Origin: Xanthobacteraceae bacterium
Lineage (GTDB): Bacteria; Pseudomonadota; Alphaproteobacteria; Rhizobiales; Xanthobacteraceae
Direction of reading: 5' to 3'
Length of the DNA: 64,000 bases
NCBI GenBank assembly: GCA_022844485.1
Contig: JALHLQ010000015.1
Coordinates: 1-64,000 of the forward strand
Shown here: positions 1 to 64,000 of the stretch, in pieces
Layout: the number at the start of each line of letters is the position of its first letter
Position numbering within the stretch: the stretch's first letter is position 1
The notes under the pieces: generated by a model
Database searches by the model: none
Seen by the model: only the letters and a program-made list of their open reading frames with translations
Told to the model about the DNA's origin: nothing
Program-made: the position numbers and the translations under genes

Positions 1-50
1 GTGCGCAGAGCCCCCACCCGGTCCTCACGTCGCTGCGCTCGTTCGGACCA

Positions 51-74
51 CCCTCCCCCGCGCGCGGGGGAGGG
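51..74. repeat. Perfect 24-nt GC palindrome CCCTCCCCCGCG/CGCGGGGGAGGG
   Basis: Direct reading: the sequence equals its reverse complement; intergenic. Confidence 0.8.
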
Positions 75-117
75 ATGCAAGAACCTCGGCGGCATCGCCA
101 CGCGGGAGGAATGATGC

Positions 118-435
118 ATGTCTGAGGCCACACCGTCTCCACGAAGCAACAAAAACCACAGCGACCTCACCTTGGCCATTCGGCAAGAATGGCGACGGAT
201 GCAATACCGCAAGACAAGCGACCTGCTCGGGCTCTGGCGGGCTTGCGACGCGCGTCGGTGTCGCCGCACCCGCCGTTGCGCGCATCCGGACCTTGCGTGC
301 GAGGGGCTGATGCCACGCATGCTTCTGCCTCAGAGAGAGCGTCTTCAGCTCGCACGATGGGTCCGGACATTCAGGGCGGCGATCGCGGCAAACCGGGAAC
401 CCGCGTGCTGGGACGTGCCCGAGGCGCGTCGATGA
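118..435 (+). CDS. Small hypothetical protein, Cys/Arg-rich (WRACDARRCRRTRRCAHPDLAC)
   Basis: ATG ORF of 105 aa with a patterned C..CRR.RRC....C core, upstream of the DAGK-like gene. Confidence 0.5.
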   Translation: MSEATPSPRSNKNHSDLTLAIRQEWRRMQYRKTSDLLGLWRACDARRCRRTRRCAHPDLACEGLMPRMLLPQRERLQLARWVRTFRAAIAANREPACWDVPEARR

Positions 436-465
436 ACTTACCCCACGCCGCCGCGTTCTCCTTCG

Positions 466-1347
466 ATGCACCGCGTCACCGCCGTCCTCAATGCCCGCGC
501 CGGGTCGATCCTCGACCGCGATTCGCAGGAGTTGCGCGCGCAGGTCGCCGACACGCTCCGAGCGCATTTTGGTCCGGTGGACGTGACGCTGGCACACGGG
601 CGTCGCCTGCTGCGCGCCATCGAGCGCGGGGCGACACTCAGCGACACGCTAATCGTCGGCGGCGGCGACGGCAGCGTTTCGCACGCGGCCGCGCTGATGG
701 TGGGCACGGGCAAGACGCTCGGCGTCCTACCGCTCGGCACGGTCAATCTGTTCGCGCGCGATGTCGGCATGCCCGACGATCTCGGCGCGGCCCTGGCCGC
801 GCTCGCGCGGGCCGAGCCGCGCATGGTCGACGTCGGAACGCTGAACGGGCGGCCTTTCCACTCACTGTCCGGCATCGGCTTCTTTTCGCACATGGCGCGC
901 GCGCGCGAGGAATCCCGCGATCTGCCCGGGCGTATCCTTCGCCTCGGCGTTGCCGCGATGCGCGCGCTCGGGCGCACGGGCCGCTTCACCGTGGATATCG
1001 ACATCGGCGGCCGCGAGCGCACCTTCGACACCTATGCCGTGCTCGTCACCAACAACCGCTACGACGCGGCGTGGCGGCGGCCGGCGCTCGATCAGGGTCT
1101 TTTGGAAATCCACGTGGCGGAGGATCGCGGCGCGCTGTCCAAGCTCGGCGCCTGGGCCGATCTCGTCACCGGCGGATGGCGCGACAATCCCGGCATTCAC
1201 AGCTATACCGCAGAACACTTGCGCATCCTCAGCCTCCGCCGGCACGCCTTTGTCTCGACGGACGGCGAATTGAGGCGCGAGCGCGTGCCGCTGTCCTTCG
1301 CCTCATGGCAGAAAGCGTTGCGGGTCCTCGTTCCAACGGCGGTGTGA
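466..1347 (+). CDS. Diacylglycerol kinase family (lipid kinase) protein
   Basis: GGGDGSVSHAA...LGVLPLGTVNLFARDVGMP matches the DAGK catalytic motif (GGDGT / PLGTxNxxAR). Confidence 0.9.
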   Translation: MHRVTAVLNARAGSILDRDSQELRAQVADTLRAHFGPVDVTLAHGRRLLRAIERGATLSDTLIVGGGDGSVSHAAALMVGTGKTLGVLPLGTVNLFARDVGMPDDLGAALAALARAEPRMVDVGTLNGRPFHSLSGIGFFSHMARAREESRDLPGRILRLGVAAMRALGRTGRFTVDIDIGGRERTFDTYAVLVTNNRYDAAWRRPALDQGLLEIHVAEDRGALSKLGAWADLVTGGWRDNPGIHSYTAEHLRILSLRRHAFVSTDGELRRERVPLSFASWQKALRVLVPTAV

Positions 1348-1477
1348 ATTTGACTCAGCGCCGCAAGTCGGGCTTTTGTTCCCTCGGTTCCGCGCGGATG
1401 CGGGCCGCGGCGGGGTCGCAAACTCGCCGGATTTCACGGGCACAAACCTGCATCCGCAACAACGAAGGTGATTCGGT

Positions 1478-1990
1478 GTGATGCGATTCCTCCTGATGGG
1501 CGCTCTTCTTCTGTCTTCCTCCATCGCCGCTTCGGCGCAGTCTCCGCAACATCTCCAAGGCCTGATCGCCGCGCATGCGCGCGCGAACGGCGTGCCGGAG
1601 CCGCTCGTGCATCGGGTGATCATCCGCGAGAGCCGCTACAATCCGCGCGCCATCGGGCAGGGCGGCGCGATGGGGCTGATGCAGATCAAGCACGCGACCG
1701 CGCGCGCGATGGGTTATGGCGGCCCGCCGTCCGGCCTGCTCGATGCGAACACCAACATGACCTATGCCGTGCGCTATCTCGCGGGCGCCTACCGCGCCGC
1801 GCGCGGCAATCACGATCTCGCCGTCTCCTATTACGCGCGCGGCTATTATTACGAAGCGAAGCGGCAAGGTTTCTCGCCCTATACGCTGGCGCGGCACACG
1901 GGCGGTTCGGTCGATCTTGCGGTGCAGCCGCGTCGCGGGGCCAACGCGCAGATCGTCTATTATACCGACGACCGCTACCCGGCGCGCTAG
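1478..1990 (+). CDS. Lytic transglycosylase (SLT domain), secreted
   Basis: Signal peptide; ESRYNPRAIGQGGAMGLMQIKHATARAMGY is an SLT motif. Confidence 0.92.
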   Translation: MMRFLLMGALLLSSSIAASAQSPQHLQGLIAAHARANGVPEPLVHRVIIRESRYNPRAIGQGGAMGLMQIKHATARAMGYGGPPSGLLDANTNMTYAVRYLAGAYRAARGNHDLAVSYYARGYYYEAKRQGFSPYTLARHTGGSVDLAVQPRRGANAQIVYYTDDRYPAR

Positions 1991-2029
1991 GCGGGTTGAA
2001 CGGCGCGTCCGCTCGGCCATATAGCGGAA

Positions 2030-2638
2030 ATGGCCGCGGACGCAGACACCCTCGACATCGCCCCGCTCAGCGGGCCTGCGCTGGAAGTCGCGCTCGACGA
2101 CCTCGCGCGCCTGCGCATCGCCGTGTTCCGCGAGTATCCCTATCTCTACGACGGCACGCCCGACTACGAGGCGCGCTATCTCGACAGGTTCGCCAAGGCG
2201 AAGGACGGGATCATCGTCGTCGCGCGCGACGCGGACCGCGTGGTCGGCTGCGCGACCGGCTCGGCGCTCTCGGCGCACCACCAGCAATTCGCCGCGCCGT
2301 TCCTCGATGCCGGCTACGACATCGACTCGATCTTCTATTGCGGCGAGTCGGTGCTGTTGCGCGAGTATCGCGGCCGCGGTCTCGGGCACGCGTTCTTCGA
2401 CCGCCGCGAGGCGCATGCGAAGGAGCGCGGCTATCGCTTTTCCACGTTCTCCTCCGTCGTGCGGCCGCCCGACCATCCGCTGAGGCCGACGAACTATCGG
2501 CCGCTCGATTCCTTCTGGCAGAAGCGCGGCTACCGCAAAGCCGAAGGGCTCGTCACGACCTTCTCCTGGAAGGACATCGACCGGGAGGCCGAGAGCGGGC
2601 ATCCCATGCAGTTCTGGATCCGCGAGTTGGCGGCCTGA
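2030..2638 (+). CDS. GNAT family N-acetyltransferase
   Basis: LLREYRGRGLGHAFFDRREAHAKERGY acetyl-CoA binding motif. Confidence 0.85.
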   Translation: MAADADTLDIAPLSGPALEVALDDLARLRIAVFREYPYLYDGTPDYEARYLDRFAKAKDGIIVVARDADRVVGCATGSALSAHHQQFAAPFLDAGYDIDSIFYCGESVLLREYRGRGLGHAFFDRREAHAKERGYRFSTFSSVVRPPDHPLRPTNYRPLDSFWQKRGYRKAEGLVTTFSWKDIDREAESGHPMQFWIRELAA

Positions 2639-2687
2639 ACCGGTCGCGGGCGTTGACACCTCGCCCGCGCGGCGCAACCTTGTCCGC

Positions 2688-3581
2688 ATGGCCTCTCTTC
2701 GCATCGCCGCCGCGCAATATCCGATCGACCGACTGTCGGATCTTGCGAGCTTCGAAATGAAGCTGTCGCAATGGGTGGCGGAAGCCGTGGATGGCGGCGC
2801 CAAGCTGCTCGTCTTCCCCGAATATGGAAGCATGGAGCTTGCGAGCATCTTCGGCGACAAGATCGCCTCGGACCTCGCGCGCTCGATCGCGGCGATCCAG
2901 GACCTGCTGCCGGAGGTTGATGCGCTGCATGCCGCGCTCGCGCGCAAGCACGGCATCTATATCCTCGCCGCGAGCGCGCCGGTGCGCCAGATCGACGGCG
3001 GCTTCGTCAACACCGCGCGCCTGTTCGCCCCGCACGGCGTCGGCGCGCAGGAGAAGCTCGTGATGACGCGCTTCGAGCGCGAGACCTGGAAGATCGCTCC
3101 GGGGCGCGGCTTGCGCGTGTTCGACACGGCGATCGGCCGCATCGGCGTTTCGATCTGCTACGATGCGGAGTTCCCCTTGATCGTGCGCACGCTGGCGGAG
3201 GCCGGCGCGCAAATGATCCTCGTTCCCTCCTGCACGGACACGCTGGCCGGCTATCACCGGGTGCGGCTCGCCTGCGCCGCGCGCGCGCTCGAGAACCAAT
3301 GCTATGTCGTGCAGGCGCCGACGGTCGGCGCGGCGCCTTGGTCGCCCGCGGTCGACATCAATATCGGCGCCGCCGGCGTGTTCTCGACGCCCGACGCCGG
3401 CATGCCCGACGACGGCGTGATCGCAACCGGCAGGCTCGACGAGCCGGCCTGGGTGTTCGCCGATCTCGATCTGGCACGGATCGACGCCGTGCGCCGGGCG
3501 GGGCAGGTGCTCAACTTCGCGCATTGGCGCGACCAGCCCGGTGCGCCGGTTCTGCCGCGCGCCGACGTCGTCAAACTTTGA
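2688..3581 (+). CDS. Carbon-nitrogen hydrolase (nitrilase superfamily)
   Basis: E-K-C triad context: VFPEYGSME, AQEKLVMTRFE, GVSICYDAEFP. Confidence 0.92.
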   Translation: MASLRIAAAQYPIDRLSDLASFEMKLSQWVAEAVDGGAKLLVFPEYGSMELASIFGDKIASDLARSIAAIQDLLPEVDALHAALARKHGIYILAASAPVRQIDGGFVNTARLFAPHGVGAQEKLVMTRFERETWKIAPGRGLRVFDTAIGRIGVSICYDAEFPLIVRTLAEAGAQMILVPSCTDTLAGYHRVRLACAARALENQCYVVQAPTVGAAPWSPAVDINIGAAGVFSTPDAGMPDDGVIATGRLDEPAWVFADLDLARIDAVRRAGQVLNFAHWRDQPGAPVLPRADVVKL

Positions 3582-3582
3582 C

Positions 3583-4286
3583 TCAGCGAACCAGCTCGAA
3601 GCTGACCGTCAACGACACGCGGAGCGTTTCCTCGCCGGCTGCAATCGGCGTCTGCGCCGGCGCCGTGGCGCGCATGACGTTGACGCGCGGCACGCCGACG
3701 CCGGTTTCGTTGATCGCGACCACGCGGCCAAGCTGCGCGCCGGCTGCCTGCGCATAGATCTCCGCCGTGCGTCGGCGACGGCGGCCGCGCGCACCGTGTC
3801 CAGGAGCTTGGAAGACTCGCTCACCTGGAAATCGACGCCGTGCACGGTGTTGGCGCCGGCGGCGATCAGCCGGTCGAGCGCGTCGCCGATCTTTGCGATG
3901 TCGCGCAGCCGCAGCGTGACGTTGTTGGACGCCTGATAGCCGCTGATGCGCGGCGGCTCGTTGCGCCCGTCCTGCTGCGGGCGGCTGAAGAGGGGCTGCA
4001 CGGAAATCCGCGCGGTCTGGATGTTCTTCGGCTCGACGCCGGCCTCCTTGGCGGCCGACAGCACGGCCGTCATCATGCGCGCGTTCACCTCGGCGGCCTC
4101 GCGCGCGGTCTTGGCCTGATTGGTGACGCCGGCGCGGATCTCGGCGAGGTCCGGCTGAACGGAGGTGCTCGCTTCGCCGGACACGGTGACGTTCGGCAGG
4201 GTCAAGTCCTGCCCGCGCGCGGAGGCGACGAGAATCGCCGCGAGCAGCAGCGCCATGAAGAGAGGCATCAAGAGAAAACGCAGCAT
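3583..4286 (-). pseudogene. SIMPL (DUF541) periplasmic protein with apparent frameshift near 3763-3772
   Basis: N-terminal frame VTVSGEASTSVQPDLAEIRAGV...DTVRAAAVADAR. The C-terminus EIYAQAAGAQLGRVVAINETGVGVPRVNV...LRVSLTVSFELVR* is in another frame and ends at 3583. Confidence 0.8.
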
Positions 4287-4377
4287 GTCGGTGCTCCGCC
4301 GGAATTTTGCGGCCAATGTTGCGAGAGCGGCCGCGCCGTGCTTAACGTGCCGCCGCGTGCGTTCCAAGGCAACTGCC

Positions 4378-4453
4378 GGGCCCGTAGCTCAATGGTCAGA
4401 GCCGGCCGCTCATAACGGTCTGGTTGGAGGTTCGAGTCCTCCCGGGCCCACCA
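4378..4453 (+). tRNA. tRNA with CAT anticodon (Met or lysidine-modified Ile2)
   Basis: Acceptor GGGCCCG/CGGGCCC, D-stem GCTC/GAGC, anticodon loop CTCATAA, T-loop GTTCGAGTC, encoded CCA. Confidence 0.93.
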
Positions 4454-4610
4454 GCAGTGGCCGCCGCTTTTTTCTGCGGCGAACGGTTCCCACGTCTCGG
4501 AAAAATGCTCTAATCTGGCGGCGAGCGCTCTTCAACGAGACGTTCGACAAGAAGCGCAAGGAGCGCCAAGAAGCCTTCGTCACCAGGGAAGAAACGCAAC
4601 AGGAGGCGTC

Positions 4611-5855
4611 ATGAAAACTCGCTTGATTGCCGCAGCCGTCGGGATCGCCGCACTGGTATCGACCAGTGGATTCTCCGTCGCGCAGGAAACCATCAAGATC
4701 GCCTTTATCGATCCCCTGTCCGGGCCTGGCGCAACCGTCGGGGAAATCGGGCTGAAGACCTTCCAGTACCTCATTGACGAACTGAACGCCAAAGGCGGCG
4801 CGGCCAACCGCAAGTTCGAGCTGCTGGCGCTCGACAACAAGGTGAATCCGCAGGAAAGCCTCGTGCAATTGCAAAAGGCGGTCGATGCGGGCGCGCGCAT
4901 CGTCACGCAAGGCAACGGCTCCTCGGTCGCCGCCGCCATTGCCGACTGGGTGGCGAAATTCAACGACCGCAATCCCGGCAAGGAAGTCCTCTATCTCAAT
5001 TACGCCGCGGTCGATCCGGTGCTCACCAACGACAAGTGCACCTTCTCGCATTTCCGGTGGGACGCGAATTCCGACATCAAGATGGAAGCGCTCACCAACT
5101 ACATGAAGGGCAAGCCCGAGATCAAAAAGGTCTATCTGATCAATCAGGACTATTCCTTCGGGCATGCCGTGCGCGGCGCCGCGGTGGCCATGCTGAAGGC
5201 CAAGCGCCCCGACATCCAGATCGTCGGCGACGAGCTGCATCCGCTCCTGAAGATCACGGACTTCGCTCCCTATATCGCCAAGATCAAGGCGTCCGGCGCG
5301 GACACCGTCATCACCGGCAACTGGAGCCAGGACTTCGCGCTGCTGTTGAAGGCGGCGGCCGATGCCGGCCTGCAAGTGGACTGGTACACTTACTATGCCA
5401 GCGGCGCGGGCGGGCCGACGGCTGTCAAGCAAACAGGCCTGAACCACCGCGTGTTCGCGATCCAGGAAGGCTCGGCCAACATCCCGCATGCGCCCTCGCA
5501 GGCGACGGAAAAGGCGTTCCGCGACAAGTACGGCGTCGGCATCTTCTATCCGCGCGCCTTCAACCAGATGCGGATGCTGGCCGCTGCCATCAACAAGGTC
5601 GGCTCGACCGACTACGCCAAGCTCGGCGCGGCGCTCGAGGACATGAAGTTCGACGTCTTCACCGGCGGCGACGGATTCATGCGCCGGGAGGATCACCAGT
5701 TCTTCCAGCCGATGTACATCGTCTCCTTCGGCGAGCGCGGCGCGGCCGAGCCGTTCGACGAAGAGAAGACCGGCTGGGGCTGGCGCACCGTCGCTAGGCT
5801 CGTGGCGCAAGATACGCTGGTGCCGACCACCTGCAAAATGAAGCGCCCCGGCTGA
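4611..5855 (+). CDS. Branched-chain amino acid-type ABC transporter substrate-binding protein
   Basis: Signal peptide; IKIAFIDPLSGPGATVGEIGLKTFQYLIDELNAKGG, periplasmic binding protein type I. Confidence 0.92.
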   Translation: MKTRLIAAAVGIAALVSTSGFSVAQETIKIAFIDPLSGPGATVGEIGLKTFQYLIDELNAKGGAANRKFELLALDNKVNPQESLVQLQKAVDAGARIVTQGNGSSVAAAIADWVAKFNDRNPGKEVLYLNYAAVDPVLTNDKCTFSHFRWDANSDIKMEALTNYMKGKPEIKKVYLINQDYSFGHAVRGAAVAMLKAKRPDIQIVGDELHPLLKITDFAPYIAKIKASGADTVITGNWSQDFALLLKAAADAGLQVDWYTYYASGAGGPTAVKQTGLNHRVFAIQEGSANIPHAPSQATEKAFRDKYGVGIFYPRAFNQMRMLAAAINKVGSTDYAKLGAALEDMKFDVFTGGDGFMRREDHQFFQPMYIVSFGERGAAEPFDEEKTGWGWRTVARLVAQDTLVPTTCKMKRPG

Positions 5856-5921
5856 TTTGCTGGTCTCGCGCCGGCCGGCCGTCAGCCGGTCGGCGCAGCG
5901 TCGTCGCCGGAGAAGCGGCAA

Positions 5922-6872
5922 GTGGCCGAACTGGTCATCATCTCAACGCTCAACGGCGTTCTCTACGGCCTCTTGCTGTTCCTGATGGCGAGCGGTCTGA
6001 CGCTCATCTTTTCGATGATGGGCGTGCTCAATTTCGCGCATGCCAGCTTCTACATGCTGGGCGCCTTCTTCGGCTTCCAGATCAGTCGGTGGGCGGGTTT
6101 TTGGCCGGCGCTGGTCTTTGCCCCGCTCCTCGTCGCGGGCGTCGGCGCGGTCGTGGAACGCTTCGGCCTCCGCCATGTCCATAAACACGGGCATGTCGCC
6201 GAGCTTCTCTTCACCTTTGGGCTGGCCTTCGTGATCGAGGAGGTGGTGCAGATCATCTGGGGCAAGGCGCCGGTCGATTTCCGCGTCCCCGCCGCGCTCG
6301 ACTTTCCGGCCTTCACGGTCTTCGCCACCAACTATCCCGCCTACAAGCTCTTCATGCTCGCCGTTTCGATTGCGATTTTCATCGGCCTCTTCGTCATGCT
6401 CACGCACACGCGCATCGGCCTCATCGTGCAGGCGGCGCTGACGCATCCGCACATGGTGGCGCATCTCGGCCACAACGTTCCGCTGATCTTCATGTCGGTG
6501 TTCGCGATCGGCGCTGCGCTGGCCGGCATCGCCGGCGTGATCGCAGGGCCGGCGCTCGTCACGCAGTCGAGCATGGCGGCGTTGCTCGGGCCGATCCTGT
6601 TCGTGGTGGTGGTGGTCGGCGGGCTCGGTTCGCTGCAAGGCGCGCTGTTCGCATCGCTCCTGATCGGGCTGCTGCAGACCTTCGCGATCTCAGTCAGCCT
6701 TTCGCTCTCGGAGATCTTCGCCGGCTCCGGCTTCAGTCCGCAGCCGAAGACGCTGCTCGACGATCTCTGGCGCGTGACCGTCGCGCAGATCGCGCCGATC
6801 CTTCCCTATGCGCTCTTGATCCTGGTGCTGATCTTCCGGCCGACCGGCCTGTTCGGGAACCGGGAAACATGA
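5922..6872 (+). CDS. Branched-chain amino acid-type ABC permease (LivH family)
   Basis: NGVLYGLLLFLMASGLTLIFSMMGVLNFAHASFYMLGA. Confidence 0.93.
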   Translation: MAELVIISTLNGVLYGLLLFLMASGLTLIFSMMGVLNFAHASFYMLGAFFGFQISRWAGFWPALVFAPLLVAGVGAVVERFGLRHVHKHGHVAELLFTFGLAFVIEEVVQIIWGKAPVDFRVPAALDFPAFTVFATNYPAYKLFMLAVSIAIFIGLFVMLTHTRIGLIVQAALTHPHMVAHLGHNVPLIFMSVFAIGAALAGIAGVIAGPALVTQSSMAALLGPILFVVVVVGGLGSLQGALFASLLIGLLQTFAISVSLSLSEIFAGSGFSPQPKTLLDDLWRVTVAQIAPILPYALLILVLIFRPTGLFGNRET

Positions 6873-8176
6873 CGCAGCTCGCCACGCGCGTTCCGGCAGA
6901 AGCGGCGGCAAGGAGTCGCGCGACTCTGGCGCGCGTCGCTCCTTACGGCGTGTGGGCCGGGTTTGCCCTTCTTCTGCTTCTCCTCCCGCTCGTCTTCCGC
7001 TCGGGCACTGCGCTGACCGTGATGAGCCTGATGGGGATCGCCGTCATCTTCGCGCTCTCCTACAACATGCTGCTCGGCCAAACCGGGATGCTCTCCTTCG
7101 GCCATGCCGTCTATTACGGGCTCGGCGCCTATATCACGGTGCACGCCATGAATGCCGTTGCGGCCAAGCTGCCGATGCCGCTCGTTCTCATGCCGCTCGT
7201 CGGCGGCGTCGCCGGGCTCGCCTTTGCGATGCTGTTCGGCTGGGTCTCCACGAAGCGCAGCGGGACCGCTTTCGCGATGATCTCGCTCGGACTGGCGGAA
7301 CTCGTCGGCTCGAGCTCGCTCATCCTGCGCTCCTTCTTCGGCGGTGAGGAGGGCGTCTCCGCCGACCGCACGAAGCTCGTCGCCCTCTTCGGCTGGAGTT
7401 TCGGGCCGCAGTTCCAGATGTATTACCTGATCGCGGCCTGGTGTTTCGTCAGCGCGGCTGCGATGTACGCGCTGACGCGCACGCCGCTCGGGCGGATGTG
7501 CAATGCGGTGCGGGACAATCCGGAACGCGTGCAGTTCGTCGGCTACAATCCGCAGCTCGTGCGCTTCATCGCCTTCTCGCTGTCCGGCTTCTTCGCCGGC
7601 ATCGCCGGCGGACTGGTGGCAATCAATTTCGAGCTGGCGAATGCCGCGCTCTTCAGCGCCACGCAGTCCGGCAACGTGCTGCTTGCGACCGTCATCGGCG
7701 GCTCGGGCTATTTCTTCGGCCCGATGCTCGGGGCGGCGCTCGTCATCTATCTGCAGAACATGCTGAGCGATCTCACCGAAGTCTGGCAGCTCTATTTCGG
7801 CCTCGTGTTCATCGCCGCGATCATGTATGCGCCCGGCGGTCTCGCCGGTCTCGTCATGATGCATCGTCCGATCTGGCGCTCGGGCGGGCTCTTCCGCGTC
7901 CTGCCGTCCTACGCGCTGATGCTCTTGCCCATCCTCCTGCTCGGCGGCGGCCTTTCGCTGCTGGTCGAAATGACCGCGCATCTGAGCCTCAAGGGCGCGG
8001 AAGGATCCGTCATGAAAGCGGCGGGGATCGCCTTCGACGCCAAGCATTGGCTGCCCTGGGCGCTCGCGGTTGCCTCCGCCGCGTCGGGCGCCGCGCTCGG
8101 CGCTTTTGCCTGGCGCGCGGTGAAGACCGCTTGGGAAGAGGCTCGCGTCGCGGCGCGCGAGCGGGGTTTCGGATGA
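6869..8176 (+). CDS. Branched-chain amino acid-type ABC permease (LivM family) with C-terminal extension
   Basis: SYNMLLGQTGMLSFGHAVYYGLGAY; about 100 aa extra after the usual LivM end; overlaps the upstream stop. Confidence 0.92.
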   Translation: MTQLATRVPAEAAARSRATLARVAPYGVWAGFALLLLLLPLVFRSGTALTVMSLMGIAVIFALSYNMLLGQTGMLSFGHAVYYGLGAYITVHAMNAVAAKLPMPLVLMPLVGGVAGLAFAMLFGWVSTKRSGTAFAMISLGLAELVGSSSLILRSFFGGEEGVSADRTKLVALFGWSFGPQFQMYYLIAAWCFVSAAAMYALTRTPLGRMCNAVRDNPERVQFVGYNPQLVRFIAFSLSGFFAGIAGGLVAINFELANAALFSATQSGNVLLATVIGGSGYFFGPMLGAALVIYLQNMLSDLTEVWQLYFGLVFIAAIMYAPGGLAGLVMMHRPIWRSGGLFRVLPSYALMLLPILLLGGGLSLLVEMTAHLSLKGAEGSVMKAAGIAFDAKHWLPWALAVASAASGAALGAFAWRAVKTAWEEARVAARERGFG

Positions 8177-8958
8177 GCGTCGCTCCCGCCAAGCACGCCG
8201 CGACGTCGAGCGCTCCCGCGCTCGACATTCGCGGGCTCTCGAAAAGCTTCGGGGCGATCGAGATCATTCGCGGCATCGATCTCGTCGTGCCGAGGGGCGA
8301 ACGGCACGCCGTCATCGGCCCGAATGGGGCTGGAAAGTCCACCTTGTTCAATCTGATCAGCGGCCTGATGGCGCCCTCGCAGGGTGAGATCCGCCTGAAC
8401 GACGAAGTGGTCAGCGGGCTGCCGCCGTTTCGAATCAATCGGCGCGGCCTGTCGCGCTCGTTCCAGGTGACCAACATTTTCGCGCAGATGAGCGTATGGG
8501 AGAACCTGCGTTGCGCCGTGCTGTGGGCGCATGGCGAGAAATACGCGTTCTGGCGCGCCGTCGAGCGCAACCGGGCGGTTTCGGACCGCACGATGCAGGT
8601 GCTCGCCGACATCAATCTGGTCGCGCGCCGGGACATCCCGGCCGGGCTACTCACCTATGCGGAGCAACGCGCGCTCGAAATCGGCATCACTGTCGCCGGC
8701 GGCGCGCAGGTCATCCTGCTCGACGAGCCGACCGCCGGGATGAGCCGCGCCGAGACGGAACGCGCGATGGAGCTGATCCAGCGCCTCAGCCAAGGGCGCA
8801 CGCTCCTCATCGTCGAGCACGACATGAGCGTGGTATTCGGACTAGCGGACCGCATCTCGGTGCTGGTGCACGGCGAGATCATCGCCAGCGGCAAGCCGGC
8901 CGAGATCCGCAACGACGCCAGGGTCAAGGAAGCCTATCTCGGACCGGGAGCGCATTGA
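8173..8958 (+). CDS. ABC transporter ATP-binding protein (LivG family)
   Basis: Walker [10 protein letters not shown]; Walker B VILLDEPTAGM; overlapping start with the upstream stop. Confidence 0.92.
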   Translation: MSVAPAKHAATSSAPALDIRGLSKSFGAIEIIRGIDLVVPRGERHAVIGPNGAGKSTLFNLISGLMAPSQGEIRLNDEVVSGLPPFRINRRGLSRSFQVTNIFAQMSVWENLRCAVLWAHGEKYAFWRAVERNRAVSDRTMQVLADINLVARRDIPAGLLTYAEQRALEIGITVAGGAQVILLDEPTAGMSRAETERAMELIQRLSQGRTLLIVEHDMSVVFGLADRISVLVHGEIIASGKPAEIRNDARVKEAYLGPGAH

Positions 8959-9653
8959 TGCTCGAAGTGCGCGACCTGCATGCTTATTACGGCAAGAGCC
9001 ACATCCTCCAGGGCGTGAACCTCGACGTCGCGGCGGGCGAGGTCGTGAGCCTGCTCGGGCGCAACGGCGTCGGCCGCTCGACGACCATCAAGGCGATCAT
9101 GGGCGAGGTCGTCCCGCGCGGCTCGATCCGCTTCAAGGGCTGCGAGATCGCCGGGCTGCCGAGCTATCGGATCGCGCGACTCGGATTGGGCTACGTGCCG
9201 GAGAACCGCGACATCTTTCCCACGCTCACCGTGCGGCAAAATCTCTTCCTCGGGCAGAAAAAGGCAGGGCGCGAAGGGCGCTGGCGGCTCGGCGACATGT
9301 TCGCCATGTTTCCGAATCTGCGGGAGCGCGAGAACAATGTCGCGGGCGTCCTTTCCGGCGGCGAGAAGCAGATGCTGACCATCTGCCGCACGCTGATGGG
9401 CGACCCGGAATTGATCATGATCGACTAGCCGACCGAGGGTCTGGCTCCGCTCCTCGTCAAGCTCGTCGGCGAGCTGATTTCGGAGATCGCACGGCGCGGC
9501 GTCGCCATCCTGCTGGTCGAGCAGAAGCTGTCGATCGCGCTCGACATCTCCAAGCGGCTCTACGTCATGGGTCACGGCCGCATCGTGTTCGAGGGAACAC
9601 CCGGAGAGCTCAAGGCGGATCAGGCCGTGATGCGCGAGTGGCTCGGGGTGTAG
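8958..9653 (+). pseudogene. ABC transporter ATP-binding protein (LivF family) with in-frame TAG at codon 157
   Basis: LIMID*PTEGLAPLLVKLVGELISEIARRGVAILLVEQ...MREWLGV*; one frame from 8958 to 9653 interrupted only by TAG at 9426-9428. Confidence 0.9.
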
Positions 9654-9699
9654 GCTTCACCAATTTTTCGGCGGGCGGCGGCTTGGCGTCCGCGGCCGC

Positions 9700-11913
9700 T
9701 CAGCTCGCCGCCATTCCCTTCTCCATCGGCAAGGTCGTGATCCAGCGGCCTGTCGCGGCCGCATAGGCATTGGCGACGGCCGGCCCGATCGGCGGTACAC
9801 CGGGCTCGCCGATCCCGCTCGGGCTTGCCGTCGAGGGCACGATGTGCACTTCGACGCGCGGCATGTCCTCAAGACGCAACGGGCGATAGGTGTCGTAATT
9901 CGTTTGCTCGACGCGGCCGCCGGCGGCCAGCACGATTTCTTCGCGCAGAATGGCGCCCAAGCCGAAGCCGATGCCGCCTTCGATCTGCGCGCGAACGACA
10001 TCCGGATTGATCGCCACGCCGCAATCCACGGCGGCGACGACGCGATAGACCTTGAACTGTCCGCGCTCGCCCATGGCGATCTCCGCCACTTCCGCGACCA
10101 CGGTGCCGAACGACTCGTGCAGCGCGATTCCGCGAAAGCGGCCGGCGGGCAGGGGCGAACCCCATCCTGCGCGCTCGGCGGCCATATTCAACACGGCAAG
10201 ATGACGAGGCTTGTCACGCAGCAGGTCGCGGCGGAGCGCGACAGGGTCCTTGTTGGTTTCCCGCGCCACGCGGTCGATCATCGTCTCCATGACGTAGCCG
10301 GTATGCGCGTGGCCAACGGAGCGCCACCACAGAATCGGCACGCCGGTTTTCGTGTTATGAACCTCCGCGCGGAAATTCTGAAAGCCGTATTCGGTATCGT
10401 TGACGCCTTCGACCGAGGTGGCATCCACGCCGTCCTTGACCAGCGCCTGCTCGAAGGCAGTTCCGGTCAGGATCGATTGCCCGACGACGCGATGATGCCA
10501 GCCGGCGATGGCGCCATCGGCCGCGAGGCCGACACGCACCTTGTGCAGCATCAGCGGGCGATAGCGTCCGCCCGTCATGTCGTCCTCGCGCGTCCAGACG
10601 ACCTTCACCGGCGCGCGCCAGTTCAAGGCCTTCGCGGTCTCGACGGCCTCCACGATGACATCCGCATCCATCACCGCGCGCCGGCCAAATCCGCCGCCTG
10701 TCTTCATCACATGCATGCGAACCTTGTCCGGCGTGACGCCCGCGATCTGCGCCGAGACCATCTGGTAGAGATCCGGCATCTGGTGGCCGCCCCAGACGTC
10801 GAGCGCGCCCTCCGAAAACCGCGCGACCGCATCGAGCGGCTCGATGGCGGCATGCGCGAGATAGGGAAACTCATAGGTTGCCTCGATGACCCGCGCCGCC
10901 CGCGCGAGCGCGGCCTGCGCATCGCCTCGTTGCCCCGCGACCGCGCCGGGATGCTCGGCCAAGGCGCGATACTCGGTCATCAAATCCTGCGACGAGCGTT
11001 TCTCGGCTTGCGACTCGTCCCACTGCACTTTGAGCGCGTCGCGGCCGCGCATCGCGGCCCAGGTGTTTTCGGCGACGACCGCCACGCCGCGCGAAATCTG
11101 CACCACCTCGACGACGCCGCGAACGCGCCGCGCTTCCGTCGCATCGAAGGAGCGCACCGTCGCGCCGAACAAAGGCGGGTGCGCGACGACCGCTGTCAGC
11201 ATTCCCGGCAGGCGCACGTCGAGCGTGAACATCTCGCGCCCGCTCGCCTTCGCCGCGGAGTCGATGCGCCGAACGTCGGTCGAGCCGATCAGTTTCCAAT
11301 CCTTCGGTTGCTTCAGCGTCACTTGTTGCGGCACCGGCTCGCGCGCGGCGCCGTCCGCGAGTTCGCCGAATGTCGCGCGGCGATTACCCGGGCCGCTCAA
11401 GACGCCTCGTTCGACGCGCACCTGATCGGGCGCGACATTCCAGGCCCGAGCGGCCGCCGATACGAGCATGGCGCGGGCGGCGGCGCCCGCCTGCCGATAG
11501 CGCTCCCAGGACGATGCCATAGCGGTGGAACCGCCGGTTCCTTGCGCGGCGCCGCCCCAGGCGAGATTGCCGTAAAAGGCGGTGTTTCCCGCTGCGCCTT
11601 CGGCGCGCAACTGCGCGATATCGGCGTCGAGCTCCTCGGCGACGAGCGTCGCTGTTCCGTGATAGCAACCCTGACCCATGTCCATGTGCGCCGAGAAGAC
11701 CGTGACGGTGTTGTCGACGCCGATGCGCAGATAGGCTTGGAATGGGTTCGGAGCCGCGCCGCCTGCCGGCTTCGGCGCTTGCGCCGAAACCGGTGAAGCG
11801 GGGAATCCGATCGTCAGCCCGGCGCCAATCGCAACCGCGCCCGTGATGAAGCTGCGGCGGTTTGTCCTCAACGCGGTCCGCGTTTGCGTGATGCGCTTCG
11901 ATACGGGAAGCAT
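9700..11913 (-). CDS. Xanthine dehydrogenase family molybdopterin-binding subunit (isoquinoline 1-oxidoreductase beta-like), Tat signal
   Basis: [15 protein letters not shown] Tat motif; [19 protein letters not shown]; aldehyde oxidase/IorB-type Moco signatures. Confidence 0.92.
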
Positions 11914-11923
11914 GACGGTCTCC

Positions 11924-12373
11924 TCAAATCGTGTTGGCGGCGTCACGCACGCCGGCGCGAATGCGCTGATAGGTGGCGCAGCGGCAAAGATTGCCCTTCA
12001 GCGCTGCGTTGATCTCGGCATCGCTCGGGTTTCGCGTCTTGGTCAGGAGCGCAACGGCCGCCATCACCTGGCCCGACTGGCAGTAACCGCACTGGGGAAC
12101 ATCGAGCCGTGTCCACGCGTCCTGCACCGCCGTTGCAATCGGACCCTCGAGGCCCTCGATCGTCGTCACCCTCGCATCGGCCACAGCCGACACCGGCGTG
12201 ATGCAGGCAAAGGTCGGCTCGCCATTCACGTGAACCATGCAAGCGCCGCATTGGGCCATGCCGCAGCCGAACTTTGTTCCCGTCAGACCGAGCACATCGC
12301 GGATTGCCCACAAAAGAGGCATTTCGGGATCGACCTCGATCTCGCGCATTTGGCCGTTTACGTTCAGTCGCAT
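11924..12373 (-). CDS. (2Fe-2S)-binding protein (IorA-like small subunit)
   Basis: [16 protein letters not shown] and CGYCQSGQ...[11 protein letters not shown] 2Fe-2S motifs. Confidence 0.93.
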
Positions 12374-12624
12374 GGATAACTCCAATCAGGGGCGTTGATT
12401 GATCTTGCGGCTCTCGAACCCATTTTCTCGCGAAGTGCGGCGGAATGATATCGGTCGGAGGAAAGACAAGCGCGCCGATGTCGCAGACAGGCGGCGCTGA
12501 AAGCGATTTTCTGTTTTCCTGTCCAGCTTCAGATGCGCGGCGGCCGCGGCGCTCGGATCACAAGGATGTGAGGCCTTCTGCGGGCCGGCGAGCGGCTGCG
12601 GTCAGAGCGCTGGTTGGAATCAAG

Positions 12625-13293
12625 TCAGCCGGTCGGGAAAACCGTCGGGTCGGTTCGCTCGCGGCGGATGCGGATGCCGCGCGCGCGCATGTCTTCCAGT
12701 TGCACATACATCTCGGCCGCAATCACGGCGTCGTTCATCGCATCGTGCTCCTGCAGGGCGGAGACCTTGAGGTCCCGCTGCATGGCGCGCATCGACAGGT
12801 CGATGGCGGTTCCGGGCGGCGCGTGTCCGTATTTCCGGTCGTAGTAGAGCTTGGAGATGTCGATCTGCTCGTTCGGCAAGTGGATGTTGAGCATGTCGAT
12901 CAGATATTTGTTGAGCATGCGCACGTCGAAGGAGATCCAATAGCCGACCAGCGGCCGGTTGCCGATGAAGCGCAACAGATCGGGCAGGATGTCCATCATC
13001 GGCTGGCCGTGCTCCACGTCCTTGGAGCGCAATTGATGAACCTTGATGGCGGACTCGCGCATCTTCGCGTCCGGACGGAGGACGGCCTGGAAGGCTTGGC
13101 TCGTGAGGATGCGGGTGCCGCGAATGGGGATTGCGGCGATGCTGATGATGTCGTCGACCCAGGGATCGAATCCGGTCGTTTCGCAATCGAGCGAAACCGC
13201 CTCGCCTTGATCCGGTTGCTGAAACAGAAACCGGTACTGTCTGTCGGTCATGGCCAGCCGATCGATCGTGCGCCGAAGCCACGTCAGCATCAC
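12625..13293 (-). CDS. 3'-5' exonuclease (DnaQ/DEDDh-like)
   Basis: VSLDCETTGFDPWVDDIISIAAIPI; LVGYWISFDVRMLN; H-x(4)-D C-terminal motif EHDAMNDAVIAAE. Confidence 0.9.
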   Translation of the reverse strand: MMLTWLRRTIDRLAMTDRQYRFLFQQPDQGEAVSLDCETTGFDPWVDDIISIAAIPIRGTRILTSQAFQAVLRPDAKMRESAIKVHQLRSKDVEHGQPMMDILPDLLRFIGNRPLVGYWISFDVRMLNKYLIDMLNIHLPNEQIDISKLYYDRKYGHAPPGTAIDLSMRAMQRDLKVSALQEHDAMNDAVIAAEMYVQLEDMRARGIRIRRERTDPTVFPTG

Positions 13294-15110
13294 GAGAACA
13301 GACTCAAGTGGTAGCGGTTGCGGATGATCTCGCGGAACCGCTTCACCACGCGCAGGGCGTCGCGCAAGAGATCGCGGTCGCCGGTGGTGAGTTCGCCCAA
13401 GCGGACAATGGCCTCCGTCTCGCGTGCTCCGGTCTTCATGGCGCGCAGTTGCGATCGCAGACGCAGCTCCATGAAATAGGACAGGGCGCTGATGAGTTCG
13501 CGCGAAAGCTCGCTGCCAAGAACGCCCGCCGCTTCAAGCATCTGAATGCGCTTTGCCGTCGGCGTCTCCCGCAAGCCATGTTCGATGGCGAGCGTGCGAA
13601 TGCCGTGCACGATCGGAAAGGTGCCGGATTTCTTGATGTGGATGGTGCCCGAACCGACGCCAACCGAGGCCATCAAGGTCGAGAACATGCCCGCGCTGGC
13701 GTCCTCGAACAGATCGATGGCACGCGCAAAACGCGCGAGATGGATCCTTTCCCCGCGCATCAGTTCGATGAGGGCCGTCTTTGCCTGGTCGACCAGCTCG
13801 CTGCGGCCCGCGACCGGGATGGCATCGAAGAAGATGCCGAGATTCATCGCGCTGTCCTCGTCGGGGGTCATGATCCACCCCTTGATCTGGCGGACGAAGT
13901 CGTCGATCGGCTGCGACCATTGCGGGTTCTTCACCATCACGTTGCCCGGGCAGGGCGGGAAACCGAATTTGAGAAGCGCGTTCGAAAAGGCGTCACGGAA
14001 TGCTTGCAGTTCGGATGGGTCCACGGGGTGCGCAAGCAGCAAGCCGTTGTCCTGATCGGTGCGCACGGTCTGCTCGCCGCGTCCCTCAGAGCCCATGACG
14101 ATCAGGCATCCGGCATCGCGGATCGAAGGCGGAGCGACGAGTTCAAAAACCTTGGCGAACAGCCGCCGGTTGAGGTCCGAGGTGATCTCGGCAATGACCT
14201 CGACCTTGACGTCCTGCTGTTCCAACCGCTCGACCTGGTGCTGGATTTCCGCCGCCGCGCCGACAAGGTCGTCGATCGTGTGCGCGCGGTCGATATGTCC
14301 GGGAATGAGCTGCGAGTTGCCCGCGAAAAGCCCAAGGATGTCGATGTCTTCCAGCGTGCCCACGAACTCGCCGTTGGAACGGACCGCAAGCCGCCGCTTG
14401 TTGTGACGCGTCATGAGAATCAGGGCTTCGAAGATGAAATCGTCCAGGTCGACCGCAATCACGTCGTAGTGGCACAAGTCGCGGACCGGCGTGTCGAGCG
14501 GCCGGTGGCCAAGCACCGCAGCCTTGCCGAGGTTCATGCCGGTGACGATGCCAAGCTCGCCGTTGTTTTCGATGAACAGGGCATTGTTGTTATGCTCATA
14601 CATCATGCGGCCGGCCTGTTGCATGGTCGTTCCGCCGTCCATGAACAAGGCCTTCTGGATGCGGGCGTCGCGTACGCGCGCGCGCAGAACCGACTCGACG
14701 CCTTCCGGCGCATGCCGGCGGGCGAAGGAGACGAGCTTGCGGGAGATTTCCGAATAGAAGAACGCAGCAAAGCCGGTATTGCGCTTGATCAGGTCGAGAA
14801 TCACGTTCTTCGGTGCGAGATAGCAGAGCGTCTCTTCCGCCGCCACGAAGTGCGAGCCGGCGGCGTCATGCACGAGCGAGCGGGAATCGAAGCTGTCTTT
14901 GGGGCCGAGCAAGGCCTCGAGTTCGTCGGCGTCGCGCTCCTCGACGCTGCCCTTGATGATGACGTGCAGGTAATCGCTCGGCTTGCCCTGCTCGATGATC
15001 GTCTCGCCCGGCCGGAAGTAGCCGATATCGAGCGCCGCGCGAAGCTCGCTGATCTCCTGATGGGTCAGCTGGTCGAAGGGCGGGTTATGTGCGTCGAACG
15101 CGCGTGGCAT
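13290..15110 (-). CDS. Cyclic-nucleotide-binding / CBS / DUF294 nucleotidyltransferase-like protein
   Basis: CNB-like N-terminus (FRPGETIIEQGKPSDYLHVIIKGSVEE), CBS pair, LIVMGSEGRGEQTVRTDQDNGLLL nucleotidyltransferase motif. Confidence 0.9.
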   Translation of the reverse strand: MPRAFDAHNPPFDQLTHQEISELRAALDIGYFRPGETIIEQGKPSDYLHVIIKGSVEERDADELEALLGPKDSFDSRSLVHDAAGSHFVAAEETLCYLAPKNVILDLIKRNTGFAAFFYSEISRKLVSFARRHAPEGVESVLRARVRDARIQKALFMDGGTTMQQAGRMMYEHNNNALFIENNGELGIVTGMNLGKAAVLGHRPLDTPVRDLCHYDVIAVDLDDFIFEALILMTRHNKRRLAVRSNGEFVGTLEDIDILGLFAGNSQLIPGHIDRAHTIDDLVGAAAEIQHQVERLEQQDVKVEVIAEITSDLNRRLFAKVFELVAPPSIRDAGCLIVMGSEGRGEQTVRTDQDNGLLLAHPVDPSELQAFRDAFSNALLKFGFPPCPGNVMVKNPQWSQPIDDFVRQIKGWIMTPDEDSAMNLGIFFDAIPVAGRSELVDQAKTALIELMRGERIHLARFARAIDLFEDASAGMFSTLMASVGVGSGTIHIKKSGTFPIVHGIRTLAIEHGLRETPTAKRIQMLEAAGVLGSELSRELISALSYFMELRLRSQLRAMKTGARETEAIVRLGELTTGDRDLLRDALRVVKRFREIIRNRYHLSLFS

Positions 15111-15236
15111 CGCTTGACTCCTCGCAGCGACATCCGGCCGCCATGAGTATCATTGTTTTCCGATCCTTTGTCGCGCAGGGACCAACGAAAAGCCGGGCGC
15201 AAGCGCCCGGCTTTTACGCGGCCGTCACGGCACGGC

Positions 15237-16907
15237 TTAGTGCGCCACAGCCCCGGCGGCGCCAATACCCGTCTCGGAGCGAATATACTGGGCGTCGAAC
15301 AAGGCCTTTTCGTTGTCCGCCCTCTGGCTCGCGTCGAGCTTGGAGAAAAGCCAAATCCCGAGAAACGCGATGGAGATCGAGAACAGCGCGGGGTTGTCGT
15401 AGGGGAAGAGCGCGGTCTTGAAACCGAAGGTCTTGACCCAAACCGCCGGGCTCAACACCACCATAGCCACCGCCGCGATCAGGCCGGCAAAGCCGCCGAT
15501 GAGCGCCCCGCGCGAGGTCGTCCCTTTCCAGAAGACCGACATCAGGAGAACCGGAAAGTTGCAACTCGCCGCAACCGCGAAAGCCAACCCGACCATGAAG
15601 GCGACATTCTGATTCTCGAAGACGTAGCCGAGAAAGATCGCGACAATCCCGATCGCGATCGCGGACATCTTCGACAGGCGCACCTCACGGTCTTCCGACA
15701 CCTTGCCGCGCGCTATCACGGATGCATAGAGGTCGTGGCTGACCGCGGAGGCGCCCGCGAGCGTCAAGCCCGCGACAACGGCGAGGATGGTTGCGAACGC
15801 GACCGCGGAAATGAAGCCCAAGAATAGCGAACCGCCGACCGCGTTGGCGAGATGCACGGCCGCCATATTGGTGCCGCCGAGCATGTCGGTGATCTTGTTG
15901 TAAGCGCCGCCCGTTCCGACCTTGAAATAGGACGGATCGTTCATCAGGAAGGTGATGGCGCCGAAGCCGATGATGAAGGTCAGAATGTAGAAGTAGCCGA
16001 TGAAGCCGGTCGCATAGAACACCGACTTCCGCGCGGCCTTGGCGTCGGCCACGGTGAAGAAACGCATCAGGATATGCGGCAATCCCGCCGTGCCGAACAT
16101 CAGCGCGAGGCCCAGCGAAACCGCCGAGACCGGATCGGTGACGAGGTTGCCGGGCGCCATGATGGAGCCTTGCCGCGGATGGATTTCCACGGCGGTGCGG
16201 AACATTGCCTCCGGCGAGAAACCGAAATGCCACAACACGGCCAGCGCCATGAAGGTCGCGCCGCCGAGCAGGAGGCAGGCTTTGATGATCTGCACCCAGG
16301 TCGTGGCGACCATGCCGCCGAAGGCGACATAGACGATCATCAAGGCGCCGACCATGATGACCGCGTAGAGATAGGGCAGGCCGAAGAGCAGCTCGATCAG
16401 CTTTCCAGCGCCGACCATCTGCGCAATCAGATAGAAGGCGACGACGGTCAGCGTGCCCGTCGCGGACAGGATGCGGATCGGCGTCGGCTCGAGGCGAAAC
16501 GAGGCGACATCGGCAAAGGTGTACTTGCCGAGATTGCGAAGGCGCTCCGCAATCAGAAACAGAATGATCGGCCAACCGACGAGCCAGCCGACGGAATAAA
16601 TGAGTCCATCGAACCCCGAGGCAAAGACCAGACCGGAGATGCCGAGAAACGACGCCGCCGACATGTAGTCGCCGGCGATCGCAAGCCCGTTCTGGAAGCC
16701 GGTGATGCCGCCGCCGGCAGCGTAGAAATCGGCAGCCGAGCGGGTGCGTCGCGCCGCCCAGTAAGTGATGCCGAGCGTCGCCGCGACGAAGAGGAAGAAC
16801 ATGACGATGGCGGGCATGTTCAGCGTCTTGCCGTCGGCGGCTTCGGCCGGCGAAAGCGCGGCGGCGACGGCGAGCGCGCCCGCGACGAACAGCAGCTTGC
16901 GCATCAC
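15237..16907 (-). CDS. actP: Sodium:solute (acetate-type) symporter
   Basis: SSS-family fold; [40 protein letters not shown] as in ActP. Confidence 0.88.
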
Positions 16908-17209
16908 TTCATCCTCTCGACAATGGCGCGCGTGAGCGCGTCGAATTCGGAATTGGCCCGCCGGACATAAATCCCGGTCAGAACAAATGCCGAGACGATG
17001 ACGAACAGGCCCAAGGGAATCCCAACCGTCGTCACACCCGAGCCGATCGGCGTGCCGAGGCTGCGCGGAGCGAAGGCGATGATGAAAATGAATCCGAAAT
17101 AGATCGCCAGCATGGCCGCCGAAAGGGTCCAGGCGAAGCGCGTCCGTCTCGCGATGAGCTGCCTGAACTGGGGATTGCTTTGAACCTGAGCGACGTTGTC
17201 CGGTTTCAT
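16904..17209 (-). CDS. DUF485 domain membrane protein
   Basis: Two-TM protein, [19 protein letters not shown]; overlaps the symporter start. Confidence 0.88.
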
Positions 17210-17526
17210 GGTCTCCTCCGCCTCTCCATCGACAGAAAGCAGCGAACGCCAGCGAGGTCCGCGCAGCCGAATGATCAGAAGGCTTTTAGGCTAGGCGTCC
17301 GCCGTCACCAGCGCCGGCGGACATTATATTCATTGTGCTACCGGCAATGAGAGCAAAGTGGAAGCTGATAAAACGTCTTGCGACTTTCGACGCACGGGAA
17401 ACTGCGCATGGACGAGGCCGCGTGGCGGCCGCGGGGCGGCGCCGGAGCGCGATGATTCACCACTCCACTAGCCGCAGCCGATGTTCAAGGCTACATTCGA
17501 TGCGGATAGGCTTGAGGTTTTTGCGG

Positions 17527-18642
17527 ATGCAGCACGCGATCCGATGCATGCTGATGCGGGGCGGGACATCCAAGGGCGCGTATTTCCTCAAAGAGGATTT
17601 GCCGCGCGAGGTCGAGGCGCGGGATCGCATTCTGCTCGCCGTGCTCGGCTCGCCCGATCCCCGGCAGATCGACGGGGTCGGCGGCGCGCATCCGCTCACG
17701 AGCAAGGTCGCCGTCGTCTCGCGCGCCGCAGACGCGGCCGCCGATATCGATTTCCTGTTCGCGCAGGTGTCGGTCGACAAGGCGCATGTGGATACGACTC
17801 CGAATTGCGGTAACATCCTGGCCGGCGTCGGCCCGTTCGCGATCGAACGCGAGCTCATCCCAGCAACCCCGCCGGTGACCAAGGTGGTGGTGCGTACCGT
17901 CAACACCGGCACGCTCGCCGAGCTTGTGGTGGAGACACCGGACGGGCGCGTGAATTACGAGGGCGATGCGCGGATCGACGGCGTGCCCGGGACGGCGGCG
18001 CCGATCCCGATCAATTTCCTCGATGCCGCAGGGTCCGTTTGCGGAGCCTTGCTCCCGACGGGCAACGTGGCGGACACGATCGAGGGGGTCTCCGTGACCT
18101 GCATCGACAACGGAATGCCCTGCGTCGTGCTCGCCGCCCGCACGCTCGGCAAGACGGGATACGAGGCGCCGCAGGAGCTGATGGCGGATCAAGCGTTCCG
18201 TGCGCGGCTCGAGGCGATCCGCCTGCGCGCCGGCCCGATGATGCGGCTCGGCGATGTCGCAAAACAGGTCGTGCCGAAGATGATCCTGGTCGCACCGCCG
18301 AGGCGCGGCGGCCATATCTGCACGCGGAGCTTCATTCCGCACGAGTGCCATTCGGCGATCGGCGTGTTCGCGGCGGTCACGGTCGCGACGGCGTGCGTGC
18401 TGCCGGGGTCGCCCGCGCATGACTGCGCCGTCGTCCCGGCGGGGCGCATCAAGACCCTGTCGGTCGAGCATCCGAGCGGTGAATTCACTGTGCGGCTCGA
18501 AGTCGGCGGAAGCGAGCATGCGCCGGTTGTCGAGCGCGCCGGCTTGCTGCGGACGGCGCGGCTCCTGTTCGACGGCCAGGTGTTTGTGCCGGCGGCGGCC
18601 GCCGCCGCGCGCACAAGCGGCTCGGCGCCGCGCGCGGCGTAA
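17527..18642 (+). CDS. galD: 4-oxalomesaconate tautomerase (PrpF/GalD family)
   Basis: IRCMLMRGGTSKGAYFLKEDLP and PNCGNILAGVGPFAIE are PrpF-family motifs; followed by galB and ligK homologs. Confidence 0.85.
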   Translation: MQHAIRCMLMRGGTSKGAYFLKEDLPREVEARDRILLAVLGSPDPRQIDGVGGAHPLTSKVAVVSRAADAAADIDFLFAQVSVDKAHVDTTPNCGNILAGVGPFAIERELIPATPPVTKVVVRTVNTGTLAELVVETPDGRVNYEGDARIDGVPGTAAPIPINFLDAAGSVCGALLPTGNVADTIEGVSVTCIDNGMPCVVLAARTLGKTGYEAPQELMADQAFRARLEAIRLRAGPMMRLGDVAKQVVPKMILVAPPRRGGHICTRSFIPHECHSAIGVFAAVTVATACVLPGSPAHDCAVVPAGRIKTLSVEHPSGEFTVRLEVGGSEHAPVVERAGLLRTARLLFDGQVFVPAAAAAARTSGSAPRAA

Positions 18643-18667
18643 GTCTTCACCCATCCGAAGGGCTCAC

Positions 18668-19393
18668 ATGGCTGCACAAGGCAAGACGGGACTGGTCGTC
18701 ACCGCGCACCCCGGCGATTTCGTCTGGCGCGCGGGAGGCGCGATCGCGCTGCATGCGCGCAAAGGCTACCGCATGAAGATCGTCTGTCTTTCGTTCGGCG
18801 AGCGCGGCGAAAGCCAGTTCGCCTGGAAGCGGGCGGGGGCCACGCTGGATGAGGTCAAGCGGGGCCGGCGCGACGAGGCGGAGCGCGCCGCCGACGTGCT
18901 CGGCGCCGAGATCGAGTTCTTCGATGCCGGCGATTATCCGCTGCGTCCGACGGCGGAGATGTTCGAGCGCATGGTCGACATCTATCGCGAGACCAATCCC
19001 GCCTTCGTGCTCACGCACGCGCTGGAGGATCCCTACAATTTCGATCACCCGGCGGCGGCGCAGTTCGCGCAGGAGACGCGCATCATCGCGCAGGCCATGG
19101 GCCACAAGCCGCAGGCGAATTATACCTACAACGCGCCGCCCGTGTTTCTCTTCGAGCCGCACCAGACCGAGATGTGCAATTTCAAGCCGAACGTGATCCT
19201 CAATATCGACGAGGTGTGGGATACCAAGCGCAAAGCCTTCGAGGTGCTCGCGGCGCAAAAGCATCTTTGGGAATACTATACGCGCGTGGGGCTGCAGCGC
19301 GGCATGCAGGGCGGGCGCAATGCCGGCGTGCCGATGACCTACGGCGAAGCCTATCAGCGCCTCTTTCCCACCGTCGCATCGGAGCTCGCATGA
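18668..19393 (+). CDS. galB: 4-oxalomesaconate hydratase (PIG-L deacetylase fold, GalB-like)
   Basis: VVTAHPGDFVWRAGGAIALHARKGYRMKIVCLSFGERGES; pathway neighbours. Confidence 0.85.
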   Translation: MAAQGKTGLVVTAHPGDFVWRAGGAIALHARKGYRMKIVCLSFGERGESQFAWKRAGATLDEVKRGRRDEAERAADVLGAEIEFFDAGDYPLRPTAEMFERMVDIYRETNPAFVLTHALEDPYNFDHPAAAQFAQETRIIAQAMGHKPQANYTYNAPPVFLFEPHQTEMCNFKPNVILNIDEVWDTKRKAFEVLAAQKHLWEYYTRVGLQRGMQGGRNAGVPMTYGEAYQRLFPTVASELA

Positions 19394-20127
19394 AACCCGT
19401 CGTTGTCCGTAACATCCCGCGGCCCGAACGCGCGCTGGTCGATCGGCTGGGTCATCTCGGCGTCTCGACCGTGCACGAGGCGCTCGGCCGGTCCGGGCTG
19501 ATGAAGACCTATATGCGCCCGATCTGGCCGGGAGCGGAGATCGCGGGCCCGGCAGTAACGGTGTTGGCGCAGCCCGGCGACAACTGGATGATTCACGTCG
19601 CGGTCGAGCAATGCCGTCCGGGCGACGTGATGGTGGTCGGCTGCACGGCAGACAATACCGACGGCATGTTCGGCGAACTGCTCGGCACGTCGCTTGCCGC
19701 GCATGGCGTGAGGGGCCTCATCATCGATGCCGGCTGCCGCGATGTGAAGCCGCTGCAGGCGATGGGCTTTCCGGTGTGGTCGCGCGCCATCTCGGCAAAG
19801 GGAACGGTGAAGGCCACGCCCGGCGCGGTGAACGTGCCGGTGGTTTGCGCGGGGGTTGCGGTCTCGCCCGGCGATGTGGTGGTCGCTGACGATGACGGCG
19901 TCGTGGTCGTGCCGCTAGCGGCGGCGGCCGATGTCGCGGCGAAAGGCGAGGCGCGCAAGGCGGACGAGGACCGCAAACGCGAGCGGCTCGCCGCCGGCGA
20001 ACTGAGTCTGGACATGTACGGGATGCGCGAGGGGTTGGCGAAGGCCGGACTTGTCTATGTCGACGACCTCGACGCCCATGCCGAGCTCGTCGGCGCCGCG
20101 TCGAAGCCCAACCTGAAGCGCGCATGA
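19390..20127 (+). CDS. ligK: 4-carboxy-4-hydroxy-2-oxoadipate aldolase/oxaloacetate decarboxylase
   Basis: RraA-like fold; ISAKGTVKATPGAVNVPVVCAGVAVSPGDVVVADDDGVVVVP; ATGA overlap with galB. Confidence 0.87.
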   Translation: MKPVVVRNIPRPERALVDRLGHLGVSTVHEALGRSGLMKTYMRPIWPGAEIAGPAVTVLAQPGDNWMIHVAVEQCRPGDVMVVGCTADNTDGMFGELLGTSLAAHGVRGLIIDAGCRDVKPLQAMGFPVWSRAISAKGTVKATPGAVNVPVVCAGVAVSPGDVVVADDDGVVVVPLAAAADVAAKGEARKADEDRKRERLAAGELSLDMYGMREGLAKAGLVYVDDLDAHAELVGAASKPNLKRA

Positions 20128-21035
20128 CATCGACTGTGCCGCCCGTCTGCTTCATCGGTTTCGGGGAGGCCGGACAGGCCCTTGCCGCGGGATTGCGCAG
20201 CGAGGGCGCAAGCGAGATCGCCGCGTGGGACATCCTGTTTCCCGGGCCGTCCGGCGAGGAGCTGCGCCGCGCGGCCGGAGACATCGGCGTGCGGGTTGCG
20301 ACATCGGCCGCGGACGCGGTGCGCGATGCCGGTCTGATCGTGTCCGCCGTCACGGCGGCCTCGAGCGTCGAGGCGGCGCAATCGATCGCGCCGCATCTGC
20401 GCGGCGGCCCTTATGTCCTCGACATCAATTCCGTGTCGCCGAAGCGCAAGCAGGATTCCGCAGCGCTGTTCGGAGGCGGGGCGCGTTACGTCGACGTGGC
20501 CGTGATGGCCCCGGTGCATCCGGGGCGCCACCAGACGCCAATGCTGCTCGCCGGCCCGCACGCGCGGGAGCTCGAGCCGATCTTGCGCGCGCTGCGCATG
20601 ACAGTGGAGGTCGCAGGATCCACGATCGGCGAGGCGGCGGCGATCAAGATGATCCGCAGCGTCATGATCAAGGGGCTCGAGGCGCTCACCTTCGAGTGCT
20701 TCGCGGCGGCGACGCAAGCCGGCGTCGCCGATCAAGTCGTGCAGACGCTATCGGCATCCTTCCCGACCCTCGATTGGCGCAAGATGGCCGCGTACAATCT
20801 CGAGCGCATGGCCAGACACGGCACGCGGCGCGCCGCTGAGATGGACGAGGTCGCGGCCACCTTGCGCGAGCTTGGGATTGCACCGCTGGCTGCGACCGCG
20901 ACCGCCGAGCGGCAGCGCGAGATCGGACGGCTCGGCCAGGACGCCGGCGTGCGGGCCGCGCTCGATCGCAATCTCGGCGCCATGTTCGGCGCGGTGCTGC
21001 AACGTTTGCCGCGACGACGGACGGCGGCCGAATGA
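20124..21035 (+). CDS. NAD(P)-dependent 6PGDH-fold oxidoreductase (DUF1932-like)
   Basis: CFIGFGEAGQALAAGL N-terminus; IRSVMIKGLEALTFECFAAA; ATGA overlap with ligK. Confidence 0.83.
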   Translation: MTSTVPPVCFIGFGEAGQALAAGLRSEGASEIAAWDILFPGPSGEELRRAAGDIGVRVATSAADAVRDAGLIVSAVTAASSVEAAQSIAPHLRGGPYVLDINSVSPKRKQDSAALFGGGARYVDVAVMAPVHPGRHQTPMLLAGPHARELEPILRALRMTVEVAGSTIGEAAAIKMIRSVMIKGLEALTFECFAAATQAGVADQVVQTLSASFPTLDWRKMAAYNLERMARHGTRRAAEMDEVAATLRELGIAPLAATATAERQREIGRLGQDAGVRAALDRNLGAMFGAVLQRLPRRRTAAE

Positions 21036-21877
21036 CGCTCGACCTCGCCGCGCGCCGCAAGCCGGCGTTCCGGTTGCCGCCGCAGGCATGCGACGCGCAT
21101 TGCCATGTGTTCGGTCCGGCGGACCGCTTCCCCTATGCGCCGGAGCGCCGCTACACGCCGGCGGACGCGCCGAAGGAGATGCTCTCAGCGCTTCACGCGC
21201 ATCTCGGCATCGGTCGTGCCGTCATCGTGCAGGCGAGTTGCCACGGCGCCGACAACGGCGCGATGCTCGACGCCATTGCCTCGCGCCCTGCGAGCTATCA
21301 CGGCGTCGCGATCGCCGACGAGCGCTTCGATGACAAGGCGCTTGCGCGTCTCCACGAAGGCGGGGTGCGCGGAGTGCGGTTCAACTTCGTGCGCCATCTC
21401 GGCGGCGCGCCGGACATGGATGTCTTTCATCGCATGGTGGAGCGCATCAAGCCGCTCGGCTGGCATGTTGTGCTGCATGTCGACGCCCCGGACATCGTTC
21501 CCTTGAGCGCAATGATGCGCAAACTCCCGATTCCGTTCGTCATCGACCACATGGGGCGCGTCGACGCGACGCTGGGAGCCGAGCAGCCGGCTTTTCGGGC
21601 GTTGCTCGATCTCGTGCGGATGGAGCGGTGCTGGGTGAAGGTGTCGGGCGCGGAGCGGATCTCGAAGCATCCGTTCACCGCGGCAATTCCGATTGCGCGC
21701 GCGCTGGTCGAGGCCGCGCCGGACCGCGTGCTATGGGGCACGGATTTCCCTCATCCCAATCTGAAAGAGCCGGTCGACGAGGCCGATCTCGTCGACCTGA
21801 TCCCGCTTTTCGCACCGACGCCAGACGCGCAACGTCGGCTCCTGGTCGACAATCCGGCGCGGCTCTATGGCTTTTGA
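21032..21877 (+). CDS. ligI: 2-pyrone-4,6-dicarboxylate hydrolase (amidohydrolase)
   Basis: CDAHCHVFGPADRFPYAPERRYTP; LWGTDFPHPNL. Confidence 0.88.
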   Translation: MTLDLAARRKPAFRLPPQACDAHCHVFGPADRFPYAPERRYTPADAPKEMLSALHAHLGIGRAVIVQASCHGADNGAMLDAIASRPASYHGVAIADERFDDKALARLHEGGVRGVRFNFVRHLGGAPDMDVFHRMVERIKPLGWHVVLHVDAPDIVPLSAMMRKLPIPFVIDHMGRVDATLGAEQPAFRALLDLVRMERCWVKVSGAERISKHPFTAAIPIARALVEAAPDRVLWGTDFPHPNLKEPVDEADLVDLIPLFAPTPDAQRRLLVDNPARLYGF

Positions 21878-21908
21878 CCAGCATGCCGATCGCACTTTCA
21901 AGGAGACG

Positions 21909-22922
21909 ATGATGACGCGCTTTCCCGACCCCCGCCGCGGATTTCGACGAAATTCAATGCGGGCCATCCTGGGCGCCGCGCTCTTTGCCGGGCTGGTTTC
22001 CTCCGTCGCGCCCGGCTTGGCGCAGAACTATCCGACGCGCCCGGTGCGGATCATCGTGCCGTTCGGCGCGGGCGGGGTCGCGGACATCACCGCGCGCATC
22101 GTGGCCGACAAGCTTGGCGAGCGTCTGGGCCAGCGGTTCATCGTCGAGAACCAACCGGGCGCCGGCGGCGTCACCGCGGCGCGGAGCGCGCTTTCGGCGC
22201 CGGCTGACGGCTATACGCTCGCGCTGCTCACGAACGGCACCGCCATCAGCGTCTCGTTGTTCAAGGCCTTGCCGTTCGATCCGCTCAAGGACTTCGTCCC
22301 GATTTCAACCTTGGGCACGTTCGATTTCGTTCTGGCGACGCGCGCGGGCGCCGAGCTCAAGGACGTGGCTTCCGTGTTGAAGGCGGCGCGCGAGAAGCCG
22401 GGCGCGCTCAATGTCGGGACCGTGAACGTCGGATCGAGCCAGAATCTCTCGGCGCAGCTGTTCAAGTCGTCCGCCGGAATCGATTTCGCGATCGTGCCCT
22501 ATCGGGGCACGCCGGAGGTCATTGTTGCGCTCCTGCGCGACGACGTGCAGTTGATGATCGATACCTATGCGGCCATGAAATCGCAGCTTGCCGAAAACCA
22601 GCTCCGCGCGATCGCGACATCGGGCCCAAAACGCTCCGAGCTTACGCCCAATGTACCGACGGCGCAGGAAGCCGGCGTGCGCGATTTCGACGTGACCTCG
22701 TGGAACGCGCTCTTCGCGCCGGCGGGAACGCCGCCCGAGGCGGTCGAGACGCTGCAACGGGCGCTGCGCATCATCCTGGCGGATGCGGAGGTGAAAAAGA
22801 GGATGCTCGAGCTGGGCATCGAAGCCAGGTTCACCACTCAAGCCGAACTCACCGCGCGGCTGCGCGAGGACATCCAAAAATGGGCGCAGGTCATCGCCCG
22901 CGCGAATATCCCCAAGCAGTAG
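21909..22922 (+). CDS. Bug-family tripartite tricarboxylate transporter substrate-binding protein
   Basis: NYPTRPVRIIVPFGAGGVADITARIVADKL...FIVENQPGAGG. Confidence 0.92.
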   Translation: MMTRFPDPRRGFRRNSMRAILGAALFAGLVSSVAPGLAQNYPTRPVRIIVPFGAGGVADITARIVADKLGERLGQRFIVENQPGAGGVTAARSALSAPADGYTLALLTNGTAISVSLFKALPFDPLKDFVPISTLGTFDFVLATRAGAELKDVASVLKAAREKPGALNVGTVNVGSSQNLSAQLFKSSAGIDFAIVPYRGTPEVIVALLRDDVQLMIDTYAAMKSQLAENQLRAIATSGPKRSELTPNVPTAQEAGVRDFDVTSWNALFAPAGTPPEAVETLQRALRIILADAEVKKRMLELGIEARFTTQAELTARLREDIQKWAQVIARANIPKQ

Positions 22923-22939
22923 GCCGCGCCGGCAGCGCG

Positions 22940-23638
22940 CTACATCAAATGATCGAGCAGCTCGGGCGAGGAAAGGATCTTGTCCGAGGCGTCGTGGCGT
23001 TCGATGCGGCCGTTGGCGATGATGTAGATGCGGTCGGCGACGCTGCAGGTGAGCTTGGCGTTCTGCTCGACCAGCAGGATGGTGACGCCGCGGCCGCGCA
23101 ATTGCTTGAGCGCGCGGCCGATCTCGCCGATGACGATCGGCGCGAGCCCGAGGGAGGGCTCGTCGAGCACCAGCACTTTCGGCTCCGACATCAGCCCCAT
23201 GGCGATTGCCAGCATCTGCTGCTGGCCGCCTGACAGCGTTCCGCCGGCCTGCCAGCGCCGTTCGGCGAGAATCGGGAAGAGCTGGAAACCGGCTTCCATG
23301 GCGGCGTGCGTGCGCGCCTTGTCGTCGAGCGAGTACGATCCCATCAAGAGATTCTCTTCCACCGACATGCGGGGAAACAGCCCGCGTCCCTCGGGAACGA
23401 CCGACATGCCGAGACGGATACGCGCGTGCGAGGGAACGGCGGCCAGGTCGCTGTCGCGAAACGTAATCGCGCCTTGGGTGGGCGCGATCAACCCGCCGAT
23501 CGCCTTCACGATCGACGACTTGCCCGCGCCGTTGGCGCCGACCAGGCCCACGATTTCCCCTTCGGTCACGCGCAGTCCGACATTGTCGACGGCGAGAAAC
23601 GGCCCATAGCGGACGGTGAGATTCGAGACCTCAAGCAT
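22940..23638 (-). CDS. ABC transporter ATP-binding protein (LivF family)
   Basis: GANGAGKSS; LSGGQQQMLAIAMGLMSEPKVLVLDEPSLGLAP. Confidence 0.93.
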   Translation of the reverse strand: MLEVSNLTVRYGPFLAVDNVGLRVTEGEIVGLVGANGAGKSSIVKAIGGLIAPTQGAITFRDSDLAAVPSHARIRLGMSVVPEGRGLFPRMSVEENLLMGSYSLDDKARTHAAMEAGFQLFPILAERRWQAGGTLSGGQQQMLAIAMGLMSEPKVLVLDEPSLGLAPIVIGEIGRALKQLRGRGVTILLVEQNAKLTCSVADRIYIIANGRIERHDASDKILSSPELLDHLM

Positions 23639-24350
23639 CGGCGCTTCCCAGATATTGCTGGATGACGCGCTGGTCGGAGAGGATGTCGCTCGGCGGGCCA
23701 TCGGCGATCTTTTCGCCGGCAAGCAGCACGACGACGCGGTCGGCGAGTTCGCGGATCGCCTTCATCGTGTGCTCGATGACGAAGATCGTGGAGCGGGATT
23801 TCAGGCGCGACAACAGCGTGATCATGGCCCGGACCTCGCCGGCGGACAGGCCGCCGACAGGCTCGTCCAGCATGATCAGCTTGGGCCGCTGCACGAGCCG
23901 CATCAGGAGCTCGAGCCGCCGCTGTTCGTAGAGCGTCATGCCGCCCGCATTCGCGTCCAGCCGGCCGCCGAGCCCAACGAAGTCGATCGCTTCCAGAACT
24001 CCCTGCTCGTCGAGCGGGGCCTGCGCGTCGACAAGCGCAGTCGCGATGTTTTCGCGCGTTGTCAGCTCGCGGAAGATGCGGACCGCCTGATAGGTGCGGG
24101 TCAGTCCGGCGCCGGCGATGCGATTCGGCTTGCGCCCGATCAGCGACGTCCCGTCAAAACGATAGGCGCCCTTCTGCGGCTTCAGATGGCCGGTCACGAC
24201 ATTGACGAAGGTGGTCTTGCCGGACCCGTTCGGCCCGATCATGCCGAGCGTCTCGTTCGCGCTCTGCGTCACGGTGACGTCGCGAAGCGCGACGACGCCG
24301 CCGAAACGCATGGTAATCGTCTGCGCGTCGAGCAGGGGCATCTCAGGCAT
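23631..24350 (-). CDS. ABC transporter ATP-binding protein (LivG family)
   Basis: GPNGSGKTT; LIMLDEPVGGLSAGEV. Confidence 0.92.
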   Translation of the reverse strand: MPEMPLLDAQTITMRFGGVVALRDVTVTQSANETLGMIGPNGSGKTTFVNVVTGHLKPQKGAYRFDGTSLIGRKPNRIAGAGLTRTYQAVRIFRELTTRENIATALVDAQAPLDEQGVLEAIDFVGLGGRLDANAGGMTLYEQRRLELLMRLVQRPKLIMLDEPVGGLSAGEVRAMITLLSRLKSRSTIFVIEHTMKAIRELADRVVVLLAGEKIADGPPSDILSDQRVIQQYLGSADA

Positions 24351-25320
24351 TCTCCTTGACGAGCTTCGCCTCTTTCGCCGCCTGCGGTTTCGGCGCGCGC
24401 CGCAATCCCCCGACAATGCCGGCGGGCAAGAGGACGATGACGCCGATGATGAGCAGGCCGTAGACGACGTCCTTGATCGTATAATAGTCCTGCAAGAGAA
24501 ACGGCACGGGCGCGAGAAGGATGGCGCCGAGCACCGGGCCCCAGATCGTGCCGCGCCCGCCGAAGGCGACCATCAGCCAGACATTAAGGCTGACCAGCAC
24601 GTCGAAGCTGCGCGGGGAGATGAATCCGACATAGGGCGCATAGAGCGCGCCGCCGATGCTCGCAAACATCGAGCCGATGAAGAAGGCCAGCATCTTCTGC
24701 CGCGTGACATCGATGCCGAGCGTCTCGGCGAGCACGTCGTCCTCGCGGATTGCGATCAGACGGCGGCCGAAATCGGACTCGACGAGCCGGATCAGCACGA
24801 CGACGCCGAGCACGCCGGCGCCGGCGAGGACGAGATCGTAGGGCAGTCCGGTGAGCTTGCCGCCGCCCGGCAGCGTCGGCAGCGGGATTTGCGAGATGCC
24901 GGTGTCGCCATTCGTGAGATTCACGAAATAGACGAAGCCGAGCGTGATGACGGTCTGGATCACGAGGGAGCAGAGGGTGAAATAGAACCCCTTCAGCCGC
25001 AGCGAAGGCAGACCGAGAACGATGCCAATGGACGACGCAAACAGCGCGCCGACCGGCATCGCCGCCCAGAAGGACCAGCCGAGACCGGCGAGACCGACGA
25101 CCACGTAAGCGCTGATCCCGGCGATCCCGGCGAACATCAAAGGCATCAATCCCGTATAGCCGTAGAGCAGGTTCATGCCCGACGCCCACAGCACATGGAT
25201 CAGCGTGATTCCGGCGATGAAGGCGAAGTAGCGATTGCCCGAAAGCAGCAGAGGCACGCCAAAGGCGGCCAGCGCGAAAAGCGCGAGCTGGACGGAGCGG
25301 CTGGCGAGGAATCCGTTCAT
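24343..25320 (-). CDS. Branched-chain amino acid-type ABC permease (LivM family)
   Basis: MNLLYGYTGLMPLMFAGIAGISAYVV; LivM topology. Confidence 0.92.
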   Translation of the reverse strand: MNGFLASRSVQLALFALAAFGVPLLLSGNRYFAFIAGITLIHVLWASGMNLLYGYTGLMPLMFAGIAGISAYVVVGLAGLGWSFWAAMPVGALFASSIGIVLGLPSLRLKGFYFTLCSLVIQTVITLGFVYFVNLTNGDTGISQIPLPTLPGGGKLTGLPYDLVLAGAGVLGVVVLIRLVESDFGRRLIAIREDDVLAETLGIDVTRQKMLAFFIGSMFASIGGALYAPYVGFISPRSFDVLVSLNVWLMVAFGGRGTIWGPVLGAILLAPVPFLLQDYYTIKDVVYGLLIIGVIVLLPAGIVGGLRRAPKPQAAKEAKLVKENA

Positions 25321-26198
25321 CGCGCAAACAGTCCCTGCGGCCGGAAGAGCAGGATGACGAGCATCGCGCCGAGATAGGAGAAGGCGGCGATCGTCGGGCT
25401 CGCGAAGATGCTCACCACGGCCTGCGTAAAGCCGAACACCATGCCGATGACCACGGCGCCGAGCACCGAGCCGGGGCCGCCGATGATCATGATGGCGAAG
25501 GCGGTGATCGCCATCGTCCAGGAGACCGTCAGGTCGAAGCTGTAGGCGCTCGCAAACAGGATGCCGCCGGCGAAGATGACGGCATTGCCGAGCAGAAACG
25601 ACATGCGATAGACGCCGCGCACGTCGACGCCGCGCAGCGCGGCGGCCTCGCGGTTCTGGAACACCGCGCGCAGCGCGCGGCCGTACTTGTGGAAGCGGAG
25701 CAGGGCGAACAAGCCGGCCAGCAGCACGACGGCGATGAGCAGCGCCGCGAAGCGATTGTTCGACATCGGGAAGGGGCCGATCATGGTGATGCCGCGGACG
25801 AAGGGGGGAATCTGAAACTGGTCGCTCCACACGCCGTAGGTGATCGAGAATATGCCGGCGAGGATCTGCGTGATCCCGAGACTGAGCACGAAATAGGAGA
25901 TGTTGCGGTTCGGCACGTCGTAGAAGCGGCGGATGAGCAGCACCTCAAGACCATAGGAGAGGGGGATGCTGGCCCCGATCACGAGGAGGGCGCCGGCAAC
26001 CGGATGCAATCCCCACGAGACCGTGGCCGTCCAGACAAACAGCGCGGCAAGAAGGAAGAACTGGCCGTTCGCCGCGTTGGGCATCCAGATGCTTCCGTAG
26101 ACGATGGTGACGCCGACGGCGACCAGCGAGAAAATGATGCCGAGCATCAGCCCGGAACTGAGCGTCGACAGAAGAATGATGATCGTCGCGTCGGACAT
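25317..26198 (-). CDS. Branched-chain amino acid-type ABC permease (LivH family)
   Basis: LSSGLMLGIIFSLVAVGVTIVYGSIWMPNAANGQFFLLAA. Confidence 0.9.
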   Translation of the reverse strand: MSDATIIILLSTLSSGLMLGIIFSLVAVGVTIVYGSIWMPNAANGQFFLLAALFVWTATVSWGLHPVAGALLVIGASIPLSYGLEVLLIRRFYDVPNRNISYFVLSLGITQILAGIFSITYGVWSDQFQIPPFVRGITMIGPFPMSNNRFAALLIAVVLLAGLFALLRFHKYGRALRAVFQNREAAALRGVDVRGVYRMSFLLGNAVIFAGGILFASAYSFDLTVSWTMAITAFAIMIIGGPGSVLGAVVIGMVFGFTQAVVSIFASPTIAAFSYLGAMLVILLFRPQGLFAR

Positions 26199-26261
26199 GT
26201 CGCGGCCGGAAGCCGGAGAGGGAAGCCCGCGGCGGGAACGCGCCGCGAGCTCCCGCGCCGG

Positions 26262-27452
26262 TCACTTCACCAGGTCGTAAACGGGGATGATCTCGGGATC
26301 CCACTCGGTATAGAAGACCTGCTTCGATTTGTAGAGCTTCTCGCCGACGTCCTGGATCTGCATGAAATAGATGTATTCCTTGCGCGCGCCGTTCTTGTCG
26401 AACTCGATCGGAATGCCGGACGTCGCCTCCTTGGTCTTTAACGCCGACATTGCGTCGCGGAACTTCTCGCGATCGTCCGCCGCGCCCGGGTTCTTGTCGA
26501 TCGCCTCGCGGATGATCTGCGCGGTGACGTAGCAGTAGTTCTCGACATAGGAGGGCTGGCGGTCGTTCTTCGCCGTGAACTCGTCGACGAATTTCTTGCC
26601 CTCGGGGGTCAGGTCGGCGAGGTTCGAATCGAAGAACGTGCCGTAGTAGGAACCGACGCTGCGCTTGCCCCAATTGCGCACCTGCGTCGTGATGCCATAG
26701 GGGTGGATGATCTGCTCAGGCTTGATGCCGATGTCGAGGAGCTGGTTGGTCAGCGTGTTGTCGAATCCGCCGGCGCCGATCACCACGACATAATCCGGAT
26801 TGGCGGCGCGCACCTGGGCGGCCTGAACGGTGGCGTCGTTCGAGCCTTGCGGGAAGATGATTTCTGGCTCGATCTTCAATCCCGATTTCGGCGCCTGATA
26901 CTTCAGCCCCGCCGAGATCGCGCGCATCAGCGCGAAATCGGAATAGACCAGTGCGATTTTCGCGCCCGGCTTCTGCTTGGACACGAATTGGGCAATCGCA
27001 TAGCCCCATCCCGCCGCATTTGGCTCGATGCGGAACGTGTATCGCGTGCCCGGCTTGGTGAGCTGGGGAAACGCCGCGACCGGCACGACGAAGGGCAGCT
27101 TGTTCTGCTCGGCGTAGCCGTACATTGCCAGCGCGGTGTCGGAGCTCGTCGGGCCGCTCAGCGAGAGAACCTTGCTCTGCACGTCGAGATTGCGGGCGGC
27201 GGCAACCGCCTGAGCCGGCTGCGTCTGATTGTCGGCGATCACGAATTCGATCTTGCGCTTGCCGGGCGGATTGAACTGCGTCTCGCCGAAGCGAAGACCG
27301 GCGACGCAGCTCGTTCCGAAGAACGACCACGGACCGGTCATCTCGGTGACGAAGCCGATCTTCACCGGCTCTTGCGCCGAGGCCGCCGTCGCGGCCGCGG
27401 CGAACATGCCGCAGGCCAGCGGCATGGCCCATCGCGTCAATCGATTTTTCAT
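26262..27452 (-). CDS. ABC transporter substrate-binding protein (LivK-like)
   Basis: Signal peptide; VKIGFVTEMTGPWSFFGTSCVAGLRFGETQFN. Confidence 0.92.
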   Translation of the reverse strand: MKNRLTRWAMPLACGMFAAAATAASAQEPVKIGFVTEMTGPWSFFGTSCVAGLRFGETQFNPPGKRKIEFVIADNQTQPAQAVAAARNLDVQSKVLSLSGPTSSDTALAMYGYAEQNKLPFVVPVAAFPQLTKPGTRYTFRIEPNAAGWGYAIAQFVSKQKPGAKIALVYSDFALMRAISAGLKYQAPKSGLKIEPEIIFPQGSNDATVQAAQVRAANPDYVVVIGAGGFDNTLTNQLLDIGIKPEQIIHPYGITTQVRNWGKRSVGSYYGTFFDSNLADLTPEGKKFVDEFTAKNDRQPSYVENYCYVTAQIIREAIDKNPGAADDREKFRDAMSALKTKEATSGIPIEFDKNGARKEYIYFMQIQDVGEKLYKSKQVFYTEWDPEIIPVYDLVK

Positions 27453-27489
27453 GGCTATTCCTCCCTCAAAGTTCCTGTTTGTGCTTTGC

Positions 27490-28446
27490 TTACGCCGCAT
27501 CGCGGCCCGCGCGCCGATCGAGGAGTCCCGATTCCACGAGCGCGGCGCGGACACGGTCGATCTCGGCGCGGCCGAGCTTGACGAGCGGCGGACGAACGAC
27601 GGCGCGCGTCTGCCGTCCAAGCAGGACGAGCGCCTCCTTCATGCGGTTGTGCATGTCGACCCACGGGTCCGAGTAGAACACGCACGCGAGCGGGTAGATG
27701 CGGTCGTTGAGGCGGCGCGCCGCGGCGAGATCGTTCGACTGTACGGCCTGGAACAATTGCGCCTGCAGATCGGGAATGACGCTGCCGCTTCCCGACAAAA
27801 CGCCGTTGCAGCCGAGCACGAAAGACGACAGCAGCCAGGCGCTGTGCGTGGTCAGGACGTTCACGGGGCGGGGCAGGTTTTGCAGCGTCCGAATCTGCAT
27901 CTCGTGCTGCTGCACATTCGCGCACCAGTCCTTGATCGCGCGGATGCTCGGGATCTCCTCGCACAGGCGCAGCAGCGTGTCGCGCGGATAGCCCTGCCCG
28001 GTGGCAAGCGGATACTGGAAGATGATGATCGGCAGATCGCTGGCGTCGGCGACGCGCTTGAAATGCGCCAGCGCCATGTCGGGCGTTTGACCCAACGTGA
28101 AGGGGGCAGGCGGAAACACAAGCAGCGCCGACGCGCCGCCTTGCGTCGCCATGCGCGCGATGCGGGCGGCTTCCAGGCTGCCGTCGGCCCACACGCCATG
28201 GACCAGCGGAACCCTGTCGCCGATTTCGTCCTGCGCGACCTCCAGCACGCGCCGCTGCTCCTCGAAGGTGCAAGAGGCAACCTCGGTCGAATGGGCGTTG
28301 ATGGTGATCGACGAGACGCCCGGCGTGGCCGAGACATCGCGAATATGCTTGCGGAATCCCCTCTCGTCGATCGAGAGGTCTTCGTTGAAGGGCAACAGTA
28401 CCGCGGGAATGACCCCATGAGGGACATAGGTCGGATGGCGCGGCAT
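27490..28446 (-). CDS. Dihydrodipicolinate synthase/N-acetylneuraminate lyase family aldolase
   Basis: GVIPAVLLPFNEDLSIDERGFRKHI; FQYPLATGQGY; IRAIKDWC (Schiff-base Lys region). Confidence 0.9.
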   Translation of the reverse strand: MPRHPTYVPHGVIPAVLLPFNEDLSIDERGFRKHIRDVSATPGVSSITINAHSTEVASCTFEEQRRVLEVAQDEIGDRVPLVHGVWADGSLEAARIARMATQGGASALLVFPPAPFTLGQTPDMALAHFKRVADASDLPIIIFQYPLATGQGYPRDTLLRLCEEIPSIRAIKDWCANVQQHEMQIRTLQNLPRPVNVLTTHSAWLLSSFVLGCNGVLSGSGSVIPDLQAQLFQAVQSNDLAAARRLNDRIYPLACVFYSDPWVDMHNRMKEALVLLGRQTRAVVRPPLVKLGRAEIDRVRAALVESGLLDRRAGRDAA

Positions 28447-28484
28447 GGGTGTGTCTCCTCTCCTGATTCGTTCTTCGACTCTCG

Positions 28485-29333
28485 TTACAGGCGACGCACC
28501 AGCGGGCGCAGCGTCCGATCGAGCGGCCAGATGCGCGCAAGGCGTGCGACGGTCTCCAGCAGCATGGGCGCGCAAGCTTCGATGTCGCCGCCGCTCATGC
28601 GGTTGGTCGGCGCAGCCAGGCTCACGGCCCCGACGCATTCTCGCTCGCTCTGCAGGTTCGAAACGATGATGGGCGCGGCGATGGCGACAACGCCCATCTC
28701 GCTTTCCTCCAAGTTCGCCGCAAAGCCGCGCCGGGCGACCTCTTTCAAGTCTGCCTCGATGCTGGCCGCGTCGGTCTTGGAGTTGACGGTCCGTGCCTCG
28801 ACGCCCTTCGTCTTGATGATGCGAAGCGCGCGAGCGAGCGGCAATGTCGATAGCCAGGCTTTGGCGATGGCATGGGTGTTCAGGCTGATGTCCAGCGAAT
28901 AGTTGGGATCGATCTGCACCGAGCGTTTCGCGCCGGCGATCGCATAGACCCAGGTGATGCGCTCGCCGTGTTCGACAATGGCGAGACGGACAAGCTCCCC
29001 GCTCTCCTCGGCCAGCGCCTTGAGCACGGGAGCGCATTGATCCAGCAGGCGGCTTTGCTGCATCTGGCGGAGGCCGAGATTGCTGACGCGATAGGTGAGC
29101 TGATAGCGCTGCGCGACATCGTCGCGCCACACGAAGCCCAGCCCTTCCAGGGTGGCGAGCAGCTTGACGGCGATCGCCTTGTTGACGTCGAGCCGACGCG
29201 CGATCTCGGCAAGACTCAAGCCGTCGCCCTCGTCCGCCAGCATCTCGACGATCTCGAAGGCGCGCTCGACGGAGACGATGGTGTCTTCCGCCGCGCGATC
29301 AAAAATCCGTTTCTGTGCCCGGGCTTCGCTCAC
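28485..29333 (-). CDS. IclR family transcriptional regulator
   Basis: VERAFEIVEMLADEGDGLSLAEIARRLDVNKAIAVKLLATLEGLGFV winged HTH plus effector domain. Confidence 0.92.
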   Translation of the reverse strand: MSEARAQKRIFDRAAEDTIVSVERAFEIVEMLADEGDGLSLAEIARRLDVNKAIAVKLLATLEGLGFVWRDDVAQRYQLTYRVSNLGLRQMQQSRLLDQCAPVLKALAEESGELVRLAIVEHGERITWVYAIAGAKRSVQIDPNYSLDISLNTHAIAKAWLSTLPLARALRIIKTKGVEARTVNSKTDAASIEADLKEVARRGFAANLEESEMGVVAIAAPIIVSNLQSERECVGAVSLAAPTNRMSGGDIEACAPMLLETVARLARIWPLDRTLRPLVRRL

Positions 29334-29343
29334 CGATGGCTCC

Positions 29344-31245
29344 TCAGCAGCATCGCCATTTGCCGAGGCCCGCCGAGGCGACCGCGCGGTTGACGCGCTC
29401 GGCCTCGGAATCCGGCTTCGGCCAGTTCGTGCAGGTCATGCAGCCGCAGGGCGAGTCGTCCTCCCGCGCAAACGGCCGGTCGATCGGCAGGCCTTGCTGG
29501 CGCATCATCTGGCGCAGGATCGTCGTGCGTTTCCGATCCGCCAGACCGGTGGCCCGGTCGATCTCGACGCCATAGTGGGCGCGCGCGGCCTCCATCGAGA
29601 CATAACCCTGGCGCACGTCGCGCTCCACATCCTCCAGCTTCCGATCGAGCGGCGAGCCGTAGCCGCCGCCGCCGCCCGAGCGCAGCGTGTAAACGTCGCC
29701 TTTCCGCAGGCGCTGCGCCAACAGTTTCCCGGTCGGGAAGCGGGTTTCCTCTTCCCCGTTCCGCCGCAGCGAGACCTCATTGCCGAGCGCCGACAAACCG
29801 TTGAACAGTCCCCACGGGCGGCAGTCCACGCGCTCGATCTGCGCGTTGAACATGATGTCCTCCAGCGCATGGACGACCTGCTCGGTGCCGAGCCCGCCGC
29901 GGTGCTTGCCGGCGCCGCCGGAGTCGTCGCGCAAGGCGTAGCGCTCGATGATCACCGGGTATTTCGCTTCCGCCTGCTCGCTCGGGCTGTTGTGCGTGTC
30001 GCCGTCATTGATGGCGATGGTCGCGCTCATGCCGTCTTCGTTGTGCTTCGCCCCCCAGCCGCCGCCGATCAGGCCGCCGAGATAAACATAGAACTGGCCG
30101 GTCTTCGGCTGCACGCCGTTCACCATGGCAATGACGAGATCGGCGTGATGGCCGGCGATGACGCGCGTCGGCACCGCAGGCGCGAGCGCCTTGAAGATCG
30201 TGTCGACGATGGTCATCGGATAGGTCATCCACCAGCGCATCGGCGCGGGGCGTTCCGCGCTCACGACGCGCCCGGTCGGCAGCACGATGTCGAGATTGCG
30301 GAACGAGCCGTCATTGATCGGCAGATCGAGCGGGGAGGTGAGGCACTTGAAGGCGACTTGCGCCGCCGAGCGGCCCGCGGTCTCGCCGGAATTGTAGAAG
30401 CCCTTCACCTGATCGCTGACTTCGGTGAGATCCACCGTCATGCGGTCGCCTTTGACGGTCACCTTGACGCGCATGGGCACGCGACGGCCGACCTCCACGC
30501 CGTCGTCGTCCATGAAGGACTCCGCCTCGTAGACGCCGTCGGGAATTTTGGAGACGCTCTCGCGCGCAATCGCTTCGGAGTGGTCGAAGATGGAATCGAT
30601 CGCGCCCAGCACCGCCTTCTTGCCGTATTTCGCAACGAGCTCGAGGAAACGCTTCTCGCCCGTCTTCACGGCGGCGACCTGTGCGCGGAGATCGCCCATC
30701 GCGCGCTCCGGGATGCGAACGTTCATGCGGATGACCGCGAGGATGTCGTCATTCGGGACGCCGGCGCGCCAGGCCTTGACGATCGGCATCTGCAGCCCTT
30801 CGGAATAGATGTCGCGCGTCATGCCGTCGAGCGGCCCGCCGATATCGACCCAGTGCGCCATGCATCCGGCGAATCCGATCAACTCGCGCCCGTGAAAGAC
30901 CGGCACGGAGAAGGTCATGTGGTTGAGATGGCTGCCGGTGAGGTAGGCGTCGTTCGTGAGCAGCACATCGCCGGGCTCGATCCCGTCCGCGCCGAAATGG
31001 CGGAGCTTGGCCTTGATCGTTTCGCTCATGCCGCGGATGAACATCGGCAGGCCGATGCCGATGGAGACGGTGTTGCCCTCGCGGTCGAAGAGGCCGACGG
31101 TGAAGTCGAGGGCCTCGTAGATGATCATGTTGTAGGCCGTCCGCATCAAATTCGTCTTCATCTCCTCGGTCGCGGCGATGAAGCCGTTGCGGATGATCTC
31201 GGTCAGCACCGGATCGGCGGCGCGTTGTGGGTGCGGCGTCAGCAT
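29344..31245 (-). CDS. Hydantoinase B/oxoprolinase family protein
   Basis: DPVLTEIIRNGFIAATEEMKTNLMRTAYN; GLGTEQVVHALED; YTLRSGGGGGYGSPLDR. Confidence 0.93.
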   Translation of the reverse strand: MLTPHPQRAADPVLTEIIRNGFIAATEEMKTNLMRTAYNMIIYEALDFTVGLFDREGNTVSIGIGLPMFIRGMSETIKAKLRHFGADGIEPGDVLLTNDAYLTGSHLNHMTFSVPVFHGRELIGFAGCMAHWVDIGGPLDGMTRDIYSEGLQMPIVKAWRAGVPNDDILAVIRMNVRIPERAMGDLRAQVAAVKTGEKRFLELVAKYGKKAVLGAIDSIFDHSEAIARESVSKIPDGVYEAESFMDDDGVEVGRRVPMRVKVTVKGDRMTVDLTEVSDQVKGFYNSGETAGRSAAQVAFKCLTSPLDLPINDGSFRNLDIVLPTGRVVSAERPAPMRWWMTYPMTIVDTIFKALAPAVPTRVIAGHHADLVIAMVNGVQPKTGQFYVYLGGLIGGGWGAKHNEDGMSATIAINDGDTHNSPSEQAEAKYPVIIERYALRDDSGGAGKHRGGLGTEQVVHALEDIMFNAQIERVDCRPWGLFNGLSALGNEVSLRRNGEEETRFPTGKLLAQRLRKGDVYTLRSGGGGGYGSPLDRKLEDVERDVRQGYVSMEAARAHYGVEIDRATGLADRKRTTILRQMMRQQGLPIDRPFAREDDSPCGCMTCTNWPKPDSEAERVNRAVASAGLGKWRCC

Positions 31246-33428
31246 TGCGATGGCTCGACCGTGATATCGAGGTTGCCAAGCCGGTCGACGAGAAGGCGAT
31301 CGCCCGGGGCGAGCACGGTCGTCGAGGCATATTCGCAGACCAGCGCCGGCCCGCCGATGCGATGGCCGGCCAGGAGTCGGTTGCGGTGATAAACGGGAGC
31401 GTCGCGCCGGCCGCCGAGAATCCCGAACTCGACGGGGCGCGAACCGATCAGCGCGGCATCGGCATCGGCTTTGTCCGAGCTTTCGATCGGCGCTTGCCGC
31501 GGCTTCGGAATCGCCCCGATCACGGACAGCCGCAGGCTTACGACTTCGGCGCCTTCGTCGGGAGAGGCATAGCCGTAGCGTTGCGCGTGGACTTCGTCGA
31601 AACGGGCCTTGATGCCGGCGATATCGCGCGCGGCGAACAATTCGCCCGGTATCTCGACGGCGACCGCGTGCTCCTGGCCGATATAGCGCATGTCGGCGGC
31701 GTATTTCAGCTGGAGGTCCGCGATATTGGCGGCCGCGTTGCGAACTTCTTCCGATCCGCGGCGGCGCATCTCCTCGAAGATCCGGTCGAAGGTTTCGAAC
31801 GGCGCATCGGACAGGCAGGCAAAGAGCGTGCGCACGAAGTCGCGGCGCAAGTCGGTCACCAGCATGCCGTAAGCCGAGAAATGCCCCGGCGCGTTCGGGA
31901 TGATGACGCGCGCAATCTGCAGCTCGCGCGCGACGAGGGCGGCGTGCAGCGGGCCCGCTCCGCCATAGGCGACCATGGCGAAGTCGCGAGCATCGAGGCC
32001 GCGTTCGGTGGTGACGCGCTTGACGACATTGGCCATCTGCGTAACCGCGATGCGAATGATCCCGTCCGCTGCGTCGCCGAGGGACAGACCAAGCGGCTCG
32101 GCGATCTTCTCGCGCAGCGCCTTCTGCGCCCCGGCGAGGTCGAGCGTCATTTCGCCACCCAGGAACAGATCGGCGGGCAGCCGCCCCAGCACGAGATTCG
32201 CATCCGTCACCGTCGGCTCGGTACCTCCGCCGCCGTAACACACCGGTCCCGGCACGGCGCCGGCGCTGTCGGGGCCGACCCGGATCGCGCCGCCGGTCAT
32301 CACGCGCGCGATCGAGCCGCCGCCGGTGCCGACCTCCTGGATGTCGATCATCGGCATCTGGATCGGAAGACCTTCCGCGTAGCCGCCGACCATAACCTGG
32401 CCGGCGGTCAGCTCGACTCCGGACAGGATCACGCCGGCTTTCGCCGTCGTGCCGCCCATGTCGAAAGCGATCGCGTTCTTGAGCCCCGTCGCGGCGCAGA
32501 GCTCGCGCGTGCCGATCACGCCGGCGGCCGGACCGGATTCGAGCATGCGGATGCATTCGCGGCTTGCCTGCGAGGCGTCGTACAGCCCGCCGGTGGACTG
32601 CACGACCAGGAACGTGCCGGGAAAGCCGACCTCATCGAGAAACGCGCCGGTCTCGGTGAGATATTCCTGCACGCGCGGTCCGATATAGGCATTGGCGGCG
32701 ACCGTCGAGGTGCGCTCGAACTCGCGGTATTCCTGCGAGAGCTCGTGGGAGGCGGTCACGAACACGCCGGGCAGCCGCCGGCGGAAGAAGTCGCGCGCCC
32801 GGATCTCGTGATCGGGATTGCGATAGGAATGAAGGAAGAGGATCGCGACGGCTTGGATGCGCTCGCGCTCGAGCAGCGCCGCGACCGACGCGAGCTCCGC
32901 GTCATCGAGGGGCCGCAGCACCTCGCCGGAAGGCAGCACCCGCTCGCCCACTTCAAAGCGGAGGGCGCGCTCGATCAGCGGCCGGTGCTTGCGAAAGAAC
33001 AGGTTGTAGGCTTCGGGCCGGTTGACGCGGCCGATCTCATAGATGTCGCGGAACCCGCGTGTCGTGACCAGCGCCGTGCGCGCGCCCTTGCGTTCGAGCA
33101 GCGCGTTGATCGCGACCGTCGTGCCGTGCAGGAACAGATGCGCGTCTGCAAAGGCGGTGCCCGCCTTCTCGACGGCCTTGCCCATGCCGTCGATCAGCCG
33201 CGACGGCGTCGTCAGCGTCTTGCCGAGCTGGATGCGGCCGGTCGTCTCTTCGAAGATCGCAACATCCGTGAACGTGCCGCCGACATCGGACGCAATGCGC
33301 CGCTGCGCCTTGCCTGGCGAAGCCACGCTCACGGGCGCACTCCGCGCGTCGGAGGAGGAAATAGGGGCACGGAGCTCTCCAGCAACGTCGTAGGTAACGG
33401 CATTACCCCCAAGGCTGTCAGCGCGCAT
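31239..33428 (-). CDS. Hydantoinase A/oxoprolinase family protein
   Basis: RIASDVGGTFTDVAIFEE; LLERKGARTALVTTRGFRDIYEIGR; FDMGGTTAKAGVI. Confidence 0.93.
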   Translation of the reverse strand: MRADSLGGNAVTYDVAGELRAPISSSDARSAPVSVASPGKAQRRIASDVGGTFTDVAIFEETTGRIQLGKTLTTPSRLIDGMGKAVEKAGTAFADAHLFLHGTTVAINALLERKGARTALVTTRGFRDIYEIGRVNRPEAYNLFFRKHRPLIERALRFEVGERVLPSGEVLRPLDDAELASVAALLERERIQAVAILFLHSYRNPDHEIRARDFFRRRLPGVFVTASHELSQEYREFERTSTVAANAYIGPRVQEYLTETGAFLDEVGFPGTFLVVQSTGGLYDASQASRECIRMLESGPAAGVIGTRELCAATGLKNAIAFDMGGTTAKAGVILSGVELTAGQVMVGGYAEGLPIQMPMIDIQEVGTGGGSIARVMTGGAIRVGPDSAGAVPGPVCYGGGGTEPTVTDANLVLGRLPADLFLGGEMTLDLAGAQKALREKIAEPLGLSLGDAADGIIRIAVTQMANVVKRVTTERGLDARDFAMVAYGGAGPLHAALVARELQIARVIIPNAPGHFSAYGMLVTDLRRDFVRTLFACLSDAPFETFDRIFEEMRRRGSEEVRNAAANIADLQLKYAADMRYIGQEHAVAVEIPGELFAARDIAGIKARFDEVHAQRYGYASPDEGAEVVSLRLSVIGAIPKPRQAPIESSDKADADAALIGSRPVEFGILGGRRDAPVYHRNRLLAGHRIGGPALVCEYASTTVLAPGDRLLVDRLGNLDITVEPSQC

Positions 33429-33816
33429 GGCGGCTGTCAATAGGCTCCGAGGTCGCCTGCCGCAGGCGATCTGCGAACTGGTTGCCGCCGCCGCTCCAAA
33501 ATCCAATGCGGCTTTCGCCGATGGCGCCGTTCGGCGGCTTGCCGGTTTCAAGCAACGAGAGACCGTTCGACGAGGCGAAGGTTTTGAAGGTTCCTGGACT
33601 AACTATTTTGGACTCGCGCGTTTGGTTTTTAGTTGTTTTGCAGGCGATAACCGGCGTAAGTATTTTCAAGTTCGGGATTGATGTACGCGACCAAGTTGAA
33701 TTTGCCGGCTTGCACTCGCAATCATCGATTGTTATGAGAACGGCGCCCGAAAATAACCAATGGTTGTGATCCGGTTGTGCTGCTTTTGATGCAGTTATTA
33801 GACAGCGGAGTAGAAA

Positions 33817-34155
33817 ATGGTTGCGCGGACGAAATTGAAATCGATGACGAGCGACGAACTTATTGTCCTTCGAAGCCAGATTGACGAAGCGCTGGTCCGG
33901 CAAATCAGTAAAGAGCGTGATGAACTCGACAGAAAACTGGAGCAGGTCGGCAAAAGCGCGCGACCCGGTGTCACGAGAGGCGCAGCCAGGAACGGCCGGC
34001 GCGGCCGGCGCAAGCTGAAAGGGCGCAAGTTGGCGGCAAAATATCGAAACCCGGCTAACCGGAGCGAAACCTGGGCAGGGCGGGGGTTGAAACCCCGATG
34101 GCTGACGGCCGCACTCCGAAAAGGCAAGAAGCTTGAGGATTTTCTGATCAAGTAA
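33817..34155 (+). CDS. H-NS-like nucleoid-associated protein (HvrA/Spb-type)
   Basis: C-terminal KYRNPANRSETWAGRGLKPRWLTAALRKGKKLEDFLI DNA-binding motif. Confidence 0.9.
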   Translation: MVARTKLKSMTSDELIVLRSQIDEALVRQISKERDELDRKLEQVGKSARPGVTRGAARNGRRGRRKLKGRKLAAKYRNPANRSETWAGRGLKPRWLTAALRKGKKLEDFLIK

Positions 34156-34159
34156 ATAT

Positions 34160-34189
34160 TTGAGGCGAGGGGATTTTGTCCCGCCTCAA
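34160..34189 (+). terminator. Hairpin downstream of the hns-like gene
   Basis: TTGAGGCGAGGGGATTTTGTCCCGCCTCAA, an imperfect stem-loop right after the stop codon. Confidence 0.5.
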
Positions 34190-34397
34190 CAATCGCTCAG
34201 ATTAAAACCCGGCCTGCGATTTTCCCTGCTTGCGTTCCTCCTTGGCTGCTGCATGAGCCGCGGAGCAAGGTCGCGTGCGCGGTGAATGGACCGTTCGCGC
34301 GAAGCATGTGCAGAAGGAAGCATCGTCTCGACGGCGTTCGGGCACACCGCCCAATGGGTTGTGAGCGGTACGCGGTGCGCCGTCTGACCTCGGTTCA

Positions 34398-34715
34398 TCA
34401 TTTCGGTGCTTGCGCAAATGACGGGCCGCACGACTCGCGTTGCGTGCTCGGATCGTCCTCTCGCGAAAAGACCATGTATCCGTGCGGGTCGCCTTGCGCG
34501 CTCAGCGCGGCATCGTGAGTAAGGCAAGGCGAGGGCGTAGTCTCGGAAGCGGCCAACGAGGCCGGTTCGATCGTTGCCGCCGTATCGGTTTGGTTTTCGG
34601 GAAAAAGAAGCGCGGCTCCAAGGCCCAATATCAAGACCAGAAGCACCGTGAGCCGATCAGGGCCGTCTCGCGTAACGCGACAGGGGGCCGTCGGAGAATT
34701 GGGGGTCGTGGACAT
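34398..34715 (-). CDS. Small hypothetical membrane protein
   Basis: ORF with one hydrophobic segment (LTVLLVLILGLGAALLFP). Confidence 0.45.
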   Translation of the reverse strand: MSTTPNSPTAPCRVTRDGPDRLTVLLVLILGLGAALLFPENQTDTAATIEPASLAASETTPSPCLTHDAALSAQGDPHGYMVFSREDDPSTQRESCGPSFAQAPK

Positions 34716-34932
34716 GGCGATCACCTGCTTTCGTTGAAGTGATGCTGCGCGGATCGATGGCAGCAGGCGCATGCTTAAGCGGCGGCCGTATCATCGGGTG
34801 TGAGCGCGTCACATTGGTATTGTTTCTTTCGGGCAAGGCTGCGCGTTCCAAAAAACCGCTCCGTGTGAGCGGCCTCACGCTGGAAGCGCCGAATGCCGCG
34901 TAAAAGGCGGGCGTGCTGGACAGGAGGTTGCC

Positions 34933-35376
34933 ATGTCTGTCGACCCGTTGCCGGATTGCCGACCGCCCAGGCGCGACGATCGATTCGCGTTTGCTTCAAT
35001 CCACCCCGAACTCATCGGCGGAAACCTGGCCATACCGCCGGCTGCCCCCGCAAGACCGGCGGTTGCAACCTCTCGGACCGGGGTTTCGAAGCGAACAGCG
35101 GCGAGCCTCTGCTTCGTGATCGCGGTCTTGCTTGTTGTTCCTGTCGTGAACAAATCGCTGCGGACCGAAGCCGCGGAACCCGCCAAGGAGCGAATGGGGG
35201 GCTCGATTTCATGTCCTGATGTGCACCGCATGGCGAAAGAGTCGCTGTCGCAGCTTGTTCGGAGCGCGCGGGATGCCGACCTGCGCAAAGTCAGCGACAG
35301 CATTGCCGCGATGCGGCGCGCGCGGCGAAATTGTGAGGCGGGCCGCGTGGCCGAGGCGGCCGTCGCGCACCGCTGA
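34933..35376 (+). CDS. Hypothetical protein with one TM segment
   Basis: ORF with hydrophobic segment AASLCFVIAVLLVVPVV and ordered C-terminal helix. Confidence 0.5.
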   Translation: MSVDPLPDCRPPRRDDRFAFASIHPELIGGNLAIPPAAPARPAVATSRTGVSKRTAASLCFVIAVLLVVPVVNKSLRTEAAEPAKERMGGSISCPDVHRMAKESLSQLVRSARDADLRKVSDSIAAMRRARRNCEAGRVAEAAVAHR

Positions 35377-35527
35377 ATCGAAACTTGCCTTGGTCCCCTT
35401 GCCCCGGTTTCGCCTGGCAGAATTCTTCTGTGATGCAGTTCACACAGGTTCTTGTCGGCGGATGCTAGGAGCGGGTGCTTGCCATGGAGACAGTGGCCGA
35501 CATCCGAGGCACGAGGAGATCGTTCAC

Positions 35528-35953
35528 ATGGAGATCATGCACGTTCAGTATTTTCTTGCGCTCTGCGAGGAGGGGAATTTTACCCGTGCCGCCCAGCGGT
35601 GCCACGTCTCGCAACCTTCGATTACCAACGCCATCCGGGCGCTCGAGCGCGAGTATGGAGCGCCTTTGTTCGTCCGCAAGCCCGCGCCCGTGCGCCCATC
35701 CGAACTTGGGTTGCTGCTGAAACCGCTCTTCGAGCAAATCGGTGCATGTACGCGTCAAATCAAAACGGAATTGGCGCAATTCAACGACCGCTCAGGAAAC
35801 GGTCCTGCCATCATAAACTTGCATCCGGCAAGGCGCTCCGGCCGGCGGCGGAATTCGGGGGTCAATGGCGCGGCTATGCGAAAAGCCCCTTCCCGTAAAA
35901 CGGTGGAAGGACAGGCGAGTCACGCCACCCGGGATTACGGCACGGTTCCATAA
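35528..35953 (+). CDS. Truncated LysR-type protein (wHTH only)
   Basis: HVQYFLALCEEGNFTRAAQRCHVSQPSITNAIRALEREYGAPLFVRK; ORF ends without an effector domain. Confidence 0.8.
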   Translation: MEIMHVQYFLALCEEGNFTRAAQRCHVSQPSITNAIRALEREYGAPLFVRKPAPVRPSELGLLLKPLFEQIGACTRQIKTELAQFNDRSGNGPAIINLHPARRSGRRRNSGVNGAAMRKAPSRKTVEGQASHATRDYGTVP

Positions 35954-36057
35954 TTGAACACGGTGCCTCTCCTCGCTCCGATCCGCTAAAGGACTGGCGG
36001 TTGAGCCAACACATCCACTACAGTTGGTGCCGCGCGGTGGTGCGTGGAGCGTTGAGT

Positions 36058-36762
36058 ATGCAAGGCGATGACAGGCCTCAGTCGCGCCTCAAAGCGGCTG
36101 ACAAGATCGCATTCCTTCGCAATCATCCGATGTTCGGCGCCCTCGGCGCCGATCTGCTCGAACAGATCGCCTCTTATGCGATCCCGACTGCCTATGTGCG
36201 CGGCAAGACCATCTTCTCCAAGGGAGACCGCGGCTCAAGTCTCTTTGCCGTCATGGAAGGGGCGGTGAAGATCAGCGCGCCGTCAACTCACGGAAAAAGC
36301 GCGGTTCTCAACCACATCCATCCCGGAGAAGTCTTCGGCGAGATCGCCTTGTTCGACGGGGGCGAGCGAACGGCTGATGCAACCGCCGCGACGAATTGCC
36401 GTCTTCTGGTTCTCGATCGTCGCGACTTTCTCCCGCTGGTGCGCGCCAATCCGGAGCTTGCGTTGAAGATCATCCAGGTCCTGTGTTCGCGTCTGCGGCA
36501 CACCACCGAACAGGTCGAAGACGTCGTCTTTCTCAGTCTTCCATCCCGGCTCGCCCGCGTGCTGCTCAAGCTCGCCGCGGGCGAAACGCCGGGCAGGCGA
36601 ATACCCATCACGCAGCTCGAGATCAGCCAGATGATCGGAGCCTCGCGGGAAAGCACGAACAAGCAGTTGCGCGACTGGGAGCAATCCAAGTGGATCAAGA
36701 TCGAGCGAGGCGGAATCGCCGTGCTCTCACCCGGAGCGATCTCAGCCGTTCTCGAGGAGTGA
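36058..36762 (+). CDS. Crp/Fnr family transcriptional regulator
   Basis: cNMP-binding fold (FSKGDRGSSLFAVMEGAVKIS) and ITQLEISQMIGASRESTNKQLRDWEQSKWIKIERGGIAV wHTH. Confidence 0.93.
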   Translation: MQGDDRPQSRLKAADKIAFLRNHPMFGALGADLLEQIASYAIPTAYVRGKTIFSKGDRGSSLFAVMEGAVKISAPSTHGKSAVLNHIHPGEVFGEIALFDGGERTADATAATNCRLLVLDRRDFLPLVRANPELALKIIQVLCSRLRHTTEQVEDVVFLSLPSRLARVLLKLAAGETPGRRIPITQLEISQMIGASRESTNKQLRDWEQSKWIKIERGGIAVLSPGAISAVLEE

Positions 36763-36914
36763 CGATCCGTTATCCGGCCTGGCCGGAGCTCCACGGCTAG
36801 ATCGCCGCGACACGATGGCCCGCGGGTTGTTGTTCCCGCGTCGCCCGATCGATGTCCGCACGGAGCCCGATGGAACTGCCCGGAACAGAGCACGCCACCT
36901 CGCGTTAGCGGTGC

Positions 36915-38210
36915 ATGGTTTTGCGTATGTTTGGGTTCTGCAGGTCGCCCTGGAGGCGCAGGATCGGCGGCTTCCTGCTCGCCATTGCCACTGTTGCGGC
37001 GGCCATCGGGTCGACCGCAGAGGCGGCGCGCAAGCGCCCGAATGCGAAACTGGAGGTTTCCGATACGGCTTCGGCGGCGAAGAACCTCGCGCGCCCTCAG
37101 TTCGATGCGGACGATCAAAGCGCCGCAGACATCCATGGCATCCCGAATGCGCGTTTTTGGGGCGATTCGGTCGATGCGTTTGCGCGGGCCTTGCCGGCCC
37201 AGCCCGGTCCTTGGCTGGCCTTGTCCGGCGGCGGCGCAGACGGGGCTTTCGGCGCCGGTCTGCTGGTCGGCTGGAGCGGAAAGGACCGGCCCGAATTCAG
37301 CGTGGTGACAGGCGTGAGCGCGGGCGCGTTGATCGCGCCCTATGCGTTTCTCGGGTCGGACCACGACAAGACGTTGCGCGACATATTCACAACGCTCACC
37401 GCCGCGGACATTTTCGAACACGGCGCAACCGGCGAAAGCCTGCTCGACACTTGGCCGCTGAGGCGATTGATCCGGCGGCACGTCACGCCCGAATTGCTCG
37501 CCGAGGTCGCAGCCGCGCATCAGAGCGGGCGGCGGCTGTTCGTCGTCACCATGAATATGGATGCGGAACGTCCAGTGGTGTGGAATATGGGGGCGATCGC
37601 CGAAAGCGGCGGCGAGTCCGCGCTCGAACTCTTCCGCGACGTCCTCTTTGCCTCGGCTGCAATTCCCGGCGTGTTTCCGCCCGCCATGATCATGGCTGAG
37701 GCGCGGGGGCGGCGCATTCTTGAAATGCATGCCGACGGCAGCCTGAGCGGCCCATTCTATGTGGCACCGGAAGCCGTGCTCGTCGGCACGCAACGATTCC
37801 GTTTGCCGGCGACCGATCTCTACGCCGTGGTGAATACGAAACTGGTCCCGGAATTTGGAAGGGTCGAACGGGACACGCTGTCCATTCTCGCGCGCGGCAT
37901 CGGCTCAGCCTTGAAGATGGCGGCGCGCGGAGAGATCGCCCTCGCGCGAATGCTCGCGCAGCGTCAAGGTATCGGCTTCAACCTCGCCTTCGTACCGTCT
38001 GATTTCGACGGACAGGCGCGCGGACCATTCGACGCCGATTACATGGCGAAGCTGTTTGAGGCCGGGGTTGCACAAGGCCGCTCATCGGCAGCCTTCCAAC
38101 AGGGGCCGGCGCGGCCGGACGAGAATGGACAGGTTGCCGCTTCACCGCGGGATCGCACGACCGGCTCGGGATCCTCCGGCGCGCAAGAGGCGGATCGCGT
38201 CAGCCGCTAA
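36915..38210 (+). CDS. Patatin-like phospholipase family protein, secreted or lipoprotein-like
   Basis: LALSGGGADGAFGAGLL; GVSAG (GxSxG); HADGS. Confidence 0.9.
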   Translation: MVLRMFGFCRSPWRRRIGGFLLAIATVAAAIGSTAEAARKRPNAKLEVSDTASAAKNLARPQFDADDQSAADIHGIPNARFWGDSVDAFARALPAQPGPWLALSGGGADGAFGAGLLVGWSGKDRPEFSVVTGVSAGALIAPYAFLGSDHDKTLRDIFTTLTAADIFEHGATGESLLDTWPLRRLIRRHVTPELLAEVAAAHQSGRRLFVVTMNMDAERPVVWNMGAIAESGGESALELFRDVLFASAAIPGVFPPAMIMAEARGRRILEMHADGSLSGPFYVAPEAVLVGTQRFRLPATDLYAVVNTKLVPEFGRVERDTLSILARGIGSALKMAARGEIALARMLAQRQGIGFNLAFVPSDFDGQARGPFDADYMAKLFEAGVAQGRSSAAFQQGPARPDENGQVAASPRDRTTGSGSSGAQEADRVSR

Positions 38211-38251
38211 AGCGGTGACGCGGAGCGCCGGTGGATCGCTTCTCTCGACAT

Positions 38252-39259
38252 TTATTGCGCCACAACGCCGGCGGCCTTGATCACCGGCGTCCATTTCTCG
38301 ATTTCACTGGCGACGAGCCGCTTCAGCGCGGCCGGTCCGCGCTCTCTCGGGATCACCGCGCCAATGTCTTCGAGCTTCTTGCGCGTGGACGGATCGGACA
38401 GGGCCTTGTCCGCCGCCGCTGCAAGCCGCTCGATGACCGGGGCGGGGGTGCCCTTCGGCGCAAACATCGCGTTCCAGCCGGAGGCGAGAAATTGCGGGAG
38501 ACCGGCTTCACCGGTGGTCGGGATGTCGGGAAGCGCGAAGGAGCGGGCGGGAAGGGCGATCGCAAGCGCCTTGATGTTGCCGGCCTGCACCTGCGGCACG
38601 GTATGCGGAATCTGGTCGCACATGAAATCATGCACGCCGGCGACGAGATCCTGCAGCGCAGGGCCGGAGCCGCGGTAAGCCACCATCGGCGAGCGCGCGC
38701 CAATGAGAGAGGTGAACAAGAGGCAGCTTACATGCGACGTCGACCCGACGCCGCCATGACCGTTGTTCAGCTTCGAGGGATCGCTCTTGATCAGCGCGAT
38801 CAGTTGCTGCAGCGTCGACACCGGCAGCGTCTTTTTGGCGAAGATGCCGATCGGGGTATCGGTGAGCTGGCTGACATGCTCGAAATCGTTGAGCGGATCG
38901 TAAGCCAGGTTCGGGTAGAGCGCGGGCGCCGCGCCATGCGTCCCCATTTGACCGACCAGCACCGTGTACCCGTCCGGCGTTGCGCGGGAGGCGCGCAGCG
39001 AACCGGTCGTGCCGCCGGCGCCTCCGGTATTCTCGACGACAAGCTGCTGGCCCAGCGTCGTGCTCATGTGTTCGAGCACGATGCGCGCCACGACATCCGT
39101 GTTTCCGCCGGGCGGGTAGGGAACGATGACCGTGATCGGACGATTGGGATAGGCCTGCGCCAGCGCCATCGAAGCGACCGCGAGCAAGGCTACCGCGCTC
39201 AAACCCATGCGGATGAAGCCCATCGCGCGAACTCCCGATTCAGCGCCGACCTGCCGCAC
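38252..39259 (-). CDS. Bug-family tripartite tricarboxylate transporter substrate-binding protein
   Basis: AYPNRPITVIVPYPPGGNTDVVARIVLEHMSTTLGQQLVVENTGGAGG. Confidence 0.92.
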   Translation of the reverse strand: MRQVGAESGVRAMGFIRMGLSAVALLAVASMALAQAYPNRPITVIVPYPPGGNTDVVARIVLEHMSTTLGQQLVVENTGGAGGTTGSLRASRATPDGYTVLVGQMGTHGAAPALYPNLAYDPLNDFEHVSQLTDTPIGIFAKKTLPVSTLQQLIALIKSDPSKLNNGHGGVGSTSHVSCLLFTSLIGARSPMVAYRGSGPALQDLVAGVHDFMCDQIPHTVPQVQAGNIKALAIALPARSFALPDIPTTGEAGLPQFLASGWNAMFAPKGTPAPVIERLAAAADKALSDPSTRKKLEDIGAVIPRERGPAALKRLVASEIEKWTPVIKAAGVVAQ

Positions 39260-39322
39260 CGCTCACGATAGCCGCTTTCAGCGCGGCCGGCGAGCAGGCG
39301 CGCGAGGGGCGGCCCTTCGATC

Positions 39323-40453
39323 TCACGTCGCCGCCAGGCCGACGCCGGCGGCTGTCTCGACGGAGACCCGCCAGTTCAGCGTCGTCTCGATCACATGGCG
39401 GGCGAGCGCCCGGCGGGAATGATGTTCGAGCACATGCCCGCGCGCCGCCGCAGCCATCGCGAGCAGCCGCGGCTTGTCGGCCAGCGCGCTAGCGACCGCA
39501 GCCGACAGCGCGCCGCGTTCGACGTCGTAGTAGATGGCGTGCTCGTTTCGCCGCAGCGGTTCGTGCCGCTCGATCGTGGGCTGGTTGATGACCGGCACCG
39601 AGCCGCAGGCCGCGGCTTCGTAGTGGCGGAAGCAGTCCCAGCCGAGGCCCTCGGGCGACCAGACAAGCCAGGCGCGCGCGCAGCGCGCGTAGAACTCGGC
39701 GCGCGGCAGGGACTGCTCGGGAATGTCGATGCTGTATCCGTTCGCCCGCAACGCCATCAGCTCCGCAAAGCCGCGTTCGCGCACGAAAGAGGTGTTCTGC
39801 ACCTGGCCGGCGAAGAACACGTCCGTCGTCTTTTCCGCGGGAGCGGACGGCGGCTCGAACTGCGGCGGCAGTCCCAGTGACATCGGCCTGATCTTCTCGA
39901 CGCGCCGTTTCTGACGCTGCGAGCGGCGAAAGCGCGGCGTCGGCAGGTTGGCGTGGGCCGTCTTAAGAAAAAGCCGCCAATAATCTGGCGGCAGCTCGCG
40001 CTTGAAATAGACGCGCGCGCGGTCGAGCAGAAACACATGGCTGCGCTGAATCACCGGCAGATCCTCGAGATCGAGCACGGCTACGGGCGCGTTCGCGCCA
40101 AAGCGCAGCACCTGCGGACCGAACATGCGCGCGATCGGGAGGTGTCCCTGCAAGGTCCTGCGATCGAACACGGCGCGGCTCAACCAGCGCCAGTGCCACG
40201 GCGCGTAGAAGGTCGGGTGACACACGATGAGCGAGGTCGACGGATCGCGGACCATGCGGGCGAGCAGCGGCAGGGTGCGGAGCGACACGGGATAGACGCC
40301 CTTATGCGGGTCCGCTTCAGGCGCGACAAAGCTGGTCGAAAAATACGTCGTCCGATCCGGAAGCGCGTCCTTCAAAAAAGGGCCTCCGATCTCGACGATT
40401 TTCAGCGATGAAAGCGCGTTCACGACGGCCTGATCAAGGTTTGTCCCGGTCAC
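39323..40453 (-). CDS. Glycosyltransferase (exostosin/GT1-like)
   Basis: C-terminal AWLVWSPEGLGWDCFRHYEAAACGSVPVINQPTIERHEPL resembles GT family motifs. Confidence 0.7.
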   Translation of the reverse strand: MTGTNLDQAVVNALSSLKIVEIGGPFLKDALPDRTTYFSTSFVAPEADPHKGVYPVSLRTLPLLARMVRDPSTSLIVCHPTFYAPWHWRWLSRAVFDRRTLQGHLPIARMFGPQVLRFGANAPVAVLDLEDLPVIQRSHVFLLDRARVYFKRELPPDYWRLFLKTAHANLPTPRFRRSQRQKRRVEKIRPMSLGLPPQFEPPSAPAEKTTDVFFAGQVQNTSFVRERGFAELMALRANGYSIDIPEQSLPRAEFYARCARAWLVWSPEGLGWDCFRHYEAAACGSVPVINQPTIERHEPLRRNEHAIYYDVERGALSAAVASALADKPRLLAMAAAARGHVLEHHSRRALARHVIETTLNWRVSVETAAGVGLAAT

Positions 40454-40581
40454 GCTCCCTTAGCCCCGGGATAAGTCCAACACAAACGAAAGCTGCCGGC
40501 AGGCATGCTCATCAGGGTTGCGACGGTGCCTCAATCGTGCTCATCACTCGGTTCGAGTAGGGGTCTGGTCGGGGGGAGTTC

Positions 40582-41526
40582 ATGCGCGACGATGGCCGCA
40601 TTGTGGTGACCGGCGGGGCCGGGTTCATCGGCTCGCACCTGTGCGAGCGTTTGATTGCGGCGGACTACGAGGTCCTTTGCGTCGATAATTACTATACCGG
40701 AAGGCGGCGCAATATCGAGCATCTCTTGCGCGAGCCGCGGTTCGAGGCGATGCGCCACGACGTGACGTTTCCGCTCTATGTCGAAGCCGACCAGATCTAC
40801 AATCTCGCCTGTCCGGCCTCGCCGATCCATTATCAGTTCGACCCGGTGCAGACGCTGAAGACCAGCGTGCACGGGGCCATCAACATGCTTGGCCTCGCCA
40901 AGCGCGTGAAGGCGAAAATCCTGCAGGCGTCGACCAGCGAAGTCTACGGCGATCCCGAGGTGCATCCGCAGCCGGAGAGCTATTGGGGACACGTGAATCC
41001 GATCGGGTTGCGCGCCTGTTACGACGAGGGCAAGCGCGCCGCCGAGACGCTGTTTCACGATTATCATCGCCAGCACGGCGTGCGCATCAAGGTGGCGCGG
41101 ATCTTCAACACCTATGGACCGCGCATGCATCCGAACGATGGACGCGTGGTGTCGAACTTCATCGTTCAGGCACTGGAAGGAAAGCCGATCACGCTCTATG
41201 GCGACGGCAGCCAGACGCGTTCGTTCTGCTACGTCAGCGATCTGGTCGAGGCGATCCAGTGTCTGATGGCGACGCCCGATCAAATGATCGGGCCGATGAA
41301 TCTCGGCAACCCGACCGAGTTCTCGATCCGGCAACTCGCCGAGCTCGTCATCCGGATGACCGGATCGACCTCACGGCTCGAATTCGCGCCGCTGCCGCCG
41401 GACGATCCGAAGCAGCGGCAGCCTGACATCACGCTTGCGCGCTCGGCGCTGCAATGGGAGCCGAAGGTCGCGCTCGAAGACGGCTTGAAGGATACGATCG
41501 GATATTTCCGGTGGTTGTTGAAGTAG
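40582..41526 (+). CDS. UDP-glucuronate decarboxylase-like NAD-dependent epimerase/dehydratase
   Basis: [54 protein letters not shown]. Confidence 0.92.
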
Positions 41527-41617
41527 AACCTTCTTGCGGGTCTCGTTGCGCATCGCTCCACTTGCCGGGGATGCGGGCCAGCGGCCCGCTAAGCTTGCTG
41601 TCCTTAATCTTTTGCGA

Positions 41618-42574
41618 TCACCCGATCACCCGCACCGGCTTGCCGTCGAGCCAGGCGCGGATCGCTTCCACGGTCTGGCCGTAAAACACGCGATAGGTCT
41701 CGGCGGTTGCATAGCCGAGATGCGGTGTCAGCACGACGTTGTCGAGCTTTCGGAACGGATGATCGAGCGGAAGCGGCTCGACGCCGAACACGTCGATGGC
41801 GGCCCCGGCGATGCGGCGCGTGCGCAGCGCCTCGATCAAAGCCGGCTCGTCGACGATCGGCCCGCGCGCGGTGTTGATCAGATAGGCCCTCGGCTGCATC
41901 AGCGCGAGTTCCCGGGCGCCGATCAAGCCGCGCGAGCGCTCGCTCAGGATGAGATGGATGCTGACGACATCGGATTGCCGAAGCAGATCGTCCTTCTGTG
42001 CATAGTCGGCGCCCGCCGCGCGGCATTTCTCCTCCGTGAGATTCTGACTCCAGGCCAAGACGCGCATGCCGAGCGCCTTCGCCACGGCGGCGACGCGGGT
42101 GCCGAGCTTGCCGAGACCGATGACGCCGAGAGTTTTCCCTGCAAGCTCGAAGCCGACGGTCGTCTGCCATGGAGTCCCGCTCTTCATGCGCGCGTTCTCG
42201 ACGCCGATCTTGCGCGCGAGCTCGAGCATCAGCCCGATCGTCAGCTCGGCTGTGGAGGGACCCGACCCTTCCGTGCCGGTGACCGTGATATTGCGCTCGC
42301 GCGCCGCCGCCATGTCGATCGCGGCGTTTTGCTTGCCGGTGGTTGCGATGAGCCGCAGATCGGGGAGGGACTCGATGATGCGACGCGAAATCTTGGTGCG
42401 CTCGCGCATCGGACAGATGATCGAGAAACCCTTCAGCGCGGCGATCACCTGCGCGTCGTCCCCGATCGGTTCATTGAACACCTGAAGCTCGACGTCCTTC
42501 GCTACCGGCGACCAATCCGCCATTTGCATCGCGATGTTCTGGTAGTCGTCGAGAATGGCGGCCCGGTGACGCAT
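41618..42574 (-). CDS. D-2-hydroxyacid dehydrogenase family protein
   Basis: GKTLGVIGLGKLGTRVAAVAKALGMRV; NTARGPIVDEPAL. Confidence 0.92.
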   Translation of the reverse strand: MRHRAAILDDYQNIAMQMADWSPVAKDVELQVFNEPIGDDAQVIAALKGFSIICPMRERTKISRRIIESLPDLRLIATTGKQNAAIDMAAARERNITVTGTEGSGPSTAELTIGLMLELARKIGVENARMKSGTPWQTTVGFELAGKTLGVIGLGKLGTRVAAVAKALGMRVLAWSQNLTEEKCRAAGADYAQKDDLLRQSDVVSIHLILSERSRGLIGARELALMQPRAYLINTARGPIVDEPALIEALRTRRIAGAAIDVFGVEPLPLDHPFRKLDNVVLTPHLGYATAETYRVFYGQTVEAIRAWLDGKPVRVIG

Positions 42575-42626
42575 GAAGAGGCTCCGATCAAATTATGCGG
42601 CTGCTGCTCGTCGCTGGCTTTCGCGT

Positions 42627-42851
42627 CTATTGCTTCCTGATCCGAAAAACGAAAACATTATCGATCTTGGTTTCCCCTTCGAGCATGTCGCCCGTCTCAC
42701 GCAGCAGGTTCGGGATGTCGATCGTGGACAAGGGATCGGTGCATTCGACGACCAGCTTATCGCCTGAGGCGAGCCGGGTCAGCGCCTTGCGCGTTTTCAG
42801 GGCGGGCAGCGGGCAGCGCAAGCCGCGCAGGTTCAGGCTGGTCTCGCTCAT
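42627..42851 (-). CDS. TusA/SirA-like sulfurtransferase family protein
   Basis: LNLRGLRCPLPALKTRKAL...GDKLVVECTDPLSTIDIP, the C-P-x-P motif of TusA. Confidence 0.92.
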   Translation of the reverse strand: MSETSLNLRGLRCPLPALKTRKALTRLASGDKLVVECTDPLSTIDIPNLLRETGDMLEGETKIDNVFVFRIRKQ

Positions 42852-42958
42852 GGAACCGTTTCTGCGGGGGCCGCATTGGGCTCGTCAAGGGCCTTGCACC
42901 ACCGAGCCCGCTTGACCCGAATGCCGCCGCTCGCGCAGATGGCATGGGAGACTGTTGC

Positions 42959-44245
42959 ATGCGTCATGTCGCTGTCTTGCTGATTGCGGCGGCCGCGCTG
43001 TGCGCCGCCCTTGCGGAGGCCGGCGCGCAGCTGCGCGGCCATGGCGGCCCGGTGCGTGCGCTTGCGGTGTCCCCCGACGGCCTAACCGCCGTGACGGGCA
43101 GCTTCGACACATCCGCCATCCGCTGGTCGCTCCAGCGCAACGCGGCTGAGCAGGTGATGCGTTTTCACGAGAGCGCGGTCAACGCCGTCGCCATCCTGAA
43201 AGACGGGCGCATCGTGACCGGCGGCGAGGATGGCCGCGTTGCGCTGTGGGCAGCAGGGGCCGACAAACCCGAGCGCGTGTTCGCGGGGCACACGGCGACT
43301 GTCGCTGCCGTTGCGGCGTCGCCGGATGGAAGCACGATCGCATCGGCCTCGTGGGACCGCACGGTGCGGCTGTGGCCGGTCGCCGGCGGCGAGCCGCGTG
43401 TGCTCGAAGGCCATCAGGACAATGTGAACGGGGTTGCCTTCTCGCCCGACGGGCGATTGCTCGTGAGCGTCGGCTATGACGCGAGCGTGCGCATCTGGCC
43501 GTTCCGCAGCGAAGCCGCGCCGATCGTGCGGACCGTTCCGTCGCCGCTCAACTCGGTCGCGGTCGCACCCGACGGGGAGATCGTCGTGGGCGGCGCGGAC
43601 GGGCAGGTGCGGTTCCTGTCGCCAGCCGGTGATCTACGCGGCGAGGTGGAAACCGGCCCCTCTCCGATCATTTCGATCGCCGTGTCGGGCGACGGCGCGC
43701 TTGCCGCCGCGGCCGGCATCCGCGGCTCGGTCGCGATTGTCGGCCGCGCCGAAGGCAAGCTCGCGCGCACACTGGTCGGACCCGGATTGCCGGTCTGGTC
43801 GCTTGCCTTCGCGCCCGACCACCGCACGTTGCTCACGGGCGGCGCGGATCGGCTGGTGCGGCGATGGAACGCCTCGACCGGTGAGCATCTCGGCTCGCTG
43901 ACGATGAGCGGCGCGGAGGATCCTCTGGCGGCCTTTGCAGGCGACCGCGGCGCGGAGATCTATCGCGCTTGCGTCGCCTGCCACACGCTCAAGCCGGACG
44001 AAGGCAACCGCGCCGGGCCGACGCTGCACGGTCTCTTCGGACGCAGGATCGCGTCGCTGCCGGGCTACAAGTTCTCCGACGCGCTCACGAACATGGACAT
44101 CGTGTGGACGCCTGAGACGGTCGCGAAACTCTTCGAGGTCGGGCCGATGGCCTATACGCCGGGCACGAAGATGCCCGAGCAGCGCATCACCTCGGCAGAG
44201 GACCGCGAAGCCCTGGTGGAGTTCTTGAAGAAGGCGACGAGGTAG
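42959..44245 (+). CDS. WD40 beta-propeller / c-type cytochrome fusion, secreted
   Basis: Signal peptide, repeated SPDG..(L)VS(V/A)..D.(T/S)VR(L/I)WP motifs, then CVACHTLKPDEGNRAGPTLHGLFGRR heme c domain. Confidence 0.9.
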   Translation: MRHVAVLLIAAAALCAALAEAGAQLRGHGGPVRALAVSPDGLTAVTGSFDTSAIRWSLQRNAAEQVMRFHESAVNAVAILKDGRIVTGGEDGRVALWAAGADKPERVFAGHTATVAAVAASPDGSTIASASWDRTVRLWPVAGGEPRVLEGHQDNVNGVAFSPDGRLLVSVGYDASVRIWPFRSEAAPIVRTVPSPLNSVAVAPDGEIVVGGADGQVRFLSPAGDLRGEVETGPSPIISIAVSGDGALAAAAGIRGSVAIVGRAEGKLARTLVGPGLPVWSLAFAPDHRTLLTGGADRLVRRWNASTGEHLGSLTMSGAEDPLAAFAGDRGAEIYRACVACHTLKPDEGNRAGPTLHGLFGRRIASLPGYKFSDALTNMDIVWTPETVAKLFEVGPMAYTPGTKMPEQRITSAEDREALVEFLKKATR

Positions 44246-44296
44246 CGCCCTGTTCCCTTTTCCGGCGCCGGAGCCGATCCCTCGCCGCAAGCCGTC

Positions 44297-46327
44297 CTAC
44301 ACACCCTTCTCCCGCTCCTCGCGCTCGCGCAGGTAATCATCGGTCGTGCGCGGCTTCGGACGCTCGGTCGCAGCGTAGGGGTCCAGACCGTCCGCCGTGA
44401 CCGTGATAACGCGGCAGTCTTCGCACATCTTCAAGAGATCGATCCGGCTTGTCTGGCCCGAAAACATCCAGTGCTTGCCCTGGAGCTTCGCGGTGATGCG
44501 CTCGATCGTGCTCTTGGTGCCGAAAGGCTTGCCGCAGCGGGTGCACTCGAACGGCTCTTCCTCCTTGATCAGGCGCGGTGCGGCGGTCGCGGCGCGGAAA
44601 TCGAGCTGCGGCTTGAGCGAGATTACCCGTTCCGGACAGGTGGCTTTGCACAATCCGCATTGGACGCAGGCATCCTCGGTGAAGCGGAGCATCGGGCGTT
44701 CGGGATTGTCCGACAGCGCGCCGGTCGGGCAAGCGGAGACGCAGGCCAGGCACAATGTGCAGCCTTCGACCTTGACCTCGACCGACCCGAAGGGCGCCCA
44801 TTCCGGCAATGGGACCACATCGACCTGGACGGGGGCGGCGCGATGCAGCTCGCGCAACGCGAGACGCGTCACATCGCGCTTGCCGCCCATCGGGGTGAAC
44901 GCTGCGGGCTGCGGCGCCACGCCGGCGGGCGCTATGGCCCGAAGCGCAATGCCGAGCGCCAGCGGATCGTCGGTTTCGATCGTCGCAATACGCCCCGCGC
45001 CGAAACCGAGGCCCGCGAGTATCGGATCGATGAGGGCGAGCGTGCGCGCAAGGCCGGTCATGTCGTGGCGGGGCTTCGCGCGCAGCAGGAAGCGGACCTG
45101 CGAGGCGCCATAGGCGAAGGCCGCCGCCAGCGTATCGAGGCCGACTTGCGTGACCTCGTTCACTTGCACAGGCAAGACGTTCGCGGGCAGACCATCGCCA
45201 TGCCGCGCGAGCGCGTCGATCAGCTCGGCCCCATGATCGCTGTCGTGCAGGAGCAGCACCGGCACGGCGCCGCCTGCCTCGCGATAGACGCCGAGCAAGG
45301 TGCGCAGCCGGCGCATCAATGAATCATGCGGCGGCAGCGCGTAACTCGCCGCCCCGGTCGGACAGGCCGCGGCGCAGCTCCCGCAGCCTGCGCAGATAAT
45401 GGGATCGATCTTGACGTGGTTGCCGTTCGAGGTGATCGCGCCGGTCGGGCAGAGATCGAGGCAGCGGCGGCATCCGACGATGCGCGAGCGCGAATGCGCG
45501 CAAAGATCCTCGGTGAAGGCGATATAGCGCGGCTTGTCGAATGTGCCGATCAGTTCTCCAGCCTTCATCACTGCGCGGAGAACGCCGGCGGAATCGCCGG
45601 GATCGGCGCGCACATAGCCGTCGCGAAGATCGTGCGCGGGAAAGAGCGGCGTGCCTCCCGAGACATCGAGCACGATATCGCAGTGAGAGGTTGCGCCGTT
45701 CCTGCTCTCGCCGAATTTCAGCGTTCCGCGCGACGAGGGTGCGGGCTGCGCGTAATCGTCGACGGTCAGTTCGAACGCGCCAAGGTGGCCTTTGGCCGCG
45801 CGGATCGTGCCCTTCACGACGGGGAATTCGCTCGCGCGCGGCGGAGAAATCTCGGCAGGCCGCGTCAGCATCACGGTGACGTCGAGCCGATCCTTCAGCA
45901 GCTTTCCGGCTTCGATCGCCTGTTCGTCGCGGCCATAAATGAGAACCACGCCGCCGCTTTCGACGCTGACGAAGGGCGTCGGCGGCAAGGGCTCGGCAGC
46001 GGCGGCGAGCAGTGCCGCCATTTTCGGACCCGTCCGCTCCGCCTCGCTCGACCAGCCGGCATGCTCGCGAATGTTGACGAATGCGATCTCGCCGGCCTGC
46101 GAGATTTCTTCGGCCATTTCCGAGAAGAGCGGCGCCTCCTGCGTGCATCCGACCGTGATCGGTGCGCCGCTCGCGGCCGCCTTACGGACGCGTTCGAGCT
46201 CGGCGCGGCAGAGCTGGCGCCCCGTCTCGATCTTTTGACCACGGCAGCCGCGCGATATCGCCTTCGCATCGAGCGGCATCGTGTCTTCGCACGAGCACAC
46301 AAACAGGGTGCGCGACGGGCCGGCCAT
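44297..46327 (-). CDS. Polyferredoxin (multiple 4Fe-4S) protein associated with FDH
   Basis: CRRCLDLCP, CAGCGSCAAACP, CTLCLACVSACP, CVQCGLCKATCP motifs; N-terminal CSCED; C-terminal CTRCG/CEDC. Confidence 0.9.
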   Translation of the reverse strand: MAGPSRTLFVCSCEDTMPLDAKAISRGCRGQKIETGRQLCRAELERVRKAAASGAPITVGCTQEAPLFSEMAEEISQAGEIAFVNIREHAGWSSEAERTGPKMAALLAAAAEPLPPTPFVSVESGGVVLIYGRDEQAIEAGKLLKDRLDVTVMLTRPAEISPPRASEFPVVKGTIRAAKGHLGAFELTVDDYAQPAPSSRGTLKFGESRNGATSHCDIVLDVSGGTPLFPAHDLRDGYVRADPGDSAGVLRAVMKAGELIGTFDKPRYIAFTEDLCAHSRSRIVGCRRCLDLCPTGAITSNGNHVKIDPIICAGCGSCAAACPTGAASYALPPHDSLMRRLRTLLGVYREAGGAVPVLLLHDSDHGAELIDALARHGDGLPANVLPVQVNEVTQVGLDTLAAAFAYGASQVRFLLRAKPRHDMTGLARTLALIDPILAGLGFGAGRIATIETDDPLALGIALRAIAPAGVAPQPAAFTPMGGKRDVTRLALRELHRAAPVQVDVVPLPEWAPFGSVEVKVEGCTLCLACVSACPTGALSDNPERPMLRFTEDACVQCGLCKATCPERVISLKPQLDFRAATAAPRLIKEEEPFECTRCGKPFGTKSTIERITAKLQGKHWMFSGQTSRIDLLKMCEDCRVITVTADGLDPYAATERPKPRTTDDYLREREEREKGV

Positions 46328-46436
46328 GGACGCTCCTGGTTAACGGCGGCGACGATCTTCCTGGGCTGGCCACCGATCGGGCGACGTTATAATTGTATTG
46401 CGCGAAAAAAGTATAGTTCGGAGCGCCGGAAGAGCC

Positions 46437-47198
46437 ATGGCATTGGACACACGATCGCGTGTGCGCGCGCCGTTTGCGCCCGAGCTCGACCTGCCGCCCG
46501 GCTACCGGCTCCTGAGTCTGCGCGAGGTCGGCGACGCCTTCGTTCATGCCAAAGCCGTCGCAGCGCAGGAGGGTGCAGGCACGCTGGTCTGGGTCGGCCG
46601 GTTCGACCTCGTCGAATTTGCAGTCGTGCTCGAGCCGGCGGAGCCGCTGCGCACCGCTCGACGCGCGTTTTATGCAGGCATGGCGGCGCTGGCCGACGCC
46701 ATGGCGGTGCATGCGCCGCCGGAAAAACCGATCCATTTCGAGTGGCCGGATGCGATCCGCGTCGACGGCGGACTGGTCGGCGGCGGACGTCTCGCCTGGC
46801 CGGAGGGGGCCAGCGAGGACGAGGCGCCGGACTGGATCGTGTTCGGCGCGATGATCCGCACCGTCGCCATGGACGAGGGCGAGCCCGGGCTGAACCCGCT
46901 GTCCTCCGCGCTGGAGGAGGAAGGCTTCAGCGATCTTGAATCCGCGCGCATCGTCGAGAGCTTTTCGCGCCATCTGATGACGGCGGTGGACGCGTGGCAG
47001 GCGGACGGCTTCGGCGCCGTCGCACGCGACTATCTGTCGCGCATGCCGCCGGAGAAGGGCGTCCGGCGCGACATCGACGCGAGCGGCGATCTCCTTGTCC
47101 GCCGGATGGGAAAGGCGGATGTCGAGCGCCGCGCGCTGGCGCCCGCGCTGACCGCGCCGTCGTGGCTCGATCCGCGAACGGGAGGACCGGGGCGGTGA
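46437..47198 (+). CDS. Biotin/lipoate protein ligase-fold protein (degenerate)
   Basis: FEWPDAIRVDGGLVGGGRLAWPEG resembles BPL WPNDI..dgkKvgG. Confidence 0.7.
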   Translation: MALDTRSRVRAPFAPELDLPPGYRLLSLREVGDAFVHAKAVAAQEGAGTLVWVGRFDLVEFAVVLEPAEPLRTARRAFYAGMAALADAMAVHAPPEKPIHFEWPDAIRVDGGLVGGGRLAWPEGASEDEAPDWIVFGAMIRTVAMDEGEPGLNPLSSALEEEGFSDLESARIVESFSRHLMTAVDAWQADGFGAVARDYLSRMPPEKGVRRDIDASGDLLVRRMGKADVERRALAPALTAPSWLDPRTGGPGR

Positions 47199-47737
47199 AG
47201 CTGCTGCGCACGATCCGGCTCGATCCCTCCGACACGTTCGTATTCGATTCGGCGGCTGAGCCCGGCGAATGGGCGGTGCCCGGCGCATTCATGTTCATGG
47301 ACATCGAGCTCGATGCGCTTTCGGGCAAGGCGCGCGTCGCCTTCCGCTCGGGATTCCTCGGCGTGCAATCGCTCGGCTGGTCGACGCTCTGCCAGATCGT
47401 CGAGACAAGCGACGAGGGTCTCGTCGGCGCGGTCAACCAGCTTGCGACACAGCTCGTCGCCAAGTTCGGCGCGCCCGATATCGAGACGGCGCGCGCGGCG
47501 GCCGAAGAGGAATTCGCATTTGCGGCCTCGCTTTGCGATCATCCCAAGGACACGCTCATCGCGATGCACCGCGTCTTCGAGGACGGCGCGATCCGCGAAA
47601 CATTCCGCACCTTGCGGCCGCGCGAGGGAGAGCGTCCGCTTCGCGCCTTCGCCTTCATGGAGGTCGACGGCGAGGAGGAACTGGCGCCGGAGGAGCGCGT
47701 CGATCTCGTATCGATGGCGGGCAGGGGGAAGCGGTGA
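47195..47737 (+). CDS. DUF6505-like FDH-locus protein
   Basis: GTG start overlapping the upstream stop; position and size as in rhizobial FDH loci (recalled family, not searched). Confidence 0.6.
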   Translation: MKLLRTIRLDPSDTFVFDSAAEPGEWAVPGAFMFMDIELDALSGKARVAFRSGFLGVQSLGWSTLCQIVETSDEGLVGAVNQLATQLVAKFGAPDIETARAAAEEEFAFAASLCDHPKDTLIAMHRVFEDGAIRETFRTLRPREGERPLRAFAFMEVDGEEELAPEERVDLVSMAGRGKR

Positions 47738-48789
47738 TGGTCCAGATTCATCATTCCGGGGCACAGATGCCCGCTTCGCATGTGAATGACTTCTGGCTCT
47801 CCTGCGGACATCATCTGCTCGACCGCGACGAGGGCGGCGGACTGGTCGCCACCGACGCGTTTCTCAAAGCGTATCTCGCCAGGCCGGAGCTGGCGCCGCC
47901 GCCGGAGGCCTGCGTGGTCGAGCGCACGCTCCATTCTGCGCTGATGACCGACCCGCGCCGGCCGATCGGCCGGGACGAGATCGCGGCGATCGCGGACGCG
48001 GACGCTCGGGAGAACTGGCAGGTCATGATTGCCTTTCGCGATCATCTCATCGCGCACCGCACCATCGAGGCGGCCTATCTCGCGCTGGCGCGCGGTGAAA
48101 TGCGCAACACGCCGCAATTGTTCGTCAATCAGCTCGTGCACGTGATCCTTCGCAACATCCTCGACGAATGCCAGGATGTCTATGTCCTGCGCGCCGCGGA
48201 GATGTTCTTCCGCCCGCAGCGGCTCACGGTGCATGAAGGCTCGCTGATCGCCGCCGATGACGAACTGATTGCGGGAGCCGGGGGCGGGCCGGTGTCGCCG
48301 CTCGTCTCCATGCTCGGCTTGCCGTCGCAATCGGAGATCGACGTGCTCGCCGACGACAATGCGCAGAGCTATTGGGAGCGCAGCGACAAGTTCGACATGG
48401 CCCTCGACATGACTGCGGGGCGGCGCGGCCACATTGCGCTCGCCGAAGTGCTCCAACGCTGGATCCGGCACATCTTGTCGGTTGCGGTGGACGTCGATCC
48501 GCTGATCGAAGTGCAGGACGAGCGGTTCACCTGGTATGTCGGGCTGGACGCCGAAGGAACGAAGATCGGCGACGCGCTTTGGGAAGGCGAAGAGCTTGAC
48601 AGCGCCATGCAGGCTCGCGTCGTGGCGTTGTTTCGGCTGACCTTCCGCGATCCTTCTCTCGTGGACGAGAAGGTCGGCCGCGAGCCCGTGTATCTCATTC
48701 TGGCGATGACGCCGGAGAAGACCTTGCGCCTGAAACCGCAGAACCTCGTCGTCGGCCTGCCGTTGCGGCAGAAGGAGGCCGTGAGTTGA
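47737..48789 (+). CDS. DUF6352-like FDH-locus protein
   Basis: Co-directional; NDFWLSCGHHLLDRDEGGGLVATDAFLKAYLARPEL; family name by recall. Confidence 0.6.
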   Translation: MVQIHHSGAQMPASHVNDFWLSCGHHLLDRDEGGGLVATDAFLKAYLARPELAPPPEACVVERTLHSALMTDPRRPIGRDEIAAIADADARENWQVMIAFRDHLIAHRTIEAAYLALARGEMRNTPQLFVNQLVHVILRNILDECQDVYVLRAAEMFFRPQRLTVHEGSLIAADDELIAGAGGGPVSPLVSMLGLPSQSEIDVLADDNAQSYWERSDKFDMALDMTAGRRGHIALAEVLQRWIRHILSVAVDVDPLIEVQDERFTWYVGLDAEGTKIGDALWEGEELDSAMQARVVALFRLTFRDPSLVDEKVGREPVYLILAMTPEKTLRLKPQNLVVGLPLRQKEAVS

Positions 48790-49298
48790 GCGCGACCCCG
48801 CTCCAGCGCATTCCGGTCGGTGTCGTGATCGAGCGCCGCAAGGCGACGAGTCCGTGGATCGATTGGCTTTGGCGGCCGCTCAGCGTTCTGCCCGGCGAGC
48901 CGGACACCCCGCTCTGGACGCAGCTCTCGAGCGATGCCGAGCGCGCGACCTTCTATGCCGGCGCGGCCGAGATCGAACTGCACCGGACGGATACGACCTA
49001 CTACCGCGACAATATCGCGACCGGCGAGCCGAAGCTGTGGGTCGTGCTGCGACCGACCAATCTCGAGCCGCCATTCGATCTCGTGGCGGTTACGGCTGAT
49101 CCGGGGGAAGGGGAGGGGTTCACGCAGGCCGGGACCGATCTGGTCGAGCCGGTGCCGATGCCGCAACATATCCAGGACGTCATCGCGGCGTTCGTCGCCG
49201 AACACCATGTCGAGCGCGCCTTCTTCAAGCGCAAGCGCGACCGCGCCGATCCGGAATCGCTCGCCAAGCGCAGCCAAGTCGATGGGGAGGAGCCATGA
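48786..49298 (+). CDS. DUF3305-like protein
   Basis: IPVGVVIERRKATSPWIDWLWRPLSVLPG; position in FDH locus. Confidence 0.75.
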   Translation: MSATPLQRIPVGVVIERRKATSPWIDWLWRPLSVLPGEPDTPLWTQLSSDAERATFYAGAAEIELHRTDTTYYRDNIATGEPKLWVVLRPTNLEPPFDLVAVTADPGEGEGFTQAGTDLVEPVPMPQHIQDVIAAFVAEHHVERAFFKRKRDRADPESLAKRSQVDGEEP

Positions 49299-50074
49299 GC
49301 GACTCCGAGCCGTTCCTGTCGCGCTGGTCACGCCGAAAGCGGGAGTCCGAGGACGCGGCGGCCCCGGAACGCTCAACTCCGCCGGTCGCCGGAGCCGCCG
49401 GAGCCGAGCAGACGCAACCGGCCGAAAGCATTCGGACGGCGACCTCGACGGGGGCGGACGCGCCGGGCTGTCCACCCGCGACCACCGGGCCTTCCCAAGA
49501 CCAAGATCTTGAAGGTCTGCTCACCAAGCTTCCGAACATCGAAGACCTGACCTCGCAGAACGATCTCGTCGCTTTCATGCAGCGCGGTGTGCCGGATGCC
49601 CTCCGCAACGCTGCGCTCCGAAAGATGTGGTCGGTCGATCCGGCCATTCGCGACTTTGTCGGGTTCTATGCCGATTACGCCTGGGACTGGAACACGCCGG
49701 GCGGCGCCCCGGGCTGCGGGCCGTTGACCGAATCGGATGATGTGCAGGTCACCTTGCGGCAGCTGTTTGGCCATCCGTCGACGGAGACCGTCGATGCGTC
49801 AGTCGCGCGCGAGGACGAACCAGTCAGGGAAGTGCCGCGCGATCAAACGCCGCAGGCTGCAGACCTCGATGCTGAAGGCAATCATGCTGCGACGCAACAG
49901 CAAGCGGGCGGAGCCGGTGACACCGAGGTTCCTGATGCAGAACCTGCCCAGGACTTGGCGGTAATGTCGGAGGAATTCCGCGCCGAGGACAAAGGCCCTG
50001 CCGACTTCGAAGCCGGGCCGGACAGTGAGCTTCTGTTGACGCGACGCAGACACGGCGGCGCGATTCCCGCTTGA
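49295..50074 (+). CDS. DUF3306-like protein
   Basis: FLSRWSRRKRE N-terminus; LPNIEDLTSQNDLVAFMQRGVPDALRNAALRKMW. Confidence 0.75.
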   Translation: MSDSEPFLSRWSRRKRESEDAAAPERSTPPVAGAAGAEQTQPAESIRTATSTGADAPGCPPATTGPSQDQDLEGLLTKLPNIEDLTSQNDLVAFMQRGVPDALRNAALRKMWSVDPAIRDFVGFYADYAWDWNTPGGAPGCGPLTESDDVQVTLRQLFGHPSTETVDASVAREDEPVREVPRDQTPQAADLDAEGNHAATQQQAGGAGDTEVPDAEPAQDLAVMSEEFRAEDKGPADFEAGPDSELLLTRRRHGGAIPA

Positions 50075-50110
50075 TGCCGTAACGCAACAGATCGATGCGG
50101 CAAAAAAACA

Positions 50111-50143
50111 TTGTCTTTGCCGCTCATAGCCTCCTACTATGAG
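50111..50143 (+). promoter_or_regulatory. Candidate promoter (TTGTCT-N18-TACTAT) overlapped by dyad CTCATAG-N7-CTATGAG
   Basis: -35 candidate 50111-50116, -10 candidate 50135-50140, perfect 7-bp inverted repeat 50123-50129/50137-50143. Confidence 0.5.
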
Positions 50144-50204
50144 TTCCTAGGGAGAAATCCGGACCTGCCTTAAGGGTCGGATCCGGAAGAGAACGCCAGG
50201 GACG

Positions 50205-50978
50205 ATGCGGGACCAAGGGCTGGAAGAAGCGATTCGCGCTGTCGGCGGCGTCGGCGCCCTTGCCCGAACTTTGGGCATTTCACAACCGTCCGTTTCCAAT
50301 TGGCAAAAGGTGCCCGCGGATCGCGTGCTCGCGGTTGAGTCGGTGTCGGGGGTGTCGCGCTCGGTGCTGCGTCCCGATCTGTACGGCGACATGGTCGAAG
50401 ACGCGGCCGACGAACTCGATCAGGCGCGCGCGCAGGAATATCAGCTCTTGGCCACGCTGCTGCTCCGTGCGCCGAGCGACGAAGTGCTCGCGCAGCTTGC
50501 GACGATCAAGGGCGATGCAAGCCCGATCGGCATGGCGCATCTGGCGCTTGCCAGTGCCGCCGAGTCGAGCGACGCGGATTCGGTTTCGCGGGAATACTTC
50601 GATCTCTTTATCGGACTTGGGCGCGGCGAGCTTCTGCCCTACGCCTCCTATTATCTGTCTGGATTTCTGCACGAGCGGCCGCTCGCGCGCTTGCGCGATG
50701 ATCTCGCGCGACTTGGGATCGAGCGGCGCGACGGAGTGTACGAGCCGGAGGATCACGCCGGCACGCTGTTCGAGATCATGAGCCTCTTCGCCGGCGGCAC
50801 AATCGCAATCTCGCGCGAGGAGCAAACGAATTTTTTCAACCGCCATCTCAAGCCGTGGATAGGCCGCTTCCTCGCCGATCTCGCGGTGGCGCAGCGCGCG
50901 ACATTCTACAAGGCGGTGGCTGCGCTCGGGACGGCCTTCGTCGAAATCGAGACCGAGGCATTCGGGCTGCCTGATTGA
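50205..50978 (+). CDS. YdaS/Cro-like HTH fused to TorD-family molybdoenzyme chaperone
   Basis: N-terminus LEEAIRAVGGVGALARTLGISQPSVSNWQKVPADRVLAVESVSGVSRSVLRPDLYG, then TorD helical domain SREYFDLFIGLGRGELLPYASYYLSGFLHERPLARLRDDLARLGIER. Confidence 0.9.
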   Translation: MRDQGLEEAIRAVGGVGALARTLGISQPSVSNWQKVPADRVLAVESVSGVSRSVLRPDLYGDMVEDAADELDQARAQEYQLLATLLLRAPSDEVLAQLATIKGDASPIGMAHLALASAAESSDADSVSREYFDLFIGLGRGELLPYASYYLSGFLHERPLARLRDDLARLGIERRDGVYEPEDHAGTLFEIMSLFAGGTIAISREEQTNFFNRHLKPWIGRFLADLAVAQRATFYKAVAALGTAFVEIETEAFGLPD

Positions 50979-51021
50979 GCCCGCGTCAAGGCATTGGACT
51001 GTTCTGCTGGGAGACTAGACG

Positions 51022-51225
51022 ATGAAAAAGGAAACGCAGACCCAAGGTGTGGATCGCCGCGGATTCCTGCGCTCGCTCGGTGCGGGCGCCGGGGCTGCTG
51101 CCGTTGCCGCCGCGCCTGTTGCGCTGACGGAGGCGCAAGCCGCCGAATCAGACGCCGACAAGAAGAAGGCGCGCTATCGCGAAACCGATCACGTCAAGAC
51201 CTACTACCGGACCAACCGCTACTAA
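51022..51225 (+). CDS. Small Tat-signal protein of formate dehydrogenase loci
   Basis: DRRGFLRSLGAGAGAAAVAAAP twin-arginine leader; 67 aa; immediately upstream of fdhA. Confidence 0.85.
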   Translation: MKKETQTQGVDRRGFLRSLGAGAGAAAVAAAPVALTEAQAAESDADKKKARYRETDHVKTYYRTNRY

Positions 51226-51237
51226 GGGAGGCACGCC

Positions 51238-54210
51238 GTGCTCATCAGGCGCAAAGACGCAACCCCGCAGCGCTCGAAGCTCACCGCGGCCTTCACGGCC
51301 ATGTCCGGTGGCGCGCTCGATCGCCGCACGTTCCTGAAACGCTCCGGCCTTGCCGCGGGCGGGCTCGCCGCACTCGGCACGCTCACGCCCGCCTCGGTGA
51401 AGCGCGCGGAGGCCGGTCCCATGAAACCCGGCGTGCCGATTGTTCTAAAGAAGAACGTCTGCACGCATTGCTCGGTCGGCTGCACCGTCATCGCCGAAGT
51501 ACAGAACGGTGTGTGGGTCGGCCAGGAGCCAGCCTGGGACAGCCCGATCAACCGCGGCACGCATTGCGCCAAAGGCGCATCGGTTCGTGAACTCGTTCAC
51601 GGAGACCGCCGGCTGAAATACCCGATGAAGCTCGCCAACGGCCAGTGGCAGCGACTCTCCTGGGAACAGGCGATCAACGAGATCGGCGACAAGATGCTGT
51701 CGATCCGGGAAAAGAACGGCGCCGACTCGGTCTATTTCCTCGGTTCGGCGAAGTTCTCGAACGAAGGCGCTTATCTTCTGCGCAAGTTCGCGGCTTTCTG
51801 GGGCACGAACAACGTCGACCATCAGGCCCGCATCTGCCACTCGACGACGGTCGCCGGCGTCGCGAACACCTGGGGCTATGGCGCGCAAACCAACAGCTAT
51901 AACGACATCCGCAACTCCAAGACGATCATCTTCATGGGCTCAAACGCTGCCGAGGCGCATCCGGTCTCGCTGCAACACGTGCTGTCCGGCAAGGAGATGA
52001 ACCGCGCCAACATGATCGTCATGGATCCCCGGTTCACGCGAACCGCGGCTCACGCCAACGAATATGTGCGCTTCCGTTCCGGCACCGACATCCCGGTGAT
52101 CTGGGGCATGATGTGGCACATCTTCAAGAACGGATGGGAGGACAAGCAATTCCTCGCCCAGCGCGTTTGGGGCATGGACCAGGTCCGCCGGGAAGTTGAG
52201 AAGTGGGATCCGAAGACCGTCGAGGACGTCACCGGCATTCCAGGAGCGCAACTCGAGCGTGTCGCGAAACTGTTCGCGACCGAGCGGCCCGCCACCTTCA
52301 TCTGGTGCATGGGCGCAACGCAACACACGGTCGGCACCGCCAATGTGCGCGCGTTCTGCAACCTGATCCTCGCAACCGGCAATGTCGGCGCCAACGGCAC
52401 CGGCGCCAACATCTTCCGCGGCCACTGCAACGTGCAGGGGGCGACCGATCTCGGCCTCGATGTCACGACGCTGCCGCTCTATTACGGGCTGGTCGAAGGG
52501 GCATGGCGGCATTGGGCGCGCGTGTGGGAGGTGGAATACGACTGGTTCCAGTCGCGCTTCGACCAGGTGCCCGAAAAGGGCGGGCGCAAGGGTCGCACGC
52601 GCAAGGAGAACATGGAGTTTCCCGGACTCACCTCGACGCGCTGGTTCGACGCGACGAACATGCCGGCCGAGCAGGTCGATCAAAAAGACAACCTCAAGGC
52701 AATGGTCGTCTTCGGACACGGTGGGAATACGATCCCGCGCATGCCGGAAGCCGCCAAGGGCCTGGCCAATCTTGACCTTCTGGTGGTCGCCGATCCGCAT
52801 CCCACAACGTTTGCGGTGCTCGGCGAGCGCAAGGAGAACACCTATCTCTTGCCGATCTGCACGCAGTTCGAGTGCGACGGGTCACGCACCGCGTCCAATC
52901 GCTCGCTGCAATGGGGCGAACAGGTCGTCAAGCCGATCTTCGAGTCGAAGAACGACTATGAGGCGATGTATCTGCTCGCGCGCAAGCTCGGTTTCGCCGA
53001 CCGGATGTTCAAGAACATCAAGCTCGACGGCGCGGCGCCGCTGGCCGAGGACATCCTGCGGGAGATCAACCGCGGCGGATTCTCGACCGGCTATTCCGGC
53101 CAGTCGCCGGAGCGGCTGAAGGCGCATATGAAGAACCAGGACAAGTTCGACCTGGTCTCGCTGCGCGCGGCGAAAGACACGCCGGAGGTCGGCGGCGACT
53201 ATTACGGCCTGCCCTGGCCGTGCTGGGGTACGCCTGCGGTCAAACATCCGGGCACGCACACGCTCTACAACACCAACCTTCATGTGAAGGATGGCGGCGG
53301 CACATTCCGTGCGCGCTTCGGCGTGGAGCGCGAGGTCACGCGTCCCGACGGGACCAAGGCGATGGAAACCTTGCTGGCCGAAGGCTCCTACAGCCAAGGC
53401 TCGGAGATCCGCGACGGCTATCCGGAATTCACCTACGGCCTGCTCAAGAAGCTCGGCTGGGACAAGGAGCTCACGGAGGCTGAGAGGACCACGATCGAGC
53501 GGATCGGCGGCAACAATCCGGACAATGTCGGCTGGGCCATCGACCTCTCCGGCGGCATCATCCGCGTGACGATGGAACACGGCGTCATGGCCTACGGCAA
53601 TGCCAAGGCGCGCGCCGTGGCCTGGAACCTGCCGGACCCGATCCCGGTGCATCGCGAGCCGCTCTACACGCCGCGCGTCGATCTCGTGGCGAAGTATCCG
53701 GCCCGCGCCGACGAGCGCACGTTGCGCATGCCGAATCTGCACACCACGGTCCAGAAGACGGCGGTGGAAAAGGGCATCGCGAGGCAATTCCCGATCATCC
53801 TCACCTCGGGCCGTCTCGTCGAATACGAAGGCGGCGGCGAGGAGACCCGCTCCAACAAGTGGCTCGCCGAACTGCAGCAAGACATGTTCGTCGAGATCAA
53901 TCCGGCGGATGCCTCCTCGCGCAACATCAGGGACGGACAATGGGTGCTCGTGTCCGGACCGGAAATGGAAGCGGGCAAGGCCACGCGCGTAAAGGCGCTC
54001 GTGACCGAACGCGTCGGGCGTGGCGTCGCCTTCATGCCGTTCCACTTCGCCGGCTGGTTCCAACAGGTCGATCAGCGTTCGAAGTATCCGTCGGGGACGG
54101 ACCCGATCGTGCTTGGCGAGTCCGTCAACACGGTCACCACCTACGGTTTCGATCCGGTAACCGCAATGCACGAAGGCAAGGTCACGCTTTGCCAAATTCG
54201 GGCGGCGTGA
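51238..54210 (+). CDS. fdhA: Formate dehydrogenase alpha subunit (Mo-bisMGD, Cys-type, Tat-exported)
   Basis: GTG start; DRRTFLKRSG Tat motif; CTHCSVGCTV 4Fe-4S; HQARICHSTTVAGVANTWGYGAQTNS with Cys at the Sec position. Confidence 0.95.
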   Translation: MLIRRKDATPQRSKLTAAFTAMSGGALDRRTFLKRSGLAAGGLAALGTLTPASVKRAEAGPMKPGVPIVLKKNVCTHCSVGCTVIAEVQNGVWVGQEPAWDSPINRGTHCAKGASVRELVHGDRRLKYPMKLANGQWQRLSWEQAINEIGDKMLSIREKNGADSVYFLGSAKFSNEGAYLLRKFAAFWGTNNVDHQARICHSTTVAGVANTWGYGAQTNSYNDIRNSKTIIFMGSNAAEAHPVSLQHVLSGKEMNRANMIVMDPRFTRTAAHANEYVRFRSGTDIPVIWGMMWHIFKNGWEDKQFLAQRVWGMDQVRREVEKWDPKTVEDVTGIPGAQLERVAKLFATERPATFIWCMGATQHTVGTANVRAFCNLILATGNVGANGTGANIFRGHCNVQGATDLGLDVTTLPLYYGLVEGAWRHWARVWEVEYDWFQSRFDQVPEKGGRKGRTRKENMEFPGLTSTRWFDATNMPAEQVDQKDNLKAMVVFGHGGNTIPRMPEAAKGLANLDLLVVADPHPTTFAVLGERKENTYLLPICTQFECDGSRTASNRSLQWGEQVVKPIFESKNDYEAMYLLARKLGFADRMFKNIKLDGAAPLAEDILREINRGGFSTGYSGQSPERLKAHMKNQDKFDLVSLRAAKDTPEVGGDYYGLPWPCWGTPAVKHPGTHTLYNTNLHVKDGGGTFRARFGVEREVTRPDGTKAMETLLAEGSYSQGSEIRDGYPEFTYGLLKKLGWDKELTEAERTTIERIGGNNPDNVGWAIDLSGGIIRVTMEHGVMAYGNAKARAVAWNLPDPIPVHREPLYTPRVDLVAKYPARADERTLRMPNLHTTVQKTAVEKGIARQFPIILTSGRLVEYEGGGEETRSNKWLAELQQDMFVEINPADASSRNIRDGQWVLVSGPEMEAGKATRVKALVTERVGRGVAFMPFHFAGWFQQVDQRSKYPSGTDPIVLGESVNTVTTYGFDPVTAMHEGKVTLCQIRAA

Positions 54211-54223
54211 GGGAGACTGAACA

Positions 54224-54820
54224 ATGGCTCGAATGAAATTCCTCTGCGACGCCGACCGTTGCATCGAGTGCAACGCTTGCGTCACCGCCTGCAAGAACGA
54301 GCACGAAGTGCCGTGGGGCATCAACCGCCGGCGCGTCGTCACGATCAACGACGGCAAGCCGGGCGAGCGGTCGATCTCGATGGCCTGCATGCACTGCACG
54401 GATGCCCCTTGTGCGTCCGTGTGCCCGACAAACTGCTTCTACACGACGGCCGACGGCGTCGTGCTGCATTCGAAGGAACTGTGCATCGGGTGCGGCTATT
54501 GCTTCTATGCCTGCCCGTTCGGCGCGCCGCAGTATCCGCGCGTCGGCAATTTCGGCTCGCGCGGCAAGATGGATAAGTGCACCTTCTGCGCCGGCGGACC
54601 GGAGGCGGATTCGACGCCCGCGGAATATGCCAGCTACGGTTCGAACCGGCTCGCCGAAGGCAAGCTCCCCCTCTGCGCCGAGATGTGCTCGACCAAATCG
54701 CTCCTGGCGGGCGACGGCGAAATCATCGCGCAGATCTACAAGGAGCGCGTCACGCGGCGCGGCTACGGCTCCGGCGCATGGGGCTGGAAGACGGCGTACA
54801 AGGAGACGGTCGCGATCTGA
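54224..54820 (+). CDS. fdhB: Formate dehydrogenase iron-sulfur (beta) subunit
   Basis: CDADRCIECNACVTACKNEHEVPWG and additional 4Fe-4S motifs. Confidence 0.95.
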   Translation: MARMKFLCDADRCIECNACVTACKNEHEVPWGINRRRVVTINDGKPGERSISMACMHCTDAPCASVCPTNCFYTTADGVVLHSKELCIGCGYCFYACPFGAPQYPRVGNFGSRGKMDKCTFCAGGPEADSTPAEYASYGSNRLAEGKLPLCAEMCSTKSLLAGDGEIIAQIYKERVTRRGYGSGAWGWKTAYKETVAI

Positions 54821-54932
54821 GCCCATCCGTTTTCCTGGCCCTTGCGCGACGTGAGGGCCAGGATCGACAAGACCCGCCGCGCGGCCGCTGGACGCCGATT
54901 GCGGACAACGAACGAGGAAAAGGAGGGGTTCA

Positions 54933-55964
54933 ATGATCCGATTTTCAACGTTGCGGGTGCTGATCGCCGCTTTTGCGATCGCGTTTGTCCCCGCCGTCTC
55001 GGCGCCGGCGGGCGCGCAGCAGCCGACATCGGTCAATCCAACCGCCAGCTCGGTGCAGGAGCAGCAGCTCCTGAACACGCTGCGTTCCGGCGACGTCATC
55101 GCCGGACGCGGCACCATTCCCGACCCGCGCGCCCATACGCTGATTCAGCCGGGCGGCCGCGAGTGGACCTACACGCATCAGGTGACGATGCATTGGATCG
55201 GCGCGATCGCGATCCTCGGCATGATCGCGGTGCTTGTCGCCTGGCGGTTAGCGAAAGGCGCGGTGAAGCTCGATCACGGGTATTCGGGCGTGAAGATCAC
55301 ACGCTTTACCGGCTTTGAGCGCTTCATCCACTGGTTCACCGCCGTGTCATTCATCGTACTTGCGCTGTCCGGGCTGAACATCACGTTCGGCAAGACGTTG
55401 CTTCTGCCGCTGGTCGGGCCGGAAGCCTTTGCGTGGCTGTCACAATGGGGCAAATACGCGCACAACTACCTCTCCTTCCCCTTCATGCTCGGCCTGCTCG
55501 TGTTGATCGGCATGTGGGCGCTCCACAATCTCCCGAACAAGGCAGACTTGCAGTGGATCAAGGAGGGCGGCGGCCTGATCCCCGGCAAGCATCCGGCGGC
55601 CGGCAAATTCAATGCCGGCCAGAAGATCATCTATTGGACGGTGGTACTGAGCGGCATCGCGCTGTCGATCACCGGCGTGTTCCTCCTGTTCCCGTTCAAC
55701 TTCGCAGCGACGGTGTCGGGAATGCAGCTCGTACAAATCATCCACGGGATCGTCGGCATGATCCTGGTCGGCGTGATGGTCGCGCATATCTACATCGGCA
55801 CGCCGGTGGGAATGGAGGGCGCGTTCCCCGCCATGGGCAGCGGCGAGGTGGACCTCAACTGGGCCAAGCAACATCACTCGCTCTGGGTCGAGGAGGAGAT
55901 GAGGGGTCGTGGGAAGCCGACCGCGCGTCCGCAAATGCCTCCCAGTGCGATCCCGGCGGAGTAA
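54933..55964 (+). CDS. fdhC: Formate dehydrogenase cytochrome b (gamma) subunit
   Basis: GFERFIHWFTAVSFIVLALSGLNITFGKTLLLPLVG; multi-TM cytochrome b556. Confidence 0.93.
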   Translation: MIRFSTLRVLIAAFAIAFVPAVSAPAGAQQPTSVNPTASSVQEQQLLNTLRSGDVIAGRGTIPDPRAHTLIQPGGREWTYTHQVTMHWIGAIAILGMIAVLVAWRLAKGAVKLDHGYSGVKITRFTGFERFIHWFTAVSFIVLALSGLNITFGKTLLLPLVGPEAFAWLSQWGKYAHNYLSFPFMLGLLVLIGMWALHNLPNKADLQWIKEGGGLIPGKHPAAGKFNAGQKIIYWTVVLSGIALSITGVFLLFPFNFAATVSGMQLVQIIHGIVGMILVGVMVAHIYIGTPVGMEGAFPAMGSGEVDLNWAKQHHSLWVEEEMRGRGKPTARPQMPPSAIPAE

Positions 55965-55995
55965 ATACGCCGCTTTCGGGCGCAAGTCAGCCCAA

Positions 55996-56025
55996 GCCGC
56001 CCGGCATTGCGGGCGGCTTTTTTTT
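55996..56025 (+). terminator. Rho-independent terminator of the fdh operon
   Basis: GCCGCCCG-GCATTG-CGGGCGGC followed by TTTTTTTT. Confidence 0.92.
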
Positions 56026-56132
56026 GAAGCAGGGCTGCGGGTCGCCGCCCCTTGAAAAGGGCAGGCCGGTTTGCGAAGCAATCCGGCAGGGATTGGCTTC
56101 TGATCGAATGGTGCAATGCTCAGGACAGCATT

Positions 56133-56693
56133 ATGCGCGTAATCGGATTGGCCGGCTGGAGCGGGGCGGGGAAGACCACGCTGCTCGCCAAGCTGATCCC
56201 TTTCCTCGCGGCGCGCGGGCTCACGGTCTCGACGCTCAAGCATGCGCATCACGCCTTCGACATCGATCAGCCGGGAAAGGATTCGTTCGAGCATCGCGCT
56301 TCGGGCGCAAGGGAGGTCTTGATCTCCTCCGCTCGCCGCTACGCGCTCGTGCATGAGCTGACCGGCGGTGAGACGGAAGCGACGCTCGCCGACCTGTTGC
56401 GCAGGCTTTCTCCCGTCGATCTCGTCATCGTGGAAGGCTTCAAGGCCTATGCGCATCCGAAGATCGAACTTCACCGCGCGGCGAACCGAAAGCCGCTGCT
56501 CTTCGGCGAAGCGCCGAACATCCGCGCGATTGCCACGGACACGGCGCTCGAGGTGCCGGTGCCGGTGGTGGATCTCGACAATGTCGCGGCGATCGCCGAT
56601 CTCGTGCTTGCGCTGGCCGAGCCGATTGAAACCGTTCTCGCCGCGCTCGGGGCCGCGCCGGCTCCCGAGCGGATCAAGCTGCGGCGCTCCTGA
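56133..56693 (+). CDS. mobB: Molybdopterin-guanine dinucleotide biosynthesis protein B
   Basis: GLAGWSGAGKTTLLAKLIPFLAARGLTVSTLKHAHH. Confidence 0.93.
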   Translation: MRVIGLAGWSGAGKTTLLAKLIPFLAARGLTVSTLKHAHHAFDIDQPGKDSFEHRASGAREVLISSARRYALVHELTGGETEATLADLLRRLSPVDLVIVEGFKAYAHPKIELHRAANRKPLLFGEAPNIRAIATDTALEVPVPVVDLDNVAAIADLVLALAEPIETVLAALGAAPAPERIKLRRS

Positions 56694-56719
56694 TTATCCC
56701 GCGCCCTGCAAGAGTGAGT

Positions 56720-56762
56720 GCCCCGGCCGACGCGAAGGCGAAGTTCGCCTGACGGCCGGGGC
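56720..56762 (+). promoter_or_regulatory. Nested perfect hairpin in the moeA leader
   Basis: Outer stem GCCCCGGCCG/CGGCCGGGGC (56720-56729/56753-56762); inner stem AGGCGAA/TTCGCCT (56736-56742/56744-56750). Confidence 0.6.
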
Positions 56763-56826
56763 TTTCAGGGGAGGGATTCGAACCGCGCAATGCTGTAAGA
56801 CAGAGCCGAACCGGAGCCCCCTTTTC

Positions 56827-58080
56827 ATGGCCCAACTCTCCGACGATTGTTTCGCCTTTGGCGGCAAGCTGATGTCGGTCGACGAGTCGGTCGCGCTGAT
56901 TGCGGAGCGCGTGGCGCCGGTCGTCGAGACGGAAACACTCGGCCTGGACGAGGCCGACGGGCGCATCCTGGCGGGCGATGTGGTCGCGCCGATCAACCTG
57001 CCGTCGTTCGACAATTCCGCCGTCGACGGCTACGCGGTGCGCCATGCGGACTTGAACGCCGATGCGGAGACCGTGCTGCCGGTGCGGGGCCGCGTGGCCG
57101 CGGGCGCGGGTGCGAGCGACGCCTTCGAAGGGGGCACCGCGGTGCGCATCTTCACCGGCGCGCCGATGCCGGAGGGCACGGACACTGTCTTCATGCAGGA
57201 GGATGTGCAAACGGAGGACCGGCAGGTGCGCCTGCCAAGCGGGCTCAAACGCGGTGCAAACCGGCGGCTTACCGGCGAGGACGTGCAGAAAGGGGCGCGC
57301 GTGCTCCAGGGAGGCCGCAGGCTTGCGCCGCAGGATATCGGGCTGATCGCCGGGCTCGGCCTGACAACGGTCGCGGTGCGCAGGCGCGTGAAGGTCGCCG
57401 TGTTCTCGACGGGAAACGAGCTCGTCTCGCCCGGCGAGCCGTTGCGGCCGGCCGCGCTCTACGACTCGAACCGGTTCGTGCTTGCCGCGCTGTTGCGGCG
57501 GCTCGGCGCGGAGGTGACCGATCTCGGCATCCTGCACGACGACCCGGCGGTGGTCGCACGCGCGCTAGGCGACGCTGCATCCGGGCACGATCTCATCCTG
57601 ACCTCGGGCGGCGTTTCGACGGGTGAGGAAGACCACGTGAAAGCCGCGGTCGAGCACGCCGGCTCGCTCGTGTTCTGGCGGCTCGCGATCAAGCCCGGGC
57701 GCCCGGTGGCGATGGGCCTTGTCGACGGCACGCCCCTGGTCGGGTTGCCGGGAAACCCGGTCGCGGTGTTCGTCACCTTCGCGAACGTCGTGCGCCCGCT
57801 CGTCCAGCGGCTCGGCGGCGGCGACATCGAGCGCATCATGGCCATGCCGGTGCGCGCCGGCTTCCGCTACAAGAAAAAGGAAGGCCGCCGCGAATATGTG
57901 CGCGTGAGCCTGGTCGCCTCGGCGGACGGCGGGATCGAAGCGAGGAAGCATCCGCGCGAAGGCGCAGGCATCATCACGTCGCTGACGGAAACGGACGGGC
58001 TGGGTGAACTTGCCGAACCCCTCACGCGGGTCGAGCCTGGCGATACGATCGGCTTCTATCCGTATGCGGTGTTGCGGTGA
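56827..58080 (+). CDS. moeA: Molybdopterin molybdotransferase
   Basis: LPSFDNSAVDGYAVRH; FSTGNELVSPGEPL; DSNRFVLAALL; LPGNPVAVFVTF. Confidence 0.95.
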   Translation: MAQLSDDCFAFGGKLMSVDESVALIAERVAPVVETETLGLDEADGRILAGDVVAPINLPSFDNSAVDGYAVRHADLNADAETVLPVRGRVAAGAGASDAFEGGTAVRIFTGAPMPEGTDTVFMQEDVQTEDRQVRLPSGLKRGANRRLTGEDVQKGARVLQGGRRLAPQDIGLIAGLGLTTVAVRRRVKVAVFSTGNELVSPGEPLRPAALYDSNRFVLAALLRRLGAEVTDLGILHDDPAVVARALGDAASGHDLILTSGGVSTGEEDHVKAAVEHAGSLVFWRLAIKPGRPVAMGLVDGTPLVGLPGNPVAVFVTFANVVRPLVQRLGGGDIERIMAMPVRAGFRYKKKEGRREYVRVSLVASADGGIEARKHPREGAGIITSLTETDGLGELAEPLTRVEPGDTIGFYPYAVLR

Positions 58081-58118
58081 GGTTCTAAACGCTCTCCGCA
58101 AGGGAGACGGAAGCCGGG

Positions 58119-58298
58119 TCAGCTCCTGTTGCCTCGATACCAATCCTTGCCAACGAGGTTGTCGCCGGGATCGGCGATGCGGGCGCCGCCGGTGGTGAAG
58201 GCTTCGGCGGCGCGCTTCTGCCAGACGCTGTCGAGCGTCACGGCGACGCCGAGGGCCAGGATCAGAATTGCGGCCACGGATGCCATGAATGCGCGCAT
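58119..58298 (-). CDS. Small membrane-anchored hypothetical protein
   Basis: MRAFMASVAAILILALGVAVTLDSVWQKRAAEAFTTGGARI; about 59 aa with an N-terminal TM. Confidence 0.6.
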   Translation of the reverse strand: MRAFMASVAAILILALGVAVTLDSVWQKRAAEAFTTGGARIADPGDNLVGKDWYRGNRS

Positions 58299-58412
58299 GA
58301 AATGTCCCTCCAAATTTGCCTTCTTTGTCCCAAGACGAGCCTGACCGAGGCGGAAGGAAAGTTCAAGCCCTCACGGTGACGCGGCATGCGCCGCAAAATC
58401 GGCCTGGGCGCC

Positions 58413-58577
58413 CTAGTGGTCCGATTCTAACATTCGCATCCCGTTGCGGCAGGCCATTTTGCGAATGTTAGAATCGAAGGACCACTAGCAAATTCAAATT
58501 GCTAGTGGAGTTTTGGATTTGACATTCGCTTGTGAACCCGCCGCTAGATGGGGCGAATGTCAAATCCACTCCACTAG
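58413..58577. repeat. Composite palindromic repeat: two CTAG-bounded inverted repeats in tandem
   Basis: IR1 CTAGTGGTCCGATTCTAACATTCGCA (58413-58438) / TGCGAATGTTAGAATCGAAGGACCACTAG (58460-58488). IR2 CTAGTGGAGTTTTGGATTTGACATTCGC (58502-58529) / GCGAATGTCAAATCCACTCCACTAG (58553-58577). Confidence 0.93.
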
Positions 58578-59209
58578 ATGTCAGGGTGCTGCCGCAAGAG
58601 CCGTTCCGCTTCGGCGATGTCCTCAGGCGTATTGGCGTTGAAGAAGGGATCGATTGGGGCAGCCGGCCAGGAGGCCGTGGCCACGCCGTGGCGTGCGGTC
58701 CATCGGTCGATCTTGCGCATGTCCTCGACCACCAGCGCGTGGCGCAAGTCGGCGCGCAGCTTGACCGGCCACACCCCGATCACCGGATGCGTCTGCCCGC
58801 CAGATTCGGCACAGGCCAGCGGCGTTTCGGCCTCTTCTCGCGATGCATGAAGGCGCGCGACAAGATCGTGCGGCAGAAAAGGCGAGTCCGCTGCGACGCT
58901 AACCACCCATTCGAGCGCCGGCGCGTTGGCCGCGGTCCAGTCGAGCGCGGCCAGAATGCCGGCGAGCGGGCCGGCGAAGCCCGGCACGTCGTCAGCCACC
59001 ACGGCCAGCTTCGCAAAGGCGAAGCGCGCGGGGTCGCCATTGGCGTTGAGGATCAGCGCAGCGCATTGCGGGCGCATGCGCGCGATCACGCGATCGAGGA
59101 TCGTGCGCCCGCCGACCGTCTGCATCGGCTTGTCGCCGCCGCCCATCCGGCGCGCCAGCCCGCCGGCGAGGAGAACGCCGAGCGTGGGGGGAATGGCGCG
59201 ATCCGTCAT
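58574..59209 (-). CDS. mobA: Molybdenum cofactor guanylyltransferase
   Basis: [32 protein letters not shown]. Confidence 0.93.
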
Positions 59210-59233
59210 CTCGGAACGGCGTCCCGCGTCAGC

Positions 59234-60127
59234 TCAGTCTTCATACATGGCGGCCTTGCGGCGATGCTTGGCGCTCTCGTCCTCGACATAGGCGAGGTCC
59301 TGGTCAAAGACGATGCGGTCTTCGCCGGCGAGCGCGACGAAGCGCTTGCCGCGTGCGCGGCCGATCAGCGTCAGCCCCGCCTTGCGCGCGAGCTCGACGC
59401 CCCAGGCGGTGAAGCCGGAGCGCGACACGAGAATGGGAATGCCCATGCGCACGGTCTTGATGACCATCTCGGAGGTGAGGCGGCCGGTCGTGTAGAAGAT
59501 CTTGTCGTCCGGCGAGACGCGCTCCTGGAACATCCAGCCGGCGATCTTGTCGACGGCGTTATGGCGGCCGACGTCCTCCATATAGACGAGCGGGCGGTTT
59601 TCCTGCGCCAGCACGCAGCCGTGGATGGCGCCGGCGTCGAGATAGAGCGAGGGCGTGGTGTTGATCTTCTGGGTGAGCGCGTAGAGCCAGGACGTGCGCA
59701 GCTCCGCCTTCGGCAGCTTCGCATTCTCGACCACCTCCATGAGGTCGCCGAACACGGTGCCCTGCGCGCAGCCGGATGTTTGCACCTTCTTTTTGAGCTT
59801 CTGCTCGTAATCGGTCGCGCGCGCCGTGCGCACGACCACGACCGCAAGGTCCTCGTCATAGTCGATGCCGGTGACGACGTCGTCGGCGCGCAGCATGTTC
59901 TGATTGAGCAGGTAGCCGAGCGCGAGGAATTCGGGGTAGTCGCCGATCGTCATGGCGGTCACGATCTCCTGCGCATTGAGGAAGATCGTAAGCGCCCGCT
60001 CCACCGTCACCGCGGTCGTGATCGGCGCGCCGGTGTGGTCGATTCCCTGCACGCGCTCGGTCAGCCGGGGGTCGGCGGGGTCGGGGCGGATCAGGTAGTC
60101 ATCGAGCGGGTTGTTCGGGTCGCGCAT
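59234..60127 (-). CDS. fdhD: Formate dehydrogenase accessory sulfurtransferase FdhD
   Basis: FdhD-family fold; TSGCAQGTVFGD; GRHNAVDKIAGW; SEMVIKTVRMGIPILVSRSGFTAWGVELA. Confidence 0.9.
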   Translation of the reverse strand: MRDPNNPLDDYLIRPDPADPRLTERVQGIDHTGAPITTAVTVERALTIFLNAQEIVTAMTIGDYPEFLALGYLLNQNMLRADDVVTGIDYDEDLAVVVVRTARATDYEQKLKKKVQTSGCAQGTVFGDLMEVVENAKLPKAELRTSWLYALTQKINTTPSLYLDAGAIHGCVLAQENRPLVYMEDVGRHNAVDKIAGWMFQERVSPDDKIFYTTGRLTSEMVIKTVRMGIPILVSRSGFTAWGVELARKAGLTLIGRARGKRFVALAGEDRIVFDQDLAYVEDESAKHRRKAAMYED

Positions 60128-60185
60128 GGCGCGAATATACGGGCTCGCGTCGGGGGCCGCTATGGACAGGATGCCCCGTTTCGGC

Positions 60186-60368
60186 TCAGGCCGGGCGTCC
60201 GATTAGGGTTTCAAGCTCCGGCGTGTCGTCCTGCCCATGCTTTTCGCGCCATTTGGGGCCGGGGCCGCGCATGTAGTGCAACTCGGGCCGGTATGGATCG
60301 AAGATGGGCCGGATCGCGCGGTGGAATGCGCGGAGCAGGTGTCTCCGGGCGATGCTGTGAATGATCAT
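60186..60368 (-). CDS. Small hypothetical protein
   Basis: MIIHSIARRHLLRAFHRAIRPIFDPYRPELHYMRGPGPKWREKHG; about 60 aa next to fdhD. Confidence 0.45.
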   Translation of the reverse strand: MIIHSIARRHLLRAFHRAIRPIFDPYRPELHYMRGPGPKWREKHGQDDTPELETLIGRPA

Positions 60369-60681
60369 GACCAATTCTCTGCGCCGATTCCAAGGCTTAC
60401 TGTTTGGTCGCGGGCGCGCCGTGCCCGGTTCATCGCAATGTCCCACAGGACGCGTTAAAGAGAAGTGTCGCCGATCACAGATGCATCATTCTGAAGCGCT
60501 GTTTCTCATTCATTCACCGTAATGCTTTCACCTTATCTCTGCTCGCAGGACGCGGACGGCCGGCAGGGGCCGGCTCGGGGTGAAGGGCTATTTCCGTGGG
60601 AAAGAGCCCTGCAGGACGAAGAAAGACGAACTGTGAGCCAGACGCGATTTCCCTGCCTACGGCGGGAGGGTAGAAGCTCTC

Positions 60682-61896
60682 ATGAGCGTCATCATCGTCG
60701 GAGCAGGGCAGGCCGGTTTTCAGGCTGCGGCCTCGCTGCGGAGCGAGGGCTTTGACGGAGCCATCACGCTGATCGGCGACGAGCCGCACGCTCCCTACCA
60801 GCGGCCGCCGCTGTCGAAGGCCTATCTCCTCGGCAAGCAGGATGCGAGTGGGCTGCTGCTGCGGCCCGTCTCGTTCTATCCCGAGCACCGCATCGAGACG
60901 CTGTTCAGCGAGCGGGTCATCGCCATCCACCGACAGGCAAGGCGCGTGACGCTTGCCTCGGGCCGGCAGCTCGATTACGGGCATCTCGTGCTCGCGACCG
61001 GCGCGCGCGTGCGCAAGCTCGAGGTCGAGGGTGCAAGCCTTGCCGGCGTCGTTTACCTGCGCACGCGCGACGACAGCGACGCGCTGCGCGCCGCTATCGG
61101 GGTGGCGAAACGCGTGCTCGTCATCGGCGGCGGCTATGTCGGGCTCGAGATTGCCGCGGCGGCGCGCCTGTCGGGCAGCGCCGTGACCGTGCTCGAGGCC
61201 GCGCCGCGCGTCATGGCGCGCGCCTGCGCGCCCGCGATGTCGGACTTCTTCGCCGAACTGCATCGTTCGCACGGGGTGGAGGTTTTGCCGGACACCGGCG
61301 TAGCGAAAATCGAGGGGACCGGCGGATGCGCGAGCGCCGTCATTGCGAGCGATGGCCGGCGATTTCCCGCCGACCTCGTCGTGGTCGGCATCGGTATCGT
61401 TCCGAATGTCGAACTGGCGCGAGCCTGCGGGCTCGCCGTCGGCAATGGCGTCACGGTCGACGGGCACCTTCGCGCATCCGATCCCGCGATCTTCGCTATC
61501 GGAGATTGCTGCGAATTTCCGAGCGCGCAGACCGGTACGCGCGTGCGGCTCGAATCCGTGCAGAACGCGGTCGATCAGGGGCGGGCGGTGGCGGCCGCCA
61601 TCGTTGGCCGTGCGAGGCCCTACGATGCGGTGCCGTGGTTCTGGACCGATCAGTACGATGCGAAGGTGCAGATCGCCGGCCTGTCGAACGGCTTCGACCG
61701 CACGGTCCTGCGGGGCGAGCCGAAGGCGCTTCGCTTCTCGCTCTTCTATTTCCGTTCGGGCCGGCTGATCGCGGTCGACTCCGTCAATCGCGGCGCGGAT
61801 TACATGGCCGTGCGCAAGATTCTCGGTTCGGGACGCAACGTGACAGCCGACGAAATCGCCGACGAGAGCGTGGATCTAAAGACGCTATTGGTCTGA
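60682..61896 (+). CDS. FAD-dependent ferredoxin reductase-like oxidoreductase
   Basis: VIIVGAGQAGFQAAASLRSEGFDGAITLIGDEPHAPYQRPPLSKAYL; second Rossmann VLVIGGGYVGLEIA. Confidence 0.93.
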   Translation: MSVIIVGAGQAGFQAAASLRSEGFDGAITLIGDEPHAPYQRPPLSKAYLLGKQDASGLLLRPVSFYPEHRIETLFSERVIAIHRQARRVTLASGRQLDYGHLVLATGARVRKLEVEGASLAGVVYLRTRDDSDALRAAIGVAKRVLVIGGGYVGLEIAAAARLSGSAVTVLEAAPRVMARACAPAMSDFFAELHRSHGVEVLPDTGVAKIEGTGGCASAVIASDGRRFPADLVVVGIGIVPNVELARACGLAVGNGVTVDGHLRASDPAIFAIGDCCEFPSAQTGTRVRLESVQNAVDQGRAVAAAIVGRARPYDAVPWFWTDQYDAKVQIAGLSNGFDRTVLRGEPKALRFSLFYFRSGRLIAVDSVNRGADYMAVRKILGSGRNVTADEIADESVDLKTLLV

Positions 61897-61915
61897 TTCT
61901 AACGTTCGCATCCCG
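61890..61915. repeat. Partial second copy of the 58413 palindromic repeat (left arm plus start of loop)
   Basis: GGTCTGATTCTAACGTTCGCATCCCG matches 58418-58443 at 24/26 positions. Confidence 0.88.
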
Positions 61916-61916
61916 C

Positions 61917-62396
61917 TCATCCGCACCGCGACAATCGAGGAGCGCCGGCGTCGGTCATCGCCTCGCCATGCACCAGGCGCGCAATGCCGGCCCATGAGGC
62001 GCCCGCCTCGCACATGGGGCAGGGGCGGAAGGTGGAGTAAAGGGTTGCGCCGGAGAGCCCTTTCGGGCCCGTGCGACGGGCCGCGTCGCGGATCGCTTCC
62101 ATCTCGGCATGCGCCGTGGGATCGCTTGCCGCGACGACGCGGCTTGGCCCCTCGCCAATGATGCGCCCGTCCTTCACGACCACGGCGCCGAAGCCTTGGT
62201 CCCCGGCCAGCTCCGCAACCGCTTTCAGGGCGAAGGCGCGTCGCATGAAACCGCGCGGCGTCGCCTCCAAGGGCTGCTCGATCGGAGCGGGCTGTTGGGT
62301 GCTCGCGGTCGCAGGCGATGCGGCAGCCGCTGCCATCCCCATTCCGAGCGCGCGGCGCGTGATCCCGCTCGAGCGCATATGTCCTGACATCGGCAT
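61917..62396 (-). CDS. Nucleoside/cytidine deaminase-fold protein with Tat-like leader, C-terminus short
   Basis: [11 protein letters not shown]...PCPMCEAG zinc motif; [22 protein letters not shown] leader. Confidence 0.8.
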
Positions 62397-62479
62397 GCTC
62401 CGGCGTTTCTGCTTGCTCGCTGTCAGCCGCGCCGCTATCTAGACGCCAACTCCACCAACACCACAGAACGGCACGCGGC

Positions 62480-64000
<1,521 letters not shown>

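Follow-up and report, generated by a model that had tools for sequence, protein, structure and literature searches.

Why would a chaperone encoded in a formate dehydrogenase (fdh) operon carry at its N-terminus a helix-turn-helix (HTH) domain of the kind found in phage repressors? It is not well understood how expression of complex molybdenum and tungsten (Mo/W) enzymes is matched to the supply of cofactor and to export, and a chaperone with a domain predicted to read its operon's own operator would make this matching directly testable, with a predicted operator, a key recognition residue and natural HTH-less comparators in hand. The gene that raises the question lies in the window, i.e. the whole 64,000-nucleotide stretch of Xanthobacteraceae DNA that was analysed. 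Across many Alphaproteobacteria, its product is listed in databases only as a TorD chaperone; here it is given a name, HTH-TorD, and a site.

A chaperone joined to a repressor-type domain

The fused gene, its parts and its neighbours are as follows.

46398–50074, + strand: upstream operon conserved with fdh (BPL/LplA-like, DUF6505, DUF6352, DUF3305 and DUF3306 genes)
50205–50978, + strand: fused gene, 257 aa, ATG start, intact ORF; YdaS/Cro-type HTH and TorD-family chaperone
50205–50390, + strand: HTH domain, residues 1–62 (Pfam PF15943/PF14549, match to 3bd1, invariant QPS, W33 and LRPD), with the recognition helix around Q27-P28-S29-V30-S31-N32-W33
50391–50411, + strand: flexible inter-domain linker, residues 63–69, pLDDT 61 in this block
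50412–50975, + strand: TorD/DmsD-type chaperone domain, residues 70–257 (PF02613, DmsD/YcdY/NarJ fold, invariant columns)
51022–51225, + strand: formate dehydrogenase region TAT peptide (TIGR02811, 66.5 bits, cut-off 48.45)
51238–54210, + strand: fdhA, catalytic subunit, which carries a twin-arginine leader of its own (DRRTFLKRSG); likely client of the chaperone, a role assigned from position
54224–54820, + strand: fdhB, 4Fe-4S subunit, by sequence and position
54933–55964, + strand: fdhC, cytochrome b gamma subunit (TIGR01583, 159.2 bits)
56052–56693, + strand: mobB, molybdopterin-guanine dinucleotide adaptor GTPase, of the MobB family that is joined directly to the same HTH in two other genomes

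The initial annotation had read the gene as one uninterrupted frame joining an N-terminal YdaS/Cro-type HTH to a TorD-family domain, and this reading is borne out by the intact ORF and by three Pfam matches above their curated cut-offs: YdaS (PF15943, residues 6–62, 56.3 bits, 2.9e-15, cut-off 30), P22_Cro (PF14549, residues 6–62, 34.2 bits, cut-off 30.2) and Nitrate_red_del/TorD (PF02613, residues 105–223, 103.7 bits, 1e-29, cut-off 22.2). The protein scores below the NCBIfam equivalog cut-offs for TorD or DmsD proper (61.7 vs 132 and 41.6 vs 162). Among solved structures, those closest in sequence are the Xylella Xfaso1 Cro protein 3bd1 for the HTH (1.2e-6) and the TorD-family protein 9m26 for the chaperone part (2.3e-6).

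Whether the HTH-like segment folds at all had been left to structure prediction, which returns a confident domain. The AlphaFold model of the fusion (mean pLDDT 92.3, built on a 72-row alignment) comprises a helical HTH domain and a helical TorD domain with a weak linker at about residues 61–69; in Foldseek searches the modelled N-terminal part leads to 3bd1 (rmsd 1.2–1.8, TMt 0.76–0.80), a Cro-like helical fold, and the C-terminal part to DmsD, YcdY and NarJ. Low dN/dS in close pairs points to purifying selection on both halves and, together with the conservation of the HTH, rules out that the domain is a decaying relic. Because the chaperone half carries the conserved GELLPYxSxY and EPEDH signatures on a predicted TorD/DmsD fold, it is likely to bind a client.

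The DUF3306 gene ends 130 bp before the fused gene, and the placement directly upstream of the Tat peptide and fdhA is as first described: the TIGR02811 peptide and fdhABC come next, an arrangement shared with most relatives for which enough flanking sequence is available. Neither a toxin partner nor a prophage context for the HTH was found at this or related loci, the flanks being fdh and accessory genes. An fdh-linked TorD/DmsD with upstream DUF3305/DUF3306 has been described (PMC4464133); the main text of that paper nowhere uses helix-turn-helix, fused, fusion or DNA-binding.

Distribution of the fusion

The initial annotation had named a domain search as a check on conservation across FDH loci, and the fused architecture does recur. 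An HTH-only scan of named genomes finds this HTH encoded at 231 places; 80 were kept, of which 78 encode HTH-TorD and two HTH-MobB. Since 78 of 80 named loci share the layout, as does each full fdh-type torD orthologue from the window's own family in a first sample of relatives (13 genomes including the window's), it is not a product of chance. Full fdh-type orthologues from other families of the same order in that sample are unfused. Unfused forms dominate the class-wide sample, with fused forms in several families; in the phylum-wide sample no match beyond Alphaproteobacteria that spans the chaperone half is fused, and two copies within the window's own family are unfused as well. Overall, the fusion turns up repeatedly in Hyphomicrobiales and in some further Alphaproteobacteria. 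Among plasmid loci, the Bradyrhizobium genes are fused and those of Sinorhizobium, Methylobacterium, Microvirga and Pseudosulfitobacter unfused; the RefSeq-style annotation of the plasmid copies reads 'molecular chaperone TorD family protein' and nothing more.

A second type of fusion, with a different HTH, occurs in families f112 and f149 (lineage 2). Two independent origins are not proven by this, as the AU test does not reject a single origin for both HTH types; the tree shows only about four changes of fusion state, and many of its branches are poorly supported.

Several variants were seen along the way. The same HTH lies in frame with MobB instead of TorD at L097 7001–7852 (the same organism as L022 1501–2352) and at L102 7001–7753. 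At L025 1450–2580 a YdaS/Cro-like HTH is fused to CysD, a sulfate adenylyltransferase subunit, and followed by a CysN-like gene, making this another metabolic protein with an HTH of this type. L038 and L045 hold open frames of 441 and 429 aa in which TorD is preceded by a zinc-ribbon, transposase-like segment, either a fusion or a chance open frame. The fused gene on the plasmid of Bradyrhizobium sp. 184 (L221 2501–3292) has an altered HTH sequence (RISQPPVSDW), perhaps a sign of decay, yet the exact operator described below is still present.

A palindrome that accompanies the HTH

Spaced palindromes were counted without a preset motif in 82 non-redundant regions upstream of fused genes, and one, ATAG-N7-CTAT, occurs in 77 of them against 0.25 expected from dinucleotide shuffles (93 of 98 upstream regions overall). 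The window holds a single copy in its 64 kb.

50126–50140, no strand assigned: predicted operator ATAGCCTCCTACTAT, ATAG-N7-CTAT, within CATAG-N7-CTATG at 50125–50141

The site follows the class of the gene, being found at 95 of 99 loci with this HTH, 0/31 unfused loci and 0/20 loci with the second HTH type, although loci from one clade are not independent and the association of HTH and operator is weakly replicated in independent events (about four transitions). The second type has a palindrome of its own, ACAAA-N4-TTTGT, which is exact at 16 of 20 loci, within one mismatch at all 20, and absent from the other classes. Some loci represent the same genome fetched twice; with identical proteins collapsed as a control, the counts become 86/90 for this HTH, 0/30 for unfused genes and 12/15 for the second type with its own palindrome. 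Family f149 holds all three classes, each of which matches its expected site pattern. Among held-out loci, six of seven fused genes have the site and none of four unfused genes does, two of the latter coming from the window's own family, and on plasmids the site is present at the fused Bradyrhizobium genes and absent from the four unfused genera. Methylobacterium chaperones nest inside the fused clade and yet have neither HTH nor operator, the two having been lost together. The exact site is absent at L102, L123 and L062.

Rearranged loci add to this picture. At L079 the fused gene has been relocated ahead of DUF3305/3306 and two sites remain between DUF3306 and fdhA; L074 probably resembles it, but its contig ends just past the site. 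An HTH-MobB fusion in a genome whose best FdhA hit reaches 33% identity has a conserved HTH and a perfect CATAGG-N5-CCTATG upstream; neither the L097 nor the L102 genome has a close fdhA relative, and the operator is kept in the former and absent in the latter. Some species have extra copies (L083 3288, L094 3259, L119 315 and 342), at a divergent 4Fe-4S/BPL promoter or upstream of a WD40-cytochrome gene.

The one held-out fused locus without an ATAG site, L262, has a recognition helix that reads QPA rather than QPS, and its palindrome is ATAA-N7-TTAT. In its family, all 30 fused loci match ATA[AG]-N7-[CT]TAT. Of the loci with alanine at residue 29, eight have ATAA, one has ATAG and one a mixed site; of those with serine or threonine, 19 have ATAG and one a mixed site. 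In the clear cases (8/9 and 19/19) this gives a Fisher p of 3e-6. The ATAA state is found in three places on the chaperone tree, and the covariation comes down to two to four independent pairs, a number that does not allow a sign test.

The operator is thus predicted from a comparative footprint plus residue–base covariation, and on these grounds the fusion very probably binds DNA in a sequence-specific manner at 50126–50140. That the HTH half regulates the fdh operon, as was suggested from the window, is strongly supported by comparative sequence evidence: the palindrome is tied to the presence of the HTH, to its type and to one residue of its recognition helix, and the domain is best read as a module that binds this operator and acts at the promoter of the fdh operon. 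In these bacteria the chaperone would then probably exert direct control over the enzyme genes.

Sites elsewhere in the genome

In the 4.15 Mb of the window's genome the site occurs five times, against six occurrences for a reversed-pattern control, so that a large regulon is rejected; apart from those at fdh and perhaps at tup, the sites appear to be chance occurrences. One of the five precedes a tungstate-transporter operon, 94 bp ahead of a gene for a TupA-like tungstate-binding protein that is followed by a permease (G000:C22 around 51432; L140 1501–1515; L219 1933), and in genome G013 tupA is preceded by two sites (L218 2004 and 2039). No operator was found upstream of tupA at 30 further tupA loci from fused genomes, so that a conserved tup regulon is rejected and the tup site is at most lineage-specific. 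The gene itself is present in 29 of 30 fused genomes vs four of 22 relatives without an fdh chaperone.

From predicted operator to probable regulation

A standard promoter scan of the intergenic DNA upstream of the fused gene found nothing, and the promoter positions used here come from our own looser, alphaproteobacterial-style scoring, which has no shuffled control. In the window this scoring yields one candidate.

50111–50140, + strand: weak predicted promoter of low confidence, -35 TTGTCT (50111–50116), 18-nt spacer, -10 TACTAT (50135–50140), overlapped by the operator

Relative to such predicted promoters, the operator is centred at -41 to -43 in 36 of 76 scored loci, its right half touching a TTGACC -35 element, and at -14 to -22, between the hexamers, in 19 of the 76 including the window; in lineage 2, with the second HTH type, the centre is at -18.5 in most scored cases. 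Several f149 loci have a second site close to the start codon. Because the predicted operators overlap core promoter elements at varied positions, something that a repressor can accommodate but an activator as a rule cannot, the fusion is probably a repressor. In the upstream regions of L065, L073, L087 and others, a second inverted motif, rich in A/T and of the TTCGAAC-GTTCTTA type, lies about 50–65 bp downstream of the operator start, close to the predicted start site; it recalls an iron-response (Irr-type) box.

The reading we favour, with a probability of roughly 55%, is that the operon's assembly chaperone itself serves as a one-component regulator, such that transcription follows enzyme assembly. 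The HTH half would recognise ATAG-N7-CTAT in the fdh operon promoter; the fusion would bind there as a dimer and, as the overlap with the -35 or -35/-10 region suggests, mainly repress. The TorD half, by analogy with TorD, DmsD and NarJ, would bind immature FdhA or a Tat leader; when this client is bound or released, the hold of the HTH on the operator would shift, so that transcription tracks assembly. In the favoured sign the free chaperone represses and the client-bound chaperone releases, the opposite being possible. That client occupancy modulates DNA binding is an even bet; apo-FdhA or its Tat leader occupying the TorD half is a plausible switch on the same analogy.

A plain autorepressor, in which the HTH represses the fdh operon for a steady dosage of chaperone and enzyme while the TorD half is a chaperone that senses neither client nor cofactor, seems unlikely to us, yet it accounts equally well for operator conservation, promoter overlap and co-loss. 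The gap between HTH and chaperone varies from 10 to 32 residues among relatives, which argues against one rigid allosteric interface and gives no hint of tight coupling. However, at L079 the operator stays at fdhA and not before the torD gene, so that pure autoregulation misfits some loci, and the long retention of the fusion suggests that the linkage matters beyond the co-expression already given by the operon.

Activation is improbable. A centre near -43, as predicted at nearly half of the scored loci, would suit an HTH contacting sigma region 4, like lambda CI at PRM, but those promoters have a good TTGACC -35 and should need no help; moreover, the window, some 18 further loci and the majority of scored lineage-2 cases have the operator between the hexamers, an unlikely place for an activator. 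It is very improbable that the palindrome belongs to another regulator and the HTH is incidental: few independent evolutionary events stand behind the association, but the palindrome follows HTH type, is lost with the HTH, covaries with residue 29 and persists upstream of an HTH-MobB fusion whose genome has no close fdhA relative. Just as doubtful is a DNA tether that holds the chaperone near the fdh genes to capture nascent FdhA without transcriptional control, which would also keep the operator near fdhA after torD relocation but needs no core-promoter overlap, seen at most sites, and would find no client to capture at the tupA site of the window's genome.

Relation to known systems

More tentatively, and at somewhat less than even odds, HTH-TorD would define a class of one-component transcription factors with a dedicated maturation chaperone as sensor, in which promoter occupancy reports FdhA awaiting cofactor and export; in this lineage it would also tune tungstate uptake, and a loop would be closed from metal supply via enzyme assembly to gene expression. 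A non-exhaustive search of the open-access literature found neither a description of an HTH-TorD fusion nor a characterised precedent, in agreement with the initial annotation, which knew of no characterised chaperone-repressor of this type.

HTH-TorD shares with the TorD/DmsD/NarJ redox enzyme maturation proteins (PF02613) the fold, the EPEDH signature and an operon with a Tat-exported molybdo- or tungsto-enzyme, whereas the known members of that family are unfused. With Xfaso1 Cro, P22 Cro and YdaS it shares the HTH fold and sequence and a palindromic, here predicted, operator; unlike them it has no phage or toxin–antitoxin partner, is fused to a chaperone and serves a metabolic operon. In the apo-TorC/TorS negative feedback, HrcA-GroEL and FliT-FlhDC, a chaperone or maturation step couples gene expression to client load or assembly state, with chaperone and regulator as separate proteins; here they reside on one polypeptide. 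PutA, BirA and NadR are enzyme–repressor fusions that regulate their own pathway with an HTH of their own, and their sensor half is an enzyme reading its substrate, whereas in HTH-TorD the sensor half would be a protein-folding chaperone.
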